This document shows positions 1 through 64,000 of a stretch of 64,000 bases of DNA, piece by piece. The translations under genes were made by a program, and so were the position numbers. Position 1 is the first letter of the stretch, and each line of letters begins with the position of its first letter. This stretch comes from Fidelibacterota bacterium (GTDB lineage: Bacteria; Fidelibacterota; Marinisomatia; Marinisomatales; TCS55). The notes beneath the pieces were generated by a model that was given only the letters and a program-made list of their open reading frames with translations, had not been told where the DNA came from and did not search any database. The stretch is from positions 464,606 through 528,605 of the forward strand of contig SCKN01000001.1 of assembly GCA_004124385.1 (NCBI GenBank). Direction: 5' to 3'.

Positions 1-386
1 GTCTTCATTGCTACTATGGGAGAATCCATGGCATGATCAAAATGGGAATGGACCGGAATAACTGCATTCAGTTGGTGAATCCCGGCTTTCTCCAGGCAAT
101 ACTCGATTACTCCATAATCTGGTTCAATTTCCCCCCAAAGAACGTTGCTTATTGAAGGTCGACTAAAAAATCCGTCTGTTAGTATTGACGTTTTTCCATC
201 TGTAATTAATATATTTGTATTGCCTAAAAATTTAACATTCAATGAACCAATGTTATAATCCAAATTGGGATGAAAAAGATATTTTTCAAGTTGAGGAGTG
301 TGAGGTCTAAAGTTTAAAAGAAATGTCAGAATAGATATAGTAAATACAAAAATTCCCAAAATGGTATATAGAAAAGATTTTTTCAT
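1..386 (-). CDS. MBL-fold metallohydrolase, N-terminal part (cut by window edge)
   Basis: The first 128 residues of a protein whose 3' end lies outside the window. The ATG at 384-386 opens an N-terminal hydrophobic segment (about residues 4-24), so the protein is probably anchored in or exported across the inner membrane. After a beta-strand-rich stretch comes HSHFDHAMDSP (about residues 112-122). This is the HxHxDH zinc-binding motif of the metallo-beta-lactamase superfamily. The visible part resembles membrane-anchored MBL hydrolases of unknown substrate, and no substrate can be assigned. It lies 41 bases downstream of ispG on the same strand, with no obvious terminator between them. Confidence 0.8.
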   Translation of the reverse strand, partial: MKKSFLYTILGIFVFTISILTFLLNFRPHTPQLEKYLFHPNLDYNIGSLNVKFLGNTNILITDGKTSILTDGFFSRPSISNVLWGEIEPDYGVIEYCLEKAGIHQLNAVIPVHSHFDHAMDSPIVAMK

Positions 387-427
387 TTAAAATATTTCAA
401 TTTTGTAATGAATTCACTACTAACCTA

Positions 428-2314
428 TCAACAATCCACCCAGTCGTTATATTCTTTAATTAATTCGATTAATTCATCCACCGCATTTTCAGCTGGAATA
501 TTTTTTCGCACCACTTCTTTTCCTTTATATAATGAAATAACACCCCTGCCGCTTCCCACATATCCATAGTCGGCATCGGCCATTTCACCGGGACCATTTA
601 CAATACATCCCATGATACCGATTTTTAACCCTTTTAAATGGTCGGTACGCTTGCGGATCATAGCAGTTGTTTCCTGAAGGTCAAACAGTGTCCGGCCGCA
701 GGATGGACATGAAATATATTCCGTTCTGGAAATGCGTGTGCGTGTGGCTTGCAAAATACCAAAAGATGTTTGATTGATAAATTTATTATTATGTTTTGAG
801 TTTAGCCAAATTCCATCTCCAAAACCATCAATGAGCAAACCACCGAAATCTATTGATGAATACAAACGGCAGTGCTCTCGGTCCAATTCGTTGAATTCGC
901 GTTTCATTATTACAGGTATTTCTGTTTTTAATGTTAAAAATGCAACACGCATTTCTACCATGGCATGATCCGTTTTTGCTTCCAACATCAAGACTGAATT
1001 ATCCGGCAATGCATGTATAAATATATCATCCAAATTTTCTAGAGAACACAATACAAAATTCAAATCCGTAGATATGTTAGAAAAATCATCTGTAAGCAAT
1101 GGATATGTTTGAGACATTTCAGACCAAACATCTGCATCTTGAATCACACTCACCATTCCCGGAAGTTCAAAATCGACACTTCCTTTACCTACATACAAAA
1201 AGTCGGCAGCTGCATCAGCAGTGGTCCACTTATCCAAATCTACATTATAATAATGTCCGCAATTCTTCAAGTCTGCTGGTGTAATTTTTTTCAAATCGCT
1301 CAAATCAATAATAACTCTGGGAACTTCATCTCCACCAATATTTTTTACGATTAAAGACTGCCGTTTTAGATATTCGTATGGATGGAAAGATTGATTGTCT
1401 ATTTCAGGTATTTGATCAGTACGATTTGATAAGTAACGATCAACCAAAGCTTTCGCTACGGGGATTTCAGCTTCCGGTTCTTCTGTCAATGAAACTCGAA
1501 TTGTATCGCCCAGCCCATCTTCTAGAAGTGACCCGATTCCCACTGCAGATTTTATACGACCGTCTTCCCCTTCTCCTGCTTCCGTAACTCCCAAGTGCAG
1601 TGGAAAATCCATCCCATCTTTCATCATGGTTGCTACTAATAAACGATATGCTTGAATCATGACTTGCGGATTGCTTGCTTTCATGGAAAAAATAATTTCA
1701 TGAAAATTTTCTTCAATACATATCCGGGTGAATTCCAGTGCAGATTCAACCATCCCCAATGGAGTGTCACCGTAGCGATTCATAATACGATCTGAAAGTG
1801 AACCATGATTTGTGCCGATTCGCATGGCAGTTCCTTCTTCTTTACAGATTTTGACCAATGGTAAAAAGCGTTCCCGGATGCGTTCTAATTCTTCATTGTA
1901 TTGCGCATCTGTGTATTCCAGAATCTCAAATTTTTTCTTATCAGCATAATTCCCGGGATTGATTCGCACTTTTTCCACAATTCGTGCGGCAATCTCCGCA
2001 GCGTTTGGCGTAAAATGGATATCAGCCACCAAAGGTTGTGTGTAGCCGCGGCGGTGGAGTTCGTCTCGAATATTTTTTAAATTTTCTGCTTCTTTTTTGC
2101 TGGGAGCTGTGATGCGAACAATCTCGCAACCGGCATCAATCAGACGAATGGATTGCTCTACCGTTCCCATAGTATCCATTGTATCAGTGGTTGTCATGGA
2201 TTGGATACAAATGGGCTGATCGCCGCCGATAATTACATTCCCCACAGCTACTTCGCGAGTTTGAAAGCGTGAGTATTGAAATAAGCTATTACAATATGGT
2301 GTGTTGTTTTTCAT
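428..2314 (-). CDS. ispG: 4-hydroxy-3-methylbut-2-enyl diphosphate synthase, long (insert-containing) form
   Basis: 628 residues. IspG (GcpE) reduces 2-C-methyl-D-erythritol 2,4-cyclodiphosphate to HMBPP in the MEP isoprenoid pathway, using a [4Fe-4S] cluster. The TIM-barrel half begins near TREVAVGNVIIGGDQPI and contains VRINPGNYADK. The C-terminal Fe-S half carries CPSCGRTLFDLQ and GIMGCIVNGPGEMADADYG, which supply the cluster cysteines. Short proteobacterial enzymes are about 370 residues. The extra 250 or so residues between the halves match the large central domain known from Bacteroidetes, Chlorobi and plant enzymes. Its end is 8 bases from the next gene upstream (2323), so the two are probably co-transcribed. 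The polyprenyl synthase at 26699 uses products of this pathway. Confidence 0.97.
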   Translation of the reverse strand: MKNNTPYCNSLFQYSRFQTREVAVGNVIIGGDQPICIQSMTTTDTMDTMGTVEQSIRLIDAGCEIVRITAPSKKEAENLKNIRDELHRRGYTQPLVADIHFTPNAAEIAARIVEKVRINPGNYADKKKFEILEYTDAQYNEELERIRERFLPLVKICKEEGTAMRIGTNHGSLSDRIMNRYGDTPLGMVESALEFTRICIEENFHEIIFSMKASNPQVMIQAYRLLVATMMKDGMDFPLHLGVTEAGEGEDGRIKSAVGIGSLLEDGLGDTIRVSLTEEPEAEIPVAKALVDRYLSNRTDQIPEIDNQSFHPYEYLKRQSLIVKNIGGDEVPRVIIDLSDLKKITPADLKNCGHYYNVDLDKWTTADAAADFLYVGKGSVDFELPGMVSVIQDADVWSEMSQTYPLLTDDFSNISTDLNFVLCSLENLDDIFIHALPDNSVLMLEAKTDHAMVEMRVAFLTLKTEIPVIMKREFNELDREHCRLYSSIDFGGLLIDGFGDGIWLNSKHNNKFINQTSFGILQATRTRISRTEYISCPSCGRTLFDLQETTAMIRKRTDHLKGLKIGIMGCIVNGPGEMADADYGYVGSGRGVISLYKGKEVVRKNIPAENAVDELIELIKEYNDWVDC

Positions 2315-2322
2315 AGGTGAAT

Positions 2323-3432
2323 TTAATTCTGAAACGGTGTTCGTAAATACGACTTGGCTAATTCAATAGTATAAGTATAATTATCCAATTCTATACAGTA
2401 TTTATATGCTTTTTTAGCTTCCATTCGTTCGTGTATTAAATCATGGATCTGTCCTTTTAAACACCAGGCGTTCGCTAAAATAATGTCCAGTTCAGCGCCA
2501 TAATTTTGGACTGCTTCATTAATGTAAACCAGTGCTTTTTCTGTTTTCCTTTCCTTAAAGTGATACAAAGCAAGCTCATATTGTAAATATCCGAAATACC
2601 AGTTTTTTTGAATATCTGTTAAATTCGATACCATTTTTTTCAGAATATTTAATGAAGTTAAAGCTGTATTCATCTTCCCACTGCGGATGAGACTCTCAGT
2701 ATAGAGGATTCGAAAATAGAAGTTCCCGGGAAATTCCGCAACAAGTTCACCACTGTACTCAAGTGCTTTTTCCGGATCCACATCCACCCATAGATACAGA
2801 AAAGATACAATACCTCTCGCTTCGATCCATGACCATGGACCATCATTCGCAGCTCGTTCAATCTTTGTTAATCCACGTTCTCGGGATGGATCTAAACCCA
2901 ATAAACTCGCGCCCCATTGGATAATTACATTGCTCAAACCGGCGAAATATTCTACAATACCGATGGGTAATGCGGCATCCACAATGTCCGGGTGATCTGC
3001 CTCTACTTTTTGAATAATGCGAAACCCGGAATAGGCCCAATTCAATGTTTCCAACCATTCCTTCTTCCCCAAATAAATACGAGCCATGAGGCCAGTGGCA
3101 GACCCCAAATATAATTGGTAATTCGGATCGTCCGGGAATTTTTTGGTCAATAATTTATAAATAGGAATAACTTCATTTAGATCATTTTCCAGATCGATAT
3201 ACGTTTGCTCTACTGATGAATTTGCTTGATTATGGAGCCAACGAGCCGCCGCCCAAGTCAGGTGCACGGTGGGGTTTTTAGGATAGTCCAACCGTGCTTC
3301 TTCTAGAATTTCAATCGCATTGGTTGTTTCATAATTGTAAAAAGCATGAACACCTTTACGTACCGCATCATCACCGGGGTAGGTTTGGGCGAATAAAACT
3401 GTTGATAAAATGACTGGAAAGAATTTGTTCAT
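2323..3432 (-). CDS. exported TPR-like protein of unknown function
   Basis: 369 residues. A short signal peptide (MNKFFPVILSTVLFAQ, cleavage probably after the A of FAQ) is followed by helical repeats such as AIEILEEARLDYPKNPTVHL, PIYKLLTKKFPDDPNYQLY and KALVYINEAVQNYGAELD, which look like TPR units. The middle (LPIGIVEYFAGLSNVIIQW) is more hydrophobic than a TPR and seems to be a separate element. I see no catalytic motif. A periplasmic protein-interaction role is the cautious reading. The gene sits 8 bases ahead of ispG on the same strand. Confidence 0.7.
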   Translation of the reverse strand: MNKFFPVILSTVLFAQTYPGDDAVRKGVHAFYNYETTNAIEILEEARLDYPKNPTVHLTWAAARWLHNQANSSVEQTYIDLENDLNEVIPIYKLLTKKFPDDPNYQLYLGSATGLMARIYLGKKEWLETLNWAYSGFRIIQKVEADHPDIVDAALPIGIVEYFAGLSNVIIQWGASLLGLDPSRERGLTKIERAANDGPWSWIEARGIVSFLYLWVDVDPEKALEYSGELVAEFPGNFYFRILYTESLIRSGKMNTALTSLNILKKMVSNLTDIQKNWYFGYLQYELALYHFKERKTEKALVYINEAVQNYGAELDIILANAWCLKGQIHDLIHERMEAKKAYKYCIELDNYTYTIELAKSYLRTPFQN

Positions 3433-3774
3433 TTTAAACTTATAAAAACTATATTAATCGAATCTGTAAAACAAATAACATATTTATTCATCCAAAAGTG
3501 TGAAATTTCCCATTTCTACACCGTCCCTATTTAATGAATATAATTTAACAAACGAGTTAATTGTCCCCTCCTCATATGAGGAGGGGTTTAAGGAGGTGTA
3601 AATATTAAATTCCATCAAATGATTATCGGTTCAGAGTATTGGGAGACTCAACATTATCGATTGTAAAGATTTTTCATTTCTTCAGCTATTTACTTCAATA
3701 CCCAATATATATTGTCCATGATCAATAAAGAATAGCAAAATTTTTAATAAAAATAAAAAAATGAAAAACTGAAA
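3433..3774. other. 342-base AT-rich intergenic region
   Basis: No ORF, tRNA or other RNA gene is apparent. The stretch contains a perfect 22-base palindrome at 3565-3586, described separately. The rest is AT-rich, especially 3720-3770. It should hold the promoter of the minus-strand gene starting at 3432, but no convincing promoter can be picked out by eye. It should also hold the end of the transcript from 5379, for which no clear T-run terminator is visible. Confidence 0.6.
3565..3586. repeat. perfect 22-bp palindrome, REP-like
   Basis: CCCCTCCTCATATGAGGAGG plus two further G residues reads identically on both strands: 11-base arms with no spacer. It is followed by TTTAAGGAGGTG, which partly repeats the GGAGG core. 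Short C-rich/G-rich palindromes of this style are scattered between genes in many Bacteroidetes-type genomes. It could also act as a stem that stabilises or ends the transcript of the upstream TPR gene, although it lacks a long T run on either side. Confidence 0.55.
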
Positions 3775-5379
3775 TCAACCCTGATGGGCGATCATGAGCC
3801 AACCCCGAGCTTCATTGCTGTCGGGATTCAGTTCCAGGCTGCGTTGCCAAGCTGCTTTGGCCAATTGGTGTTCATTCATTTTCCAATAGGTAATGCCCAT
3901 GCCGGTGTAGGCTTCTGCGTCCATGGGTTTGAGTTCAACCACTTCTTGGTAAGCAGAGAGAGATTCTTTGTGCATGCCTTTTTCCCGGTAATATTTACCC
4001 AAACTGCGCATGGCGCCGGGAAGCCAACTGTAAGAATGGTTATTCACACTCAACGCTTTGCTGAAAGACGTCCGGCCCAAGGTGGATTCACCCAAACGAT
4101 TGTATTCCACCGCCAATATATAATACGCTTGTGGCAGTAATATTTTCACCAACGGATGTTGCGGAGAATAATGAAGTAAATCTTCCCAGGCAGATGTAGC
4201 TCGTCCCCATTCATTGGCATTAAAATAACTCAAGCCCTGCATATAGCGAGCATCTACATCGTAATTATTCAAATACACCACATCACTGAAAGCCAATGCA
4301 GCATAAACATATTTGCCTTGGTTGAAATATAAATTCCCTAATGATAGGTGTGCATTTTCGTTGCGAGGATCCATTTTGATGGCTCGTTGAAAGGATGACT
4401 TGGCTCGATCGATTTCGCCCATACCTACATATGCCCGACCTTGTAAATACACAAATCCGCCATGGTCCGAAAATTGCTCTAATGCCAAAACAGCCAGTTT
4501 GATGGCGTCCTCATAATCCCCGGAATTTATTTTTTGTTTGATGAGTGTTAATTTTTGTGCGGGGCCATCAGGATTTTTGGCGGCGGATTGCTCTAATACA
4601 GATGTATTATCCGAAGTTTCCCTACCTGTAGCCAGAATATCCAGCGTGGCTCGGTGACTGGGATCCAATGCAAGTGCTTCTTCATAAGAATCACGTGCTT
4701 TTTTGTTTTCGCCCATATTCTTGTACATATTTCCCAAATAGAAATGGGCATCAGGATTCAAAGGATTCTTTGTAAGGACACGCATATAAACATCCTTGGC
4801 ATTTTCCCAATCATGGATTTGTTCATAATGCATTCCCAGTTGCCGCTGGGCACGAATGTCGAACGGTGCTTTTTGAGCAGCCGCTTCATAATCCTGGGTT
4901 GAAAATTTAGCTCTGGATTCAATTCGCACTACTTCTTTTTTCTTTGGAAATGCCAAATATCTAGTTGCGCGAGCCAATCGGTCACGACTGGTATTCAGCT
5001 TATTTGTATAATTAAATAATTCCCCTGTTAATTGCATAATAGAAACTTCTTTTTTAGGGACGGGAGTTGCAGATACTTTTATTGGTGCTGATCTTTTTGA
5101 TTTTGCTACAGATTTCTTTTTCTTTGAAGATTGTTTCTTTTTAGATCTTTTCTTCTTTTTTGAAGAACGCTTCTTTTTTTTCTTTTTTTTCGAAGATTTC
5201 TTTTTCTTCTTGCTACTGGACTTCTTTTTCTTTGAGGATTTCTTCTTTCTTTTCTTTTTCTTTTTTTGATCCTGTTCTTCTGTTTGTGCGTGTAATAGGA
5301 GTGATTGAATAGGAAAAACGCCGGTCAGAAAGGCCAGTAAAAGTAATCGTGTAATCAAGTGGAAGAATTTTATACGCAT
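3775..5379 (-). CDS. exported TPR protein with long Lys/Ser-rich linker
   Basis: 534 residues. There is a signal peptide (residues 1 to about 32, ending LLLHAQ). Residues 39-89 are an extreme low-complexity tract with 35 lysines in 51 positions, the rest being Ser, Arg and Gln. The remainder (from about residue 150) is a chain of canonical TPRs, for example PDAHFYLGNMYKNMGENKKA, ENAHLSLGNLYFNQGKYVYA and AEAYTGMGITYWKMNEHQLA. TPR arrays bind other proteins. The polybasic linker could bind anionic lipopolysaccharide, peptidoglycan-associated polymers or nucleic acid, but that is inference. Flanked by 342 bases downstream and 63 bases upstream. Confidence 0.8.
   Translation of the reverse strand: MRIKFFHLITRLLLLAFLTGVFPIQSLLLHAQTEEQDQKKKKKRKKKSSKKKKSSSKKKKKSSKKKKKKKRSSKKKKRSKKKQSSKKKKSVAKSKRSAPIKVSATPVPKKEVSIMQLTGELFNYTNKLNTSRDRLARATRYLAFPKKKEVVRIESRAKFSTQDYEAAAQKAPFDIRAQRQLGMHYEQIHDWENAKDVYMRVLTKNPLNPDAHFYLGNMYKNMGENKKARDSYEEALALDPSHRATLDILATGRETSDNTSVLEQSAAKNPDGPAQKLTLIKQKINSGDYEDAIKLAVLALEQFSDHGGFVYLQGRAYVGMGEIDRAKSSFQRAIKMDPRNENAHLSLGNLYFNQGKYVYAALAFSDVVYLNNYDVDARYMQGLSYFNANEWGRATSAWEDLLHYSPQHPLVKILLPQAYYILAVEYNRLGESTLGRTSFSKALSVNNHSYSWLPGAMRSLGKYYREKGMHKESLSAYQEVVELKPMDAEAYTGMGITYWKMNEHQLAKAAWQRSLELNPDSNEARGWLMIAHQG
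5113..5265 (-). repeat. low-complexity coding tract (poly-Lys/Ser)
   Basis: The 153 bases encoding residues 39-89 of the TPR protein are almost pure purine on the coding strand, made of AAA/AAG lysine codons broken by Ser, Arg and Gln codons. The reading frame stays open throughout and units are not exact copies, so this is a degenerate repeat rather than a fresh slippage tract. Confidence 0.8.
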
Positions 5380-5442
5380 GACAGGGTGAATGAATTTACG
5401 AAAATGGAGAATAATGAAAAGGTGTTTTTGAGCATAAAATTA

Positions 5443-6624
5443 TTAATTTATAACAATCCATTCTGATTTAATTTTACCATTTTCTCCCGGCTCTGTCCAA
5501 GCAACAAAAACCATCCCGTTTGCCATTGCCAATTTAGGATAACCACTACCTCGACTCGAGCTAATGGTATACGATTTAAAAAAATCAACTGCACCCGTAT
5601 TGGAGTTTACAGTTTTCAATTCCAGTTTACCCGATTCCTCCCCTTCTGCCAACCAGCTTACTAATACATTTTCATCATCTAACCAAATGAGATCGGTGCG
5701 ACCAATAACAGAACCACCATCCAAACGAATTAGATTGCCAAAAGTCCGTCCACCATCATTTGAAAATGAAATATTTACTTGCGGTTTATTATCCGGAGCC
5801 GTGTACCAGGCAATAGCCACATTATCTACATTGGCAACCATGGCGGGTCCATTTACAGGACAACCGGGGACAATCCACCCGTCTTCATTGATGGGTCTGG
5901 GAAGTTGGTTATCGTTTATAAATGCCAATTGGATATTGCGCGTTTCATCTGCATAGCGGTCCCGAAAAGCCACCAATGGCCCCACACTCGTATTCACTGC
6001 CGATGTTGGGCAACATTCACACACCATATTATCCAGCATAATTTCCAATCCCAGTTCACCTTTTGGAATTATGGTAGTTGTATAAAGCCGCATAGCTCCA
6101 TCACCGTGATCATGCCCGCCAGATGCCATGGCACGTCCATCCAGCCAAATTAATCCTATAGATCCATTTAAATCATAAAAAGAAACAAACCCATGTTCTC
6201 CTTTTATCCCATCACGATGTGGAATAACTGGATCAGACCAAGCCTTTCCGCGGTTCGTAGATATGGACACTTTTACATCATAATCATACGTCCCTTCCCC
6301 ACTCATTTCCAGCCATGACACAGCAAGTGTATCGCCACCAGTATGATAAATCTGTGGTAAGTCTGCCCAGTTTTTGAAAAATCGATCACTGGTAACAATC
6401 GTATCTTTTTTTGTCCAGCCCTTATCGGTGAATTCAGACATAACAATGTGTTCACCGCCCTCATACCAAATCATGATAAATCCATCATCCGTTTGACAGA
6501 TATTGGGATAGGCGCTCCCAAGCGCTGTATCGGGGCTGGCAGGTGCACTAATTTCTCCGCAGGAAAAAAACAACCCCGCAAAAAGCAAGGTCGTTAAAAT
6601 TCGCTTGTTATTAATGACCACCAC
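5443..6624 (-). CDS. CECCP-type sialidase-fold (beta-propeller) lipoprotein
   Basis: 393 residues starting at GTG (6622-6624). The N-terminus has a lipobox, LLFAGLFFSC, so the mature protein is probably lipid-anchored at Cys22. The body has BNR/Asp-box-like repeats (STNRGKAWSDP, SNDGGRTFGN) typical of the six-bladed sialidase fold. It does not look like a true sialidase: no clear arginine triad is visible. It carries VCECCPTS (Cys202, 204, 205), PGCPVNGP (Cys255) and GGHDHGDG (His171, His173), a plausible metal site. The first two motifs recur in the paralogue at 7476-8957. The start overlaps the stop of the HMA lipoprotein by 14 bases, which points to translational coupling and a shared role in metal handling. 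Calling it a sialidase would be misleading. Confidence 0.75.
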   Translation of the reverse strand: MVVINNKRILTTLLFAGLFFSCGEISAPASPDTALGSAYPNICQTDDGFIMIWYEGGEHIVMSEFTDKGWTKKDTIVTSDRFFKNWADLPQIYHTGGDTLAVSWLEMSGEGTYDYDVKVSISTNRGKAWSDPVIPHRDGIKGEHGFVSFYDLNGSIGLIWLDGRAMASGGHDHGDGAMRLYTTTIIPKGELGLEIMLDNMVCECCPTSAVNTSVGPLVAFRDRYADETRNIQLAFINDNQLPRPINEDGWIVPGCPVNGPAMVANVDNVAIAWYTAPDNKPQVNISFSNDGGRTFGNLIRLDGGSVIGRTDLIWLDDENVLVSWLAEGEESGKLELKTVNSNTGAVDFFKSYTISSSRGSGYPKLAMANGMVFVAWTEPGENGKIKSEWIVIN

Positions 6625-6940
6625 TCAATTTACAACAACCGGGCAATGCTTCATAAGCTGCAGCATTTGCTTGCGTGTTATTGGCAGAATAGCCTAGAGC
6701 GGAAATGGCTTTTTCAATCGCTGATAAATCCACCAAACCTGCTTTGTATTCGATATGACCCACTTTCTTATCAAGATCTACATCAAAAGCAACTACACCA
6801 TCTAAAGCTTTTACACCTTCTTCAATGGTACTTTCGCACATTCCACATTGCATGGAAGTTAATTGGATATCTACACTCGTCGTGTCACCACCACATGCAA
6901 ATAATCCAAGAATCGATACTGTTAATATGAGATGTTTCAT
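6611..6940 (-). CDS. HMA-domain lipoprotein (metallochaperone-like)
   Basis: 109 residues. The signal peptide MKHLILTVSILGLFAC ends in a lipobox (Cys16). Next comes a heavy-metal-associated domain with the binding loop SMQCGMCEST (Cys32, Cys35) and the usual beta-alpha-beta-beta-alpha-beta pattern, ending GYSANN. The family binds Cu+ or similar soft metals through the two cysteines. It has an extra C-terminal PGCCKLSGGH (Cys102, Cys103, His109), which could be a second metal site. Most HMA chaperones are cytosolic, but this one is predicted to be outside the inner membrane. It overlaps the CECCP lipoprotein gene by 14 bases and sits one base from the YdjM-like gene. Confidence 0.85.
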   Translation of the reverse strand: MKHLILTVSILGLFACGGDTTSVDIQLTSMQCGMCESTIEEGVKALDGVVAFDVDLDKKVGHIEYKAGLVDLSAIEKAISALGYSANNTQANAAAYEALPGCCKLSGGH

Positions 6941-6941
6941 G

Positions 6942-7475
6942 TTATTTCCTTTGTTGTTTATAAATATTATAAATGATTAAAAATACAGCTAGAAAGTTCA
7001 CTCCAACTTCAAATCCAAACAATAATTTATTTTCCATATAGAATGACCAATATGGATTCATAAGCATTTCATATACTGAAACTTGCCCTTGGTCTGGTGA
7101 AATTGGATATAAATAGTAATCTGTTTTTAATAAAGGATAAAACCATTGTATTCCAACTGTCCTAGCAGTAATCCAATCCGTGAGCAGATGCATGAAAGCA
7201 CCACTGAAAACACCTAAAGCGATTAATGTATTTTTAGTCGGATAATATTTTCGTCCTAAAACATAGATTATTGAACAAGCTATTATCCAGAAAATAGGTG
7301 TATGTAATACTGAATGATGTCCGGCAACTGTAGGTGAAAAAACTCCATCTATATCCGGAAAAACAGAAAATGATATACACAGCCAAAGGAATAGCTTAAA
7401 GTAAGAAACTGAGTAACGGCTTTGTATAGCTGCACCAGCCAGATAGCCGTGCGCTGCATGGGAAATGATAAACAA
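6942..7475 (-). CDS. YdjM-like membrane-bound metal-dependent hydrolase family protein
   Basis: 177 residues with about four hydrophobic segments. The N-terminus ISHAAHGYLAG, the FPDIDGVFSP motif, the GHHSVLHTP motif and HLLTDWITA are the His/Asp signature blocks of the YdjM/DUF457 family (PF04307). These are inner-membrane proteins, called metal-dependent hydrolases from conserved residues; their reaction is not established. The start is TTG at 7473-7475, immediately after the stop of the upstream gene at 7476, and no ATG lies in frame near it. A stop-start abutment inside the metal island suggests co-expression. Confidence 0.75.
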   Translation of the reverse strand: MFIISHAAHGYLAGAAIQSRYSVSYFKLFLWLCISFSVFPDIDGVFSPTVAGHHSVLHTPIFWIIACSIIYVLGRKYYPTKNTLIALGVFSGAFMHLLTDWITARTVGIQWFYPLLKTDYYLYPISPDQGQVSVYEMLMNPYWSFYMENKLLFGFEVGVNFLAVFLIIYNIYKQQRK

Positions 7476-8957
7476 TTATTTCAGATAAAGGACTTTCCGT
7501 GTCTGCACACTATTGCCAGAAATAAGCTGTATAAAATACACTCCTGCAGAATAGTTCTTACCATTCCATGAAATTGAATGATTTCCAGATACATAATTCC
7601 CTAAAGAATGATGTTCTACTTCCCTTCCGGATATATCAATAACAGCTAATTCAATCTCGCTTGGACTTTCCAATCTAAAATCAATTGTTAGATTACTATT
7701 GAATGGATTGGGATATAATCCATGAATTTTAAATTCAGAAGGGTGAATATCATCTGTAATTCCTGCGTCTGGATCGTAGTTTGTAGTGAAATAGATATTC
7801 TGATCTGATCGATAATCTTCCCAGACAATATAAACAAAACTATCATCATCATCCATTCTAGGTGCTCGTTGAGTGACATCTTGTCCGTCATCATTCAGCA
7901 CTTGAATATTTGATAAAGCACTACTGCTTACATTCATGCCACCATAATAAATATCATTACCGCCACGTTGGTCTTCCCAAATCATATGAATCCAATTCCC
8001 ATTCGTGATGGCTGTATAAGGGTGATCTTGCCGAACATCATCAGCTGCATTAGGATCAGCCAATATACTATCTCCAAAAGCAACTGCATCATCGTGAGAC
8101 ACTTTCAAATACACTTTCGGAATATTATTTACTGCAACCATATAGGATAAAGCAACATTCTCATTCAATCGCGACATTCCGGGCCCAGAGCTGGGACAAT
8201 AATCAATTATAAATTGGTCAAAAGACATGCGCGTTAGACTCCCCCATTCAGTATCATTATCACCTGAAAAACTCGCAAACATATCACGGACATCGCTATC
8301 ATCATTTCTAAATCCAACCATTTTAGTGCCATCATTTAAAATAAGAATATCTGCTGGACAACACTCACATGGAATTGCTCCAGAATAATTATTAACAACC
8401 TCATCATCACTAAATGTTTGACCTGTATCACTGGATGCTATATGATAAATATGTTCAAACCTCAAAAAACGACGATTATACTGGAAATAAATAACATGAA
8501 TTTTTCCTGCTTCACTTGTCGTTATTTCCGGATAGAGATTGAATGATGAAACATCTCCAATAGGAGCTTCTTCTGTCCACGTAGTTCCACCATCTGTAGA
8601 TTGAGAATAATAAATATTAGTTTCATCATATCCATGACGAGAATCAGCCCAAATTGCATGGAGGATACCCCCAAATTCAGCAATTTTAGGACCGCTATAC
8701 ATGATATCACTTACATGACCACTTACAGTATTAATTTGAATTGGTGTTGAAAATAAATTACCATGGTCGGAGGAATTGGCATAAAATAGATTTTTGTTAT
8801 CATCATTATTGATCCAAACTACATGTATTGTGCCATTTCCATCTACGATGATATCAGGCATTTTATTATGGCTACCAGAATTTGCCGATACGAGTACATT
8901 GGCGCTAAAATCAGCCCAAAGAAAAGAAATCAAACCAAGTAACATTATTTTTTTCAT
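7476..8957 (-). CDS. CECCP-type beta-propeller protein with type IX-like sorting domain
   Basis: 493 residues. Signal peptide MKKIMLLGLISFLWA. Residues 20 to about 405 form BNR-like propeller repeats (STDGGTTWTEE, HVVWINNDDNKN, HMIWEDQRGGNDIYYGG). PCECCPAD (Cys197, 199, 200) and DYCPSSGPGM (Cys254) match in order and spacing the motifs of the lipoprotein at 5443-6624. The last 75 residues are a C-terminal sorting domain: LYPNPFNSN, ISGREVE, SAGVYFIQLISG and a final KVLYLK. Predicted to be secreted to or displayed on the cell surface, whereas its paralogue is a lipoprotein. It is the first gene of a same-strand run reaching 5443. Confidence 0.8.
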   Translation of the reverse strand: MKKIMLLGLISFLWADFSANVLVSANSGSHNKMPDIIVDGNGTIHVVWINNDDNKNLFYANSSDHGNLFSTPIQINTVSGHVSDIMYSGPKIAEFGGILHAIWADSRHGYDETNIYYSQSTDGGTTWTEEAPIGDVSSFNLYPEITTSEAGKIHVIYFQYNRRFLRFEHIYHIASSDTGQTFSDDEVVNNYSGAIPCECCPADILILNDGTKMVGFRNDDSDVRDMFASFSGDNDTEWGSLTRMSFDQFIIDYCPSSGPGMSRLNENVALSYMVAVNNIPKVYLKVSHDDAVAFGDSILADPNAADDVRQDHPYTAITNGNWIHMIWEDQRGGNDIYYGGMNVSSSALSNIQVLNDDGQDVTQRAPRMDDDDSFVYIVWEDYRSDQNIYFTTNYDPDAGITDDIHPSEFKIHGLYPNPFNSNLTIDFRLESPSEIELAVIDISGREVEHHSLGNYVSGNHSISWNGKNYSAGVYFIQLISGNSVQTRKVLYLK

Positions 8958-8971
8958 TCTAAATCCTATTC

Positions 8972-8983
8972 GCCATAAATGGC
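8972..8983. promoter_or_regulatory. candidate operator palindrome upstream of the CECCP propeller gene
   Basis: GCCATAAATGGC is a 5-base inverted repeat with a 2-base centre, lying 15-26 bases upstream of the start codon at 8957. The surrounding 180 bases (8958-9137) are AT-rich and contain no ORF, so this is where the promoter of the run must lie. A protein binding here could block transcription, but the site is short and could occur by chance. Confidence 0.25.
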
Positions 8984-9137
8984 AGTGGTTTTTATTAAGT
9001 TTATTTGAACAAAATTATCATTAATCAAATGTCGATAAAATCTAAATTCAATTAGCTAAATCTAAACATAAATAAAATTAAATTAAAATGACTTAAATTG
9101 ATAACTCAAAGCATTATTTAACTGCAAATTAGAACAG

Positions 9138-9941
9138 TCATTCTTTTTCATAAAAAGGAAACGTAATCAAATTCAGAATTCCCAGTTTATTTTGGTTTCG
9201 AAATTCTTTTAAACCTATCTCCATGTCCAGTTGTCCCAGCTTTGATGACTTCTTGTAAGTACCACATAAACGATCCCATAATGAGACAGAAAATCCATAA
9301 TTGGAGTTTGTTTCATCAACAATAGTAGAATGATGAATCCGATGCATATCGGGCGTTACAATTATATAGCGTAATAGTCTGTCAATTGTTTTGGGAATAA
9401 AAACATTGCCATGATTAAAAAGTGAGGTCGCATTCAGTATCATTTCGAAAATAACAACTGCCATTGGAGGTACACCTATCATAATAACAATTATGGATTT
9501 ATAAAAGAGTGAAAGGATTATTTCCAGTGGATGAAAGCGCAGCCCGGTGGAGACGTCGAAATCAAGATCAGCATGGTGGACGCTGTGAAGTTGCCATAAA
9601 AAAGGGACAGCATGGACAATTATGTGCTGCAAATAAATAGCGAAATCCAACACAATAACACTTACAGCTACTGCAAACCATGGACTAGTTTCAATATAAT
9701 TAAATAAACCCCAACCGTTTTCCCGGGCAAAAATGGCTACAGTGAAAACCATGGCTCCTACTGTTACTCTAACAATGACAGTGTTGAAGAAAATTAGACC
9801 TAAATTAGTAATCCAGCGCCGTAGTTTAGATTCAGATAGTTTTCTGCGGGGGTTTACTTTTTCCCACAGTGCCATCATTACAAATACTCCCAAGAAGATT
9901 CCGAGGCGGAGATAGGTTTCGCTCCATGATGCTTCTAACAT
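9138..9941 (-). CDS. fatty acid hydroxylase / sterol desaturase family membrane protein
   Basis: 267 residues with about four membrane segments. The di-iron histidine clusters of the family (PF04116) are present: HIIVH, HSVHH (in LWQLHSVHHADLDFDVSTG) and HRIHHS near the C-terminus. Members hydroxylate or desaturate lipids in the membrane using O2 and a bound diiron centre. The lipid substrate cannot be told from the sequence. It lies 36 bases downstream of the methyltransferase gene on the same strand, between two blocks of metal genes. Confidence 0.88.
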   Translation of the reverse strand: MLEASWSETYLRLGIFLGVFVMMALWEKVNPRRKLSESKLRRWITNLGLIFFNTVIVRVTVGAMVFTVAIFARENGWGLFNYIETSPWFAVAVSVIVLDFAIYLQHIIVHAVPFLWQLHSVHHADLDFDVSTGLRFHPLEIILSLFYKSIIVIMIGVPPMAVVIFEMILNATSLFNHGNVFIPKTIDRLLRYIIVTPDMHRIHHSTIVDETNSNYGFSVSLWDRLCGTYKKSSKLGQLDMEIGLKEFRNQNKLGILNLITFPFYEKE

Positions 9942-9977
9942 TGAGTGGCTACTTTTGTATTTCTCAAGAGTTGATTT

Positions 9978-10616
9978 TCATCTCGTAAAAACGGCTATCT
10001 GCCATATAAACTTTGTGGCATAAAATGTTCGCTGCAATCCATTCTTAATAATGATTTCTTCCACATCTTTTGTGGGATGAATGAATACCCGAAAGGGACT
10101 GCCCTTTATTTTGGGATATAAATTCATGATTGGTAGAAATAAACGCATCCACCAAATATCTCGCGGATAAATAACTGCGTATATTTTTCGAGCCAGTTTG
10201 GATGACAACCCTACCAATTTAGACATATTATCGTAACAGCAAATAACCTTATCTAAGGTGACGATATCAGCCAAGTCTTCGTTTGTGGCTATTATTGTGA
10301 AATCACCATGTTTAAAATTTACTTTATTTGTCCAACCCTTTTGCGCTGCTTCTTCCTTGGCAACATTAATATATGCTTCCGAGGCATCAATATTGGTTCC
10401 TTTGATCGCACCAGCTTTTAGTAAATCATTTTGAATGGCGCCAATGCCGCTGCCAATATCTAGAAAATCCAGACCTTGCACACCTAGTTTATGAATTGCA
10501 TCTAACAACATTTGAGTTGTTTTGGCGGGTCCTTTCTTAAGATATCGTTTTAATTCTCGACGGGCCGTTTTTTCATCAAACATTTTTTCGATACCCTGAC
10601 ATTGACAACAGCCCAT
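9978..10616 (-). CDS. class I SAM-dependent methyltransferase with N-terminal CCxC
   Basis: 212 residues. The Rossmann motif I LDFLDIGSGIGAIQ and the following acidic position in GTNIDASEAYINVAKEEA define a class I methyltransferase. HGDFTIIA and VTLDKVICCYDN are the next blocks. The protein starts MGCCQCQGIEKMFD: three cysteines in the first six residues ahead of a helix, which could hold a metal or a cluster. The methyl acceptor is unknown, and weak similarity to Mg-protoporphyrin methyltransferases is not enough to assign it. It starts 32 bases after the end of the copper ATPase gene and is probably in its transcript. Confidence 0.8.
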   Translation of the reverse strand: MGCCQCQGIEKMFDEKTARRELKRYLKKGPAKTTQMLLDAIHKLGVQGLDFLDIGSGIGAIQNDLLKAGAIKGTNIDASEAYINVAKEEAAQKGWTNKVNFKHGDFTIIATNEDLADIVTLDKVICCYDNMSKLVGLSSKLARKIYAVIYPRDIWWMRLFLPIMNLYPKIKGSPFRVFIHPTKDVEEIIIKNGLQRTFYATKFIWQIAVFTR

Positions 10617-10648
10617 CGTTATAATTCCTTCATAATATATAATTATGC

Positions 10649-13150
10649 TTACAGTGCCAATTTCCTCAACCGTAACGCATTTCCAATAACTGTTACCGAA
10701 CTTAAACTCATGGCAGCAGCGGCAATCATGGGACTAAGCAATAGTCCAAAAAACGGATACAGAATCCCGGCTGCAAGAGGCACACCTAAAGAATTGTAGG
10801 CAAACGCCCAAAATAGATTTTGTCTAATATTTTTCATGGTCGCCTTGCTCAATTGACGCCCGCGAACGATTCCCGACAAATCACCTTTTATTAAGGTCAT
10901 GTCGGCACTTTCCATAGCCACATCCGTTCCTGTTCCCATGGCGATTCCTACGTCTGCCAGAGCTAATGCAGGCGCATCGTTGATACCATCGCCGGCCATG
11001 GCAACGATTCTGCCTTCATCTTTTAATTTTTTTATAATTTCATATTTTTGATCTGGAAGTACGTCCGCTTTCACATTTTCAATGCCCAGTTTTTTTGCTA
11101 CAGCATTTGCTGTTTTTTTATTATCCCCGGTTAGCATAACGATGTGTAATCCTGCTTTTTTCAATTCTGTTATTGCACCGAGCGTTGATGCTTTAATTGG
11201 GTCTGTTACTCCTATAATTCCTACCGCTCTGGAATCAATTGAAATAAATACAACTGTTGTTCCTTCTTCCTGCATATTATTAGCTGAATCTGTCAATGTG
11301 TCAAAATCAACATTCATTTCCTGCATCCATTGGTGACTACCAATAGAGATTTCTTTTCCATCTACGATTCCACTTACTCCCTTTCCTGTAAAAGAATTGA
11401 AATTCGAACAGGATTCAATCGTTAAATCATTTTCCACTGCTTTAGAAATAATGGCTTCAGCTAAGGGATGTTCACTGGCTTTCTCCACACTGGCGGTCCA
11501 TTTTAATAATTCACTTTCGGAAACCGGATCAATAGATTGAATATGAATGACTTTTGGTTTGCCTTCAGTGAGTGTTCCTGTTTTATCCACCACAAGAGTA
11601 TCCACTCTTTCCATGGATTCCAGTACATTTGCGTTTTTTATTAATACGCCGACTGTGGCACCACGACCCATTCCCACCATGATGGACATGGGTGTAGCTA
11701 GCCCTAATGCACAGGGGCAGGCAATTATTAATACAGCCACCATATTTATAAGGGCAAATGCAAAACGAGGTTCAGGACCCCAAATTACCCAGATTATAAA
11801 TGTAAGAATACTGACTCCAACTACAGCAGGTACAAAGTAGGATGCCACTTTATCGGCTAAATTTTGAATAGGTGCCCGGCTCCGTTGAGCCTCATTAACC
11901 ATCTTCACTATTTGAGATAAAAGCGTTTCCTTGCCGACACGTTCAGCTTTCATCAAAAACGAACCTGTTCCGTTTACTGTAGATCCAATAACAGAATCGC
12001 CTTCTTTTTTCTCAACAGGCATGGATTCTCCAGTCACCATTGATTCGTCCATGAAACTCTGACCTTCCATCAGAATTCCGTCTACGGGAATTTTCTCTCC
12101 GGGACGCACTCTCAAAATATTTCCTTTTTGAATGTTTTCCAAAGGCACATCTTCTTCTCTACCATCTTCGTGAACCAACCGAGCCGTTTTTGAAGCCAGA
12201 CCTAAAAGTACTTTGATAGCACTACCCGTTTTATCTCTCGCCCGCAATTCCAATACCTGACCCATGAGAACCAATGCAATAATAACAGCAGCGGATTCAT
12301 AGTAAACAGGAATTGTTCCGCTTGCATTTTTTAACGCTTCAGGAAAAATAGCCGGAAACAGCGTTGCAATCACGCTGTAACCATAAGCTACACCTGTACC
12401 TATTGCAATCAACGTAAACATATTTAAATTTCGAGTTTTCAGGGACTTCCATCCCCGTACAAAGAAAGGTGCTCCGCCCCAAAAAACCACCGGTGTTGCC
12501 AATGCTAATTCTATCCATGTTTGCCAATGACCAAACATTCCACCCGTGAACATGCCGCCCATGGTAATAATCAACAACGGCAGCGCCAGAGCAGTACTGA
12601 TCCAAAATCGCTTTGTCATGTCAATCAATTCGGGATTTTCCTTATCTTCTAACGAAATTTCCATTGGCTCCAGAGCCATACCGCAAATGGGGCAATCTTC
12701 CAATTTATCTGAAATCACTTCAGGATGCATGGGACACGTATATTTTACATTTGCACCTTCCTGTATGACCGTTTTTTCCGGTTTTTTGTCGCTTAAATAG
12801 GATTCAGGATTTAAATTAAATTTTGTTTTGCAATGGGTGGAACAAAAATAATAAGCTGTCTCATTATAATTCGATTTTCCTGCAGCATTTTTCGGGTCAA
12901 CATTCATTCCACACACAGGATCTTTTTCCTGTTTAGTTTCATCCCTCTCACTACAGCAAGAAGATTTTTCATCAATTTCTTCCGTTTTTGTTTCCACAAA
13001 TTTTTCAGGATGCTTCATGAATAAATCATGACAATATTCTGCGCAGAAACCGTATTTAACACCTCCCCATTCAACGATGGAAACAGCCGTCCCTTCTGTG
13101 ACGGTCATGCCGCACACAGGGTCTTTGAATTCAAAACTGGAATCTATCAT
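10649..13150 (-). CDS. copA: Cu+-type P1B ATPase with two YHS domains and an HMBD
   Basis: 833 residues. Domains in order: YHS domain 1 (DPVCGMTV, residues 10-51); a spacer with a CC pair; YHS domain 2 (DPVCGMNV, 77-120); heavy-metal-binding domain YTCPMHPEV...[10 protein letters not shown] (137-163); then the ATPase core. The core has TGES (373-376), the membrane CPC motif (478-480), phosphorylated Asp522 in DKTGT, the HP motif (561-562) and [10 protein letters not shown]. The C-terminal membrane helices contain AYN and [16 protein letters not shown], the signature of the Cu+/Ag+ exporting subgroup. Usual CopA proteins have N-terminal HMA domains, which are absent here. HMA domains are instead encoded separately at 6611 and 14220. 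The likely role is copper or silver export from the cytosol. Confidence 0.95.
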
Positions 13151-13173
13151 TGAAATTTTTTTAGGTAAGTTCT

Positions 13174-13347
13174 TTATACCGGTTTACTCGCTGATTGGGT
13201 ATGAACCACTTTCCATGCTCCGTTAACCCAGCGAAGTAAATAAGCACCATACCCTTTATTATGTATTTTCCTGCCGCTTTTTATAGTGAGCTTAATGTCT
13301 GTATCCACAACTGCCCAGGCAAAATTTTCTTCACTGTTTGTTTCCTT
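13174..13347 (-). pseudogene. NTF2-like (DUF4440/SnoaL-type) protein, C-terminal remnant
   Basis: Reading the minus strand gives 57 residues beginning KETNSEENFAWAVVDTDI, continuing through GYGAYLLRWVNGAWK to [11 protein letters not shown] and a stop. The block with RWVNGAWKVVHTQ near the end is the typical last strand of NTF2-like ketosteroid-isomerase-fold proteins. There is a stop codon directly upstream and no start codon in frame, and the first half of the roughly 120-residue domain is missing. So this is a decayed or deleted gene. Its stop is 24 bases ahead of the ATPase start. Confidence 0.7.
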
Positions 13348-13373
13348 TTATAATTATGTCGAATATGTTTATA

Positions 13374-13385
13374 GAACGAATGTTC
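13374..13385. promoter_or_regulatory. interrupted palindrome GAAC-N4-GTTC
   Basis: GAACGAATGTTC lies in the AT-rich stretch between the barrel gene and the NTF2-like remnant, upstream of the copper ATPase. Short dyads at such positions are often regulator sites. No copper regulator gene is in the window, and the sequence does not match CueR or CsoR sites that I know. Confidence 0.2.
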
Positions 13386-13456
13386 TTACTTATTATAACG
13401 CTTTGCAAAAATACAATACTCATATTCTTTATAAGATTGATTAGATACAATTAGAA

Positions 13457-14230
13457 CTAGAATACAAATCCAATCCCCGTATTTATGGTTATCCCCCGGG
13501 ATAATTGAGTGCTTTTTCCATTTTCTATTACAGGAAATTTCACTTCCAAGCGTACCATCATTTTATGACGGTAAGGCATTAACACAGGGCCACTTAAAAG
13601 AACGGATGAATCATCTTCCCACCGACCACTTACGTCCCAGATAAGAAAGATTCCTGTGTTTGTTTTATTATTATGATAAGGATGTATCCCTACATTAATG
13701 TCCAAACCTAGCTGTGAATTTTTATCATCATACACCCAGCCGAATACATCATACATTTGATAAAATGAAAATGATTCAAGACTATAGGTAAGGCTCACTC
13801 CTGCGCCAAGATGACCGGAATTAATTCCAGGATCTTTATTTAGGGGTAATCTAATTTGAGGAGTAAAACCAATGTTTTGTGTACTTCGATTGAAGTTACT
13901 ATATTTTTTCAAAGGGAGAGCCACGATTAAGTCACCCAATGAATTATCAATAGCAATAACATCTGCGTCCTTATCTTCAATTGAATGGTAAGGCAGTTTA
14001 AATGTAATCCGTTTTGAGCGATGCCAAGTATACACGCCCTCCAGCCAGACCGTTTGCTGGTAATAACTGGAAAGAATATCTTTATCATTAATCGTACGAT
14101 CTGATCCAAAGGATTCATACCGAACTTGGAAGCCATAGCCTCCACTCCAACGGGGAGCCATGTCCATAACGGGTTGATGTGCAAAAGCCACTACACTCAA
14201 GAAAAATAAGCTGATACATTTATTTTTCAT
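13457..14230 (-). CDS. outer-membrane beta-barrel protein of the metal island
   Basis: 257 residues from the ATG at 14228-14230; an in-frame TTG at 14245 would add five residues ahead of the signal peptide and is less likely. The signal peptide is MKNKCISLFFLSVVAFA, and the mature protein starts HQPVMDMAPRWSGGYGFQ. The remainder alternates amphipathic strands (GFTPQIRLPLN, GHLGAGVSLTYSLESF, MVRLEVKFPV) and ends in TGIGFVF with a terminal Phe, as outer-membrane barrels do. It resembles the putative transporter barrels (MetA-like) often found next to metal genes. The start overlaps the end of the HMA gene, implying co-translation. The substrate is unknown. Confidence 0.75.
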   Translation of the reverse strand: MKNKCISLFFLSVVAFAHQPVMDMAPRWSGGYGFQVRYESFGSDRTINDKDILSSYYQQTVWLEGVYTWHRSKRITFKLPYHSIEDKDADVIAIDNSLGDLIVALPLKKYSNFNRSTQNIGFTPQIRLPLNKDPGINSGHLGAGVSLTYSLESFSFYQMYDVFGWVYDDKNSQLGLDINVGIHPYHNNKTNTGIFLIWDVSGRWEDDSSVLLSGPVLMPYRHKMMVRLEVKFPVIENGKSTQLSRGITINTGIGFVF

Positions 14231-14615
14231 CTTTCTTGCTCTCAATCTTTCTTGTTTCTATCTTTTCTCCAGTTCTGTTCGTGAATACAGTTTTCACTTC
14301 GTAACCGGATTTAACGATTAGTTCGATTGCTTTATCAATATCAATATCTTTGTCTGCAGCTTCTGCAATGACAGCATATTGATATTCAACATTCACAAAA
14401 ACACCATCGATGTATTTTTTCTTATCAACATCTTTGAGAGATGAAAGACCACCCTGTAATCCTACTGCGCAGAAAGAACAAACAAGACCACTCACTTCAA
14501 GAATAACCTCATCTTTGTGAATATCTAACTTTTTTCCATAAAGTTCAATCGTTTGGGCACTTACAATTCCAATAAGTGTAATTAATAAAATAATTTGTTT
14601 ATATAAGTATTGCAT
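14220..14615 (-). CDS. exported HMA-domain protein
   Basis: 131 residues. The signal peptide ends at about residue 21 (GIVSAQ). The domain has the HMA layout with the loop VSGLVCSFCAVG (Cys46, Cys49), then DGVFVNVEYQYAVI and AIELIVKSGYEVK. This gives a CxxC soft-metal site, probably copper, in the periplasm. The tail (residues 113-131) is highly charged, rich in Lys and Glu. The gene overlaps the barrel gene by 11 bases. With the lipoprotein at 6611 it is one of two extracytoplasmic HMA proteins in this island. Confidence 0.85.
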   Translation of the reverse strand: MQYLYKQIILLITLIGIVSAQTIELYGKKLDIHKDEVILEVSGLVCSFCAVGLQGGLSSLKDVDKKKYIDGVFVNVEYQYAVIAEAADKDIDIDKAIELIVKSGYEVKTVFTNRTGEKIETRKIESKKDEK

Positions 14616-14683
14616 GACTAACTCCTAGTAATCGGTTTTACTGCCGCAACCAGAGGGCAGTATAATTTTGGATTAGGAGTTGT

Positions 14684-15043
14684 CTAAATCAGGAGGGACA
14701 GATTAAATGCTGGCGGCGGTTCAGCAAGTGGATGAATCTTAAAATAGTCAACTATATTCGTTTGAGTTATTTCAGTTTCTAAATCTATAAAAGAAATCTC
14801 AATTATAGATAATTCATTATCAATATATGTCTGGACGGATGGTCCGGAAATGATAGGAAGAAATACCACTGTAGCACAGTTGTTTCCCATAACAGAACAT
14901 TCTTTTTCCACAACTTCAATAGAACAACAGCTGACAATGTCTTCCTGACAACATTCCATATTGCAGTCAAAATGTAAAAAGGATGCTGAAAGCTGCCCGA
15001 TAAAAAGTGTAAGCAGGAAAAGGGCTGTAATTCGCTTATACAT
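14684..15043 (-). CDS. small Cys-rich secreted protein (HYC_CC_PP-like)
   Basis: 119 residues. The signal peptide ends near residue 20 (GQLSAS). The mature protein opens with FLHFDCNMECCQEDIVSCC (His24, Cys27, Cys31-32, Cys39-40), followed by Cys49 and Cys56, and ends with a proline patch (AEPPPAF, residues 108-113). This order (His-x-x-Cys, CC pairs, late PP) fits the small exported proteins called HYC_CC_PP in Bacteroidetes, which lie near copper genes. Eight possible soft-metal ligands suggest metal capture; the function is unproven. It is 68 bases upstream of the HMA gene and is the likely first gene of the island. Confidence 0.7.
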   Translation of the reverse strand: MYKRITALFLLTLFIGQLSASFLHFDCNMECCQEDIVSCCSIEVVEKECSVMGNNCATVVFLPIISGPSVQTYIDNELSIIEISFIDLETEITQTNIVDYFKIHPLAEPPPAFNLSLLI

Positions 15044-15084
15044 GTAGTTGATTTTACGCTATTTTAGCAGGAAGTTCCAAAATT

Positions 15085-15624
15085 CTATTTAATTATTTCA
15101 AGCAGTTGTTTGAATCTGTCTCCACTTGCTTTGCCCTGTAGTTCAAATAGCGCTGTTTCCACGCTGGTGATCTGCCCCCCCGCCCGGCGAATCTTTTCCA
15201 AACCAATTTCCTTATTGTGCTCCAAGCGCGTGGATGTAGCATCGGCCACCACTTCCACATTATAATTCTTTTTCAAAAGATCCATGGCAGACTGATACAC
15301 GCAGACGTGAGTTTCAATTCCGGCCAAAACGATATTCTCCGGATCAATTTCAGCAAGCTTCGAATTGAATTCAGCATTCTGCCCGCAGGAAAAGACATCT
15401 TTAGCAATGGGTTGAAGTCCATCCAAATACACGCTCACCTCTTCCACAGTTGATCCCAGTTTATCCGGCAGTTGTTCCATCCAGATTATGGGCACGTCCA
15501 GCAAACGAGCGCCTTTGATGAGCATAGCTAGATTTCTGAACAATTCATCCGCATTCTGCATAATACGCGCCAGTTTTCCCTGGACGTCTATAATAACCAG
15601 AACTGTGTCTTTTGAATTAAGCAT
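15085..15624 (-). CDS. isochorismatase-family cysteine hydrolase
   Basis: 179 residues. The catalytic triad of the family is visible: Asp13 in VLVIIDVQ, Lys75 in IAKDVFSC and Cys108 in AGIETHVCVYQ, followed by the classic cis-peptide region IETHVC. Members include nicotinamidases and small-amide hydrolases. The close YcaC/isochorismatase-like hydrolases have no fixed substrate, so only the family is called. It lies 41 bases downstream of the Cys-rich gene's start, on the same strand but probably in another unit. Confidence 0.9.
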   Translation of the reverse strand: MLNSKDTVLVIIDVQGKLARIMQNADELFRNLAMLIKGARLLDVPIIWMEQLPDKLGSTVEEVSVYLDGLQPIAKDVFSCGQNAEFNSKLAEIDPENIVLAGIETHVCVYQSAMDLLKKNYNVEVVADATSTRLEHNKEIGLEKIRRAGGQITSVETALFELQGKASGDRFKQLLEIIK

Positions 15625-15628
15625 AATA

Positions 15629-15838
15629 TTATATCACTCTATCGACCATAGACATTGTATTCATAATACAATGTGCGATAATTAACTGCCATAAATTACG
15701 TCCAAAAGCCATATAGGCTATGCCCATAATAAGGCCAATTAGACCAACTGTTATTGACTTTTCAGAAAGATCATAGGAATGTCTGAAGCCGATCCTTGCA
15801 GCCTGTATTATCACTGCCTTTAATATTTCGTTTTGCAA
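15629..15838 (-). pseudogene. CPBP-family intramembrane protease, C-terminal fragment
   Basis: 69 residues from a TTG. Residues from about 17 to 62 match the last third of CPBP (Abi, CAAX-like) intramembrane metalloproteases: IGFRHSYD, then GLIGLIMGIAYMAFGRNLWQ, then IIAHCIMNT, where the final His and Asn belong to the active site. The N-terminal two thirds, including the EExxxR motif, are absent. The reading frame upstream runs straight into the neighbouring 2H-phosphoesterase gene. A deletion remnant is the simplest reading; a small expressed membrane protein is possible. Confidence 0.65.
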
Positions 15839-15839
15839 A

Positions 15840-16328
15840 TTAATTAACCTCCGCCACTTTTTTCCATTGTTCTACATTCGGACCTGTTTTCATTGCTATA
15901 ATTTTATCCATTTTACAAGAATTTCTTACCGTCAATTCTTGGATGATTTCTTCTTTTAATTCAATAGCCATTTCTTTATAAATTAAACTTATGTGAGGTA
16001 GAAACTCATAAGGTGGAGCTGATAAAAATTGATTAACTATTCGTTGCTGCAAAGCGATTAATTCCAGTGATTCCTCTAATTCGATAAATACTGTTTTCCA
16101 TATATTTGGGGAATGATTGATTCCAGCTAGTGTTACATATAATGGTGCAAACTCTTTTGAAACATTTGATAATACTGAATGTAATTCATTTTCATTTAAA
16201 TCAACTGGTGACAGAAGTGTCATGTGGGGAGAAAATGCCGGTGTTTGAAATTCATGCGCCAGTTCATTGATAATTTCTTGAAGGTAAGCCGCGTCCTCTT
16301 CTGCCGGAGCCAGCCAGATGGAAATCAC
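15840..16328 (-). CDS. 2H phosphoesterase (2'-5' RNA ligase / cyclic phosphodiesterase-like)
   Basis: 162 residues. Two HxTx-type motifs define the 2H superfamily: SPHMTLLSPV (about residues 33-42) and LPHISLIYKE (about 109-118). These act together as the catalytic histidines on 2',3'-cyclic or 2'-5' phosphodiester substrates. The N-terminal MISIWLAPAEED resembles the cyclic phosphodiesterase-like group (PF07823). The natural substrate, RNA ends or a cyclic nucleotide, cannot be decided. It lies 22 bases downstream of the aminopeptidase gene. Confidence 0.82.
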   Translation of the reverse strand: MISIWLAPAEEDAAYLQEIINELAHEFQTPAFSPHMTLLSPVDLNENELHSVLSNVSKEFAPLYVTLAGINHSPNIWKTVFIELEESLELIALQQRIVNQFLSAPPYEFLPHISLIYKEMAIELKEEIIQELTVRNSCKMDKIIAMKTGPNVEQWKKVAEVN

Positions 16329-16350
16329 TTAATAAGGAACTGACAAAACA

Positions 16351-18843
16351 CTAATTATTACCCCACTCTTCTGCCGATTCAGCAAACATCTTTTGCATTT
16401 TTTCAATTTCTTTTGCTTCCTTGCGGTCTTTAGACTTTTTCAGTTTTGCAAGACGCTTGTCCAATGCACTATAAATATCTGCAATTTTACCGCCACGTAA
16501 GGGTTCAGCATCAGCCATTTCCAAAAACTCACCAAATTGATCGATATTTCCGTGGCGTATAATTTGATTAGCGCATGTCCAACGTACCCTGCGATGGGGA
16601 TCATTAATGTGATCAGCAAAATAATCAATCAAGTCAGGATTATCTTCCTGATAATCAGTTATGCGACTGAATATTGAACCGCGCAAATTGTATGGAGCAG
16701 CACCATAGACAGCCATGTCTTTTAGCTTTATAAGATTCGAATCTGTTTTTTCTTCTGTTAAAATACCCAATGCTGTAGAACGGATGGTTTCGCTTTTTGA
16801 TTCCTGTTCCATGGCCCAATCAAATTTTTCCTGCGCTTTGTCCAAGTCAATCTTTATCAATGTTGACAACGCCGCACTAATCAGAAAATCATTTTCTTCA
16901 TTTTCCATTATATCTAAAATGAATGTTATGACTTCATCTGTTTCATATTCCCGCAATGCGCGAAGGACAGATCGTTTTACTCGAGCATCCTGACCTTCAT
17001 ATGCTGCCATGAGATCTGTCTCCCCATTGCGTGGTTTTAATTTCTGATACGTTTTTACAACTTCCCGGCGAACATACCATTGCGGTTCCTTATTCAACAT
17101 TTCAACCAATATTTTATGAATTTTTGTTGACGAACGTGTTTCTTTTAATTCACGAGCTGCCCAAATACGATCATTAGGAGTAGGAGCATTTTGTAACTGA
17201 TAGAGTAATTCATCCGTCTTTTTCTCAAACGTCAATCGCTTTGGAATTTGAAACCCTTCATCAACAACAAGCATGAGCGGAGCTATGTCTGCTTTAAATG
17301 TGAATGTATCCTCTTCCTTATCGAAAAATATTTCATGTCGTGAAATACTTCCGTCATCAATGACCACCGTCATGGGGAGTTTAAATAAAGATGTACTTTC
17401 AACATCTTGTGTTTGTTTTAAAGTGAGTGAAACCAATTTGCTGCGGCGATTGTATCGGTAACTGGCTGTTATTTCCGGAATGCCAGGTCTATAGATCCAT
17501 TGATCAAAAAACCAATCCAGATTTTTTCCTGTAGTCACTTCAAACGCTTTTTTCAAATCGGAGGTTTCTACGTTGTTGGCCGCATTTGTTTTTGTATAAT
17601 TTTTCAGACCCCGGAAAAATGCATCATCGCCTAAATATCTGCGAATCATATTCAAAATAACAGATCCCTTTGCATAAATATTACTGTCAAATAATTCGAT
17701 TGAATTGAAATAATGTTGTTGAACAGTTGGGCGCCGATAGGATTGATCTGCCCAAACAGTTGCTCTCAAATTTCCCAAGCGTTCAAATTCAGCTAATTCA
17801 ATGCCTGATTCATGTTCCGTCCACAAAAGTTCCAGGTACGTGGCAAATCCTTCATTGAGCCAGGCGTTTGCCCAATTTCGAGTCGTAAGATAGTCTCCAT
17901 ACCATTGATGCGCCAGTTCATGGCCAACTAATCCATCACTAGAATGAATCGGCCGTACTTTTTCTTCGTGCATCGTGCGGTCAGTTTGATGAGTATTAGT
18001 TACATTTTCCATACCGCCCCACATGAAATCTTCAACGATAATTTGGTCGTATTTTTCAAATGGATATCGAACACCTGTAATTTCACTAAAGAACTCCATC
18101 ATCGCTGGAGTCTTACCAAATGAACGCAATGCATCTTCACGATTATGATGCTGATACACCCAATAATTGACTGGAATTCCATCCCACTCATCTTCAATTT
18201 TTTTATAGTCACCTACAGCCACCGAAAGCAGATAACTTGTATTGGGAATATTTTCACGCCAGTGAAATGTCCTCTGGTCATTTTCCTCAGTTACGGACAC
18301 ACGTTCGCCATTGGAAATGGCGGTAAGAGGTTTCGCCACCGTCAGTTTGCATTCCCAGGTCATTTTATCATTGGGATAATCGTGCATGGGAACCCAAAAA
18401 TGGTTGTCCGTATCTTCGCCTTGAGTCCATCCCTGCATTTGCTTATCAGGATAACTGGAATCAGGCCGCACGAAATAAAAACCCATGGTAGGAAAAGCAG
18501 TATACTCAATCTTTACTGTTAGAGTATCTTCCCATCCGTACTCTTTGTCCAGATCAATCGATATATTTCCCTCATGTTGTTGAAAGTCCAAAGAGTGTCC
18601 GGATAATGTAATTTTATGAATAGTGATACGATCAGAATTAAATGTCACTCGCTTGAAATCACTGGCAAAAGGTGTAAATGTGTGGGTGACGGATCCGCTG
18701 ATGCGACCTTCGGGAATATCGATTTCAATATCAATTGCCATATGGAGCATATCTTTTTCACGATCTGGTGTCGTGTGGAAGGGTCTGTCTGGGGAACCAA
18801 AAAGAATTGATGTTAACATTATAATTGTAAGAGTTTTGGACAT
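16351..18843 (-). CDS. M1-family zinc aminopeptidase with C-terminal HEAT-like repeats
   Basis: 830 residues with an N-terminal signal-like segment (MSKTLTIIMLTSILFG). The N-terminal beta domain is followed by the exopeptidase motif GGMEN (276-280) and the zinc site HELAHQWYGD (His308, Glu309, His312), with the third ligand Glu331 in NEGFATYLE. It removes N-terminal residues from peptides. From about residue 560 the sequence is helical, with HEAT-like units (AYEGQDARVKRSVLRALREY, DPHRRVRWTCANQIIRHG), ending in a charged coiled-coil segment. Likely periplasmic or secreted, for scavenging peptides. Confidence 0.93.
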   Translation of the reverse strand: MSKTLTIIMLTSILFGSPDRPFHTTPDREKDMLHMAIDIEIDIPEGRISGSVTHTFTPFASDFKRVTFNSDRITIHKITLSGHSLDFQQHEGNISIDLDKEYGWEDTLTVKIEYTAFPTMGFYFVRPDSSYPDKQMQGWTQGEDTDNHFWVPMHDYPNDKMTWECKLTVAKPLTAISNGERVSVTEENDQRTFHWRENIPNTSYLLSVAVGDYKKIEDEWDGIPVNYWVYQHHNREDALRSFGKTPAMMEFFSEITGVRYPFEKYDQIIVEDFMWGGMENVTNTHQTDRTMHEEKVRPIHSSDGLVGHELAHQWYGDYLTTRNWANAWLNEGFATYLELLWTEHESGIELAEFERLGNLRATVWADQSYRRPTVQQHYFNSIELFDSNIYAKGSVILNMIRRYLGDDAFFRGLKNYTKTNAANNVETSDLKKAFEVTTGKNLDWFFDQWIYRPGIPEITASYRYNRRSKLVSLTLKQTQDVESTSLFKLPMTVVIDDGSISRHEIFFDKEEDTFTFKADIAPLMLVVDEGFQIPKRLTFEKKTDELLYQLQNAPTPNDRIWAARELKETRSSTKIHKILVEMLNKEPQWYVRREVVKTYQKLKPRNGETDLMAAYEGQDARVKRSVLRALREYETDEVITFILDIMENEENDFLISAALSTLIKIDLDKAQEKFDWAMEQESKSETIRSTALGILTEEKTDSNLIKLKDMAVYGAAPYNLRGSIFSRITDYQEDNPDLIDYFADHINDPHRRVRWTCANQIIRHGNIDQFGEFLEMADAEPLRGGKIADIYSALDKRLAKLKKSKDRKEAKEIEKMQKMFAESAEEWGNN

Positions 18844-19112
18844 TAAATCCTCTATTTAGTTGTGATTAAAAGGTGGTGAAGATATATATATTGGCTCGAT
18901 GAGTGCTATTATCTTTTTATAACCAAAAATAAACATGTCATACTGATCGAACGAAGTGAGAGAAGTATCTCAAATACTTTTCAATTAATAAAGGCTTGAG
19001 ATCCTTTTCCCGGCACTTCGTTTACGGGATCAGGATGACAATGTGTTTTTAGTATTTGTTTCTTTGCGTCAAAGAAAAGAGTGAAAATATTGTGAAAACG
19101 AAATCTAATAAA
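18844..19112. other. 269-base intergenic region with palindromic repeat
   Basis: No gene. It holds the REP-like element at 18936-19040 and AT-rich flanks. The promoter of the aminopeptidase gene should lie in 18844-18935, but no clear hexamers stand out. Confidence 0.6.
18936..19040. repeat. REP/BIME-like multi-stem palindromic element
   Basis: Three nested inverted repeats give a long hairpin of about 105 bases. The outer arms TGTCATACTGATC (18936-18948) and GATCAGGATGACA (19028-19040) differ at one base. Inside, CGAAGTG pairs with CACTTCG, and ATCTCAA pairs with TTGAGAT. Dispersed repeats beginning TGTCAT-CTGA and containing a CGAAG block are common between genes in many Bacteroidetes-type and other genomes. 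No ORF overlaps it, and no terminal T run marks it as a simple terminator. Confidence 0.75.
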
Positions 19113-19529
19113 CTAGTCTTTGGGGATAACCATCACAGGACAATTGGCATGGTTGACTATACCCTCATCCACAGAATCAAAAAAGTGTTCTTTGAAGGAA
19201 TTCTGCTTGCGATGACCCAGAATAAGCAAGTCTGCATTTTCAGTGAAGGTTGCAATGGCTTTTGAAATATTTTCATCTTTAACTATTTTAATGTCCAAAC
19301 CTTTTGCTGCTGCTTCAAAACCATTTGCAACAAAGCGATCACGAATTTCGTCTTCAGTGAATTTATGTGGAGCATCCATCATCATGGACATTTCACCTGC
19401 ATGAAGATCATTTACATGAATAACGGTCAGTTCTGCATCCAATTGGTCTTTTAATTCCATTGCTTTGCGGATAACATCACCTTCATCGCCCCTGCCGCAT
19501 AGTGCCAGTAAAATATTTTTATAACTCAT
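19113..19529 (-). CDS. universal stress protein (UspA) family
   Basis: 138 residues. A single UspA domain: the first strand KNILLALCGRGDEGDV, the central LTVIHVND, and the C-terminal block LLILGHRKQNSF...NHANCPVMVIPKD. ATP-binding members have a G-2x-G-9x-G-S/T motif; here the corresponding GHRKQNSFKEHFFDS lacks a clean second glycine, so nucleotide binding is uncertain. Nine bases separate it from the TatT-like gene upstream on the same strand. Confidence 0.9.
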   Translation of the reverse strand: MSYKNILLALCGRGDEGDVIRKAMELKDQLDAELTVIHVNDLHAGEMSMMMDAPHKFTEDEIRDRFVANGFEAAAKGLDIKIVKDENISKAIATFTENADLLILGHRKQNSFKEHFFDSVDEGIVNHANCPVMVIPKD

Positions 19530-19538
19530 GTTTTAATC

Positions 19539-20300
19539 CTATTGAAATTCATTTAACAGTTTTTTTGCCTCTTCAATTTCGAGACTCTCTTCTAAAACCT
19601 CATCCTGTTCTGGAGAAGTTGCAATGACGTCCTTCACCAAACGAAGTGCTTCTTCTTTCTGCCCATCTTTAAATAATGCTCTGGCTAAATACGTCTTTTG
19701 AACAGGTAACGCTCTTCCAGTATTATACGCTTTCCGCAACCAAATAATGGCATCATCATTGTCCGGCCATGAAAGTATAAATGGAATATACGGTGATTTG
19801 AAATGCACAGCCCCCAGCATAAAGTAGCCGCCGCCATTTTCATAATCGGGATCAAGGTCGATTATTATTTCTGAATGTTCTTTCATTAAATCAGCGACAC
19901 CTTCTTTCGCTGCTGTGAAGATACCGTACACTTCTGCCCATTTCCCCAAACATGTAAGATACCGGAAACGTAATGCAGCTGAATTGGGATATTTAGCGAT
20001 CATTTTTTCGGCCAATGCTTTTCCTTTATCATATTCCGCTTTACGATCATCTTTATCCGTAAGTACAAATGTGCCTTTGTAATAATAGCATCTCAATAAA
20101 TAGATAGCCGCTTTTTCTTCCAGAGCATCAATTTTGATAGCTCGCTCAAAATGACGAATGGCTTGATCAATGATTTTAGATTGCGCTTTGGTACCCACGG
20201 CACCATCAGCTCGTTTATCGAAAGCAACAATGCCCTTTTCCATTTCTGAACTGAATGATAAAGACATTAGAAATATGAAATATAATATGGGTTTCATCAT
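19539..20300 (-). CDS. exported TPR protein, TatT-like
   Basis: 253 residues with signal peptide MMKPILYFIFLMSLSFSS. It is helical, with the pattern AAIYLLRCYYYKGTFVLTDK, MFTLGxx-type spacing replaced by GGYFMLGAVHFKSPYI, and a final TPR KTYLARALFKDGQKEEALR. This resembles the TatT family (PF16811), TPR proteins associated with periplasmic TRAP transporters, but no TRAP genes are in the window, so a general periplasmic scaffold is as likely. A terminator-like stem separates its promoter region from rimO. Confidence 0.65.
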   Translation of the reverse strand: MMKPILYFIFLMSLSFSSEMEKGIVAFDKRADGAVGTKAQSKIIDQAIRHFERAIKIDALEEKAAIYLLRCYYYKGTFVLTDKDDRKAEYDKGKALAEKMIAKYPNSAALRFRYLTCLGKWAEVYGIFTAAKEGVADLMKEHSEIIIDLDPDYENGGGYFMLGAVHFKSPYIPFILSWPDNDDAIIWLRKAYNTGRALPVQKTYLARALFKDGQKEEALRLVKDVIATSPEQDEVLEESLEIEEAKKLLNEFQ

Positions 20301-20330
20301 GGACGAGTATACTGCAAATTTATGAAATAA

Positions 20331-20357
20331 AAAAACCCCGCATTCTGCGAGGTTTTT
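20331..20357 (-). terminator. rho-independent terminator after rimO
   Basis: On the minus strand a 12-base stem with one mismatch (AAAAACCTCGCA with TGCGGGGTTTTT, GAA loop) is followed by further T residues. The stem begins within the last codon and stop of rimO, so it ends the housekeeping transcript just before the TatT-like gene. Confidence 0.8.
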
Positions 20358-21645
20358 ATTGGGTGAGCGTACCTTTCAACTCAAACTCGTTTGCACTTTC
20401 AATCAGCACCGGGCAAAATTCACCTTTTTCAGCCAAACCTTCAATATGGACAATTTGATCTACGTCCGGAGAATCAAATTCAGTTCTGCCCACAGACACC
20501 GTTTCGCCAACTTCATCCACTAAAACAGTACATATTTGTCCAATCATCTCTTGGTTTTTCTCCGCAGAAATTTCCGCCTGTAAATCCAGAATAATTGCTT
20601 TACGATCGTCTTTTACATCCGCAGCTACATTATCATCCAAATCAGCAGCCAGGGTGTCTTCCTCTTCCGAATAGGTAAAAACTCCCAAACGGTCAAAACG
20701 AATTTCTTGCACAAAATCGACTAATTCGTTGAATTCTGCTTCCGTCTCACCCGGATAACCGACAATCAATGTAGTCCTTAAAGCGATTCCGGGATTGGCA
20801 GCTCTCAACCGCTGAATGCGCTCGCGAATTTTATCTTTTTTTAATCCACGTCGCATAGAGGTTAATATTTTATCAGACGCATGCTGAATAGGCATATCCA
20901 GGTAATTACACACTCGATCTGTAGCAGCCATGGCATCAATGATTCGTTGGGATAAATGAGCCGGATGGGCATAATGAATGCGCAGCCACTGTACCGATTC
21001 CGGCAATCCATCATCCAAAGCATAAATCAAATCACTCAAATACACTTTCTTTTCCAAATCCCAGCCATAAGATGTAGAATCTTGGGCGATGATCAGTAAT
21101 TCTTTCACACCTTGGGCGGCCAGCCGTTGAGCTTCGTCCACGATTGCGGGAATCGGCCGACTTTTCTGAAGTCCGCGCATGAGGGGAATACTACAGAACG
21201 AGCAACCGTTATCACATCCTTCCGCAATTTTTACATAGGCATAATGATTGGGCGTCATCAGCGAGCGGTAAAACAGGGGATCATCTTTTGAAAATTCTTT
21301 CCCGGTAATAAACTGAACGATATCGCGATGATTATTGGAACCAAAAATGCGATCGATTTCGGGAATTTCTTTTGCCAGTTCATCAGGATATCGTTCGGAC
21401 AAACAGCCCATAACCACCAATTGTTTAATATTACCGGATTTCTTCAATTCGGCTACTTGCAAAATTGTTTCTATAGACTCTTCACGTGCAATGTCCAAAA
21501 ATCCACAGGTATTCACCACTACAGTTTCCGCTTCTTCCGGTGATTCCATAATTTCAACTTGATTTTGTTTTAATCCGCCCAAAAGGATTTCTGAATCCAC
21601 GAGTGCTTTCGCACATCCCAAACTAATCATATTCAGCTTATGCAT
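20356..21645 (-). CDS. rimO: ribosomal protein S12 methylthiotransferase RimO
   Basis: 429 residues. The N-terminal MTTase domain opens MHKLNMISLGCAKALVDSE (Cys11) with further cluster cysteines in VVNTCGFLDIAREES and VVMGCLSERY. The radical-SAM motif is EGCDNGCSFCSIP (CxxxCxxC). A TRAM domain closes the protein. The GCAKALVDSE and GFLDIAREES blocks are typical of RimO rather than MiaB. It adds a methylthio group to Asp89 of S12 using two [4Fe-4S] clusters and SAM. It overlaps ftsY by 8 bases. Confidence 0.96.
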   Translation of the reverse strand: MHKLNMISLGCAKALVDSEILLGGLKQNQVEIMESPEEAETVVVNTCGFLDIAREESIETILQVAELKKSGNIKQLVVMGCLSERYPDELAKEIPEIDRIFGSNNHRDIVQFITGKEFSKDDPLFYRSLMTPNHYAYVKIAEGCDNGCSFCSIPLMRGLQKSRPIPAIVDEAQRLAAQGVKELLIIAQDSTSYGWDLEKKVYLSDLIYALDDGLPESVQWLRIHYAHPAHLSQRIIDAMAATDRVCNYLDMPIQHASDKILTSMRRGLKKDKIRERIQRLRAANPGIALRTTLIVGYPGETEAEFNELVDFVQEIRFDRLGVFTYSEEEDTLAADLDDNVAADVKDDRKAIILDLQAEISAEKNQEMIGQICTVLVDEVGETVSVGRTEFDSPDVDQIVHIEGLAEKGEFCPVLIESANEFELKGTLTQ

Positions 21646-22525
21646 TTTTCAGCCCTAATAATGAATTGATATATTCATCAGCTGCAAATTCATTCAAGTC
21701 ATTCAATTCTTCTCCTATGCCAATGAACAAAACCGGCAAGTCCAGTTCGTTCTTGAGTGCAAATACAATTCCGCCTCGGGCTGTTCCATCCATTTTGGTT
21801 AAGACGGCTCCATCCAGATGGACACTTTTGGCAAATTCCCGAACTTGATGGAGTGAATTCTGTCCCAGGTTTGCATCGATGGTCATGATAGAGCAAAGGT
21901 TGAATTCCGGAAAGCGATCCCGGATGACACGGACCATTTTTTCCAATTCATTCATTAGGTTCTTGTACGTATGCAGTCGCCCCGCAGTGTCCACAATTAC
22001 AAGATCAATATTTTCTGATTTTGCTGATTTAAGACCATCGAATAAAACAGATGTTGGATCTTGGGACTTTTCATTACACACCATGCGCACGTTTAACCTT
22101 TTACTCCATTGATGTAATTGAGCAATTGCCGCCGCACGATACGTATCCGCCGCTACAAGCAATACACTTTTTCCCTGATCCTTGTAATATTTAGCCAGTT
22201 TTGCAACCGTGGTTGTTTTGCCGGTCCCATTCACTCCAACGACAAGCATAACAGAGGGAGATTTAATTTCTAACTCCTTTTCATGACCCAATGATTGCTG
22301 CATATAATCTGCAACTTCATTAATAAAATTCTCCTTGGAATGCTTTTTAACAATATCGAGAATATCATCCACAGTACTCAACCCCAAATCCGAAGCGAGT
22401 AACGTTTCTTCCAATTGTTCAAGAGATTGAAGGCTGACCTTTTCTTTAACTATTTGCTGAAAGGCATTGGATACACGATCACGAGAACGCCGCAGCGCAT
22501 TAAATAGTTTACCGATGAATGCCAT
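21638..22525 (-). CDS. ftsY: signal recognition particle receptor FtsY
   Basis: 295 residues covering only the N and G domains; the acidic A domain of E. coli FtsY is missing, as in many bacteria. P-loop GVNGTGKTTTVAKLA, then DTYRAAAIAQL, DTAGRLHT, TKMDGTARGG and the closing FIGIGEELNDLNEF are all present. It is the SRP GTPase receptor that docks ribosomes at the inner membrane. The gene overlaps rimO by 8 bases and sits 3 bases from the phosphatidyltransferase gene, within a minus-strand run that reaches back to meaB. Confidence 0.96.
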   Translation of the reverse strand: MAFIGKLFNALRRSRDRVSNAFQQIVKEKVSLQSLEQLEETLLASDLGLSTVDDILDIVKKHSKENFINEVADYMQQSLGHEKELEIKSPSVMLVVGVNGTGKTTTVAKLAKYYKDQGKSVLLVAADTYRAAAIAQLHQWSKRLNVRMVCNEKSQDPTSVLFDGLKSAKSENIDLVIVDTAGRLHTYKNLMNELEKMVRVIRDRFPEFNLCSIMTIDANLGQNSLHQVREFAKSVHLDGAVLTKMDGTARGGIVFALKNELDLPVLFIGIGEELNDLNEFAADEYINSLLGLKNA

Positions 22526-22528
22526 TAA

Positions 22529-23092
22529 TTATGATTGTTTTGATGCTTGATAAAATGTACGCACATATTTCAAATAACTGAATGTCAGCAATCCTGTAGC
22601 AATATATAATGTGAATTGTGGTAACCATGATAATTGTGCGATAGGAAAAATATGTAAAATGATTGAAAATGTAGTAATGCCTGCAGACCATTTCCCATAC
22701 CAATTAGATTGGAGAACAAAATTGGTACTATTAAGATAATAAATAGCCGGTAATGCAATGGCAACATATCGTCCCAAATAAAACCAATAAAACCATGCAG
22801 GGAAAATCCCCTCCATCACCAAATAAGATGTGACGGCAAGAATCACTACAAAATCAGCAATTGGGTCAAGCCATTTTCCAAAATGAGTGACTTCATGAGC
22901 GCGGCGGGCAAAATATCCATCTAATGTATCGGATAAAATTGCAAGAATAATTAAGACGAATGCAATGGTCCAATTTTCATTTTGCAAATAAATAATAATG
23001 GGAATAGCCATGAAGGCTCGCAATAGGCTTATCATATTTGCCAATGTCAATATCCGGGTGAGATCCATAAATTTTGTTTTGGGATTATCCAT
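22529..23092 (-). CDS. pgsA: CDP-alcohol phosphatidyltransferase, probably phosphatidylglycerophosphate synthase
   Basis: 187 residues with about five membrane helices. The family motif D-G-x2-A-R-x8-G-x3-D-x3-D is intact in DTLDGYFARR and HFGKWLDPIAD. It joins CDP-diacylglycerol to an alcohol at the inner membrane. Which alcohol is used (glycerol 3-phosphate, serine or inositol) is not fixed by the motif; PgsA is the default because of the size and because no second member is nearby. It overlaps the upstream ABC gene by 8 bases. Confidence 0.85.
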   Translation of the reverse strand: MDNPKTKFMDLTRILTLANMISLLRAFMAIPIIIYLQNENWTIAFVLIILAILSDTLDGYFARRAHEVTHFGKWLDPIADFVVILAVTSYLVMEGIFPAWFYWFYLGRYVAIALPAIYYLNSTNFVLQSNWYGKWSAGITTFSIILHIFPIAQLSWLPQFTLYIATGLLTFSYLKYVRTFYQASKQS

Positions 23093-24401
23093 TATATATA
23101 TTTTTGTCCGTTTTTGTCTTTATCAAAAGTTGGTCCATATCAAATACACGATCACAAAATGTATGTATGAATTCTGAATCATGTGAAATAATAATCAGAT
23201 GCTTATTCTTTAGATATAGCTCTAAATAACGAGCCAAAGTTAAAACTTGCTGACGACCCAGACCAAATGTTGGTTCATCTAAAATCAACAGATCATATTC
23301 GCAATTCAAAAGCCAAATCGTCAACACCAGACGCAATGTTGACCAAGGTAATTCGAAGGCAGTTTTATTTTTTATCTGACCCCAATCCAGCTGGCAATTC
23401 TTTAGATTATTGACTGCATGGCTTATTTTGTGTTTATCTAGCTTTCCTGCGTTCACAAGCCTGTCTACAAATTCTGCCAACGAATCTGCACCCATCATCT
23501 TTTCCGGGAATTGTTCTAGATATGCTATTGCAGCAGTTTCACCCAATTTTGTCAACGATACAAATCCGGATTCAGGTTTCTCAATTTCGAGCAATAATTT
23601 TGCCAATGTTGTTTTTCCGCAACCATTTGTTCCTGTAATCCCCAACGTCCTAAAATCATCTATTTTAATATTGAATGAATTGAAAAGGTTTCCACTTCCA
23701 TTATAGTTGAAACATAAATCACGACATTCAATAATAAGATTATTGGCTTGGGATGTACGCTCATTGGGCATGAGTGGTTTAATTTTCCCAAACCATTCAT
23801 TTAAAGAGGATAATGACAACTCCCATTGAGAAACACCAAATTGAAAATCATTGCAGTCACTCGTCAGCCAGAGCACTATACAATCAGTTTCTGCAATTCG
23901 ATTGTAAATATATTCAACAACTTCTTCTTTCCTTTCTGTGTTTAAAAAGGATAATCCATCATCAATCAAAACAAGTTGGGGATCAACGCTGAATGCTGTG
24001 ATTATATTCAGCATTTCTTTTTCACCACCGCTTAAGGTTGCAGGATGACGATGGTCTGCACATTCAAAAAATAATGTTTTCTTTAATTGGATTAGCTTGG
24101 ATGAAATTAATTCCTGATCTTTACTCCTGCATTCCAGTGAAAATGCTAATTCACCTCCCACCGTTGAACTCACGATTTGTGTGTCAGGATTTTGGAATAT
24201 TTTTTGAATTTCTTCAGGACAGCTGCTATTGGTTAGTAGAAAATTTTCGTGTCCAGTTTTTAACCCAATTATTTGATTTATCAATGCTGATTTACCGCAA
24301 CCACTTTCACCATAAATAACGTGTAGACCGCTTTGAAAATTAAATTGTTGATTAAAATTAAACTTCGGGAATGATACATTAAATTGTAGTTGATTAGTCA
24401 C
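23085..24401 (-). CDS. fused double ATPase of ECF/cobalt-type ABC transporter
   Basis: 438 residues with two nucleotide-binding domains. The first has Walker A GESGCGKS (31-38), the ECF-style Q-loop FQNPDTQIV, signature LSGGE (123-127) and a degraded Walker B VLIDDG, with Asp in the catalytic Glu position. The second has Walker A GTNGCGKT (257-264), a degraded signature (LPWSTLR, 351-357) and an intact Walker B ILDEPTFGLG. The defects are complementary, so a pseudo-symmetric dimer would have one competent site: the second Walker A/B with the first signature. FQNPD points to energy-coupling-factor transporters, yet no T or S component is adjacent. Vitamin or cation uptake is possible; the substrate is unknown. 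Confidence 0.8.
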   Translation of the reverse strand: MTNQLQFNVSFPKFNFNQQFNFQSGLHVIYGESGCGKSALINQIIGLKTGHENFLLTNSSCPEEIQKIFQNPDTQIVSSTVGGELAFSLECRSKDQELISSKLIQLKKTLFFECADHRHPATLSGGEKEMLNIITAFSVDPQLVLIDDGLSFLNTERKEEVVEYIYNRIAETDCIVLWLTSDCNDFQFGVSQWELSLSSLNEWFGKIKPLMPNERTSQANNLIIECRDLCFNYNGSGNLFNSFNIKIDDFRTLGITGTNGCGKTTLAKLLLEIEKPESGFVSLTKLGETAAIAYLEQFPEKMMGADSLAEFVDRLVNAGKLDKHKISHAVNNLKNCQLDWGQIKNKTAFELPWSTLRLVLTIWLLNCEYDLLILDEPTFGLGRQQVLTLARYLELYLKNKHLIIISHDSEFIHTFCDRVFDMDQLLIKTKTDKNIYNG

Positions 24402-25674
24402 GGATTATTCCCCGTACAACTCGTGTGGAAGAACCCAAGTTTTGATGAATAACATCTGTAGACGCATAACTGGCTTGGAGGAAAAGATCTTGGTTGGTTA
24501 AAAGATTATCCAAAACACCATACACTTCTTCCCCATTATTCACCAAAAAACCGCCGCCGGCTTTAATGAGTTCGCCCGTTGCATGAAATTGTTCATGTTT
24601 GGGGCCAAATAATACGGGCAATCTCGCAATAGCCGGCTCCATGGTATTATGAACACCTGTGGAAAATCCGCCACCGATATAGGCTATTTGTCCATGCCAA
24701 TAAAGACGGGAAAGAATTCCGACTACATCCACTAGGACAACCCTTACACTGGGTAGTTTTACTGTTTTCTTGCCCAACTGTTTACACGAAAATCCTTTAT
24801 CGCTGAAAAATGTTTCAGCACGGTTGATATAACTATCATCAGGATCGTGGGGCACCCAAACGAGAGAAACATCCTCGTGTTTTTTCAATATTTCAGCCAA
24901 TGCTGTCATTACAACAGACTCATCTTCTAAATGAATACTGCCCGCAATTATGCATCTTTCACGGTCTAGAACCGATTCTGTATGGGCAACGGTAAATTCA
25001 TCCGCTTTAGATTTAACCTGATCGTAACGGGGATTCCCCAAAACTCTCAATATGGGGCTATTCACTCCTTGCACTAATTCTTGAACAAGTAAATAATCCG
25101 AAGCATCTACTGTATAAATAGTTCTGAAACTGCGATAAACACTTCCATAAAATTTGCGAATTAAAGGTTTAAGTTTGTTGGTTCCTATTACGAACCGCGC
25201 CGCAAATAATGTAGAATGAATCTTACGTTTTTGTGCGGACCAAATCAGGTTTGGCCAAATATCATACGCAGCAAAAATAAGTTTTTTGGGTCTAGCTAAC
25301 TTCATTGCTTTTCGAATCGTCCAAAAAAAATCAAAAGGCAGGTAAATCTTGCAATCAATATGGTCATCATGAACATTATTATAGCCAGATGGCGAAAAGA
25401 AGCTGACAATTATTTTTGCATCTGGCTCCACTTCTTTCAAACCAGCTAATACAGGGCGAATTTGTTCATATTCTCCAAATGAAGCAGCATGAAACCAATA
25501 TGAAATATCATTTGGATTAAGATTTTTATTGAAGGATTTCAATTTATTTATCGATTGAAATCGTCCTGAAATTCCGACTCGTATTTTCTTATTGAATAAT
25601 GACCCAATCAAAGTCAACGTCATCAATAGAGGAAATAAGATAATATTATAAACCAGTTTCGAAATAATGTTCAT
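24394..25674 (-). CDS. waaA: 3-deoxy-D-manno-octulosonic acid (Kdo) transferase
   Basis: 426 residues from the ATG at 25672-25674, which overlaps the preceding stop as TAATG; the frame stays open upstream to 25755 but that extension is inside the heptosyltransferase gene. An N-terminal membrane anchor (IILFPLLMTLTLIG) is followed by WFHAASFGEYEQ, the family hallmark, and by GNPRYDQV and the donor-binding region YIGGGF...HNTMEPA. It transfers Kdo from CMP-Kdo to lipid A on the cytoplasmic face, so the organism makes lipopolysaccharide. It is linked to the heptosyltransferase upstream and overlaps the ABC gene by 8 bases. Confidence 0.94.
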   Translation of the reverse strand: MNIISKLVYNIILFPLLMTLTLIGSLFNKKIRVGISGRFQSINKLKSFNKNLNPNDISYWFHAASFGEYEQIRPVLAGLKEVEPDAKIIVSFFSPSGYNNVHDDHIDCKIYLPFDFFWTIRKAMKLARPKKLIFAAYDIWPNLIWSAQKRKIHSTLFAARFVIGTNKLKPLIRKFYGSVYRSFRTIYTVDASDYLLVQELVQGVNSPILRVLGNPRYDQVKSKADEFTVAHTESVLDRERCIIAGSIHLEDESVVMTALAEILKKHEDVSLVWVPHDPDDSYINRAETFFSDKGFSCKQLGKKTVKLPSVRVVLVDVVGILSRLYWHGQIAYIGGGFSTGVHNTMEPAIARLPVLFGPKHEQFHATGELIKAGGGFLVNNGEEVYGVLDNLLTNQDLFLQASYASTDVIHQNLGSSTRVVRGIIRD

Positions 25675-26693
25675 TATTTTACTAATTTTTCCAGATGGGT
25701 TATAATTATTTCGGGTGTTATTGAAGTCATACAATATTGCTCGCTCCGAAAACAAGGTTGGCTACCATTTTGTGAGCATGGCCTGCACCATAATTCTTCA
25801 TTGGCAATAGTAACTGAATTATCTAACAATGTGCCGCCACCTGTTTCGACAGACGTCGGTCCCATAATCATGACAGCAGGAATACCTAATGCTTCAGCTG
25901 CATGAGTTAATCCGGTATCACTTCCAAGAGTAGCTTTCGCATTACTAATTATGGCGAGTGAAGTCCTTAAATCCGTTTTACCTTTTAAGTTCAATACTCT
26001 GAAATGATCAATATTTATTTCATCACAAATGGAATCTTTTTCAACCCCCAATACAACTATTGAAATATCTGTCTCCTTTAATATTGTTATAAAAACAGAT
26101 CTGTAACTTTCAGGTGTCCATACTTTTGTTCCCCATGCTGCACTGGGTATTACAACGATATACTCGTTTTCAATCCCATTTTCCTTTAATAACTGTTTAG
26201 CCTGATTTTTTTCGTTTTCTGAAATGGAAAGTGTTGTATTGGGAATGTTAGTTTGTCCATTCATTATTGGCTTTAAACAATCATGATATAATGATCTTTG
26301 ACTAAAACCTTCCGAAAAATCATTAATATGAAATTGCATCAGTTTAAACCGCTTCCACCGTGGCTTTTTGTAAACCAATTTTTTTGTATTAATAATCCTT
26401 CTTCTAATAACTTGTGTACGCAGAGAATTATGTAAATCAATAACAAGATCATACTCTTCATCAATCCTGTTCCCCATAGTTCGTAATGTAGTAACAGGTT
26501 CATTGGGATTTATTTTTATAATTCGATTAATCGCTGGATGGTTTTCTAAAATCGGCGCAAAATGACTCAATGTCATAAAATCAATCCTTGCTTTTTGAAA
26601 TCGATTTCGGAGAGTTATAAGCGGTGATGTTGCCTGAATAATATCACCAATGGAACTTAAACGCTGGACCAAGATGGTCCGGGGGTCTTTCAT
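25674..26693 (-). CDS. GT9-family lipopolysaccharide heptosyltransferase
   Basis: 339 residues. The N-terminus RTILVQRLSSIGDIIQATS and the C-terminal donor site GSDTGLTHAAEALGIPAVMI are the two diagnostic blocks of glycosyltransferase family 9 (WaaC, WaaF, RfaQ). It adds heptose from an ADP-heptose donor to the lipopolysaccharide inner core. A cysteine cluster near the end (WCRPCSQNGSQPCF, then EQYC) is seen in many GT9 enzymes. WaaF-like is the best guess; the exact position on the core cannot be told. It lies 5 bases from the polyprenyl synthase gene. Confidence 0.9.
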   Translation of the reverse strand: MKDPRTILVQRLSSIGDIIQATSPLITLRNRFQKARIDFMTLSHFAPILENHPAINRIIKINPNEPVTTLRTMGNRIDEEYDLVIDLHNSLRTQVIRRRIINTKKLVYKKPRWKRFKLMQFHINDFSEGFSQRSLYHDCLKPIMNGQTNIPNTTLSISENEKNQAKQLLKENGIENEYIVVIPSAAWGTKVWTPESYRSVFITILKETDISIVVLGVEKDSICDEINIDHFRVLNLKGKTDLRTSLAIISNAKATLGSDTGLTHAAEALGIPAVMIMGPTSVETGGGTLLDNSVTIANEELWCRPCSQNGSQPCFRSEQYCMTSITPEIIITHLEKLVK

Positions 26694-26698
26694 AATGT

Positions 26699-27688
26699 TT
26701 AGTAACTGCGTTGAGCGTTAAATGCAACCAAATCTGTTAAGGAATCCTTATAAACTGAATCTGGATAAATTTGGATTGAGTCAAGTGCTTTGGAACTGTA
26801 TTCATCCAGTTTATCTTTTGCATAATTAAAACCGCCTGTTTCATGGATGAATGTTTTTAATTCTTCTACATCTTCTGGGGTTTTATGTTTGTTACGAAGG
26901 ATGCGTTTAATTTTTCGAACACCTGCTTTTGATGTATGACTATAACTATGGATTAACGGTAATGTAACCATATTGCGCTTTACGTCCGAGCCCATGTCTT
27001 TTCCGGTGGATCCTTCATTGCCCAAAAGATCAAATAAATCATCTTTGATTTGAAATGCCATTCCAAGATTTTCTCCAAATAATGCCAGATTTTTACGATC
27101 ATTTTTTTCTTTTGAAGCTGTAATGGCGCCAATTTCACAACATGTGGAAATGAGTGAAGCTGTTTTTTGGTATATCATGTTATAATACACATCTTCCGTC
27201 ATGGATTTTGATAAACTTTTTTCTATTTGTAAAATTTCTCCCGCACTCAATTTTTCCGCTGTGTGAGATAACAATTCCAATGCATCGTGATCTTTCAGTT
27301 TAATCAAATTGATCAACACTTTACTGAATAAAAAGTCGCCCATAAGTACAGCCACTTTATTTTTCCATATTTTATTTAAAACAAGAAAACCTCTTCGCTT
27401 TTCAGCTTCATCTACAACATCGTCATGGATAAGCGTTGCCAAATGTAATAATTCAATCATCGCCGCAGCCTGATAACTCTGCAATGTAGGTTGTCCTGTT
27501 ATTCGCGCAGAAAGGATGGTCAAAATGGGACGGATATTTTTTCCTTTATGTCGCAAAAGGTATTTGCCGATAGTGTTCACCAATCGGACTTCCGATTGCA
27601 TTGCTTCTCTGAACTCATTCTCAAAGATTTTCAAATCCTCAAAAATGGGAGCAGTTATTTGTTTTAGATTTCTTATTTCTTCACGCAT
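26699..27688 (-). CDS. ispB: trans-polyprenyl diphosphate synthase (octaprenyl/solanesyl type)
   Basis: 329 residues. The first aspartate-rich motif is LIHDDVVDEAEKRRG, and the second is FQIKDDLFDLLG; KNIRPILTIL supplies the basic substrate site. The size and the bulk before the first motif fit a long-chain synthase, which makes the side chain of menaquinone or ubiquinone from isopentenyl diphosphate. Chain length is not certain from sequence. The flavoprotein of the geranylgeranyl reductase family at 37684 may act on such chains. Ten bases separate it from tatC. Confidence 0.9.
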   Translation of the reverse strand: MREEIRNLKQITAPIFEDLKIFENEFREAMQSEVRLVNTIGKYLLRHKGKNIRPILTILSARITGQPTLQSYQAAAMIELLHLATLIHDDVVDEAEKRRGFLVLNKIWKNKVAVLMGDFLFSKVLINLIKLKDHDALELLSHTAEKLSAGEILQIEKSLSKSMTEDVYYNMIYQKTASLISTCCEIGAITASKEKNDRKNLALFGENLGMAFQIKDDLFDLLGNEGSTGKDMGSDVKRNMVTLPLIHSYSHTSKAGVRKIKRILRNKHKTPEDVEELKTFIHETGGFNYAKDKLDEYSSKALDSIQIYPDSVYKDSLTDLVAFNAQRSY

Positions 27689-27697
27689 AATAATGTG

Positions 27698-28420
27698 CTA
27701 CGATTTGCTTTTTGTCACCATCCAACTTACTCCAATACTCAATTCATATAAAAGAACAAGAGGAATAGCCATTAACATTAAACTGATGGGATCAGGCGGT
27801 GTAATAAACGCTGACAAAAATAAAATAACAATAAATGCATGGCGTCGATAATGACGCATAAAGGATGGCGTCAATAACCCAATCATGGAAAAAATAAACA
27901 CGACGACCGGTAATTCAAAAATGATACCACTACCCATCATCAGCCACGTGATAAAACTGAAATAATAATTAATGGAATAATTATTTTGAATATCCCCAGT
28001 TCCCAAGGATGAAAAAAACTGCAGTGAAAATGGGACCATTACTTTGTAGGAAAAAATCACACCAATGAGGAAAGAAAGATAACTGAAAAAAACTAAAGGC
28101 ATCATAAATTTTTTCTCACCTTTATGAAGTCCCGGTGAAATAAATTTTGCCATTTGGTACGTAATGAGAGGTAAAGCTAGGATAAATCCACCCACAATTG
28201 CCAAACCCCATTTAATCATAAACATACCTTGGACCGTGAGCACTTGAAGCTTCATGGGTGATTCAATATATTCAGTCGGCGCTATTAAAAGAGCGATGAT
28301 ATCATCAATAAATAAAAATGCAACCATACCGCCAACAATTATTGCAGCAACAGATTTAATTAATCGCCAACGCAATTCTTCTAAATGGTCTAAAAATGGC
28401 ATGTTGCTATTTTTACTCAT
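27698..28420 (-). CDS. tatC: Sec-independent protein translocase TatC
   Basis: 240 residues with six membrane helices. MPFLDHLEELRWRLIKS is the conserved cytosolic N-terminus of TatC, including the critical Glu in LEELR, and the second hallmark is FELPVVVFIFS. It is the core receptor for twin-arginine signal peptides in the inner membrane. tatA and tatB are not in the window. It overlaps meaB by 8 bases. Confidence 0.96.
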   Translation of the reverse strand: MSKNSNMPFLDHLEELRWRLIKSVAAIIVGGMVAFLFIDDIIALLIAPTEYIESPMKLQVLTVQGMFMIKWGLAIVGGFILALPLITYQMAKFISPGLHKGEKKFMMPLVFFSYLSFLIGVIFSYKVMVPFSLQFFSSLGTGDIQNNYSINYYFSFITWLMMGSGIIFELPVVVFIFSMIGLLTPSFMRHYRRHAFIVILFLSAFITPPDPISLMLMAIPLVLLYELSIGVSWMVTKSKS

Positions 28421-29348
28421 GATTTAATAATGATGCCGATATTTCATGGGGAGATGCTTTGATGGAATCAATTGAATCCGTCTGTTGCTCTAATGCTGTT
28501 CGTTTTTCTGACGTCCAAAAATCATCCAATAATTTTTCTTGAACCAAATCAAACACCCGGTTGCGGTGTCTATCGAGCCGTTTCTGATCGAGGAGACCGC
28601 TTGATTCCATTTTTTCTAAATGGATATGGATTCCGTCATATAATTCTACAATTCCCTCGCCATTATTAGCAATCGTTGTAAAAACGGGCGGTTCCAAATT
28701 TTCTTCACGATTTGATATGTGCAGCATATTTTGCAATAATTGGGCTAATCTATGGGCTCCATCTCGATCCGCTTTATTGATTATGAATAGATCAGCAATT
28801 TCTATTAGGCCTGCTTTCATAAGCTGAATTTCATCTCCCGATTCAGGGACAAGTACTACAATAGTTAAGTCTACAGCTTTCGCAATATCGTGTTCGCCTT
28901 GCCCCACACCGACTGTTTCGTAAATGATTATATCCTTACCGCTAGCCGTTAGCACATCGCCCACATCCTGCGTTTTACGCGCCAAGCCGCCCAAGTCGCC
29001 ATGGGAAGCCATACTGCGAATAAATACCTTATCTTCCCAAATATAGCGATTCATGCGGACACGGTCTCCAAGAAACGCACCACCGGAAAACGGACTGGTT
29101 GGATCTACAGCCACAACTCCCACAGATTTTCCATTCTCCATAAATTGGCTAATAAGTTGATCTGTGATTGTACTCTTCCCGGCTCCGGGTGGTCCTGTAA
29201 TACCAATTCGAATTGATCCTGTACTATATTCGTGGAGATCGATGAAAAAATCATCTTTTAAGGATTCATCAAATTCTATACGACTGATAACACGTGACAT
29301 CGTACGATGATTGTTGGCACGTACGCCTTCCAAAGTACTTTTATCCAT
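28413..29348 (-). CDS. meaB: G-protein chaperone MeaB/ArgK family
   Basis: 311 residues. P-loop GITGPPGAGKSTIT, then VAVDPTSPFSGGAFLGDRVRM, ETVGVGQGE and NKADRDGAHRL define the MeaB/ArgK GTPases. They load and protect B12-dependent acyl-CoA mutases. No mutase gene is in the window, so its partner (methylmalonyl-CoA mutase or a relative) must lie elsewhere. It is the first gene of the packed run that ends at rimO, 18 bases downstream of the Crp/Fnr gene. Confidence 0.93.
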   Translation of the reverse strand: MDKSTLEGVRANNHRTMSRVISRIEFDESLKDDFFIDLHEYSTGSIRIGITGPPGAGKSTITDQLISQFMENGKSVGVVAVDPTSPFSGGAFLGDRVRMNRYIWEDKVFIRSMASHGDLGGLARKTQDVGDVLTASGKDIIIYETVGVGQGEHDIAKAVDLTIVVLVPESGDEIQLMKAGLIEIADLFIINKADRDGAHRLAQLLQNMLHISNREENLEPPVFTTIANNGEGIVELYDGIHIHLEKMESSGLLDQKRLDRHRNRVFDLVQEKLLDDFWTSEKRTALEQQTDSIDSIKASPHEISASLLNHE

Positions 29349-29366
29349 AGTGGTAAATTTAAGGTA

Positions 29367-30047
29367 TTAAGCAAATGCCCTGCAAAAAGCAGAGTAATCA
29401 AAAATAGTCAGGTTACGCCCATCGCGTTTTACTAAACCTTTTTCTTCTAATATTGAAAAAGTGCGCGATACTGTTTCCCTTGAAGTTCCTGCCATATTCG
29501 CAATATCTTGCTGATAAGGTAGGTTATGAATATTTACATTACCGTTTTTTATTTTACCAAGCTCTTCAGATAAACGAACGAGTGTCATTCCAATACGATG
29601 CTCAACATCACTTAAGGAAAGGCTTTCAATCTGCTGGTCACTTTTTCTTAAACGGAGTGCTAATTCTTCCAACAAACTAATAGCAATTTTTGGAAATGTC
29701 AGTAAAATATCTAAGAAGTCATTTCTGGGAAGTGTTAGCACTTCAGACTCTTCTAACGCAACAACATTAGCGGAACGTCCACCGCCATCCAATAAAGACA
29801 TTTCTCCAAAAAATTCGCCTTCCCCTAGCATAGCTAGGATTACTTCTCGTCCGTCTTCACTTAATCGTGTTATCTTTACACTACCCGCAGCAATGACAAA
29901 AAACGTTTCACCCATAGTTTCTTCGAGAAGAATCATTTGACCTTGACTGTAGGAACGTGAAACCATTTTATCTGACATGGTCATCACATCTTTTTCACTC
30001 AAATCCTTAAAAATAGGAACAGTATGCAGGAGTTCTATATTATCCAT
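29367..30047 (-). CDS. Crp/Fnr-family transcriptional regulator
   Basis: 226 residues from the ATG at 30045-30047 (MDNIELLHTVPIFKDLS); an in-frame TTG at 30080 would add 11 residues with no family similarity. The N-terminal cyclic-nucleotide-binding fold contains GEGEFFGEMSLLDGGGRSANV, close to the cAMP-binding phosphate cassette with Glu and Arg present. The C-terminal winged helix reads GTSRETVSRTFSILEEKGLV. There are no N-terminal Fnr cysteines, so this is more CRP-like than an oxygen sensor. It is divergent from rpsT across 125 bases, which should hold both promoters. Confidence 0.9.
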   Translation of the reverse strand: MDNIELLHTVPIFKDLSEKDVMTMSDKMVSRSYSQGQMILLEETMGETFFVIAAGSVKITRLSEDGREVILAMLGEGEFFGEMSLLDGGGRSANVVALEESEVLTLPRNDFLDILLTFPKIAISLLEELALRLRKSDQQIESLSLSDVEHRIGMTLVRLSEELGKIKNGNVNIHNLPYQQDIANMAGTSRETVSRTFSILEEKGLVKRDGRNLTIFDYSAFCRAFA

Positions 30048-30172
30048 GGACAAAAATACACGATTTAAAGTGTATTTCAAATCATGAAAATGAGTAATTC
30101 TTTCATTGGGTTTTTACTAAAATAAAGGATAATTTTCGAACCGAATTTTTCATTAAAAAGGATTTTTTATTT

Positions 30173-30427
30173 ATGGATAGACATGCCCAGCAATTTAAAA
30201 GGGAAAGACAAGACAAAAAGCGGCGCGAAAGAAATATCGCTGCAATGTCAAAATTACGTAGTGCAGTAAAAAATGTTCTGGCATCATCAAAACAGGATGA
30301 AGCAGAAAAGTTATATAAAGATGCTGTCAGTATTATTGATAAAGCAGCTGGTAAAGGTTTAATCAAAAAGAATACGGCTGCACGACGTAAATCGCGTATT
30401 ACGCGACATTTGAATTCCCTGGCGTAA
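30173..30427 (+). CDS. rpsT: 30S ribosomal protein bS20
   Basis: 84 residues, usual for the family. It opens MDRHAQQFKRERQDKKRRER and ends NTAARRKSRITRHLNSLA, the classic S20 C-terminus with the KKNTAARRKSR block. It binds 16S rRNA early in small-subunit assembly. A purine-rich AAAAAGGA lies about 10-17 bases upstream of the ATG as a ribosome-binding site. It is an isolated plus-strand gene among minus-strand genes, with its own terminator. The long reading frame antisense to it is a shadow. Confidence 0.97.
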   Translation: MDRHAQQFKRERQDKKRRERNIAAMSKLRSAVKNVLASSKQDEAEKLYKDAVSIIDKAAGKGLIKKNTAARRKSRITRHLNSLA

Positions 30428-30446
30428 ATAAACAAACGTACGTTTT

Positions 30447-30481
30447 AAAACCCCCCTCCTTATAATCTGGAGGGGGGTTTT
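30447..30481. terminator. strong bidirectional terminator between rpsT and guaB
   Basis: A perfect 13-base stem, AAAACCCCCCTCC with GGAGGGGGGTTTT, around a 9-base loop. A-run and T-run flanks let it work in both directions, ending rpsT on the plus strand and guaB on the minus strand. Confidence 0.92.
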
Positions 30482-30546
30482 ATTTATACTTTTGAATTCT
30501 GATGTATGGATGATTGAATCCTATCATCCATATATCCAATCATTTT

Positions 30547-32019
30547 TTACCCTTCTGAAACTTGATAATTAGGCGCTTCTTTTACAATACGAACTTCATG
30601 GGGATGATTTTCTTTCATTCCCGCAGCCGTAATCTGTACAAATTCAGCATTTTTACGATAGTCCTGCAAGTCCTTGGCTCCGCAATAACCCATAGATGCT
30701 CTTAAACCGCCCATCAGTTGATGAATCGAATTACGAACGAATCCACGAAATGGTACAATACCTTCAATTCCTTCCGGAACCAGTTTAGTTGCTTCAGCGC
30801 CTTCTTGGAAATATCGATCACCGCTTCCTTCTTTCATTGCGCCCATGGACCCCATTCCGCGATATGCTTTATATTGGCGACCTTCGTATAAAATAGTTTC
30901 ACCTGGGCTTTCTTCCATACCGGCGAATAGACTGCCCAGCATAACCGTTTCAGCTCCGGATGCCAATGCTTTTGCAATATCACCACTATAGCGTATACCG
31001 CCATCAGCAATAATAGGAATACCTTGATTAACTGCTGCATCAACACAATTCATTACGGCTGTTAATTGTGGAACTCCAACACCTGCTATAACGCGTGTGG
31101 TACAGCTGGCTCCGGCACCAATGCCCACTTTCACACAATCAATACCCACATCAATTAATGCTTGCACCGCATCAGCAGTCGCGACATTACCGGCGATGAG
31201 TCCGATTCGATCACCCAACTTTTTCTTAATGGATGCAACCTTTGCTAAAACACCTGACGAATGTCCATGAGCTGTATCAATAACAATAATATCTACATTG
31301 GCATTAGCAAGAGCTTCTGCCCTCTCCAAAGAATCTTCGCCCACACCGACTGCAGCACCCACACGCAAACAACCATTTTCATCTAAGCATGCATTAGGGA
31401 AATCTTCCTTTTTCTGAATATCCTTTACGGTAATCAATCCAGCCAATTTGCCATTTTTATCAACAACCAATAACTTTTCAATTCGGTATTCCTGTAAAAT
31501 ATCTTTGGCTTTATCCAATGTTGTTCCAACAGGAACCGTGATCAAATTTTCAGATGTCATACAATCGGACACTGTCAAATCCAAGTTCGTTTCAAACCGG
31601 ATATCCCGATTGGTAAGAATTCCCACAAGTTTACCGTCTTCCAATACAGGGAAACCGCTTACATGATAATGGGACATGGCTGCTTTTGCTTCACGGATTG
31701 TTTTGTTTTTATCCATGGTGATTGGATCCATAATCATGCCGCTTTCCGAACGCTTAACACGATCGACCATTTTAACCTGGCCAGAAATTGTTAAATTTTT
31801 GTGGATAACTCCTATACCGCCTTCGCGAGCCAATGCGATGGCCATCTTGCTTTCGGTTACAGTATCCATGGCTGCGCTTAACAGAGGAATATTCATCACT
31901 ATATTATTTGTCAAGCGCGTGCGAATATCAACCTCACGTGGAAGAACAGTTGATTTTTGGGGTACGAGCAGCACATCATCAAAAGTAAGAGCGGCTGCAA
32001 ATGGGGGACGATTTTTCAA
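30547..32019 (-). CDS. guaB: inosine-5'-monophosphate dehydrogenase
   Basis: 490 residues, the normal length. The catalytic loop [15 protein letters not shown] contains the active-site Cys, and GYCGAKDL and the GMGSMGAM flap are present. Two CBS domains (about residues 95-205, for example [13 protein letters not shown]) are inserted in the barrel. It oxidises IMP to XMP with NAD+, the first step to GMP. It lies 2 bases upstream of nothing else on its strand: the rpsT terminator follows it. The HutH-type gene ends 2 bases before its start. Confidence 0.97.
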
Positions 32020-32021
32020 TT

Positions 32022-33548
32022 CTACTCCAATTTGACTGATTTTATTACACTATCAACAATTTTACCACTACGTACCAAACCGGCAATTGTTGCCATATCT
32101 TCGTATAAGGGGTGATCTCCTTTGGAAAGTCTCACGTGGCGCTGCAAAACGTTTAAAACTTTTTTAGTACCAATACCCGGAAGTAAACCCTTATGAAATT
32201 TTGCTGTGGCGGTGGCAGCGACATATAATTCAATAGCCAATATTTGAATAACATTATCCATAATACGTAAACATTTTCGACCGGCCCACGGTGCCATACT
32301 TACTAAATCTTCTGCTCCGGCTGAAGTTGTAATTGAATCAACTGAAGCGGGGTGAGCTAGAGTTTTATTTTCGGATACTAAAGCTGCAGCTGTGACTTGT
32401 GCCATCATAAAACCGGACTCTAATCCGGGGTCATGCGCAACAAACATGGGTATTTTATCATCAATACCTTTCATGAAATAATTGATGCGGCGTTCAGAAA
32501 TTGCACCAATTTCAGAGATTGAAATTGATAATATATCCAGTGCCTGAGCAACTGCTTCAGCATGAAAATGGCCACTACTACGAATTTCCGTATCGGAAAA
32601 TATGAGAGGATTATCACTTATACTATTTGCTTCATTTTCTATAATAGTTTTAGCTGATCTAAATAATTCCCTACTGGCGCCATGAACATGAGGAATACAG
32701 CGGAGACTGTAGGGGTCCTGGATGCGGTCACAATCTGCGTGATCATCAACAATCGCACTTTTCTCCAATAACCGCCACACATTACCCGCAGACTCAATCT
32801 GACCACGGTGTTTTTTTAATTTATGAATCTTGGCTTCAAATACGTTCCGGCTGGAAAGACTAGCTTCCACAGACATAGCACCGGAAATATCCGCTGTCTT
32901 CAATATGTTATCAGCAGCAAGTAACGCTTTTATCCCCAAAGCAGCAGATACTTGTGTTCCATTGATCATAGCCAGGCCTTCCTTTGCTTCCAACTCCAAT
33001 GGATTTAAACCCGCTTCTTTAATTGCTACCAATGCTGGCATAATACGATCCTGAAAATGAACATCTCCCTCACCGATAAGTCCCATCGTTAAATGCGCTA
33101 ACGGTGCCAGATCGCCACTGGCTCCCACTGATCCCTGTCGGGGAATGACCGGTAAAATATCATGATTGATAAATTCAATTAATTGCTTTGCAACTGCTGG
33201 TCGCACACCGCTATATCCTTGGGCGAATGTCATCAATTTTAAGATCATGATCAGGCGAGTTATTCCGGAATCGAAAGGTTTTCCCACTCCGGCTGAATGG
33301 CTTCTCACCAAATTCAGTTGTAATTGTTTTTGGTCTGATTCTGGAATGGATACCTTGCTTAACTTGCCAAAACCGGTATTAACGCCATAGATATGGATAC
33401 CACTGGCAAGAAGTACTACAAGATTTTGATGAGATTTCTTGATGGCTTGACGAGTGTCAGGAGTCAGGCGAACCTTACCGGGCGCCACGAGAAAAGACTG
33501 CAGATCTTCTGTGTGCAGGAATGTCTTCGAAATAGTCAGAGTACCCAT
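32022..33548 (-). CDS. hutH: HutH-family aromatic amino acid ammonia-lyase
   Basis: 508 residues from the ATG at 33546-33548 (MGTLTISKTFLH); an in-frame TTG at 33569 is less likely. GSVGASGDLAPLAHLTM holds the Ala-Ser-Gly that cyclises to the MIO cofactor. YGVNTGFGKLS and RSHSAGVGKPF are typical of histidine ammonia-lyase, which makes urocanate. One block differs: where hut enzymes usually read QEDHVSM, this has AEDLVSM, in TTSAGAEDLVSMAPWAG. No hutU or hutI is nearby, so the substrate (His, Tyr or Phe) is open. It is divergent from the ureohydrolase gene at 33612, 63 bases away. Confidence 0.85.
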   Translation of the reverse strand: MGTLTISKTFLHTEDLQSFLVAPGKVRLTPDTRQAIKKSHQNLVVLLASGIHIYGVNTGFGKLSKVSIPESDQKQLQLNLVRSHSAGVGKPFDSGITRLIMILKLMTFAQGYSGVRPAVAKQLIEFINHDILPVIPRQGSVGASGDLAPLAHLTMGLIGEGDVHFQDRIMPALVAIKEAGLNPLELEAKEGLAMINGTQVSAALGIKALLAADNILKTADISGAMSVEASLSSRNVFEAKIHKLKKHRGQIESAGNVWRLLEKSAIVDDHADCDRIQDPYSLRCIPHVHGASRELFRSAKTIIENEANSISDNPLIFSDTEIRSSGHFHAEAVAQALDILSISISEIGAISERRINYFMKGIDDKIPMFVAHDPGLESGFMMAQVTAAALVSENKTLAHPASVDSITTSAGAEDLVSMAPWAGRKCLRIMDNVIQILAIELYVAATATAKFHKGLLPGIGTKKVLNVLQRHVRLSKGDHPLYEDMATIAGLVRSGKIVDSVIKSVKLE

Positions 33549-33611
33549 TGGGGAATTTAGGAGAAGCAATCAATACAATAAAATATCAATTATACTTTAT
33601 TAAATTCAATT

Positions 33612-34409
33612 ATGTCTAATTCTCAAATTTCTGTAATTGGCTTTCCATTGGATGAAAACTCTTCGTTTCTCCGAGGGCCTGCCAAAGCACCTGACGTAAT
33701 CCGTAAGATATTTGATTCTTATTCTATCAATCTCTGCGCTGAAAATGGCGTCGAATTAAGAAATAATCCATGCTGGAATGATGTTGGCAATGTTGACTTA
33801 ACAACTGGCGCTGACGCTATGAACCAAATTGAAAACAGTATCCGTGGTTTATTAAATAGTGGAATTAAACCAATTTCCCTTGGTGGTGACCACTCAATTA
33901 CATTTCCTATTATTAAAGCATTTGCTGAAAAATACGAAAAATTAAATATTTTCCATATTGACGCCCACCCGGACCTATATGATAATTTCGAAGATAATCC
34001 ATACTCCCATGCCTCCCCTTTTGCTCGCATCATGGAAAATAGATTGGTGAATAAACTCGTACAAGTGGGTATTCGCACAATTAATCCAGCACAGCAAAGA
34101 CAAATTGACAAATTCGACGTTGAAGTCCACGATATGATCAATTTTGACTCATCCATGAATTTTGATTTTGACGGGCCGGTTTATATTTCCATAGACTTGG
34201 ATGGACTTGATCCTGCCTTTGCTCCCGGCGTTTCCCACCATGAACCGGGCGGATTATCCACTCGGCAAGCATTGCAAATGATCCAAAGTTTGGATTACGA
34301 AATAGTAGGTGCGGATATTGTCGAATACAATCCAGATCGTGATATCAATGATATGACCGCCATGGTCTGCGTGAAGTTTTTGAAAGAGCTTTTGGCAAAA
34401 ATGTCTTAA
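33612..34409 (+). CDS. arginase/agmatinase-family ureohydrolase
   Basis: 265 residues. The binuclear Mn site is complete: GGDHSITFP, IDAHPDLYD and SIDLDGLDPAFAPG. HHEPGGLSTRQ is typical of agmatinase and plant-type enzymes. The family hydrolyses a guanidino C-N bond to release urea, or formamide from formimidoylglutamate in the HutG branch. Lying next to a HutH homologue it could be a formimidoylglutamase, but the motifs look more like agmatinase. Eight bases separate it from the next plus-strand gene. Confidence 0.88.
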   Translation: MSNSQISVIGFPLDENSSFLRGPAKAPDVIRKIFDSYSINLCAENGVELRNNPCWNDVGNVDLTTGADAMNQIENSIRGLLNSGIKPISLGGDHSITFPIIKAFAEKYEKLNIFHIDAHPDLYDNFEDNPYSHASPFARIMENRLVNKLVQVGIRTINPAQQRQIDKFDVEVHDMINFDSSMNFDFDGPVYISIDLDGLDPAFAPGVSHHEPGGLSTRQALQMIQSLDYEIVGADIVEYNPDRDINDMTAMVCVKFLKELLAKMS

Positions 34410-34416
34410 TAATATT

Positions 34417-34875
34417 GTGACCAACTTCAACTTCGAAAACAGAACTGAACTCCAAAAACATTTCTCTACTCATTGTTTCAATGAAGCATGGAAATTAATC
34501 GATAAGAAGGAACGGACTCCCAAAGAAACAGAAGATATGGTACATTTTGCCATGGCATCGTTATATCATTGGTCCAAGCGGGAAGATTGTACGGATCGTC
34601 AAAAAAGCATCGGTAGTTGGCAAGTATCACGCAGTTATGCATTAGCGGGCAACCTAAATCAAGCTGAACGATATGGAAAACTATGTTTGGAGTTAAGTGA
34701 AAATAAGGAACCATTTTATGTAGGTTACGCCCACGAAGCATTAGCCAGAGCATATGGTTTAAATGGGAATACAAATTTAAAAGATGAACATCTCCAAATC
34801 GCAAAACAACTATGTGATCAAATAAATGATGATGAAGAAAAAGACCTTCTTCATGCAGACTTAAATACTATCTAA
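34417..34875 (+). CDS. small TPR-like cytosolic protein of unknown function
   Basis: 152 residues from a GTG start (34417-34419). No signal peptide. The helical pattern QVSRSYALAGNLNQAERYGKL and GYAHEALARAYGLNGN resembles two TPR units; HFAMASLYHWSKRED is a further helix. No catalytic residues are apparent. It follows the ureohydrolase by 8 bases and is probably co-transcribed. Its last 8 bases overlap the end of the convergent helicase gene. Confidence 0.7.
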   Translation: MTNFNFENRTELQKHFSTHCFNEAWKLIDKKERTPKETEDMVHFAMASLYHWSKREDCTDRQKSIGSWQVSRSYALAGNLNQAERYGKLCLELSENKEPFYVGYAHEALARAYGLNGNTNLKDEHLQIAKQLCDQINDDEEKDLLHADLNTI

Positions 34876-37684
34876 TCAACTCTTCAACAATTGAGAATAG
34901 TTCCATTCGCACAGGAATGGCATCACTAAAAACAGATCCGTAACGCTTACCTATAATCCGTTCATCCATAACAATAAACATACCTTCGTCTTCTATTGTT
35001 CGGATCAATCGGCCAAATCCCTGTCTGAACCTGACGACAGCTTCCGGGACAGTGAACTCCATGAATGAATTCCGACCTTGCTGCTGGAGCATATTCCCAT
35101 ACGCTTGAATACGGGGTTCCGTCGGTACACTAAATGGCAATTTGGAAATAATCAATATTTCCAGTAAATCACGGGGCAAATCCACACCTTCCCAAAATGA
35201 ATTTGTACCCAATAAAATTCCGTTTTCAGCTCTATGCATGCCCCGTAGCATGGCATATCGAGATGAACCGGCAACCTGTGCAAAAATGGGTAACTGGCGA
35301 CCGCCAGGTTTTTTCTGAAGTTCTTGATAAACATAATTGAGCGCTTGTCTTGATGTGAATAAAGCCATCATCCGCTTACCAAACCGTTTGTGACACTCAT
35401 AAATCACATCTGCTACCAAACCCGGGTTTTGACCGTTTTTTCCCTGATATTGAAAATAACGTACTTGATCTTCATAGTAAAACGGACTGAGAAATTCTGC
35501 TGTGTGCACAATGTCTTTATCCAAAAGTGAAATACCTGTACGCTGCAGAAAATAATCAAAACTTTCTTCGACGCGTAAAGTTGCAGATGTTAATACACAT
35601 TGTTTTACAGACTGCATAAAAGATTCTGCAAAGTCATGGGCGATATCAATTGGAGCGCCTTTTACGGATACATGCAAATCTTTGTCCTTGCTGCGCCCTT
35701 GGCGATATTGACCCTGTTGCCAATACACCCAGCCATTTTGTTGATCATGGGTCAATAATGCAATTTCAGATTGAAGAGAAGCAATTGCTTCCATGCTATG
35801 TTCAAATAATTGGCTTATATCTCCAAATTCATTATTTTCTGGATCCAATGATTGAAGTTGTCCTAGCATCCCTTTCAGAGCTTGATTAATTCCGGATAAT
35901 GCTAATTCAAATTCCTGAATTTGTATATTAAAATTGGAATAACCTTCCAGCAAATTGTTCATGATTATATGCTGGGGATAGGGAACTTCTTTATTAATTC
36001 TTCCGGCGATTGAACTGGTTAGGTCATCAAAAAATGACTTCCCATTATTGCGGGATGTTTCACAATCCGCTTGCAACGTTTTATAATGCATTTTCAATTC
36101 TGGATTGTCATCCAGTAGTATTTCAATTTTTTGGGTCCAGCGTTTGGCGCTACTCGTATTGGGATCCATAATATCCAAAACAGCATTCACTTTAAACATA
36201 TTCACTTCCAAAGTGAGTTGATCGTAGGCAACATCCACAAGATTATGGGCTTCATCTATAATAACAGCTTCGTATTCTGGTAACAATCCGGGATTATTCA
36301 TGTTGGATAACAACAAAGCATGATTCACAATGATTACTTGGGAATCATTCACAGCCTGGCGAATGGGTCCATAATAACAGCCGTCATTTGATGAGCATAA
36401 TGATGTAGTACAAAATCCTGATTCGCTTTGAATCATCTCAGCAATTTTATATGGTCTTGTACCCCAGAAACCTGCACATTCGGACAAATCACCCGTCTGT
36501 GTAACGTTGAGCCAAACAATAATTGGAAATAATGATTCTACTTCATCCTTACGCAATAATTGTCCTGCATCCGATATAAGCCAATTGAGTCGCGTCATAC
36601 AAATATAATTACTCCGACCTTTTAGAACCATTGCATGGAGCGAAACATCCAATGCTTTTGCCAAAAGGGGTAAATCCTTATTGAATAATTGATCCTGTAG
36701 ATGTTTGGTATGGCATGAGATAATAACCGGGCTTTCATTCTCCTTACTGAATGCTTTTTGCAATGCGGGAAATAAATATGCCATAGATTTTCCCAATCCA
36801 GTCCCGGCTTCAATCGCGCAATAACTTTGGTCTGCATTTAACATTTTTAACACAAAATCACTATATGCCTGCTGTGTAGGGCGTGATTCGTAAGAATCCA
36901 TTATCTGATTTAGTCGACCGCCATTTGCAAAAACCTCTTCAACAGTTAATTCTGATAATGAACCGTTTCCTGTTGTGGCAAATATATTACTATATAAATG
37001 TTTTTCCAGTTTTGACTTTACCAATCCAGTTTTCAAGTTTCCTTCCTTTTTGAGGTAATTACTGATATTGATGTATAAATGGCTATTATGCATGTCATGA
37101 TTTTTAGATACTGCTACTATTTTTGAAAATACTTCCAAGGGATAACTGGCTGCTTCATGAATTAAATGCTGGAAAATGAGACCGGTGTTTACTGTATCTG
37201 CTTCTGCCCGATGAGAACCTACAGCGGATGAATTAAAATATTCTGCAATTGAACCAAGATTGTGAGTTGGATGAAAAAATAAAAATGTGCGTGATAATTG
37301 CAGAGTATCGTATAATTGGTGTTCTACTATTTTTTTATCATAACGCTCACACAGATTGTTTAAGAAATTTATATCAAAAGATATGTTGTGGGCGACCAAT
37401 GGAAAATCTTCCATAAAATCAAGTATATCATCAACAATATTTCCCTCGATTGGTGCATCAGAAACCATTGCATTGGAAATACCGGTAATATCAGTTATAA
37501 ATGAATCAATTTGACGTTCAGGATTGACTAATGTGACAAAGCGATCTACGGCAACGCCACCTTCAAACTTGATTGCTGCAATTTCAATTATGCGGTCACT
37601 TTCAAGGCTTAAGCCTGTTGTTTCAAAATCAAAAGCAATGTAAGTGGATAGGTCAAGAATCCGTAATAATTCTTTCTGCTCCAT
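34868..37684 (-). CDS. dinG: DinG/XPD-like helicase with N-terminal DnaQ-type 3'-5' exonuclease
   Basis: 938 residues. Residues 1 to about 170 are a DEDD exonuclease: AFDFETTGLS (motif I), then VAHNISFDINFL (motif II), then HRAEADTVNTG (motif III). Residues from about 250 on form an XPD/DinG superfamily 2 helicase: Walker A AGTGLGKSMAY, DEAHNLVDVA, and the closing arginine motif RFRQGFGRLIRT. Four cysteines between motifs I and II (YICMTR, ECAGFWG, FCTTSLC, GCYYG) fit the Fe-S cluster region. Such fusions occur in Firmicutes and other phyla as DinG. Role: unwinding and repair of damaged or displaced strands, probably. Confidence 0.93.
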   Translation of the reverse strand: MEQKELLRILDLSTYIAFDFETTGLSLESDRIIEIAAIKFEGGVAVDRFVTLVNPERQIDSFITDITGISNAMVSDAPIEGNIVDDILDFMEDFPLVAHNISFDINFLNNLCERYDKKIVEHQLYDTLQLSRTFLFFHPTHNLGSIAEYFNSSAVGSHRAEADTVNTGLIFQHLIHEAASYPLEVFSKIVAVSKNHDMHNSHLYINISNYLKKEGNLKTGLVKSKLEKHLYSNIFATTGNGSLSELTVEEVFANGGRLNQIMDSYESRPTQQAYSDFVLKMLNADQSYCAIEAGTGLGKSMAYLFPALQKAFSKENESPVIISCHTKHLQDQLFNKDLPLLAKALDVSLHAMVLKGRSNYICMTRLNWLISDAGQLLRKDEVESLFPIIVWLNVTQTGDLSECAGFWGTRPYKIAEMIQSESGFCTTSLCSSNDGCYYGPIRQAVNDSQVIIVNHALLLSNMNNPGLLPEYEAVIIDEAHNLVDVAYDQLTLEVNMFKVNAVLDIMDPNTSSAKRWTQKIEILLDDNPELKMHYKTLQADCETSRNNGKSFFDDLTSSIAGRINKEVPYPQHIIMNNLLEGYSNFNIQIQEFELALSGINQALKGMLGQLQSLDPENNEFGDISQLFEHSMEAIASLQSEIALLTHDQQNGWVYWQQGQYRQGRSKDKDLHVSVKGAPIDIAHDFAESFMQSVKQCVLTSATLRVEESFDYFLQRTGISLLDKDIVHTAEFLSPFYYEDQVRYFQYQGKNGQNPGLVADVIYECHKRFGKRMMALFTSRQALNYVYQELQKKPGGRQLPIFAQVAGSSRYAMLRGMHRAENGILLGTNSFWEGVDLPRDLLEILIISKLPFSVPTEPRIQAYGNMLQQQGRNSFMEFTVPEAVVRFRQGFGRLIRTIEDEGMFIVMDERIIGKRYGSVFSDAIPVRMELFSIVEELIR

Positions 37685-38871
37685 TATAATCCGGCAAAAA
37701 CACGGATAACGTCAAACAGTAAGGATGGTTTTTTGCGGACAGCTATAGAGAAAAGTTTAAGCAAACTACGATCATCGGTCGGTACCGCTGAAATGCCATC
37801 GGCAATGCGATTCAAGTCATCATCCGTAAATCGGAATATGGTTTCTTTGATGCGGTAAAATCTTTCATGGTTCTTGCCGCCGATCTTGTGCCATTCCTTT
37901 TCGTAGGCAGCCAGATTTTTACGTGCAGGGCCGCCATTATGTAGCGCTTTTACAGCCGTTTCTGCCGCCAGTAATCCACTGCGCATACCAGGCACAATGC
38001 CCCCGCCTGTCACCGGATTGACCGTGTGCGCGGCATCACCGACCAGCATAAGCCCATCCATCACCATTTGCTTCACTGTTTTATCAATGGGAATCCCGCC
38101 CACTACTGTTGTCAATACAGATGCTTTGGGATATTTCCAAGCCAGGAATTCATCAAGGAATTTTTGGGCAGATTTACCATCTTTAGCATAATACCCGGAA
38201 ATAGCCACCCCGATATTGGCTTTATTTTTCCCTTTTGGAAACACCCATAAATATCCCCCGGGAGCCCATTTTTTGGATAAATAGAATTCAAACATATGTT
38301 CATCCACATCAATACCCGTCACAGTTTTCTGAAAACCGCACTCCATATTCTTAAGCTTAACCGTTGTTTTGAGACCGGCCCAGCGCCCTACTCTGCTTTC
38401 TACACCATCAGCACCCACGACAATTTTAGCCCGCTTTTCAAACCGTTCACCCACATGTGTGCCTTTAACACCCACGACTCGATCGTTTTCAATAATTATA
38501 TCATCTACATAGGCTTTAGTTACGATTTGAGCGCCTGCACTAGAAGCGTATTCTGCAAGATCATAATCAAATATGCGGCGATCAAGAATATACCCTTTTT
38601 GTTGTAAATCAAATTCAACTACTGTTTCATTGGGTGCAATCAGCCTAATACGGTTGATGGTAGATGCTATCCAGCGTGGATCCGGTTCATGAAAAATGCG
38701 TAGACCGGCATCACTGACGGCTTCTCCGCAGCGCACGGGTACGCCAATATCGCGGTCTTTCTCTAAAAGTAATACTGAAAGTCCGCCTTCAGCAGCAACT
38801 CGGGCGAATGTTGAACCGGCTGGTCCGCCTCCAACGACTATACAGTCGAATTCCTTTTGTTCTTTCCACAT
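37684..38871 (-). CDS. FAD-dependent geranylgeranyl-reductase-family oxidoreductase
   Basis: 395 residues. FAD-binding DCIVVGGGPAGSTFARVAAE at the N-terminus, then VPVRCGEAVSDAG, a block typical of the geranylgeranyl reductase family, and LMLVGDAAHTVNPVTGGG near the C-terminus. Members saturate isoprenoid chains, for example in menaquinone or membrane lipids. It is followed upstream by a two-cluster ferredoxin gene (gap 1 base), so the ferredoxin may be its electron donor, as proposed for archaeal homologues. Its last base is shared with the first of the helicase start, a very tight junction. Confidence 0.88.
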   Translation of the reverse strand: MWKEQKEFDCIVVGGGPAGSTFARVAAEGGLSVLLLEKDRDIGVPVRCGEAVSDAGLRIFHEPDPRWIASTINRIRLIAPNETVVEFDLQQKGYILDRRIFDYDLAEYASSAGAQIVTKAYVDDIIIENDRVVGVKGTHVGERFEKRAKIVVGADGVESRVGRWAGLKTTVKLKNMECGFQKTVTGIDVDEHMFEFYLSKKWAPGGYLWVFPKGKNKANIGVAISGYYAKDGKSAQKFLDEFLAWKYPKASVLTTVVGGIPIDKTVKQMVMDGLMLVGDAAHTVNPVTGGGIVPGMRSGLLAAETAVKALHNGGPARKNLAAYEKEWHKIGGKNHERFYRIKETIFRFTDDDLNRIADGISAVPTDDRSLLKLFSIAVRKKPSLLFDVIRVFAGL

Positions 38872-38872
38872 A

Positions 38873-39073
38873 TTAAGCCGCGGCTTTAGAGGATTTTCTA
38901 GGATCAGTCTGGCTTAAGACTTCAATGGGGCACACATAAACACAGATATCACAATCGATGCAAATATCATGATCAACACTGATTTCTGCTTCCTTAACTT
39001 CGATACAATTAACAGGGCAAACACCTACACAGCACCCACAAAAATCACATTTATTTTCGGCTATTTCAATCAT
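38873..39073 (-). CDS. 2[4Fe-4S] ferredoxin
   Basis: 66 residues. Two cluster motifs are present: CDFCGCCVGVCPVNC and CIDCDICVYVCPIEV, each with the CxxCxxCxxxCP pattern. It is a small soluble electron carrier. Packed between the reductase-family flavoprotein and a membrane protein (8-base overlap), it is most likely the donor for the flavoprotein. Confidence 0.93.
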   Translation of the reverse strand: MIEIAENKCDFCGCCVGVCPVNCIEVKEAEISVDHDICIDCDICVYVCPIEVLSQTDPRKSSKAAA

Positions 39074-39857
39074 GGTCTACAGCAAACGTTGGGAAAATGA
39101 TATTATAGCGAAAGTAATGATAAGTTCGTAAACCAAAAAAGAGAATTGCTAAAGGGATCAAAAACCATGGTAAACGAACAGAAACAAACATGGCTGCAAT
39201 AAATACCGGATAAATACGTACGCGCTCAATATGGCGCTTATGTTCAGGAAAAACTATCGCTATTAAATAAAAGGGTGTAATGACTGCAGCTGCTGTACTG
39301 ATTACAGGGTCATCAAATCTTATTCCAATAAGCGCACCAGCTAACACTAAAAGGGAACATACTGCAATCAATCCTTTACCTGGCTGATAGCCTTTTTCAG
39401 GTATTAAATCCAAGTCAATTTGATAAACGAGTAGTACTGAAATATATACCAAACCATATGGGAAAAAATGTTTAAGAGTAACAAAGAAGTCTCCATTTAA
39501 CCAGCTTAACCAGCCCCAACCTGTTATGAACAAAACCAAAGCAAAGATGATATGTTGTATTATAAATATAAGATTAAAATCGATGTTTGTAAATGAAATT
39601 TTTTCTTTTTTGAAAATGATGGTAGTGATAACCGTTACAATTAATAACGTAATTAATCCAACACCGGCCAATGACATATCCCAGTAAATATAGCGTTCTG
39701 ACATAGCTTGCTGGGCACTGGTACCGGAGGTCATCATTATCCAGACAGCAAACCAACTCAACGGTTTCAGTTTCATTAAACGATCCAGCTTTTCCGAAAA
39801 CGTCGATAGCGTTTTATAAACAGCGGATTCAGGTTTGATGATACGAGAGATGATCAT
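39066..39857 (-). CDS. polytopic membrane protein of unknown function
   Basis: 263 residues with about seven hydrophobic segments, for example MSLAGVGLITLLIVTVITTI, LIFIIQHIIFALVLFITGW and GLIAVCSLLVLAGALIGI. A cytosolic N-terminal region of about 30 residues precedes them. No conserved motif known to me. It overlaps the ferredoxin by 8 bases and the NSS transporter by 4, so it belongs to the same transcript. A link to the isoprenoid-reductase step or to the transporter is possible but unproven. Confidence 0.7.
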   Translation of the reverse strand: MIISRIIKPESAVYKTLSTFSEKLDRLMKLKPLSWFAVWIMMTSGTSAQQAMSERYIYWDMSLAGVGLITLLIVTVITTIIFKKEKISFTNIDFNLIFIIQHIIFALVLFITGWGWLSWLNGDFFVTLKHFFPYGLVYISVLLVYQIDLDLIPEKGYQPGKGLIAVCSLLVLAGALIGIRFDDPVISTAAAVITPFYLIAIVFPEHKRHIERVRIYPVFIAAMFVSVRLPWFLIPLAILFFGLRTYHYFRYNIIFPTFAVDHD

Positions 39858-41227
39858 TGGATCAGTTTGATCCCAAAGGCAATATCAAGTACTTCGTTAA
39901 TAATAATAAATCCAACGACTGTTGCAGCGATGCCCAATAAGACAATAATGATCTCTTTAGAAACAATGGATTTGTCCATGCCTATTTTAAGTTCTTCAAT
40001 AAAATGATCAACACCCCATTTTTTCAAGACAAATATTGCTGTTAGCATACCGCCGATGGGCAGCATGTATTTAGAGGATAAGTAATCCATAAAATCAAAA
40101 AATGACATACCGAGAAACTCTGTTATGTTTATTCCTCCACCCATGGAAAACGAACAAAAAGCACCCACGATTGTAATGACTAATCCAAATTGAATAGTCG
40201 CTTTTTTCCTAGTCCACCCTTTTTGATCAATGAAGTAAGCAGTGACGACTTCCAGGATAGAAATAGCGGATGTTAATGCTGCCATAAACAACAATACAAA
40301 GAACAGGGTCCCCCAAACTGTTCCTCCGGGTAACTGCGGAAATACTGAAGGAAGCACTACAAAAATTCCATTACCGGCTTCCGGATTCGCCCCAAGTGCA
40401 AAAACCATGGTGAAAATTGCGATGCCAGCCAGCATGGCGATGGCTGTATCCAGAGCAATAACCCATAAAGCTGAATTGAGTAAATTTTGTTTTCGTCCAA
40501 GATAACTTCCATAGGTGATCATTGTTCCCATGCCCAAGCTCAATGTAAAAAATGAATGCCCCAAAGCTAGGACAACACTGGAAGCAGTTAAATCTTCAAA
40601 GCGCGGTTTAAATAAAAATGAAATTCCTTCCATCCCTCCGGGGAGCGTCATACCCCGCACAGCTAGCGCACCCAATAGAATAATAATAAGCGGCATCATT
40701 ATCTTAGACCATTTTTCAATTCCGCCTTTAACACCATTAACGATGACCCAAATACAAACGGTCATAAAAATAACTTGAAAGAAAATGGGGCTCCACGTAC
40801 CATTTATAAAATTATTAAAAACACTACTTGCCGCAGCCGGATCTCCCGCCAACTCTTTAAAACCGCCAGTGACGGAGATAATTATATATTTCATTATCCA
40901 ACCGCCCACAACACCATAGAAGGAAAGAATCACAAAAGCAGAAGCCACACCAAGAAATCCCACCCATTTCCAATTGGTGCCAGGGGCCAGTTTTTCAAAT
41001 GCCCCAACCGGACTTAATTGTGTTCTTCTACCTATGACAAATTCAGCAATCACTAAGGATAGACCCACAACAAAAATACATGCTAAATAAACTAATGTAA
41101 ACGCTGCACCACCATTCTGTCCGGCCATATGCGGAAATTTCCAAATATTACCAATGCCCACAGCTGATCCTGACGCAGCCAAGATAAAACCGAGTTTAGA
41201 TCCCCATTGTTCCCGTTGATTACTCAT
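39854..41227 (-). CDS. sodium-dependent neurotransmitter-symporter (NSS) family transporter
   Basis: 457 residues, twelve predicted helices. The N-terminus REQWGSKLGFILAASGSAVGIGNIWKFP contains the unwound TM1 sodium and substrate site of LeuT-type proteins; GQNGGAAFTLVYL is next. It imports amino acids or related amines with Na+. The substrate cannot be predicted. It overlaps genes at both ends by 4 bases. Confidence 0.93.
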   Translation of the reverse strand: MSNQREQWGSKLGFILAASGSAVGIGNIWKFPHMAGQNGGAAFTLVYLACIFVVGLSLVIAEFVIGRRTQLSPVGAFEKLAPGTNWKWVGFLGVASAFVILSFYGVVGGWIMKYIIISVTGGFKELAGDPAAASSVFNNFINGTWSPIFFQVIFMTVCIWVIVNGVKGGIEKWSKIMMPLIIILLGALAVRGMTLPGGMEGISFLFKPRFEDLTASSVVLALGHSFFTLSLGMGTMITYGSYLGRKQNLLNSALWVIALDTAIAMLAGIAIFTMVFALGANPEAGNGIFVVLPSVFPQLPGGTVWGTLFFVLLFMAALTSAISILEVVTAYFIDQKGWTRKKATIQFGLVITIVGAFCSFSMGGGINITEFLGMSFFDFMDYLSSKYMLPIGGMLTAIFVLKKWGVDHFIEELKIGMDKSIVSKEIIIVLLGIAATVVGFIIINEVLDIAFGIKLIQ

Positions 41228-41634
41228 TCTTCCTCACTCTTCGTTTCTATTGTTTCAATATTTTCTGTCATGACACTATTAAATGGGTTCAAATGTGCAT
41301 CCACTACTGCATCCAACATGCCGTAAATGTAAATGAATACTGCCCACCAAGCATACTTATTACGCTTTTCAAGATAACGATGTTTCCGCAAGCTGTAATT
41401 CCCAGAATCATAATTTTTGTATATATCTCCATTTAAAGACCATTGATAAATGGACGCTGCTTCCAATGATAATAGCAATGCAGCTTTGATCCATCGGCCA
41501 TTATAAACTTGCCCGCCCCCAGGAAATATTGCACCGTATTTTGCAGCGTTTGCAGGAGTTTTCGCTTTCAAAGAATCTACTTCCAGAGGAAATAAATACG
41601 AACAGAAAACAATCAATATTAATATTCGATTCAT
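41224..41634 (-). CDS. DUF5683-type exported small membrane protein
   Basis: 136 residues. A signal peptide-like start (MNRILILIVFCSYLFPLE) is followed by YGAIFPGGGQVYNGRWIKA, the core of DUF5683, and two hydrophobic stretches (AALLLSLEAASIYQW, WWAVFIYIYGMLDAVVDA). These small proteins are common in Bacteroidetes-type genomes with no known role. It overlaps the NSS gene by 4 bases and the RidA gene by 4. Confidence 0.8.
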   Translation of the reverse strand: MNRILILIVFCSYLFPLEVDSLKAKTPANAAKYGAIFPGGGQVYNGRWIKAALLLSLEAASIYQWSLNGDIYKNYDSGNYSLRKHRYLEKRNKYAWWAVFIYIYGMLDAVVDAHLNPFNSVMTENIETIETKSEEE

Positions 41635-42020
41635 TCATTAATCACTGCAACACATTCAATTTCAACATCTGTTCCAGCTGGTAGTCCAGAAGCAGCTACT
41701 AGTGACCTTGCCGGAGCAGTTTTTTCATCCAATCTTCTGTTAAATACTTCATTTATTTCTGCATAATTGCTCATATCAGTCAGAAAGACGGTGAATTTAA
41801 CCACATTAGATAGATCGCTACCTCCAGCTTTTAACACATTGTCTAAATTATTAAAAATTTGATCAACCCGATCCTTAAAACTAGTCTCAATTAATTTTCC
41901 CGTTTCTGGATTGATAGCTATTTGTCCTGCTGTAAATATAAAGCCGTTTGAAATAACACCTTGATTATAAGATCCAATGGGTAGAGGTGCTTTGTCTGTT
42001 TTAATTATTTTTTTATTCAT
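41631..42020 (-). CDS. ridA: RidA-family enamine/imine deaminase
   Basis: 129 residues. The pattern PIGSYNQGVISNGFIFTAGQ, then GSDLSNVVKFTVFLTDMSN and PARSLVAASGLPAGTDVEIE (with the Arg that binds the substrate carboxylate and the late Glu) is that of RidA (YjgF). It hydrolyses reactive enamines formed by PLP enzymes to ketoacids and ammonia. It sits 5 bases from the PPC-domain gene in the run. Confidence 0.95.
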   Translation of the reverse strand: MNKKIIKTDKAPLPIGSYNQGVISNGFIFTAGQIAINPETGKLIETSFKDRVDQIFNNLDNVLKAGGSDLSNVVKFTVFLTDMSNYAEINEVFNRRLDEKTAPARSLVAASGLPAGTDVEIECVAVINE

Positions 42021-42025
42021 TATAT

Positions 42026-42454
42026 TTATTTATCAATGAAGCACATGGTTGCTAAACCGATATTGGAATCCATTTCCCTATATCCAGATGTATTAATTTT
42101 CTTTAAAACAAATTCTCCAACTGCAGCCACAGTTGCTTCAAAAAGATGTCCACCTTTTACAGCCATAGAATGGTCACTTATATTTATGTGAGCATGAATA
42201 AATGGTTTCCCATCTTTTAATTGGATATTCCCTTGAAATGAAGTGAGCTCCCAAATTTCATTAAAATGCTCAATAATATATTTTTTATTAGCCAAATCGT
42301 AGGCACCCAATTCAATTTCCTTGATTGCACCAATTCCTGAAATTTGTCCATTAATAATATCATGATCTTTGCAGAATTGAGTAAGTGTTGACATAATCAG
42401 TTCATCCTGCTGAACGTGAATCATAAATGTATCTCCATCTTGTTCGTAAAGCAT
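42026..42454 (-). CDS. PPC-domain (DUF296) protein
   Basis: 142 residues, a single PPC domain without AT-hook. GQISGIGAIKEIELGAYD, KPFIHAHINISD and GGHLFEATVAAVGEFVL, with two conserved histidines that bind zinc in bacterial members. Plant homologues are AT-hook DNA-binding proteins, but bacterial single-domain members have no settled function. It lies 1 base downstream of alaS. Confidence 0.88.
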   Translation of the reverse strand: MLYEQDGDTFMIHVQQDELIMSTLTQFCKDHDIINGQISGIGAIKEIELGAYDLANKKYIIEHFNEIWELTSFQGNIQLKDGKPFIHAHINISDHSMAVKGGHLFEATVAAVGEFVLKKINTSGYREMDSNIGLATMCFIDK

Positions 42455-42455
42455 A

Positions 42456-45047
42456 TTAACCTTTCAGTACTTCTATAATAATTGTTTCTGCTACTTTCAA
42501 GGCTTCCTTCAACTTGGCAGTATCTTTTCCTCCAGCTGTAGCTAAATGAGGTCTTCCGCCGCCGCCGCCGCCCATGATGGCGCCAATAGATTTTGCCAAC
42601 GCCGGAGCCATAATTCCTGCTTCATTTAAATCTTTGGTTACCACTACAACAATACTAGGTTTTTCTCCCGCTGCAGAGCCCAAAACTCCCACGCCTGAAT
42701 CCAATGCATTTAACAATTGATCTCCAAGTTCTTTTAGCGACTCCATATCAACTGTTTGTGTCTCGTAAATTACAATTTGGTTACCATCAACTTCATTTGC
42801 TTTAGCAATAATATTTTTAATGTCAAAAGATGAAGAAGATTTTTGCTTTTGTTTCAACGCTTTTTCCAAATCTTTTTTCTGCTGCAATAATTGGTCGATG
42901 CGTGTACTCAAATCTCCCGCAGAACTCGTTAATTTTGATTGTAATTCTTCCATAATAGCAGATTGACCTTGGATATACTCAACAGCTTTCGGTCCCGTCA
43001 CTGCTACAATTCTTCGAACTCCTGCGGCTAAAGAAGATTCTTCTTTTACTTTAAAAAAGCCGATATCTCCTGTTCGTTCAACATGCGTACCTCCACATAA
43101 TTCTTTTGAAAAATCACCAATGGATAATACTCGAACTGTATCACCATATTTTTCTCCAAACATGGCAATGGCGCCTTCTTTTCGGGCATCATCGTAATCT
43201 TTAACAGATGTTTTAACTTCCGTATTTTCTAAAATTTCACGATTGACGATGGATTCAATCTGCCTCAATTCTTCATGAGTAACCTTTTTATGATGAGTTA
43301 AATCAAAACGTAAATTATCGGAATCTACTCGCGAACCGGCTTGATTTACTTGCTCTCCCAGAACTTCTTTCAAAGCAGCGTGCATTAAATGAGTGGCTGT
43401 GTGATTTTTTCGAATGTTTTTCCTACGCATATTATCCACTGTACATGTGACGGTATTCCCTGTTGATGATGAATCAAAATCTCCAGAACAATAATGAATA
43501 AATACATCATTCTCATTCTGAACATTGTTAACTGTTAGATCAATCCCAGTACCGGTGATCCTTCCCGTATCATTAACCTGCCCGCCAGATTCAGCATAAA
43601 ATGGTGTTTCATCTAAAACCAATAAAACCAAATCATTTGCAATACTGTATCGTTTAATACTTGCTTCAGCTGTTGTCTGCTCGTAACCAAGAAAAGTAGA
43701 ATCATCTCCTTCGCTAACTGTTGTCCATTTAATTTGCTTCATGTCTGCCTTGAATTTACCAGATTCTTTTGCTCTTTTTCGCTGAACTTCCATTGATTTA
43801 TTAAACCCTTTTTCGTCCACCATTATTCCTTTTTCTTGGGCCATAAGCTGCGTTAGATCCAATGGGAATCCATAAGTATCGTATAATTTAAATGCATCTT
43901 CTCCGGGGATTGTTTTACCCTTTAGGTTTTTTAATAATTTTTCAAAATGGTTAATCCCTCGATCAAGTGCTTCATTAAATGAAGCTTCCTCACTTTTAAT
44001 TACGTTTGAAATATGTTTTTGTTTTTCAATCAATTCAGGAAAAGCATCACCCATTAAATCGCAAACCGTATCTACTAAACCATGAATAAATGGTTCATGC
44101 TGATCCAGCTTACGTCCAAATCGGGCAGCGCGGCGAAGTATCCTTCGTAATACATATCCCCTTCCTTCATTAGATGGCAATGCACCATCTGCAATGGAGA
44201 ATGAAAGCATCCGAACATGGTCAGCTATCACTTGAAATGGCACTGAATTATCTTTACTAGATTTCCCGGTTAAATCTTCAATTTTTGCAATGATGGATGT
44301 AAAAAGGTCTGAATCATAATTACTGGTTCTTCCCTGAAGGACTGTTACAATTCGCTCCAGACCTGCACCCGTATCGACGTGTTTTTCAGGTAAATCTTCT
44401 AATGTTCCATCGGCCAAGCGGTTATTCTGAATAAAAACAAGATTCCATAATTCCCAGTAATCATCCGAATTATTCACACCTTGTGCATCTTGTTTTGATA
44501 GATCATCACCCATGTAATAATGAATTTCTGAACATGGGCCACATGGTCCCGTATCACCCATTTCCCAAAAATTATCTTTTTTACCGCATTTTAATATTCT
44601 GGCTGGATCTATATCAGTGACTTTAGACCATAATTGAAATGCTTCATCATCATCTTCATAGACAGTTGCCCAAAGACGTTCTTTATCTAATCCCCAAACT
44701 TCAGTTAATAATTCCCAAGCCCATTCAATGGCTTCAGCTTTATAATAATCACCAAACGACCAGTTGCCAAGCATTTCGAAAAAAGTATGATGAAATGTAT
44801 CGAAACCAACTTCTTCCAGATCATTATGTTTTCCGCTTACGCGTATGCATTTCTGACTATTGACTGCACGGAGTTGTTGCGGTTTTTGGTCACCCAGAAA
44901 AATGGGTTTGAATTGATTCATACCAGCATTGGTGAATAATAATGTGGGGTCATCATGAGGAACGACAGATGAGCTGCGAACAAATTGATGACCTTTATTC
45001 TTAAAAAAGTCTATATATGATTTACGTATGTCTGCTGCGTTCTTCAA
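42456..45047 (-). CDS. alaS: alanine-tRNA ligase
   Basis: 863 residues, near the usual 875. Opening: ADIRKSYIDFFKNKGHQFV, then GMNQFKPIFLG, and GRGYVLRRILRRAARFG of the class II aminoacylation domain. The editing domain has HTATHLMHAAL and CGGTHVERTGD, with the zinc-binding HxxxH and CxxxH. The C-terminal DHHA1-like domain ends with IGAIMGGGGGGRPHLATAGG. It charges tRNA-Ala. It overlaps the outer-membrane-like gene upstream by 4 bases. Confidence 0.97.
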   Translation of the reverse strand: MKNAADIRKSYIDFFKNKGHQFVRSSSVVPHDDPTLLFTNAGMNQFKPIFLGDQKPQQLRAVNSQKCIRVSGKHNDLEEVGFDTFHHTFFEMLGNWSFGDYYKAEAIEWAWELLTEVWGLDKERLWATVYEDDDEAFQLWSKVTDIDPARILKCGKKDNFWEMGDTGPCGPCSEIHYYMGDDLSKQDAQGVNNSDDYWELWNLVFIQNNRLADGTLEDLPEKHVDTGAGLERIVTVLQGRTSNYDSDLFTSIIAKIEDLTGKSSKDNSVPFQVIADHVRMLSFSIADGALPSNEGRGYVLRRILRRAARFGRKLDQHEPFIHGLVDTVCDLMGDAFPELIEKQKHISNVIKSEEASFNEALDRGINHFEKLLKNLKGKTIPGEDAFKLYDTYGFPLDLTQLMAQEKGIMVDEKGFNKSMEVQRKRAKESGKFKADMKQIKWTTVSEGDDSTFLGYEQTTAEASIKRYSIANDLVLLVLDETPFYAESGGQVNDTGRITGTGIDLTVNNVQNENDVFIHYCSGDFDSSSTGNTVTCTVDNMRRKNIRKNHTATHLMHAALKEVLGEQVNQAGSRVDSDNLRFDLTHHKKVTHEELRQIESIVNREILENTEVKTSVKDYDDARKEGAIAMFGEKYGDTVRVLSIGDFSKELCGGTHVERTGDIGFFKVKEESSLAAGVRRIVAVTGPKAVEYIQGQSAIMEELQSKLTSSAGDLSTRIDQLLQQKKDLEKALKQKQKSSSSFDIKNIIAKANEVDGNQIVIYETQTVDMESLKELGDQLLNALDSGVGVLGSAAGEKPSIVVVVTKDLNEAGIMAPALAKSIGAIMGGGGGGRPHLATAGGKDTAKLKEALKVAETIIIEVLKG

Positions 45048-46633
45048 AGTGAAAATGAGGTTTCTATTGTAGTAAGATTAATGGTTTCATCAGGACTATC
45101 CACATCACCATCTCCATCTAAATCCCGAAATGATCGCTGAAATGTATAATTAAGCATCAATCCAGAAGATATTTCAAATCCTACCTGATAGCCCATTATT
45201 GTACCTTCAGTATATTCAAAATCGAATGGATTAGGAACATTTCGCTGCTGATAATACAACCGTGCATATTTTAATCGGCTAATACTTTTTGTTAAGTTGA
45301 GGGATACCAGGAAACTCTTGTTTTCAGATTCTACATAATCTGCTTCAATATCATCCCAAATTTTACCAAGAAGATTTTGATAAGAAGCACCTGCTTTAAG
45401 TATCGAACCAATTTGAATGCCCAAATGTGCATAATATCCTTTTTGCTTTCCATAACGACCTAGTTTTGATTCTTTGGTGACCACTTCAGTTACACCAGAT
45501 GAAGTAACAAATGTTGCCCTTTCTAAATCATATGCTCTGTTCCAATAACTGAATTCAAATTGACCTTTGGGTATCATTCTATATTCAAGATTGAATGATG
45601 CCGGCCCAAAATTACTTTTGATTCCAAATGGGACCAATCCCAATCCTAAATCCATTGATTTACCCGTCCCGGGATGATAAGTAGTGCCCAACATTTTGGC
45701 AGCTTGTGCATAAATAGTAATAAGCATATTTTCTTGGGCAACAATTGGATATCCAAAATCAATGGCCAATGCACCGATTCGATCTGATGAAGTTTTTACA
45801 TCTAATGGTTCAGGTAGAAGTGTTGCTTCTTTGTCAGGCAAAGAATCATAAAATGCTTCATTGCTGAAATCCTGTCCAACAGCTTCTCCAAGGTCATCCC
45901 AAAAACTATGGATAACATCTAAATCATATACATCAGGAAATCCATCACCATCTCGGTCAAATTCCTCCGCATGATTATCAGCCAAACCATCGCCATCAGA
46001 ATCAAGCCAGTAATTTACATTCCCCGGGAAATGATCCACCAAATCCGGACGACCATCACCATCCATATCTTTTAAACCAAGATATTGATTACGATCTAGA
46101 ACAATCGATACTGCAACAGGCACAGGCATTAATTTCGGTAAACGAAATCGTCCACCTATAATTCCTATATTTTGTTTGAAGTCATTTATAAATCCTTGAG
46201 CTGATCCAAACTTATTTTTGACGCTAATATCAAGTCCGACATTTCGAATTGAGGGATATTGGACTGCATTGGAATATCCATTTACCAAAATGCCATATCC
46301 CAAATCTACTCTATCTAAAGAACCAATTTTGAAATAAAGAGGGTCCGATTTTCGCCCGTAACTAATGTAGTATATTTTGTCAATTAGTGTATTCTTTGCA
46401 TTTACACCATTAGAAAAGTCCCAATTCTCATCATATACATTGCCCTCATGGTCAAAATAAAACACCAGATCCCAAGCAATATCAAATTTCCAAAATGGTG
46501 TTACAGGTCGCAAAGCAATCTGATTCCACACTTTTCCATCGATAGTGACAGTCCCAAAGGCACCGGTCATAGAACTCTGACTATTGAGCCAGGCTGAAAC
46601 CAATACTATGCTTAATATGATTTTATACTTCAT
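45044..46633 (-). CDS. outer-membrane-like protein with thrombospondin-type calcium repeats
   Basis: 529 residues. Signal peptide (MKYKIILSIVLVSAWLNS). About 215 residues in come three Asp-rich calcium motifs, DMDGDGRPD, DSDGDGLAD and DRDGDGFPD, and a fourth lies near the C-terminus (DLDGDGDVDSPDE). The rest alternates strands such as SVKNKFGSAQGFIND, GASYQNLLGKIW and GYQVGFEISSGLML, and ends ETSFSL. This looks like a barrel with a calcium-stabilised extracellular or periplasmic loop. Its function is unknown. It is the first gene of the packed minus-strand run, and its end overlaps alaS by 4 bases. Confidence 0.7.
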   Translation of the reverse strand: MKYKIILSIVLVSAWLNSQSSMTGAFGTVTIDGKVWNQIALRPVTPFWKFDIAWDLVFYFDHEGNVYDENWDFSNGVNAKNTLIDKIYYISYGRKSDPLYFKIGSLDRVDLGYGILVNGYSNAVQYPSIRNVGLDISVKNKFGSAQGFINDFKQNIGIIGGRFRLPKLMPVPVAVSIVLDRNQYLGLKDMDGDGRPDLVDHFPGNVNYWLDSDGDGLADNHAEEFDRDGDGFPDVYDLDVIHSFWDDLGEAVGQDFSNEAFYDSLPDKEATLLPEPLDVKTSSDRIGALAIDFGYPIVAQENMLITIYAQAAKMLGTTYHPGTGKSMDLGLGLVPFGIKSNFGPASFNLEYRMIPKGQFEFSYWNRAYDLERATFVTSSGVTEVVTKESKLGRYGKQKGYYAHLGIQIGSILKAGASYQNLLGKIWDDIEADYVESENKSFLVSLNLTKSISRLKYARLYYQQRNVPNPFDFEYTEGTIMGYQVGFEISSGLMLNYTFQRSFRDLDGDGDVDSPDETINLTTIETSFSL

Positions 46634-46726
46634 GTACGCGAAATTGTTAACATTGAAATTACCGTTTAGACGCTTCTCTATTCAACCGCAAAATCCTTAA
46701 CTTCATTATATTTTTTAAACATCAAA

Positions 46727-47008
46727 ATGTCTAATCAATTCAAACATATAGATATAACTACACTCAGCCGGACTGAATTGCACGCTCTAATAAAGGAAAT
46801 GTCTTCAGCCTTGAAGCAACGTCTTGAAAACGGTGAAGATATTGATACTATTTTAGATGAAGAAAACCCTTTCTTTATTTTTGAACCATTTATGGAACCG
46901 GTGGAGTTTCCGATTTTGGTAATTACCATGATAAATAATTTTCAATCCGAGATAATTATGGCTACAATTTTAGACGCATTAGAAAAAGGAATCGAAAATT
47001 ATAAATAG
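46727..47008 (+). CDS. small cytosolic protein of unknown function
   Basis: 93 residues. Predicted mainly helical and acidic: ITTLSRTELHALIKEM, LKQRLENGEDIDTILDEENP, then a hydrophobic PVEFPILVITMINNF and ILDALEKGIENYK. No known domain. It is divergent from the calcium-repeat gene over 93 bases, has an upstream AT-rich region for a promoter, and is followed by its own hairpin terminator. The terminator and a plausible protein composition argue for a real gene. Confidence 0.65.
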   Translation: MSNQFKHIDITTLSRTELHALIKEMSSALKQRLENGEDIDTILDEENPFFIFEPFMEPVEFPILVITMINNFQSEIIMATILDALEKGIENYK

Positions 47009-47016
47009 TCTATATT

Positions 47017-47043
47017 AAAAAGGGCAGATAAACTGCCCTTTTT
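47017..47043. terminator. bidirectional terminator after the 93-residue gene
   Basis: A perfect 11-base stem, AAAAAGGGCAG with CTGCCCTTTTT, around ATAAA. It ends the plus-strand small gene and, on the minus strand, the LVIVD propeller gene whose stop is at 47064. Confidence 0.88.
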
Positions 47044-47063
47044 AATTGTGTTCAATTGATTTG

Positions 47064-49517
47064 TTATTTCAATAATATTAATTTATTTGATTGCGTCTGA
47101 CCAGCAGCTTCCAATCGGTAAATATAAACTCCTGAACTAACAATATTGCCCTGATTATCCTTGGCATCCCACATGGCAGAATTCATTCCTGCATTTTCAA
47201 AACCGGATGACAAAACACGAATTTCTCTACCCATCAAATCGTATACTTTCAAATTAACGAACCCAGCTTGAGGTAAGTTATAGCTAATGACGGTTGTAGG
47301 ATTAAATGGATTTGGATAAGCCGGATTAAGTGTAAGGATATTTGGTATAATTATTTCGTCATCAATACCCACTTCTGGCATGACTTGATTTAGTACTAAA
47401 TGAATGTCATCCACGAACCAGCCAATGGATTCATCTTGACTGTCTGATGTAAAAAGTAGACGTATATACAATTCTTCTTCATTGATAAAATTATCTAAAT
47501 CAACATATTTCTCCTGCACTTGATTAAATGAATTAACAGTCAAGGCTGTTTGCCACATGCCGGAAGAACCGCGCTTAAATTGTAAATAACCAAAATCACC
47601 ATCTCCAAACATTTCTCCAGAGAAAAAGTGTAAATAAGCGTGATTAAAATACGTTAGATCAAGTGGCTCAACAAGATAACAGGGACTTTCAGAATTAGGT
47701 TCATAATTTGTACCTGGGCTATTATTCAATGTGTAATTAATATTTGAGTTTACATATTGTCGTCCCCATTCTCCCAGATTCCAACGATCTAATGCATTTG
47801 CATTTTCAAAATCACCTAATGTATAATTTTCAGTAATAGAAAATACTTTCGAATCAGATACTGTCTCATTGGCCATGCTAGAAGCATCTGTAATTGTAGT
47901 CCAATACGTAATTATTGTGCCTGGTTCTACATCAGAATAAGTTAAAATACCTTCATATACCCCTGATAATGCAGATTCTGAACAGGTTGTTGATTGAATA
48001 TCACCATTGCCAATTTGCCATTGCAATTCAACATGACCAATTCCAATATTATCTGATGTTACAATATGTACATCATAAGCACCGTTAGGATAAAATTGAT
48101 CTTCAAGATCAGACAGTGAATGCACAACCGGTGGTATTTGATCTGATCCGATATTAAAAGAAAATGTGGAAAAAGGCGCTCCGTATGGCTTTGTGACTCG
48201 ACTACCACTTGTCGTTTCAAATGCGACATAATACTGCATAATACCTACTTCACCAGAAGGAGTTATACTCCCTGAATAATTATTTCCTCCAGATGCCGAC
48301 ATCATTGCTGAATCCGTTATAACACCATTCAACCCCCAAAATAGTTGTAACGTATTATAATCAATTGAATAATCTGCACTTTCTTCAATTTCTACATCCA
48401 ATGAAATTGGAGAGGATGTATCTTCAGTATCGTTCAATTCTTCAAACTCAACTTCACCCATATAAGGATAACTCATAATGAAAAGTCCGTCACCAGTATA
48501 ATCAGTAGAATAAATTAATCCATTTTCCGTAAATGGATATACTCCCCAATTACCACTGTATAGCCCATCCTGACCGGGATACCAGTCATAATAGCCTACT
48601 TCCGTAGGATTATAGGGGTCAGATATATCTACTATACGTGTGCCATACACATAATAGGATACATATAAAAGGTCCTCTTTTATTAGCACATTGTGCACTG
48701 TTTTATTCTGAACCTCTGGTTCATCAGGGTACCACGTTGCAACCATATTAATATTATCAAAATCCTGAATATCAAAGATATAAACAAAACCTCCATTTTC
48801 CTCATCGGCAGTAACTACGTACCTTGAGTTTTCGGTAACCCAGACGGCATGACAACCGTAATTGCTGTAATTGTGCTCTACCATTGTAGTAGGGTTTGTC
48901 TTATCAGAAACATCAATTATAAAAAGGCTCCCTATATATATACCACAGGCATAAGCAGTATCATTTTTTACATAAACGTCATGGATATATGCCTCTTCCC
49001 ATCTACTAACTTCTGTTGGATTCTCTGGATCGGATAATTCCAGAATAATAATTCCTTGCCAAGCATTTGTCCCTCCACCTGCACCGCCGCTACCCACTAT
49101 GTATGCATATCCATCAGCTATAAAAAGATTGTGTGCTGTTGGTGTAGAGGACGTGTAGGATCCCACCTTATAGGGATTAAACGGATCTTCAAGACTAATA
49201 ATATCAATTCCCCCGCCAGTTTCATTAGTAACATAACAATAATGGCCATGAACTTTGAGATCTCTCCAGGTTGAAGTTTCACCAGGTATAAAACCAACTT
49301 CAATTGGATCATGAGGGTTTGTGGATACATCATATATGTATGTTCCAAACCTATGGCCAACTAATGCAAACTCATGGCCATCAGGATCAGTGTACCCCCA
49401 AATATCGTTACATGAACCTATGTCAACATGTGCAATTGGGCGAATATTGTCAATTTCATAATTTTGTGAGAATAAGATGCCAGACAATGCTGCCATTGTT
49501 ATAAATATTTTCTTCAA
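47064..49517 (-). CDS. secreted LVIVD-repeat (choice-of-anchor B-like) protein with type IX-like sorting domain
   Basis: 817 residues. Signal peptide MKKIFITMAALSGILFSQ. Residues 20 to about 355 are a seven-bladed-type propeller with repeats of the form PTEVGYYDWYPG, VHGHYCYVTNETGGGIDIIS and NPYKVGSYTSSTP. This, and CNDIWGYTDPDG at the start, match the choice-of-anchor B family. A middle section (about 360-560) has Ig-like and jelly-roll-like strands, and the last 80 residues are the sorting domain: YPNPFNPTTVISY, LMGREIRVLS, SSGVYIYRLEA and NKLILLK. Predicted cell-surface protein. Ligand unknown. Confidence 0.85.
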   Translation of the reverse strand: MKKIFITMAALSGILFSQNYEIDNIRPIAHVDIGSCNDIWGYTDPDGHEFALVGHRFGTYIYDVSTNPHDPIEVGFIPGETSTWRDLKVHGHYCYVTNETGGGIDIISLEDPFNPYKVGSYTSSTPTAHNLFIADGYAYIVGSGGAGGGTNAWQGIIILELSDPENPTEVSRWEEAYIHDVYVKNDTAYACGIYIGSLFIIDVSDKTNPTTMVEHNYSNYGCHAVWVTENSRYVVTADEENGGFVYIFDIQDFDNINMVATWYPDEPEVQNKTVHNVLIKEDLLYVSYYVYGTRIVDISDPYNPTEVGYYDWYPGQDGLYSGNWGVYPFTENGLIYSTDYTGDGLFIMSYPYMGEVEFEELNDTEDTSSPISLDVEIEESADYSIDYNTLQLFWGLNGVITDSAMMSASGGNNYSGSITPSGEVGIMQYYVAFETTSGSRVTKPYGAPFSTFSFNIGSDQIPPVVHSLSDLEDQFYPNGAYDVHIVTSDNIGIGHVELQWQIGNGDIQSTTCSESALSGVYEGILTYSDVEPGTIITYWTTITDASSMANETVSDSKVFSITENYTLGDFENANALDRWNLGEWGRQYVNSNINYTLNNSPGTNYEPNSESPCYLVEPLDLTYFNHAYLHFFSGEMFGDGDFGYLQFKRGSSGMWQTALTVNSFNQVQEKYVDLDNFINEEELYIRLLFTSDSQDESIGWFVDDIHLVLNQVMPEVGIDDEIIIPNILTLNPAYPNPFNPTTVISYNLPQAGFVNLKVYDLMGREIRVLSSGFENAGMNSAMWDAKDNQGNIVSSGVYIYRLEAAGQTQSNKLILLK

Positions 49518-49615
49518 TGTTTTCCCCTCAATTTTAATTTTTATAAACGAAATAAAATCAGCTTTAATTTTTTCACACTGAATATTTCCATAATTTTTGT
49601 TTATTTTCTTCTGGT

Positions 49616-50227
49616 ATGATTAAAAAGATATTCACTAACAAAACGGTTATTGTTTTGTCAATACTCATTAGCATGTCTTATGGGGAAAGCAAAACACTAC
49701 TCAATAATTTACGAATTGAGCCAAAGCAAAACGGCATATTTTTAACCATTCAATCATCTTCACCGTTAAAAATTGAAAATATTATAGGCTGGGTAAATGA
49801 TGATTGGTTCTATATAACTGTTCATGAGGCAGTTGGGGATTCAATTTCTATACAAACAGCGCAATATAGCTATCCCGTCATTACTGTTGAAAATACAAAT
49901 GCAGAAGAATCCACTCAAATAGCACTTCGCTTACATGGAAAAATAGAAAATTTTGAATTTTATCTTTCTGATAATAAGCAAACCATTATTGCAGCACTTT
50001 ATTATTCTGCAGAATCAGTGGTTGCTTTATTAGAGGAAAAACAACTGGAGGATTATTCCAGTTATAAATTGAACTCTCGTTTAAAATCTGTTTTTTATCT
50101 TACCGGTGGAGCGTTAACTATCAGTGGTGTAATTTCCGGAGATGGGTCCAAAGGAAATAATACAGAGCTCGCATTAGGTTTGACCATTTTGGCTTGTACA
50201 TATTTTTACGACCTGGTAACAAAATAA
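49616..50227 (+). CDS. exported protein of unknown function, C-terminal hydrophobic hairpin
   Basis: 203 residues from the ATG at 49616. Signal peptide-like N-terminus (VIVLSILISMSYG). The middle is strand-rich (LRIEPKQNGIFLTIQSS, IGWVNDDWFYITVHEA, TQIALRLHGKIENFEFY), similar in feel to AMIN or STN-like periplasmic modules but with no safe match. A C-terminal hydrophobic pair (VFYLTGGALTISGVIS, ELALGLTILACTYFY) may anchor it in the membrane. It opens a plus-strand set of four genes ending with the metalloprotease. Confidence 0.6.
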   Translation: MIKKIFTNKTVIVLSILISMSYGESKTLLNNLRIEPKQNGIFLTIQSSSPLKIENIIGWVNDDWFYITVHEAVGDSISIQTAQYSYPVITVENTNAEESTQIALRLHGKIENFEFYLSDNKQTIIAALYYSAESVVALLEEKQLEDYSSYKLNSRLKSVFYLTGGALTISGVISGDGSKGNNTELALGLTILACTYFYDLVTK

Positions 50228-50229
50228 AG

Positions 50230-50355
50230 ATGGTTGAACTCCTTCCATATTATGCGTTATTTTATGTTATCGGTTTAATGCTGATGGGGCTATTTGTCCG
50301 TTTTGTGCTATACAAACGGAGAATTAAAAAGAATACTACTGACCATGAAGATTAA
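50230..50355 (+). CDS. 41-residue single-span membrane protein
   Basis: A short gene: MVELLPYYALFYVIGLMLMG, then LFVRFVLYKRRIKKNTTDHE and D. One hydrophobic helix (about residues 6-27) is followed by a basic stretch, the normal N-out, C-in arrangement. It starts 2 bases after the previous stop and overlaps the next gene's start by 11 bases, a typical operon fit. CcoQ- or CcmD-like size, but no specific similarity. Function unknown; context suggests an accessory for the envelope genes around it. Confidence 0.6.
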   Translation: MVELLPYYALFYVIGLMLMGLFVRFVLYKRRIKKNTTDHED

Positions 50356-50686
50356 TTACATATTGATGAGTGTCATGTTTTTTGCCTGCACTGATTCACC
50401 ACCTATTTCTGAACAAAGTGTATCCATTATGCAACAACTAGAAACTGACTTTGATAATGGAAAACTATCCAATGATGAATTTTATACATATTTAACCTAT
50501 AGTGTTTATGCCCAAGAATTATTACCAAAGAAATACAATGGGAAATTGGGACAACATGATGCATCACCCATTATTTTGAACGTTAAACGGGCATTCCCAA
50601 CTTTAAGTCTGGACACTCAAAATCATTTAAAACAATGGATCAAACCATTGCCGCCAAAACCATCTAAACCAAAAGCCAACCCATGA
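50345..50686 (+). CDS. small lipoprotein of unknown function
   Basis: 113 residues from the ATG at 50345. The lipobox MSVMFFAC (Cys at about 16) makes it a probable lipoprotein. The mature part has VSIMQQLETDFDNGKLSNDE and KYNGKLGQHDAS, then a proline-rich end (PLPPKPSKPKANP). An upstream in-frame TTG at 50294 lies inside the 41-residue gene and is unlikely to be the start. The stop overlaps the start of the metalloprotease gene by 4 bases. Such a lipoprotein could assist export of the protease, an inference from position only. Confidence 0.7.
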   Translation: MKINYILMSVMFFACTDSPPISEQSVSIMQQLETDFDNGKLSNDEFYTYLTYSVYAQELLPKKYNGKLGQHDASPIILNVKRAFPTLSLDTQNHLKQWIKPLPPKPSKPKANP

Positions 50687-52437
50687 AAAATCTATTAGCT
50701 GTAATTTTATTATTTGCATTTTTATCAGCAGAGCCTCATCCTGAAGCAATTAAATCTGCACAGAATATTATTCAGGTTTTTTCTCACCAATCTTCAAAAT
50801 CTCATATAAGTGATGATTTACGTACTCTTGCCAGATACGGCCATAGTCTTTCCGAAAACACAAAACATGAATTAAGATTGTTAGGATTTAATTTTGGCGG
50901 AAGAATCGTCAACCGATCCCTTGATGTTCGGACAGAAGCTTCTGGGCTAAATGATACCTATGACAATGGCAATTTCAGATTTCATTACACAACTTCCGGT
51001 AGTCACGCAGTCAGTTCATCGGACACAAACAGTAATTCAATACCCGATTATATTGAACAAATGTCCGATGTATTTAATCATGTTGTTGATTATCAACTTA
51101 ACATGTTTGATTTTGTCGAGCCACCTGCAGATGGCTGGTATACAGCCAACAATGACAATGGCGGTAATGGATTATATGATATTTATGTGCGTAATGCCGG
51201 CGGTGGCGTTTATGGATACGTTCAACCAGAATTTTATGCAAATAATAGCGGTAATAATGAACATTCATCTGGAGTGTCAGAAGTAAACGCATTCACCAGT
51301 TATATGGTTATGCGCCATAACTATAATGGTTTTCCCAATACTGAATTAGAAGCTATTCAAGTTACGGCAGCTCATGAGTTTTTTCATGCTGTGCAGTTTG
51401 GATATGACGGTTGGGAAGAATCGTGGATTATGGAAGCATCTGCTGTTCAAATGGAAGAAATGATATATGATGATGTGAATGATTGTTATCAGTACATGTC
51501 ATCCTGGTTCAATAGTCCTCACCAGTCACTGAATTTAGATTCACAAAACCGCTGGTATGGCTCATTTATCTTTTTCGAATATGTCAACTCACATTTAAGC
51601 GTAGATGCTATAAAAACATTTTGGGAGCATAGTATTACCCATGACAGCTATTATGGTGAATACAGTGTTCAAACACTGGATGAAGCATTCGATGATCTAG
51701 GATCTTCATTTACTGAAATGCTCAATGGCATGTCCGTAGCCAACCAGATCATGTCCTCTTCTTCTGCAGCAGCACCTTTTGACTATGAGGAAGCCGATAC
51801 ATATAGTGCTAATCTATCCACATATAACACGGTCTCATACAGTGCCGGTACGGACGAAACTGTTACAAGTACAAATCTGCAGGAAAATGCTGCTCAATAT
51901 ATTCGTTTGATTTCTGATGATCCAGTTTTGGCAACACTAGCTAATAACGATGGACCGGATTCATATTTAGAACTGCATGCAATCATGACTTTTGGAGACA
52001 GTGCCTGGACCGTTTGGAGCGGCAGCCCCATCAATGTGGATACGACTGATCCATCAACAGTTTATTTTGTTGTGGTAAGCCAGAACGATGCCGGCAGTGA
52101 TTTTGACTATACCCTTACTTTTACTGATGGAGCAATGTCAACTGATCTGGAGATACCTGATAAATTCAGTATTTCCCATGCTTATCCGAATCCCTTCAAT
52201 CCGCAGACGAATATTCAGATCGATCTGCAAAATCCTCAACGTGTACAGGTTTACATTTATGATATCAAAGGCCACAGGGTCAAGACTCTTGTGAACCGAC
52301 ATTTAGTTGCTGGTCAACACGTTTTTACATGGAATGGACGGAATTACCAGGGCCATCCTGTTTCAACTGGTACGTACTTTGTTCGTATAAAGGGCAAAAG
52401 TCAGGAACGCTGGCAGAAGGTTACGCTGCTGAAATAA
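50683..52437 (+). CDS. MXAN_6640-type secreted zinc metalloprotease with type IX-like sorting domain
   Basis: 584 residues with signal peptide (MKNLLAVILLFAFLSAEP). The zinc motif AAHEFFHAVQFGYDGWEES (His231, Glu232, His235) is followed by EASAVQMEE, which supplies Glu251 as the probable third ligand. The block FRFHYTTSGSHAV before it is typical of this putative protease family. The last 80 residues are a sorting domain: YPNPFNPQTNIQID, IKGHRVKTLV, STGTYFVRIKG and KVTLLK. Predicted to act outside the cell. It ends 1 base short of the convergent glutaredoxin gene, with no clear terminator between. Confidence 0.85.
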   Translation: MKNLLAVILLFAFLSAEPHPEAIKSAQNIIQVFSHQSSKSHISDDLRTLARYGHSLSENTKHELRLLGFNFGGRIVNRSLDVRTEASGLNDTYDNGNFRFHYTTSGSHAVSSSDTNSNSIPDYIEQMSDVFNHVVDYQLNMFDFVEPPADGWYTANNDNGGNGLYDIYVRNAGGGVYGYVQPEFYANNSGNNEHSSGVSEVNAFTSYMVMRHNYNGFPNTELEAIQVTAAHEFFHAVQFGYDGWEESWIMEASAVQMEEMIYDDVNDCYQYMSSWFNSPHQSLNLDSQNRWYGSFIFFEYVNSHLSVDAIKTFWEHSITHDSYYGEYSVQTLDEAFDDLGSSFTEMLNGMSVANQIMSSSSAAAPFDYEEADTYSANLSTYNTVSYSAGTDETVTSTNLQENAAQYIRLISDDPVLATLANNDGPDSYLELHAIMTFGDSAWTVWSGSPINVDTTDPSTVYFVVVSQNDAGSDFDYTLTFTDGAMSTDLEIPDKFSISHAYPNPFNPQTNIQIDLQNPQRVQVYIYDIKGHRVKTLVNRHLVAGQHVFTWNGRNYQGHPVSTGTYFVRIKGKSQERWQKVTLLK

Positions 52438-52438
52438 T

Positions 52439-52690
52439 TCAGTCAGCGAGCTTTTGATCTAGTTCGCCGTTCTGTTCCAAGGCCCAGAGATTATCGTACC
52501 CGCCGATGGGTTCATCATTGATGACGATTTGGGGGACGGTCATACCTCTCGTTATTTTCGCTAATTCTTCGCGGGACATGCCCAATTCCTCAATATTGAT
52601 CTCTTTGTAAGCCACGCCTTTTTCGTCAAGTAATCTTTTAGCATTGCGACAGTATGGACACCAATTTGTCGTGTAGAGTTTTACACTCAT
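52439..52690 (-). CDS. glutaredoxin (GrxC type)
   Basis: 83 residues. Active-site NWCPYCRNAK, cis-Pro region MTVPQIVINDE and GGYDNLWAL are all classical. It reduces disulfides or glutathione-mixed disulfides, or in this group may use another low-molecular-weight thiol. It overlaps the C25-type gene by 4 bases. Confidence 0.94.
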   Translation of the reverse strand: MSVKLYTTNWCPYCRNAKRLLDEKGVAYKEINIEELGMSREELAKITRGMTVPQIVINDEPIGGYDNLWALEQNGELDQKLAD

Positions 52691-55600
52691 TTAATCAATA
52701 ATACTTTTTGAATTTGATTGAAATTCAATGCTTTCATAACAACAAAATAAGTTCCTGATGCAACATTTTGTCCAAATCTGTTTGTTCCGTTCCATTGTAT
52801 ATTATGAATACCGGCATTCTTTTGTCCATGGAGCAAAACAACCACTTCCCTGCCCAGAATATCATAAACAGTCATTTTCACTTCTGAAGAAATTGGCAAT
52901 TGGTAACGAACGGTTGTCACCGGATTAAAGGGATTGGGATAGGCCGGCAATAATTGAAAACCAGTGGGCAAGTTTTCTTCTTCAGTTCCCAAAGGTGCCA
53001 CGTAATTTTCCGGAGCTTCTGTTGTAAAACGGATTGCTCTTTCATTGGAGAGTTCTGCTGCACCGGGAGCGTAACCATTGTTAAAAACATACTGAATACC
53101 TTCATTCTTGGTGTGGTCTTCTATACCCACAGTAGCATAATTTTTATCCGCATCAATGTCAGCGACATCTAAATAGTGAAATTCGATCACACCATCCCCT
53201 GATTCTGTGGGCATGGCAGTCTGGTCGTATAAATGAATGGCAAAGGTCTCTTCCGTAGTCTCGTCAAAGCCATTCAAGGCTCGGGACCACTCAATGATAA
53301 AGCGGCCGTTGTCTTCATCATGTTTGGTATACACACGGATAGAATCATTATTGATCACTTCCAAATCGTCCCAGAATGGAGCCAGCAATGCCTTTGGTCC
53401 CATGGCCATGGGAATGGTGTAATTATAAAAATAGTCAATGTTACATGGAATAAACGATGTCCAGCCGTTAGAGCTGATGGTTATTTCATTGTAAATCTGA
53501 TCGAAATACTTGAATTCAAACGGCAGATCCACATTAACGTGATCATCATCATCCAGTTTGTATTCCGTACCACCGCTGCCGCCGAAAACCGGATCAAGCT
53601 CTACCCAATCAAAGTTTGGTGATTGCGTATAGTTCGTATCCGTGTCATCGTAAGCCCAATAGCCGTACCACGTTGGAACTATTGGATAATCATCTGTAGC
53701 AAACGCATTGATTTCTTTCTGTTCTGAAAATATTTCAACTGTATCTTGTTTTATTGATAATATGTAACTGATCGAACTTCCATGAGATGCTTCACTCGGA
53801 CCAAATGCGTATTCAATAAATGATTCTGAAACTGTAGATGCTTCAATAGAAAATGTTGATGTTGTATCCGATGGTGAAAGAGATGTCCCGTCTTCTAGCA
53901 TTGTGAGATATAAATGTAGTCCATCTAATTGTGTATTTGTATAATTAGTAATTCTTAATGGAAATGGCGGTGCAATTAATTCTCCAATTATATAATTATC
54001 ATAAAAATCGACATCCAAGATCAATGGTTCAATTGGGATAGTAAGATCAAAACTCCAAGCCATTAATTGATCACTCAAATTGATCTTGATATGGTCACTG
54101 TCTTTGTTATTTACTCTTACTGTAATTGGTGATGTTACTATTCCAGATTCACCTGCTTCAAGTGTTGGAGTTTCTATTATTTCATTAATGATCTGACAAT
54201 TTTCTGCCAAAGATTGATCTGCATAAGCATTATATACACCAATAGCCGTGTTGCTGTTATTTAGAAATATTGGATAAATATCAATCACTTCACCTATCTC
54301 AACTATTCCATTATTATTCCCATCTACTAAATTGTATCCTGTTAACACAAGACTGGAATCATAATTGGAAACAGATATTTCTGAATATCCTTGAACAAAT
54401 CCATTTTTGTTTACATAAACATCAATGCTTGTTAAATCTCCAACAGAAATAGTCGCTTTGAAGTCACCATCACTGTCAGTTTTGCCTTTGACCAAAATGC
54501 TGTCTTCACTAATGACTGAAACATAGGCATCTTTCACAGCCAACCCATTTTCATCTGTGACAGTTATTTTCAAATAACCATCTCCCGCTGATAATTCTTC
54601 ATTTATAATTGAAAACTGGTTAGGCGTAGTTAAATGCATGGAAAGCGACGGATCTCCTACAATATTATACACATGGAAATAAAATTCTTGGGCTTCTCCC
54701 GATCCACCAAGGTTTGGAAATTCATCAACAAGTCCTAATAATCCCGCATTCATTGCCGGAGCTAATTCAACAATGCTTTCATCCAGCATGGCGTCAAACA
54801 TATAGGCGTTAATAATGTTATTATATTTTGTACTTGTGTGCAGGTCAGATGGACCTACAATAGCCACACCCCCTTTTGGATTTGACGGTGTTCCGGCACG
54901 AATCAATGCTTCTCCCAAACAGGGATCTACATTATTGGCAAAGTCGTTAGAATTGCAGACAAAACTGGTGAAAACCGGAGTCATCCAACCGTTGTTTAGT
55001 CCCGCCACGTCACTCACATGAAATTCGGGATAATGCCAACCGTTGGCATCGCCCCAACCGCGATAATTCACGATGCCCACGCCACTATTAATTATGTTTT
55101 GAATCATGGATGCACCTTGCTGGGTGGGCGGATAAAATACAGTATCAACGGAGGAATATCCTTCATCGAGCAATAAATCGCGAATCCAATAAGACGTCCA
55201 TTTTGGCGTAATGGGAATGGGAACTGTATTGCTGTAATTCCCGGCAACAATCAGAGCCTTATCCAGCCAATCGGGATTTGAAGCTAAAGGCTGGCGGTGG
55301 TAATTAATTGTCTTACGAATCATAACCACCAATTCAGCAATTGAATCTACTGAAAAACGTCCAATGAATACATCAGGGAAAAAGTCATTCCCCAGCAAAT
55401 GAGTGTATTTCTGATCCGTCACATCATTATCCGGACCATAATAAAATGACGGCATGGTGGCCACTCCATCCACATCACCAATAAGCAACACATATTCCAG
55501 CATGGGATCAGCGGATAACGTTGCAGCGATGGTACTCTTTATATCATCTGCTGTCGGACCCGTTTCACTCAATGTTTTAACAATGACATCAAACCCTTGG

Positions 55601-64000: not shown

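Follow-up and report, generated by a model that had tools for sequence, protein, structure and literature searches.

Seven-bladed propellers labelled as sialidases form a widespread, apparently undescribed four-cysteine family with a genomic link to copper

Nitrous oxide reductase is a seven-bladed periplasmic copper propeller, and its propeller copper sites, like those of thiocyanate dehydrogenase, are His/Asp-based and not Cys4. PLL/PHL lectins and GH145 BT3686-type folds also consist of seven blades, and to our knowledge no CxCC ... CP site has been reported in them. Thiocyanate dehydrogenase is a seven-bladed propeller with copper in the periplasm (PMC6504805). Searches of the PDB found no solved homologue of the two propellers described here, P1 and P2, and no sequence match of thiocyanate dehydrogenase or nitrous oxide reductase to their family. 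Literature searches on CECCP, or on sialidase plus copper, found no paper describing such a family, for which we propose the name CxCC propeller.

Two propellers and an HMA lipoprotein in one island

We analysed a window of 64,000 nucleotides from a Fidelibacterota bacterium, which carries the following features.

5443..6624, minus strand: P1, a propeller with seven blades and a predicted lipoprotein, subfamily I (CxCC ... CPVNGP), 393 aa, GTG start
6010..6021, minus strand: codons of P1 Cys202-Glu-Cys204-Cys205, loop entering blade 4
5845..5862, minus strand: codons of P1 Cys255-Pro-Val-Asn-Gly-Pro260, loop entering blade 5
6611..6940, minus strand: HMA lipoprotein with MQCGMC (Cys32/35) and a GCC tail (Cys102/103); PF00403, 8.6e-12
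6942..7475, minus strand: membrane protein of the YdjM family (PF04307), found repeatedly beside the HMA and P1 genes
7476..8957, minus strand: P2, a secreted propeller with seven blades, subfamily II (CxCC ... CPSSGP), carrying a T9SS C-terminal domain, 493 aa
8358..8369, minus strand: codons of P2 Cys197-Glu-Cys199-Cys200
8181..8198, minus strand: codons of P2 Cys254-Pro-Ser-Ser-Gly-Pro259
7491..7718, minus strand: type IX sorting domain at the C-terminus of P2 (PF18962, E 1.6e-11; also TIGR04183)
10649..13150, minus strand: heavy-metal ATPase of the P1B type, containing one HMBD and two YHS domains
13457..14245, minus strand: exported protein with no Pfam match, conserved in the island of genome G199 and beside P1 in G194
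14220..14615, minus strand: HMA-like protein of divergent sequence (LVCSFC), seen repeatedly in P1/P2 islands
14684..15043, minus strand: small exported protein rich in Cys (CNMECC..CC), seen repeatedly in P1 islands

The first-pass annotation had described CECCP and CP-x-x-GP in both propellers, and the sequences agree with it in residue numbers and spacing: from the last Cys of CxCC, 50 residues lead to CPVNGP in P1 and 54 to CPSSGP in P2. That both reading frames run on the minus strand had not been stated there. The lipobox of P1 is loose (LFFSC). The type IX-like surface signal proposed for P2 was borne out, as P2 carries the Por_Secre_tail domain expected of T9SS cargo and the same genome encodes the core T9SS protein SprA (9.6e-172). 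The small lipoprotein likewise proved to have an HMA domain, as had been suggested from its CxxC and GCC...H tail; it scores 45.7 bits against a Pfam cut-off of 24.8, has the MxCxxC motif and ends in ...GCCKLSGGH. Its gene overlaps the start of P1 by 14 bp, in line with the proposed coupling. The genome encodes no other full HMA domain, and this is its sole Pfam HMA match over the cut-off. The P1B-type ATPase, together with region 9138-10616, is missing from the same island of a congener.

Conservation and predicted structure of the cysteine site

We then assessed the conservation of the motif. The pattern C.CC-x(45-62)-CP..[GS] occurred 0 times in 87,600 shuffles of the proteins studied, while homologues across many phyla keep the CxCC ... 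CP motif, which rules out a chance occurrence. All four cysteines are invariant in 74/74 aligned P1 relatives from many phyla, and 55 of these have no other cysteine beyond the signal region. Most P2 relatives also keep all four; some P2-like paralogues lack CxCC yet retain CP..GP. A tblastn match at E 2.4e-9 (residues 200-304 of P1) shows P1 to be a homologue of P2, with an alignment identity of 18% over the propeller, so the shared motif was inherited and retained rather than acquired by convergence. Five subfamilies were recognised, and P1 is 14-19% identical to the other four. An alignment of 19 sequences from the five showed only eight shared residues, namely the four Cys, Arg221, Pro256, Pro40 and Trp376. 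Subfamily I has numerous other invariants on the same face (Asp88, His144, Arg164, Arg223, Arg229, Arg309, Arg358 and Met178), and these resemble an enzyme pocket more than a simple metal store.

AlphaFold2 models of P1 (pLDDT 93) and P2 (pLDDT 88) are both seven-bladed, with seven A-B-C(-D) blade repeats each. The four cysteines of the models sit on one face in D-A loops of adjacent blades, and those of P2 occupy the same loops as in P1. In the P1 model, the D-A/B-C loop side holds 44 of the 51 near-invariant residues. From this arrangement we infer, as part of an explanation that we hold to be slightly favoured, that C-x-C-C and C-P form a four-thiolate site in which the thiols meet. Because the compartment is oxidising, two disulfides are also possible. 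His171 and His173, which had been put forward as possible additional ligands, were rejected, since they are not conserved and fall within residues 169-173 of the P1 model, where alone pLDDT drops below 50.

Both proteins thus have the defining features of the proposed family, a C-x-C-C followed about 50-60 residues on by C-P, in loops entering blades 4 and 5. These findings indicate that P1 and P2 are members of a widespread, apparently undescribed family of extracytoplasmic seven-bladed Cys4 propellers; the first-pass annotation, too, had thought an undescribed family likely. It had also expected a sialidase-like label to conceal the family, and relatives are indeed annotated as 'sialidase family protein'; at least several hundred species carry CxCC propeller genes under this label.

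Metal genes around the family

We examined the gene neighbourhoods of relatives in other genomes. An HMA lipoprotein lies directly upstream of P1 in 23/29 other Marinimicrobia loci, a count that takes in one HMA lipoprotein fused to another reading frame (L004). Copper or metal genes were found near all 17 plasmid relatives inspected, including those for multicopper oxidase, CusF, cupredoxin, CusA, CopC/CopD, Cu-ATPase, DUF326 and mer. The link to HMA proteins and copper genes reaches far beyond this genome, and a lack of metal-gene neighbours, which would have spoken against the original proposal, does not hold for Marinimicrobia or for any plasmid relative inspected. P2 also occurs beside metal genes: in genome G109 it adjoins a Cu-ATPase, with MCO/TolC near, and in G127 an HMA lipoprotein and a CopZ-like protein. 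Among 65 chromosomal loci outside Marinimicrobia, a copper gene lay within 3 kb in 10, compared with 2 at 4.5-8 kb, and TlpA/CcdA within 3 kb in 11, compared with 1 at 4.5-8 kb; 44 of the 65 had neither within 3 kb. Mercury, zinc or arsenic genes also occur in some islands. The family's metal link is real and leans to copper. Relatives in Gemmatimonadota often adjoin TlpA, and three also CcdA, which suggests that the propeller thiols must stay reduced.

The first-pass annotation had also suggested that the two propellers could work as a pair to move metal between the envelope and the surface, which is borne out only in part. P1 and P2 are close together in only four genomes (this one, G199, G018 and G194), and each also occurs alone, which weakens the idea of a fixed pair as the functional unit. 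A second, independent tandem, of a P1 type and a CGCC/CPMSS paralogue, exists in Blastocatellia.

Possible functions and comparison with known systems

The explanation towards which we lean, if only slightly, is that the P1/P2 propellers work outside the cytoplasm, where they would bind Cu(I) or, in wider terms, some soft metal and serve in its buffering, transfer or delivery. The family, its invariants, the loop positions in the models and the gene neighbourhoods were observed; Cu(I) binding and the direction of transfer are interpretation, to which we give the same slight preference. In this genome the adjacent HMA lipoprotein would hand copper to P1 in the envelope and P2 would take an equivalent site to the cell surface; the Gemmatimonadota relatives would depend on a TlpA/CcdA relay for reduced thiols. 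Points against this explanation are the 44 chromosomal loci with neither copper nor TlpA/CcdA genes, the oxidising compartment, the pocket-like invariants of subfamily I, the loss of CxCC in some P2-like paralogues and the mercury, zinc or arsenic genes of some islands. More tentatively, the widespread pseudo-sialidase propellers may be general extracytoplasmic Cu(I) carrier or cofactor-delivery proteins with an all-cysteine copper-thiolate centre, served by a dedicated HMA lipoprotein and TlpA/CcdA reductants and used in copper-resistance plasmids and in copper acquisition for cuproenzymes, possibly also by thiocyanate oxidisers and ammonia-oxidising archaea. In one such archaeon, Nitrososphaera viennensis, copper limitation up-regulates a cluster that includes a 'sialidase' (PMC7785015), and the copper enzyme thiocyanate dehydrogenase is co-induced with a 'BNR repeat' protein (PMC5744179), G372_RS0106285 of Thioalkalivibrio. 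Both transcriptome observations are unexplained, and the proposed copper role would give them a reading open to direct testing.

A copper- or thiol-dependent periplasmic enzyme, with the Cys4 as catalytic cofactor site and a small anionic substrate, is an unlikely alternative, although it would account for the large number of polar invariants that subfamily I has on a single face. Its putative pocket would comprise Asp88, His144, Arg164, Arg221, Arg229, Arg309 and Arg358, by analogy with thiocyanate dehydrogenase but with thiolate ligands. The plasmid operons also encode cytochromes c, cupredoxins and multicopper oxidases, which is consistent with such an enzyme, as is the co-induction of the candidate BNR-repeat gene with thiocyanate dehydrogenase and CopCD (PMC5744179). 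However, the polar invariants besides Arg221 are not common to all of subfamilies II-V and so cannot represent the common function.

Less likely still is a thiol-disulfide protein, in which CxCC and Cys255 would form disulfides and exchange them with TlpA/CcdA or DsbA; the link to copper would then stem from protection or repair of copper-damaged disulfides. A TlpA-like lipoprotein directly adjoins P1 in Gemmatimonadota with CcdA next, DsbA/PDI genes occur in several plasmid islands, and MsrB lies beside one P1. CxCC nevertheless differs from the thioredoxin-type CxxC, and the coupling to the HMA lipoprotein and the Cu-ATPase/Cus/CopC neighbours indicate metal over disulfide traffic; TlpA relays are also known to serve copper-site assembly. 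A glycan-active propeller of sialidase, rhamnosidase or lectin type, with structural disulfides and carried along in metal islands, is improbable, since its BNR_2 matches and its fold matches to PLL/PHL lectins, GH145 BT3686 and sialidases are outweighed by the missing [FY]R[IVL]P motif (0/74), a sialidase alignment limited to blades 2-3, seven blades, the metal genes near each of the plasmid relatives inspected and, within the window, the absence of other glycan genes adjoining either propeller.

Should the four cysteines bind Cu(I), as the reading of P1 and P2 as soft-metal-binding propellers would have it, a common part of extracytoplasmic copper handling in bacteria has been overlooked so far, and the combination of seven blades with an all-thiolate copper site would make these propellers copper proteins of a new kind. 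CopC, CusF, YcnI (DUF1775), Csp/DUF326 and cupredoxins share operons or islands with the new family; they have unrelated folds, and their sites are mostly His/Met-based except in the Cys-rich Csp type. PLL/PHL lectins and GH145 BT3686-type proteins gave the best E-value fold matches of P1 (TM 0.6) and the highest TM-scores of P2 (up to 0.66/0.77); identity is 12-15%, and the genomic setting is a different one. The 'PDIAV motif-containing lipoprotein' model NF053835 matches P2 and subfamily II below its threshold of 90 bits (P2 32.6, best relative 45.5) and does not match P1.

GH33 sialidases (BNR/Asp-box, six-bladed, e.g. P. gingivalis PG_0352) share Asp boxes, fold matches and a weak BNR_2 similarity with the new family. 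The BNR_2 score (PF13088) exceeds the cut-off of 31.4 bits in P2 (35.3) and in relatives and falls short of it in P1 (24.5). An HGF segment of its blade 3 aligns with the sialidase HGFGD region, and the family profile aligns with sialidases over blades 2-3 only. The N-terminal (F/Y)R-I-P triad arginine is absent in 74/74 P1 relatives, as the first-pass annotation had anticipated, and its position appears, from the adjoining alignment, to fall at the invariant Asp88 in NWADFP. A genuine sialidase was rejected, given the gene context, the number of blades and the lack of the FRIP motif. The CxCC propellers thus differ from GH33 sialidases in having seven blades in the models of P1 and P2 instead of six, no FRIP/RIP arginine motif, four invariant cysteines and copper-gene neighbours.

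Propeller genes and the family they define

P1 and P2 are genuine open reading frames, arranged with two other genes in the following order along the minus strand:

7476-8957, minus strand: propeller P2, first in order
6942-7475, minus strand: YdjM-family membrane protein, second, between P2 and the HMA lipoprotein
6611-6940, minus strand: HMA lipoprotein, third, before P1
5443-6624, minus strand: propeller P1, last of the four

The stop of the HMA lipoprotein gene and the start of P1 overlap by 14 bp, and the cysteine positions previously assigned to P1 and P2 were exact. Curated domain libraries identified a type IX sorting domain in P2, and because SprA is encoded in the same genome, secretion of P2 by the type IX route is plausible. 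The propellers themselves gave only sub-threshold or generic BNR matches in these libraries, and PGAP labels their relatives 'sialidase family protein'.

Whole-protein searches for P1 and P2 relatives, which are independent of the CxCC pattern (C-x-C-C), covered 199 genomes of the phylum. At E <= 1e-5, 36 of these genomes gave P1 relatives, a few fragments and P2-type matches being counted among them. In about 85,000 species genomes, a scan yielded at least 573 confirmed stretches that encode relatives; it used two search patterns, one containing CxCC, and was thus biased toward the motif, with CDCC members able to enter only through the other pattern, NWADFP. Among the matches listed, the 80 loci kept came from Marinimicrobia, Acidobacteriota, Gemmatimonadota, Bacteroidota, Ignavibacteria, KSB1, Gammaproteobacteria and Rhodobacterales.

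All 116 full-length members carried CxCC followed by CPVNGP, and the four cysteines were invariant across 74 aligned sequences. A second subfamily, typified by P2 (CPSSGP and close variants), occurred in 16 of the 199 genomes. Further types were a third in Blastocatellia and other Acidobacteriota (CPMSS/CPMSG/CPMAG), one in Cytophagales and other Bacteroidota (CPMDGG) and one in Methylomagnum (CPHCGG). P1 is 14-19% identical to the other four subfamilies, and in 19 sequences spanning all five, only Pro40, Cys202, Cys204, Cys205, Arg221, Cys255, Pro256 and Trp376 were invariant. As judged from these alignments, the conserved core of the family is its four-cysteine centre, the strongest single result of this analysis.

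A few divergent P2-like paralogues (L162:1312-2991, L166 and L167) have lost CxCC and kept the CP cysteine, which makes them natural controls for what the site does. In a Blastocatellia locus (L100:7938-10329), 14 bp separate a propeller of the P1 type from a tandem CGCC/CPMSS paralogue, an independent case in which two CxCC propellers are paired.

Predicted structure and relation to sialidases

AlphaFold2 produced confident models of both P1 (mean pLDDT 92.6, pTM 0.90) and P2 (mean pLDDT 88.3, pTM 0.89), each with seven blades in its strand list. The loop that joins strand D of blade 3 to strand A of blade 4 holds CxCC in both models, and the corresponding loop one blade further on, between strand D of blade 4 and strand A of blade 5, holds the CP cysteine. 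Because these loops share one face and lead into adjacent inner strands, the CxCC and CP cysteines are likely close together. The cysteine-loop face also held 44 of 51 near-invariant residues (Fisher p about 1e-6), the other seven including Asp-box residues.

Sequence and profile searches returned no solved homologue of the propellers. Foldseek matches, at 12-17% identity and TM about 0.5-0.66 of the query, were to PLL/PHL lectins with seven blades, to GH145 enzymes and to sialidases. Profile matches to sialidases were weak and confined to part of the propeller, and the sialidase FRIP motif was absent from all 74 aligned sequences.

Copper genes around the propellers

Of the 29 other Marinimicrobia loci, 23 encode an HMA lipoprotein (MQCxMC, CCK-type tail) immediately upstream of P1 and on its strand (22 separate matches plus L004, where HMA is listed as fused to another reading frame). 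Several of the remaining loci instead held a Cu-ATPase, a multicopper oxidase (MCO), a divergent HMA protein or P2. The HMA lipoprotein of the window is the sole PF00403 match above cut-off in its 2.09 Mb genome. In the genome G109, P2 is adjacent to a Cu-ATPase and has MCO and TolC in its vicinity; in G127 its neighbours are a CopZ-like protein and an HMA lipoprotein.

The same island in the congener G199 (L137) lacks the block at 9138-13150 of the window (fatty-acid/sterol hydroxylase, methyltransferase, Cu-ATPase), which is thus an insertion in the window genome or a deletion in G199. A 'sterol desaturase family' gene is also present in a Sulfitobacter metal island (L177). Two proteins encoded at 14220-15043, one HMA-like but divergent (LVCSFC) and the other small, exported and rich in cysteine, gave no Pfam match; both recur in P1 islands.

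Of 65 chromosomal loci outside Marinimicrobia, 10 had a copper gene within 3 kb, versus 2 in a 4.5-8 kb control band, and 11 had TlpA/CcdA-type genes, versus 1. The metal-gene link is clear, yet not universal, since 44 of the 65 had neither. In Gemmatimonadota, the order CxCC propeller (P1 relative), TlpA-like lipoprotein, CcdA recurred (L084:9209-10434, L112:6426-7750, L135:2369-3632). The protein encoded at L132:9201-9779 joins an HMA-like N-terminus (CSRC) to an AraC-type DNA-binding domain and is possibly a metal-sensing regulator; its gene lies beside those of a multicopper oxidase and a P1 relative.

Copper or metal genes accompanied the propeller in all 17 plasmid loci inspected, which are non-independent, several sharing one Rhodobacterales operon, and represent about six distinct arrangements. 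Examples were TolC-MCO-CusF-plastocyanin-cytochrome c-P1-CusA (Sulfitobacter), MCO-propeller-RND-TolC (Runella) and Cu-ATPases (Adhaeribacter). In Methylomagnum (L146:7827-9385), a divergent CTCC ... CPHCGG member is directly followed by copC, with amoCBA about 5 kb away. Two plasmid islands also carried mer genes, and on one Spirosoma plasmid the metal link consisted only of an adjacent DUF326 (Csp-type) gene.

Proposed function

The extracytoplasmic location of the predicted thiolate site, the coupling to the HMA lipoprotein and the surrounding copper genes are most simply read as those of a protein that carries or buffers Cu(I). The site would consist of four cysteines and one arginine, the HMA lipoprotein would pass Cu(I) to P1, and TlpA/CcdA, where present, would keep the thiols reduced. 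Two rivals to this carrier or buffer role are retained: an enzyme, for which subfamily I would offer a broad polar pocket, and disulfides at the cysteine site, which the extracytoplasmic compartment would allow. The first-pass annotation, which noted the paired cysteine motifs and proposed a metal-binding family, was confirmed in its observation and supported in part in its interpretation.

Our literature search found no description of the CxCC propeller family. Two papers report unexplained co-occurrences, of an N. viennensis 'sialidase' with copper limitation (PMC7785015) and of a 'BNR repeat' protein with thiocyanate dehydrogenase (PMC5744179); the family might explain both, and these proteins are candidate members.
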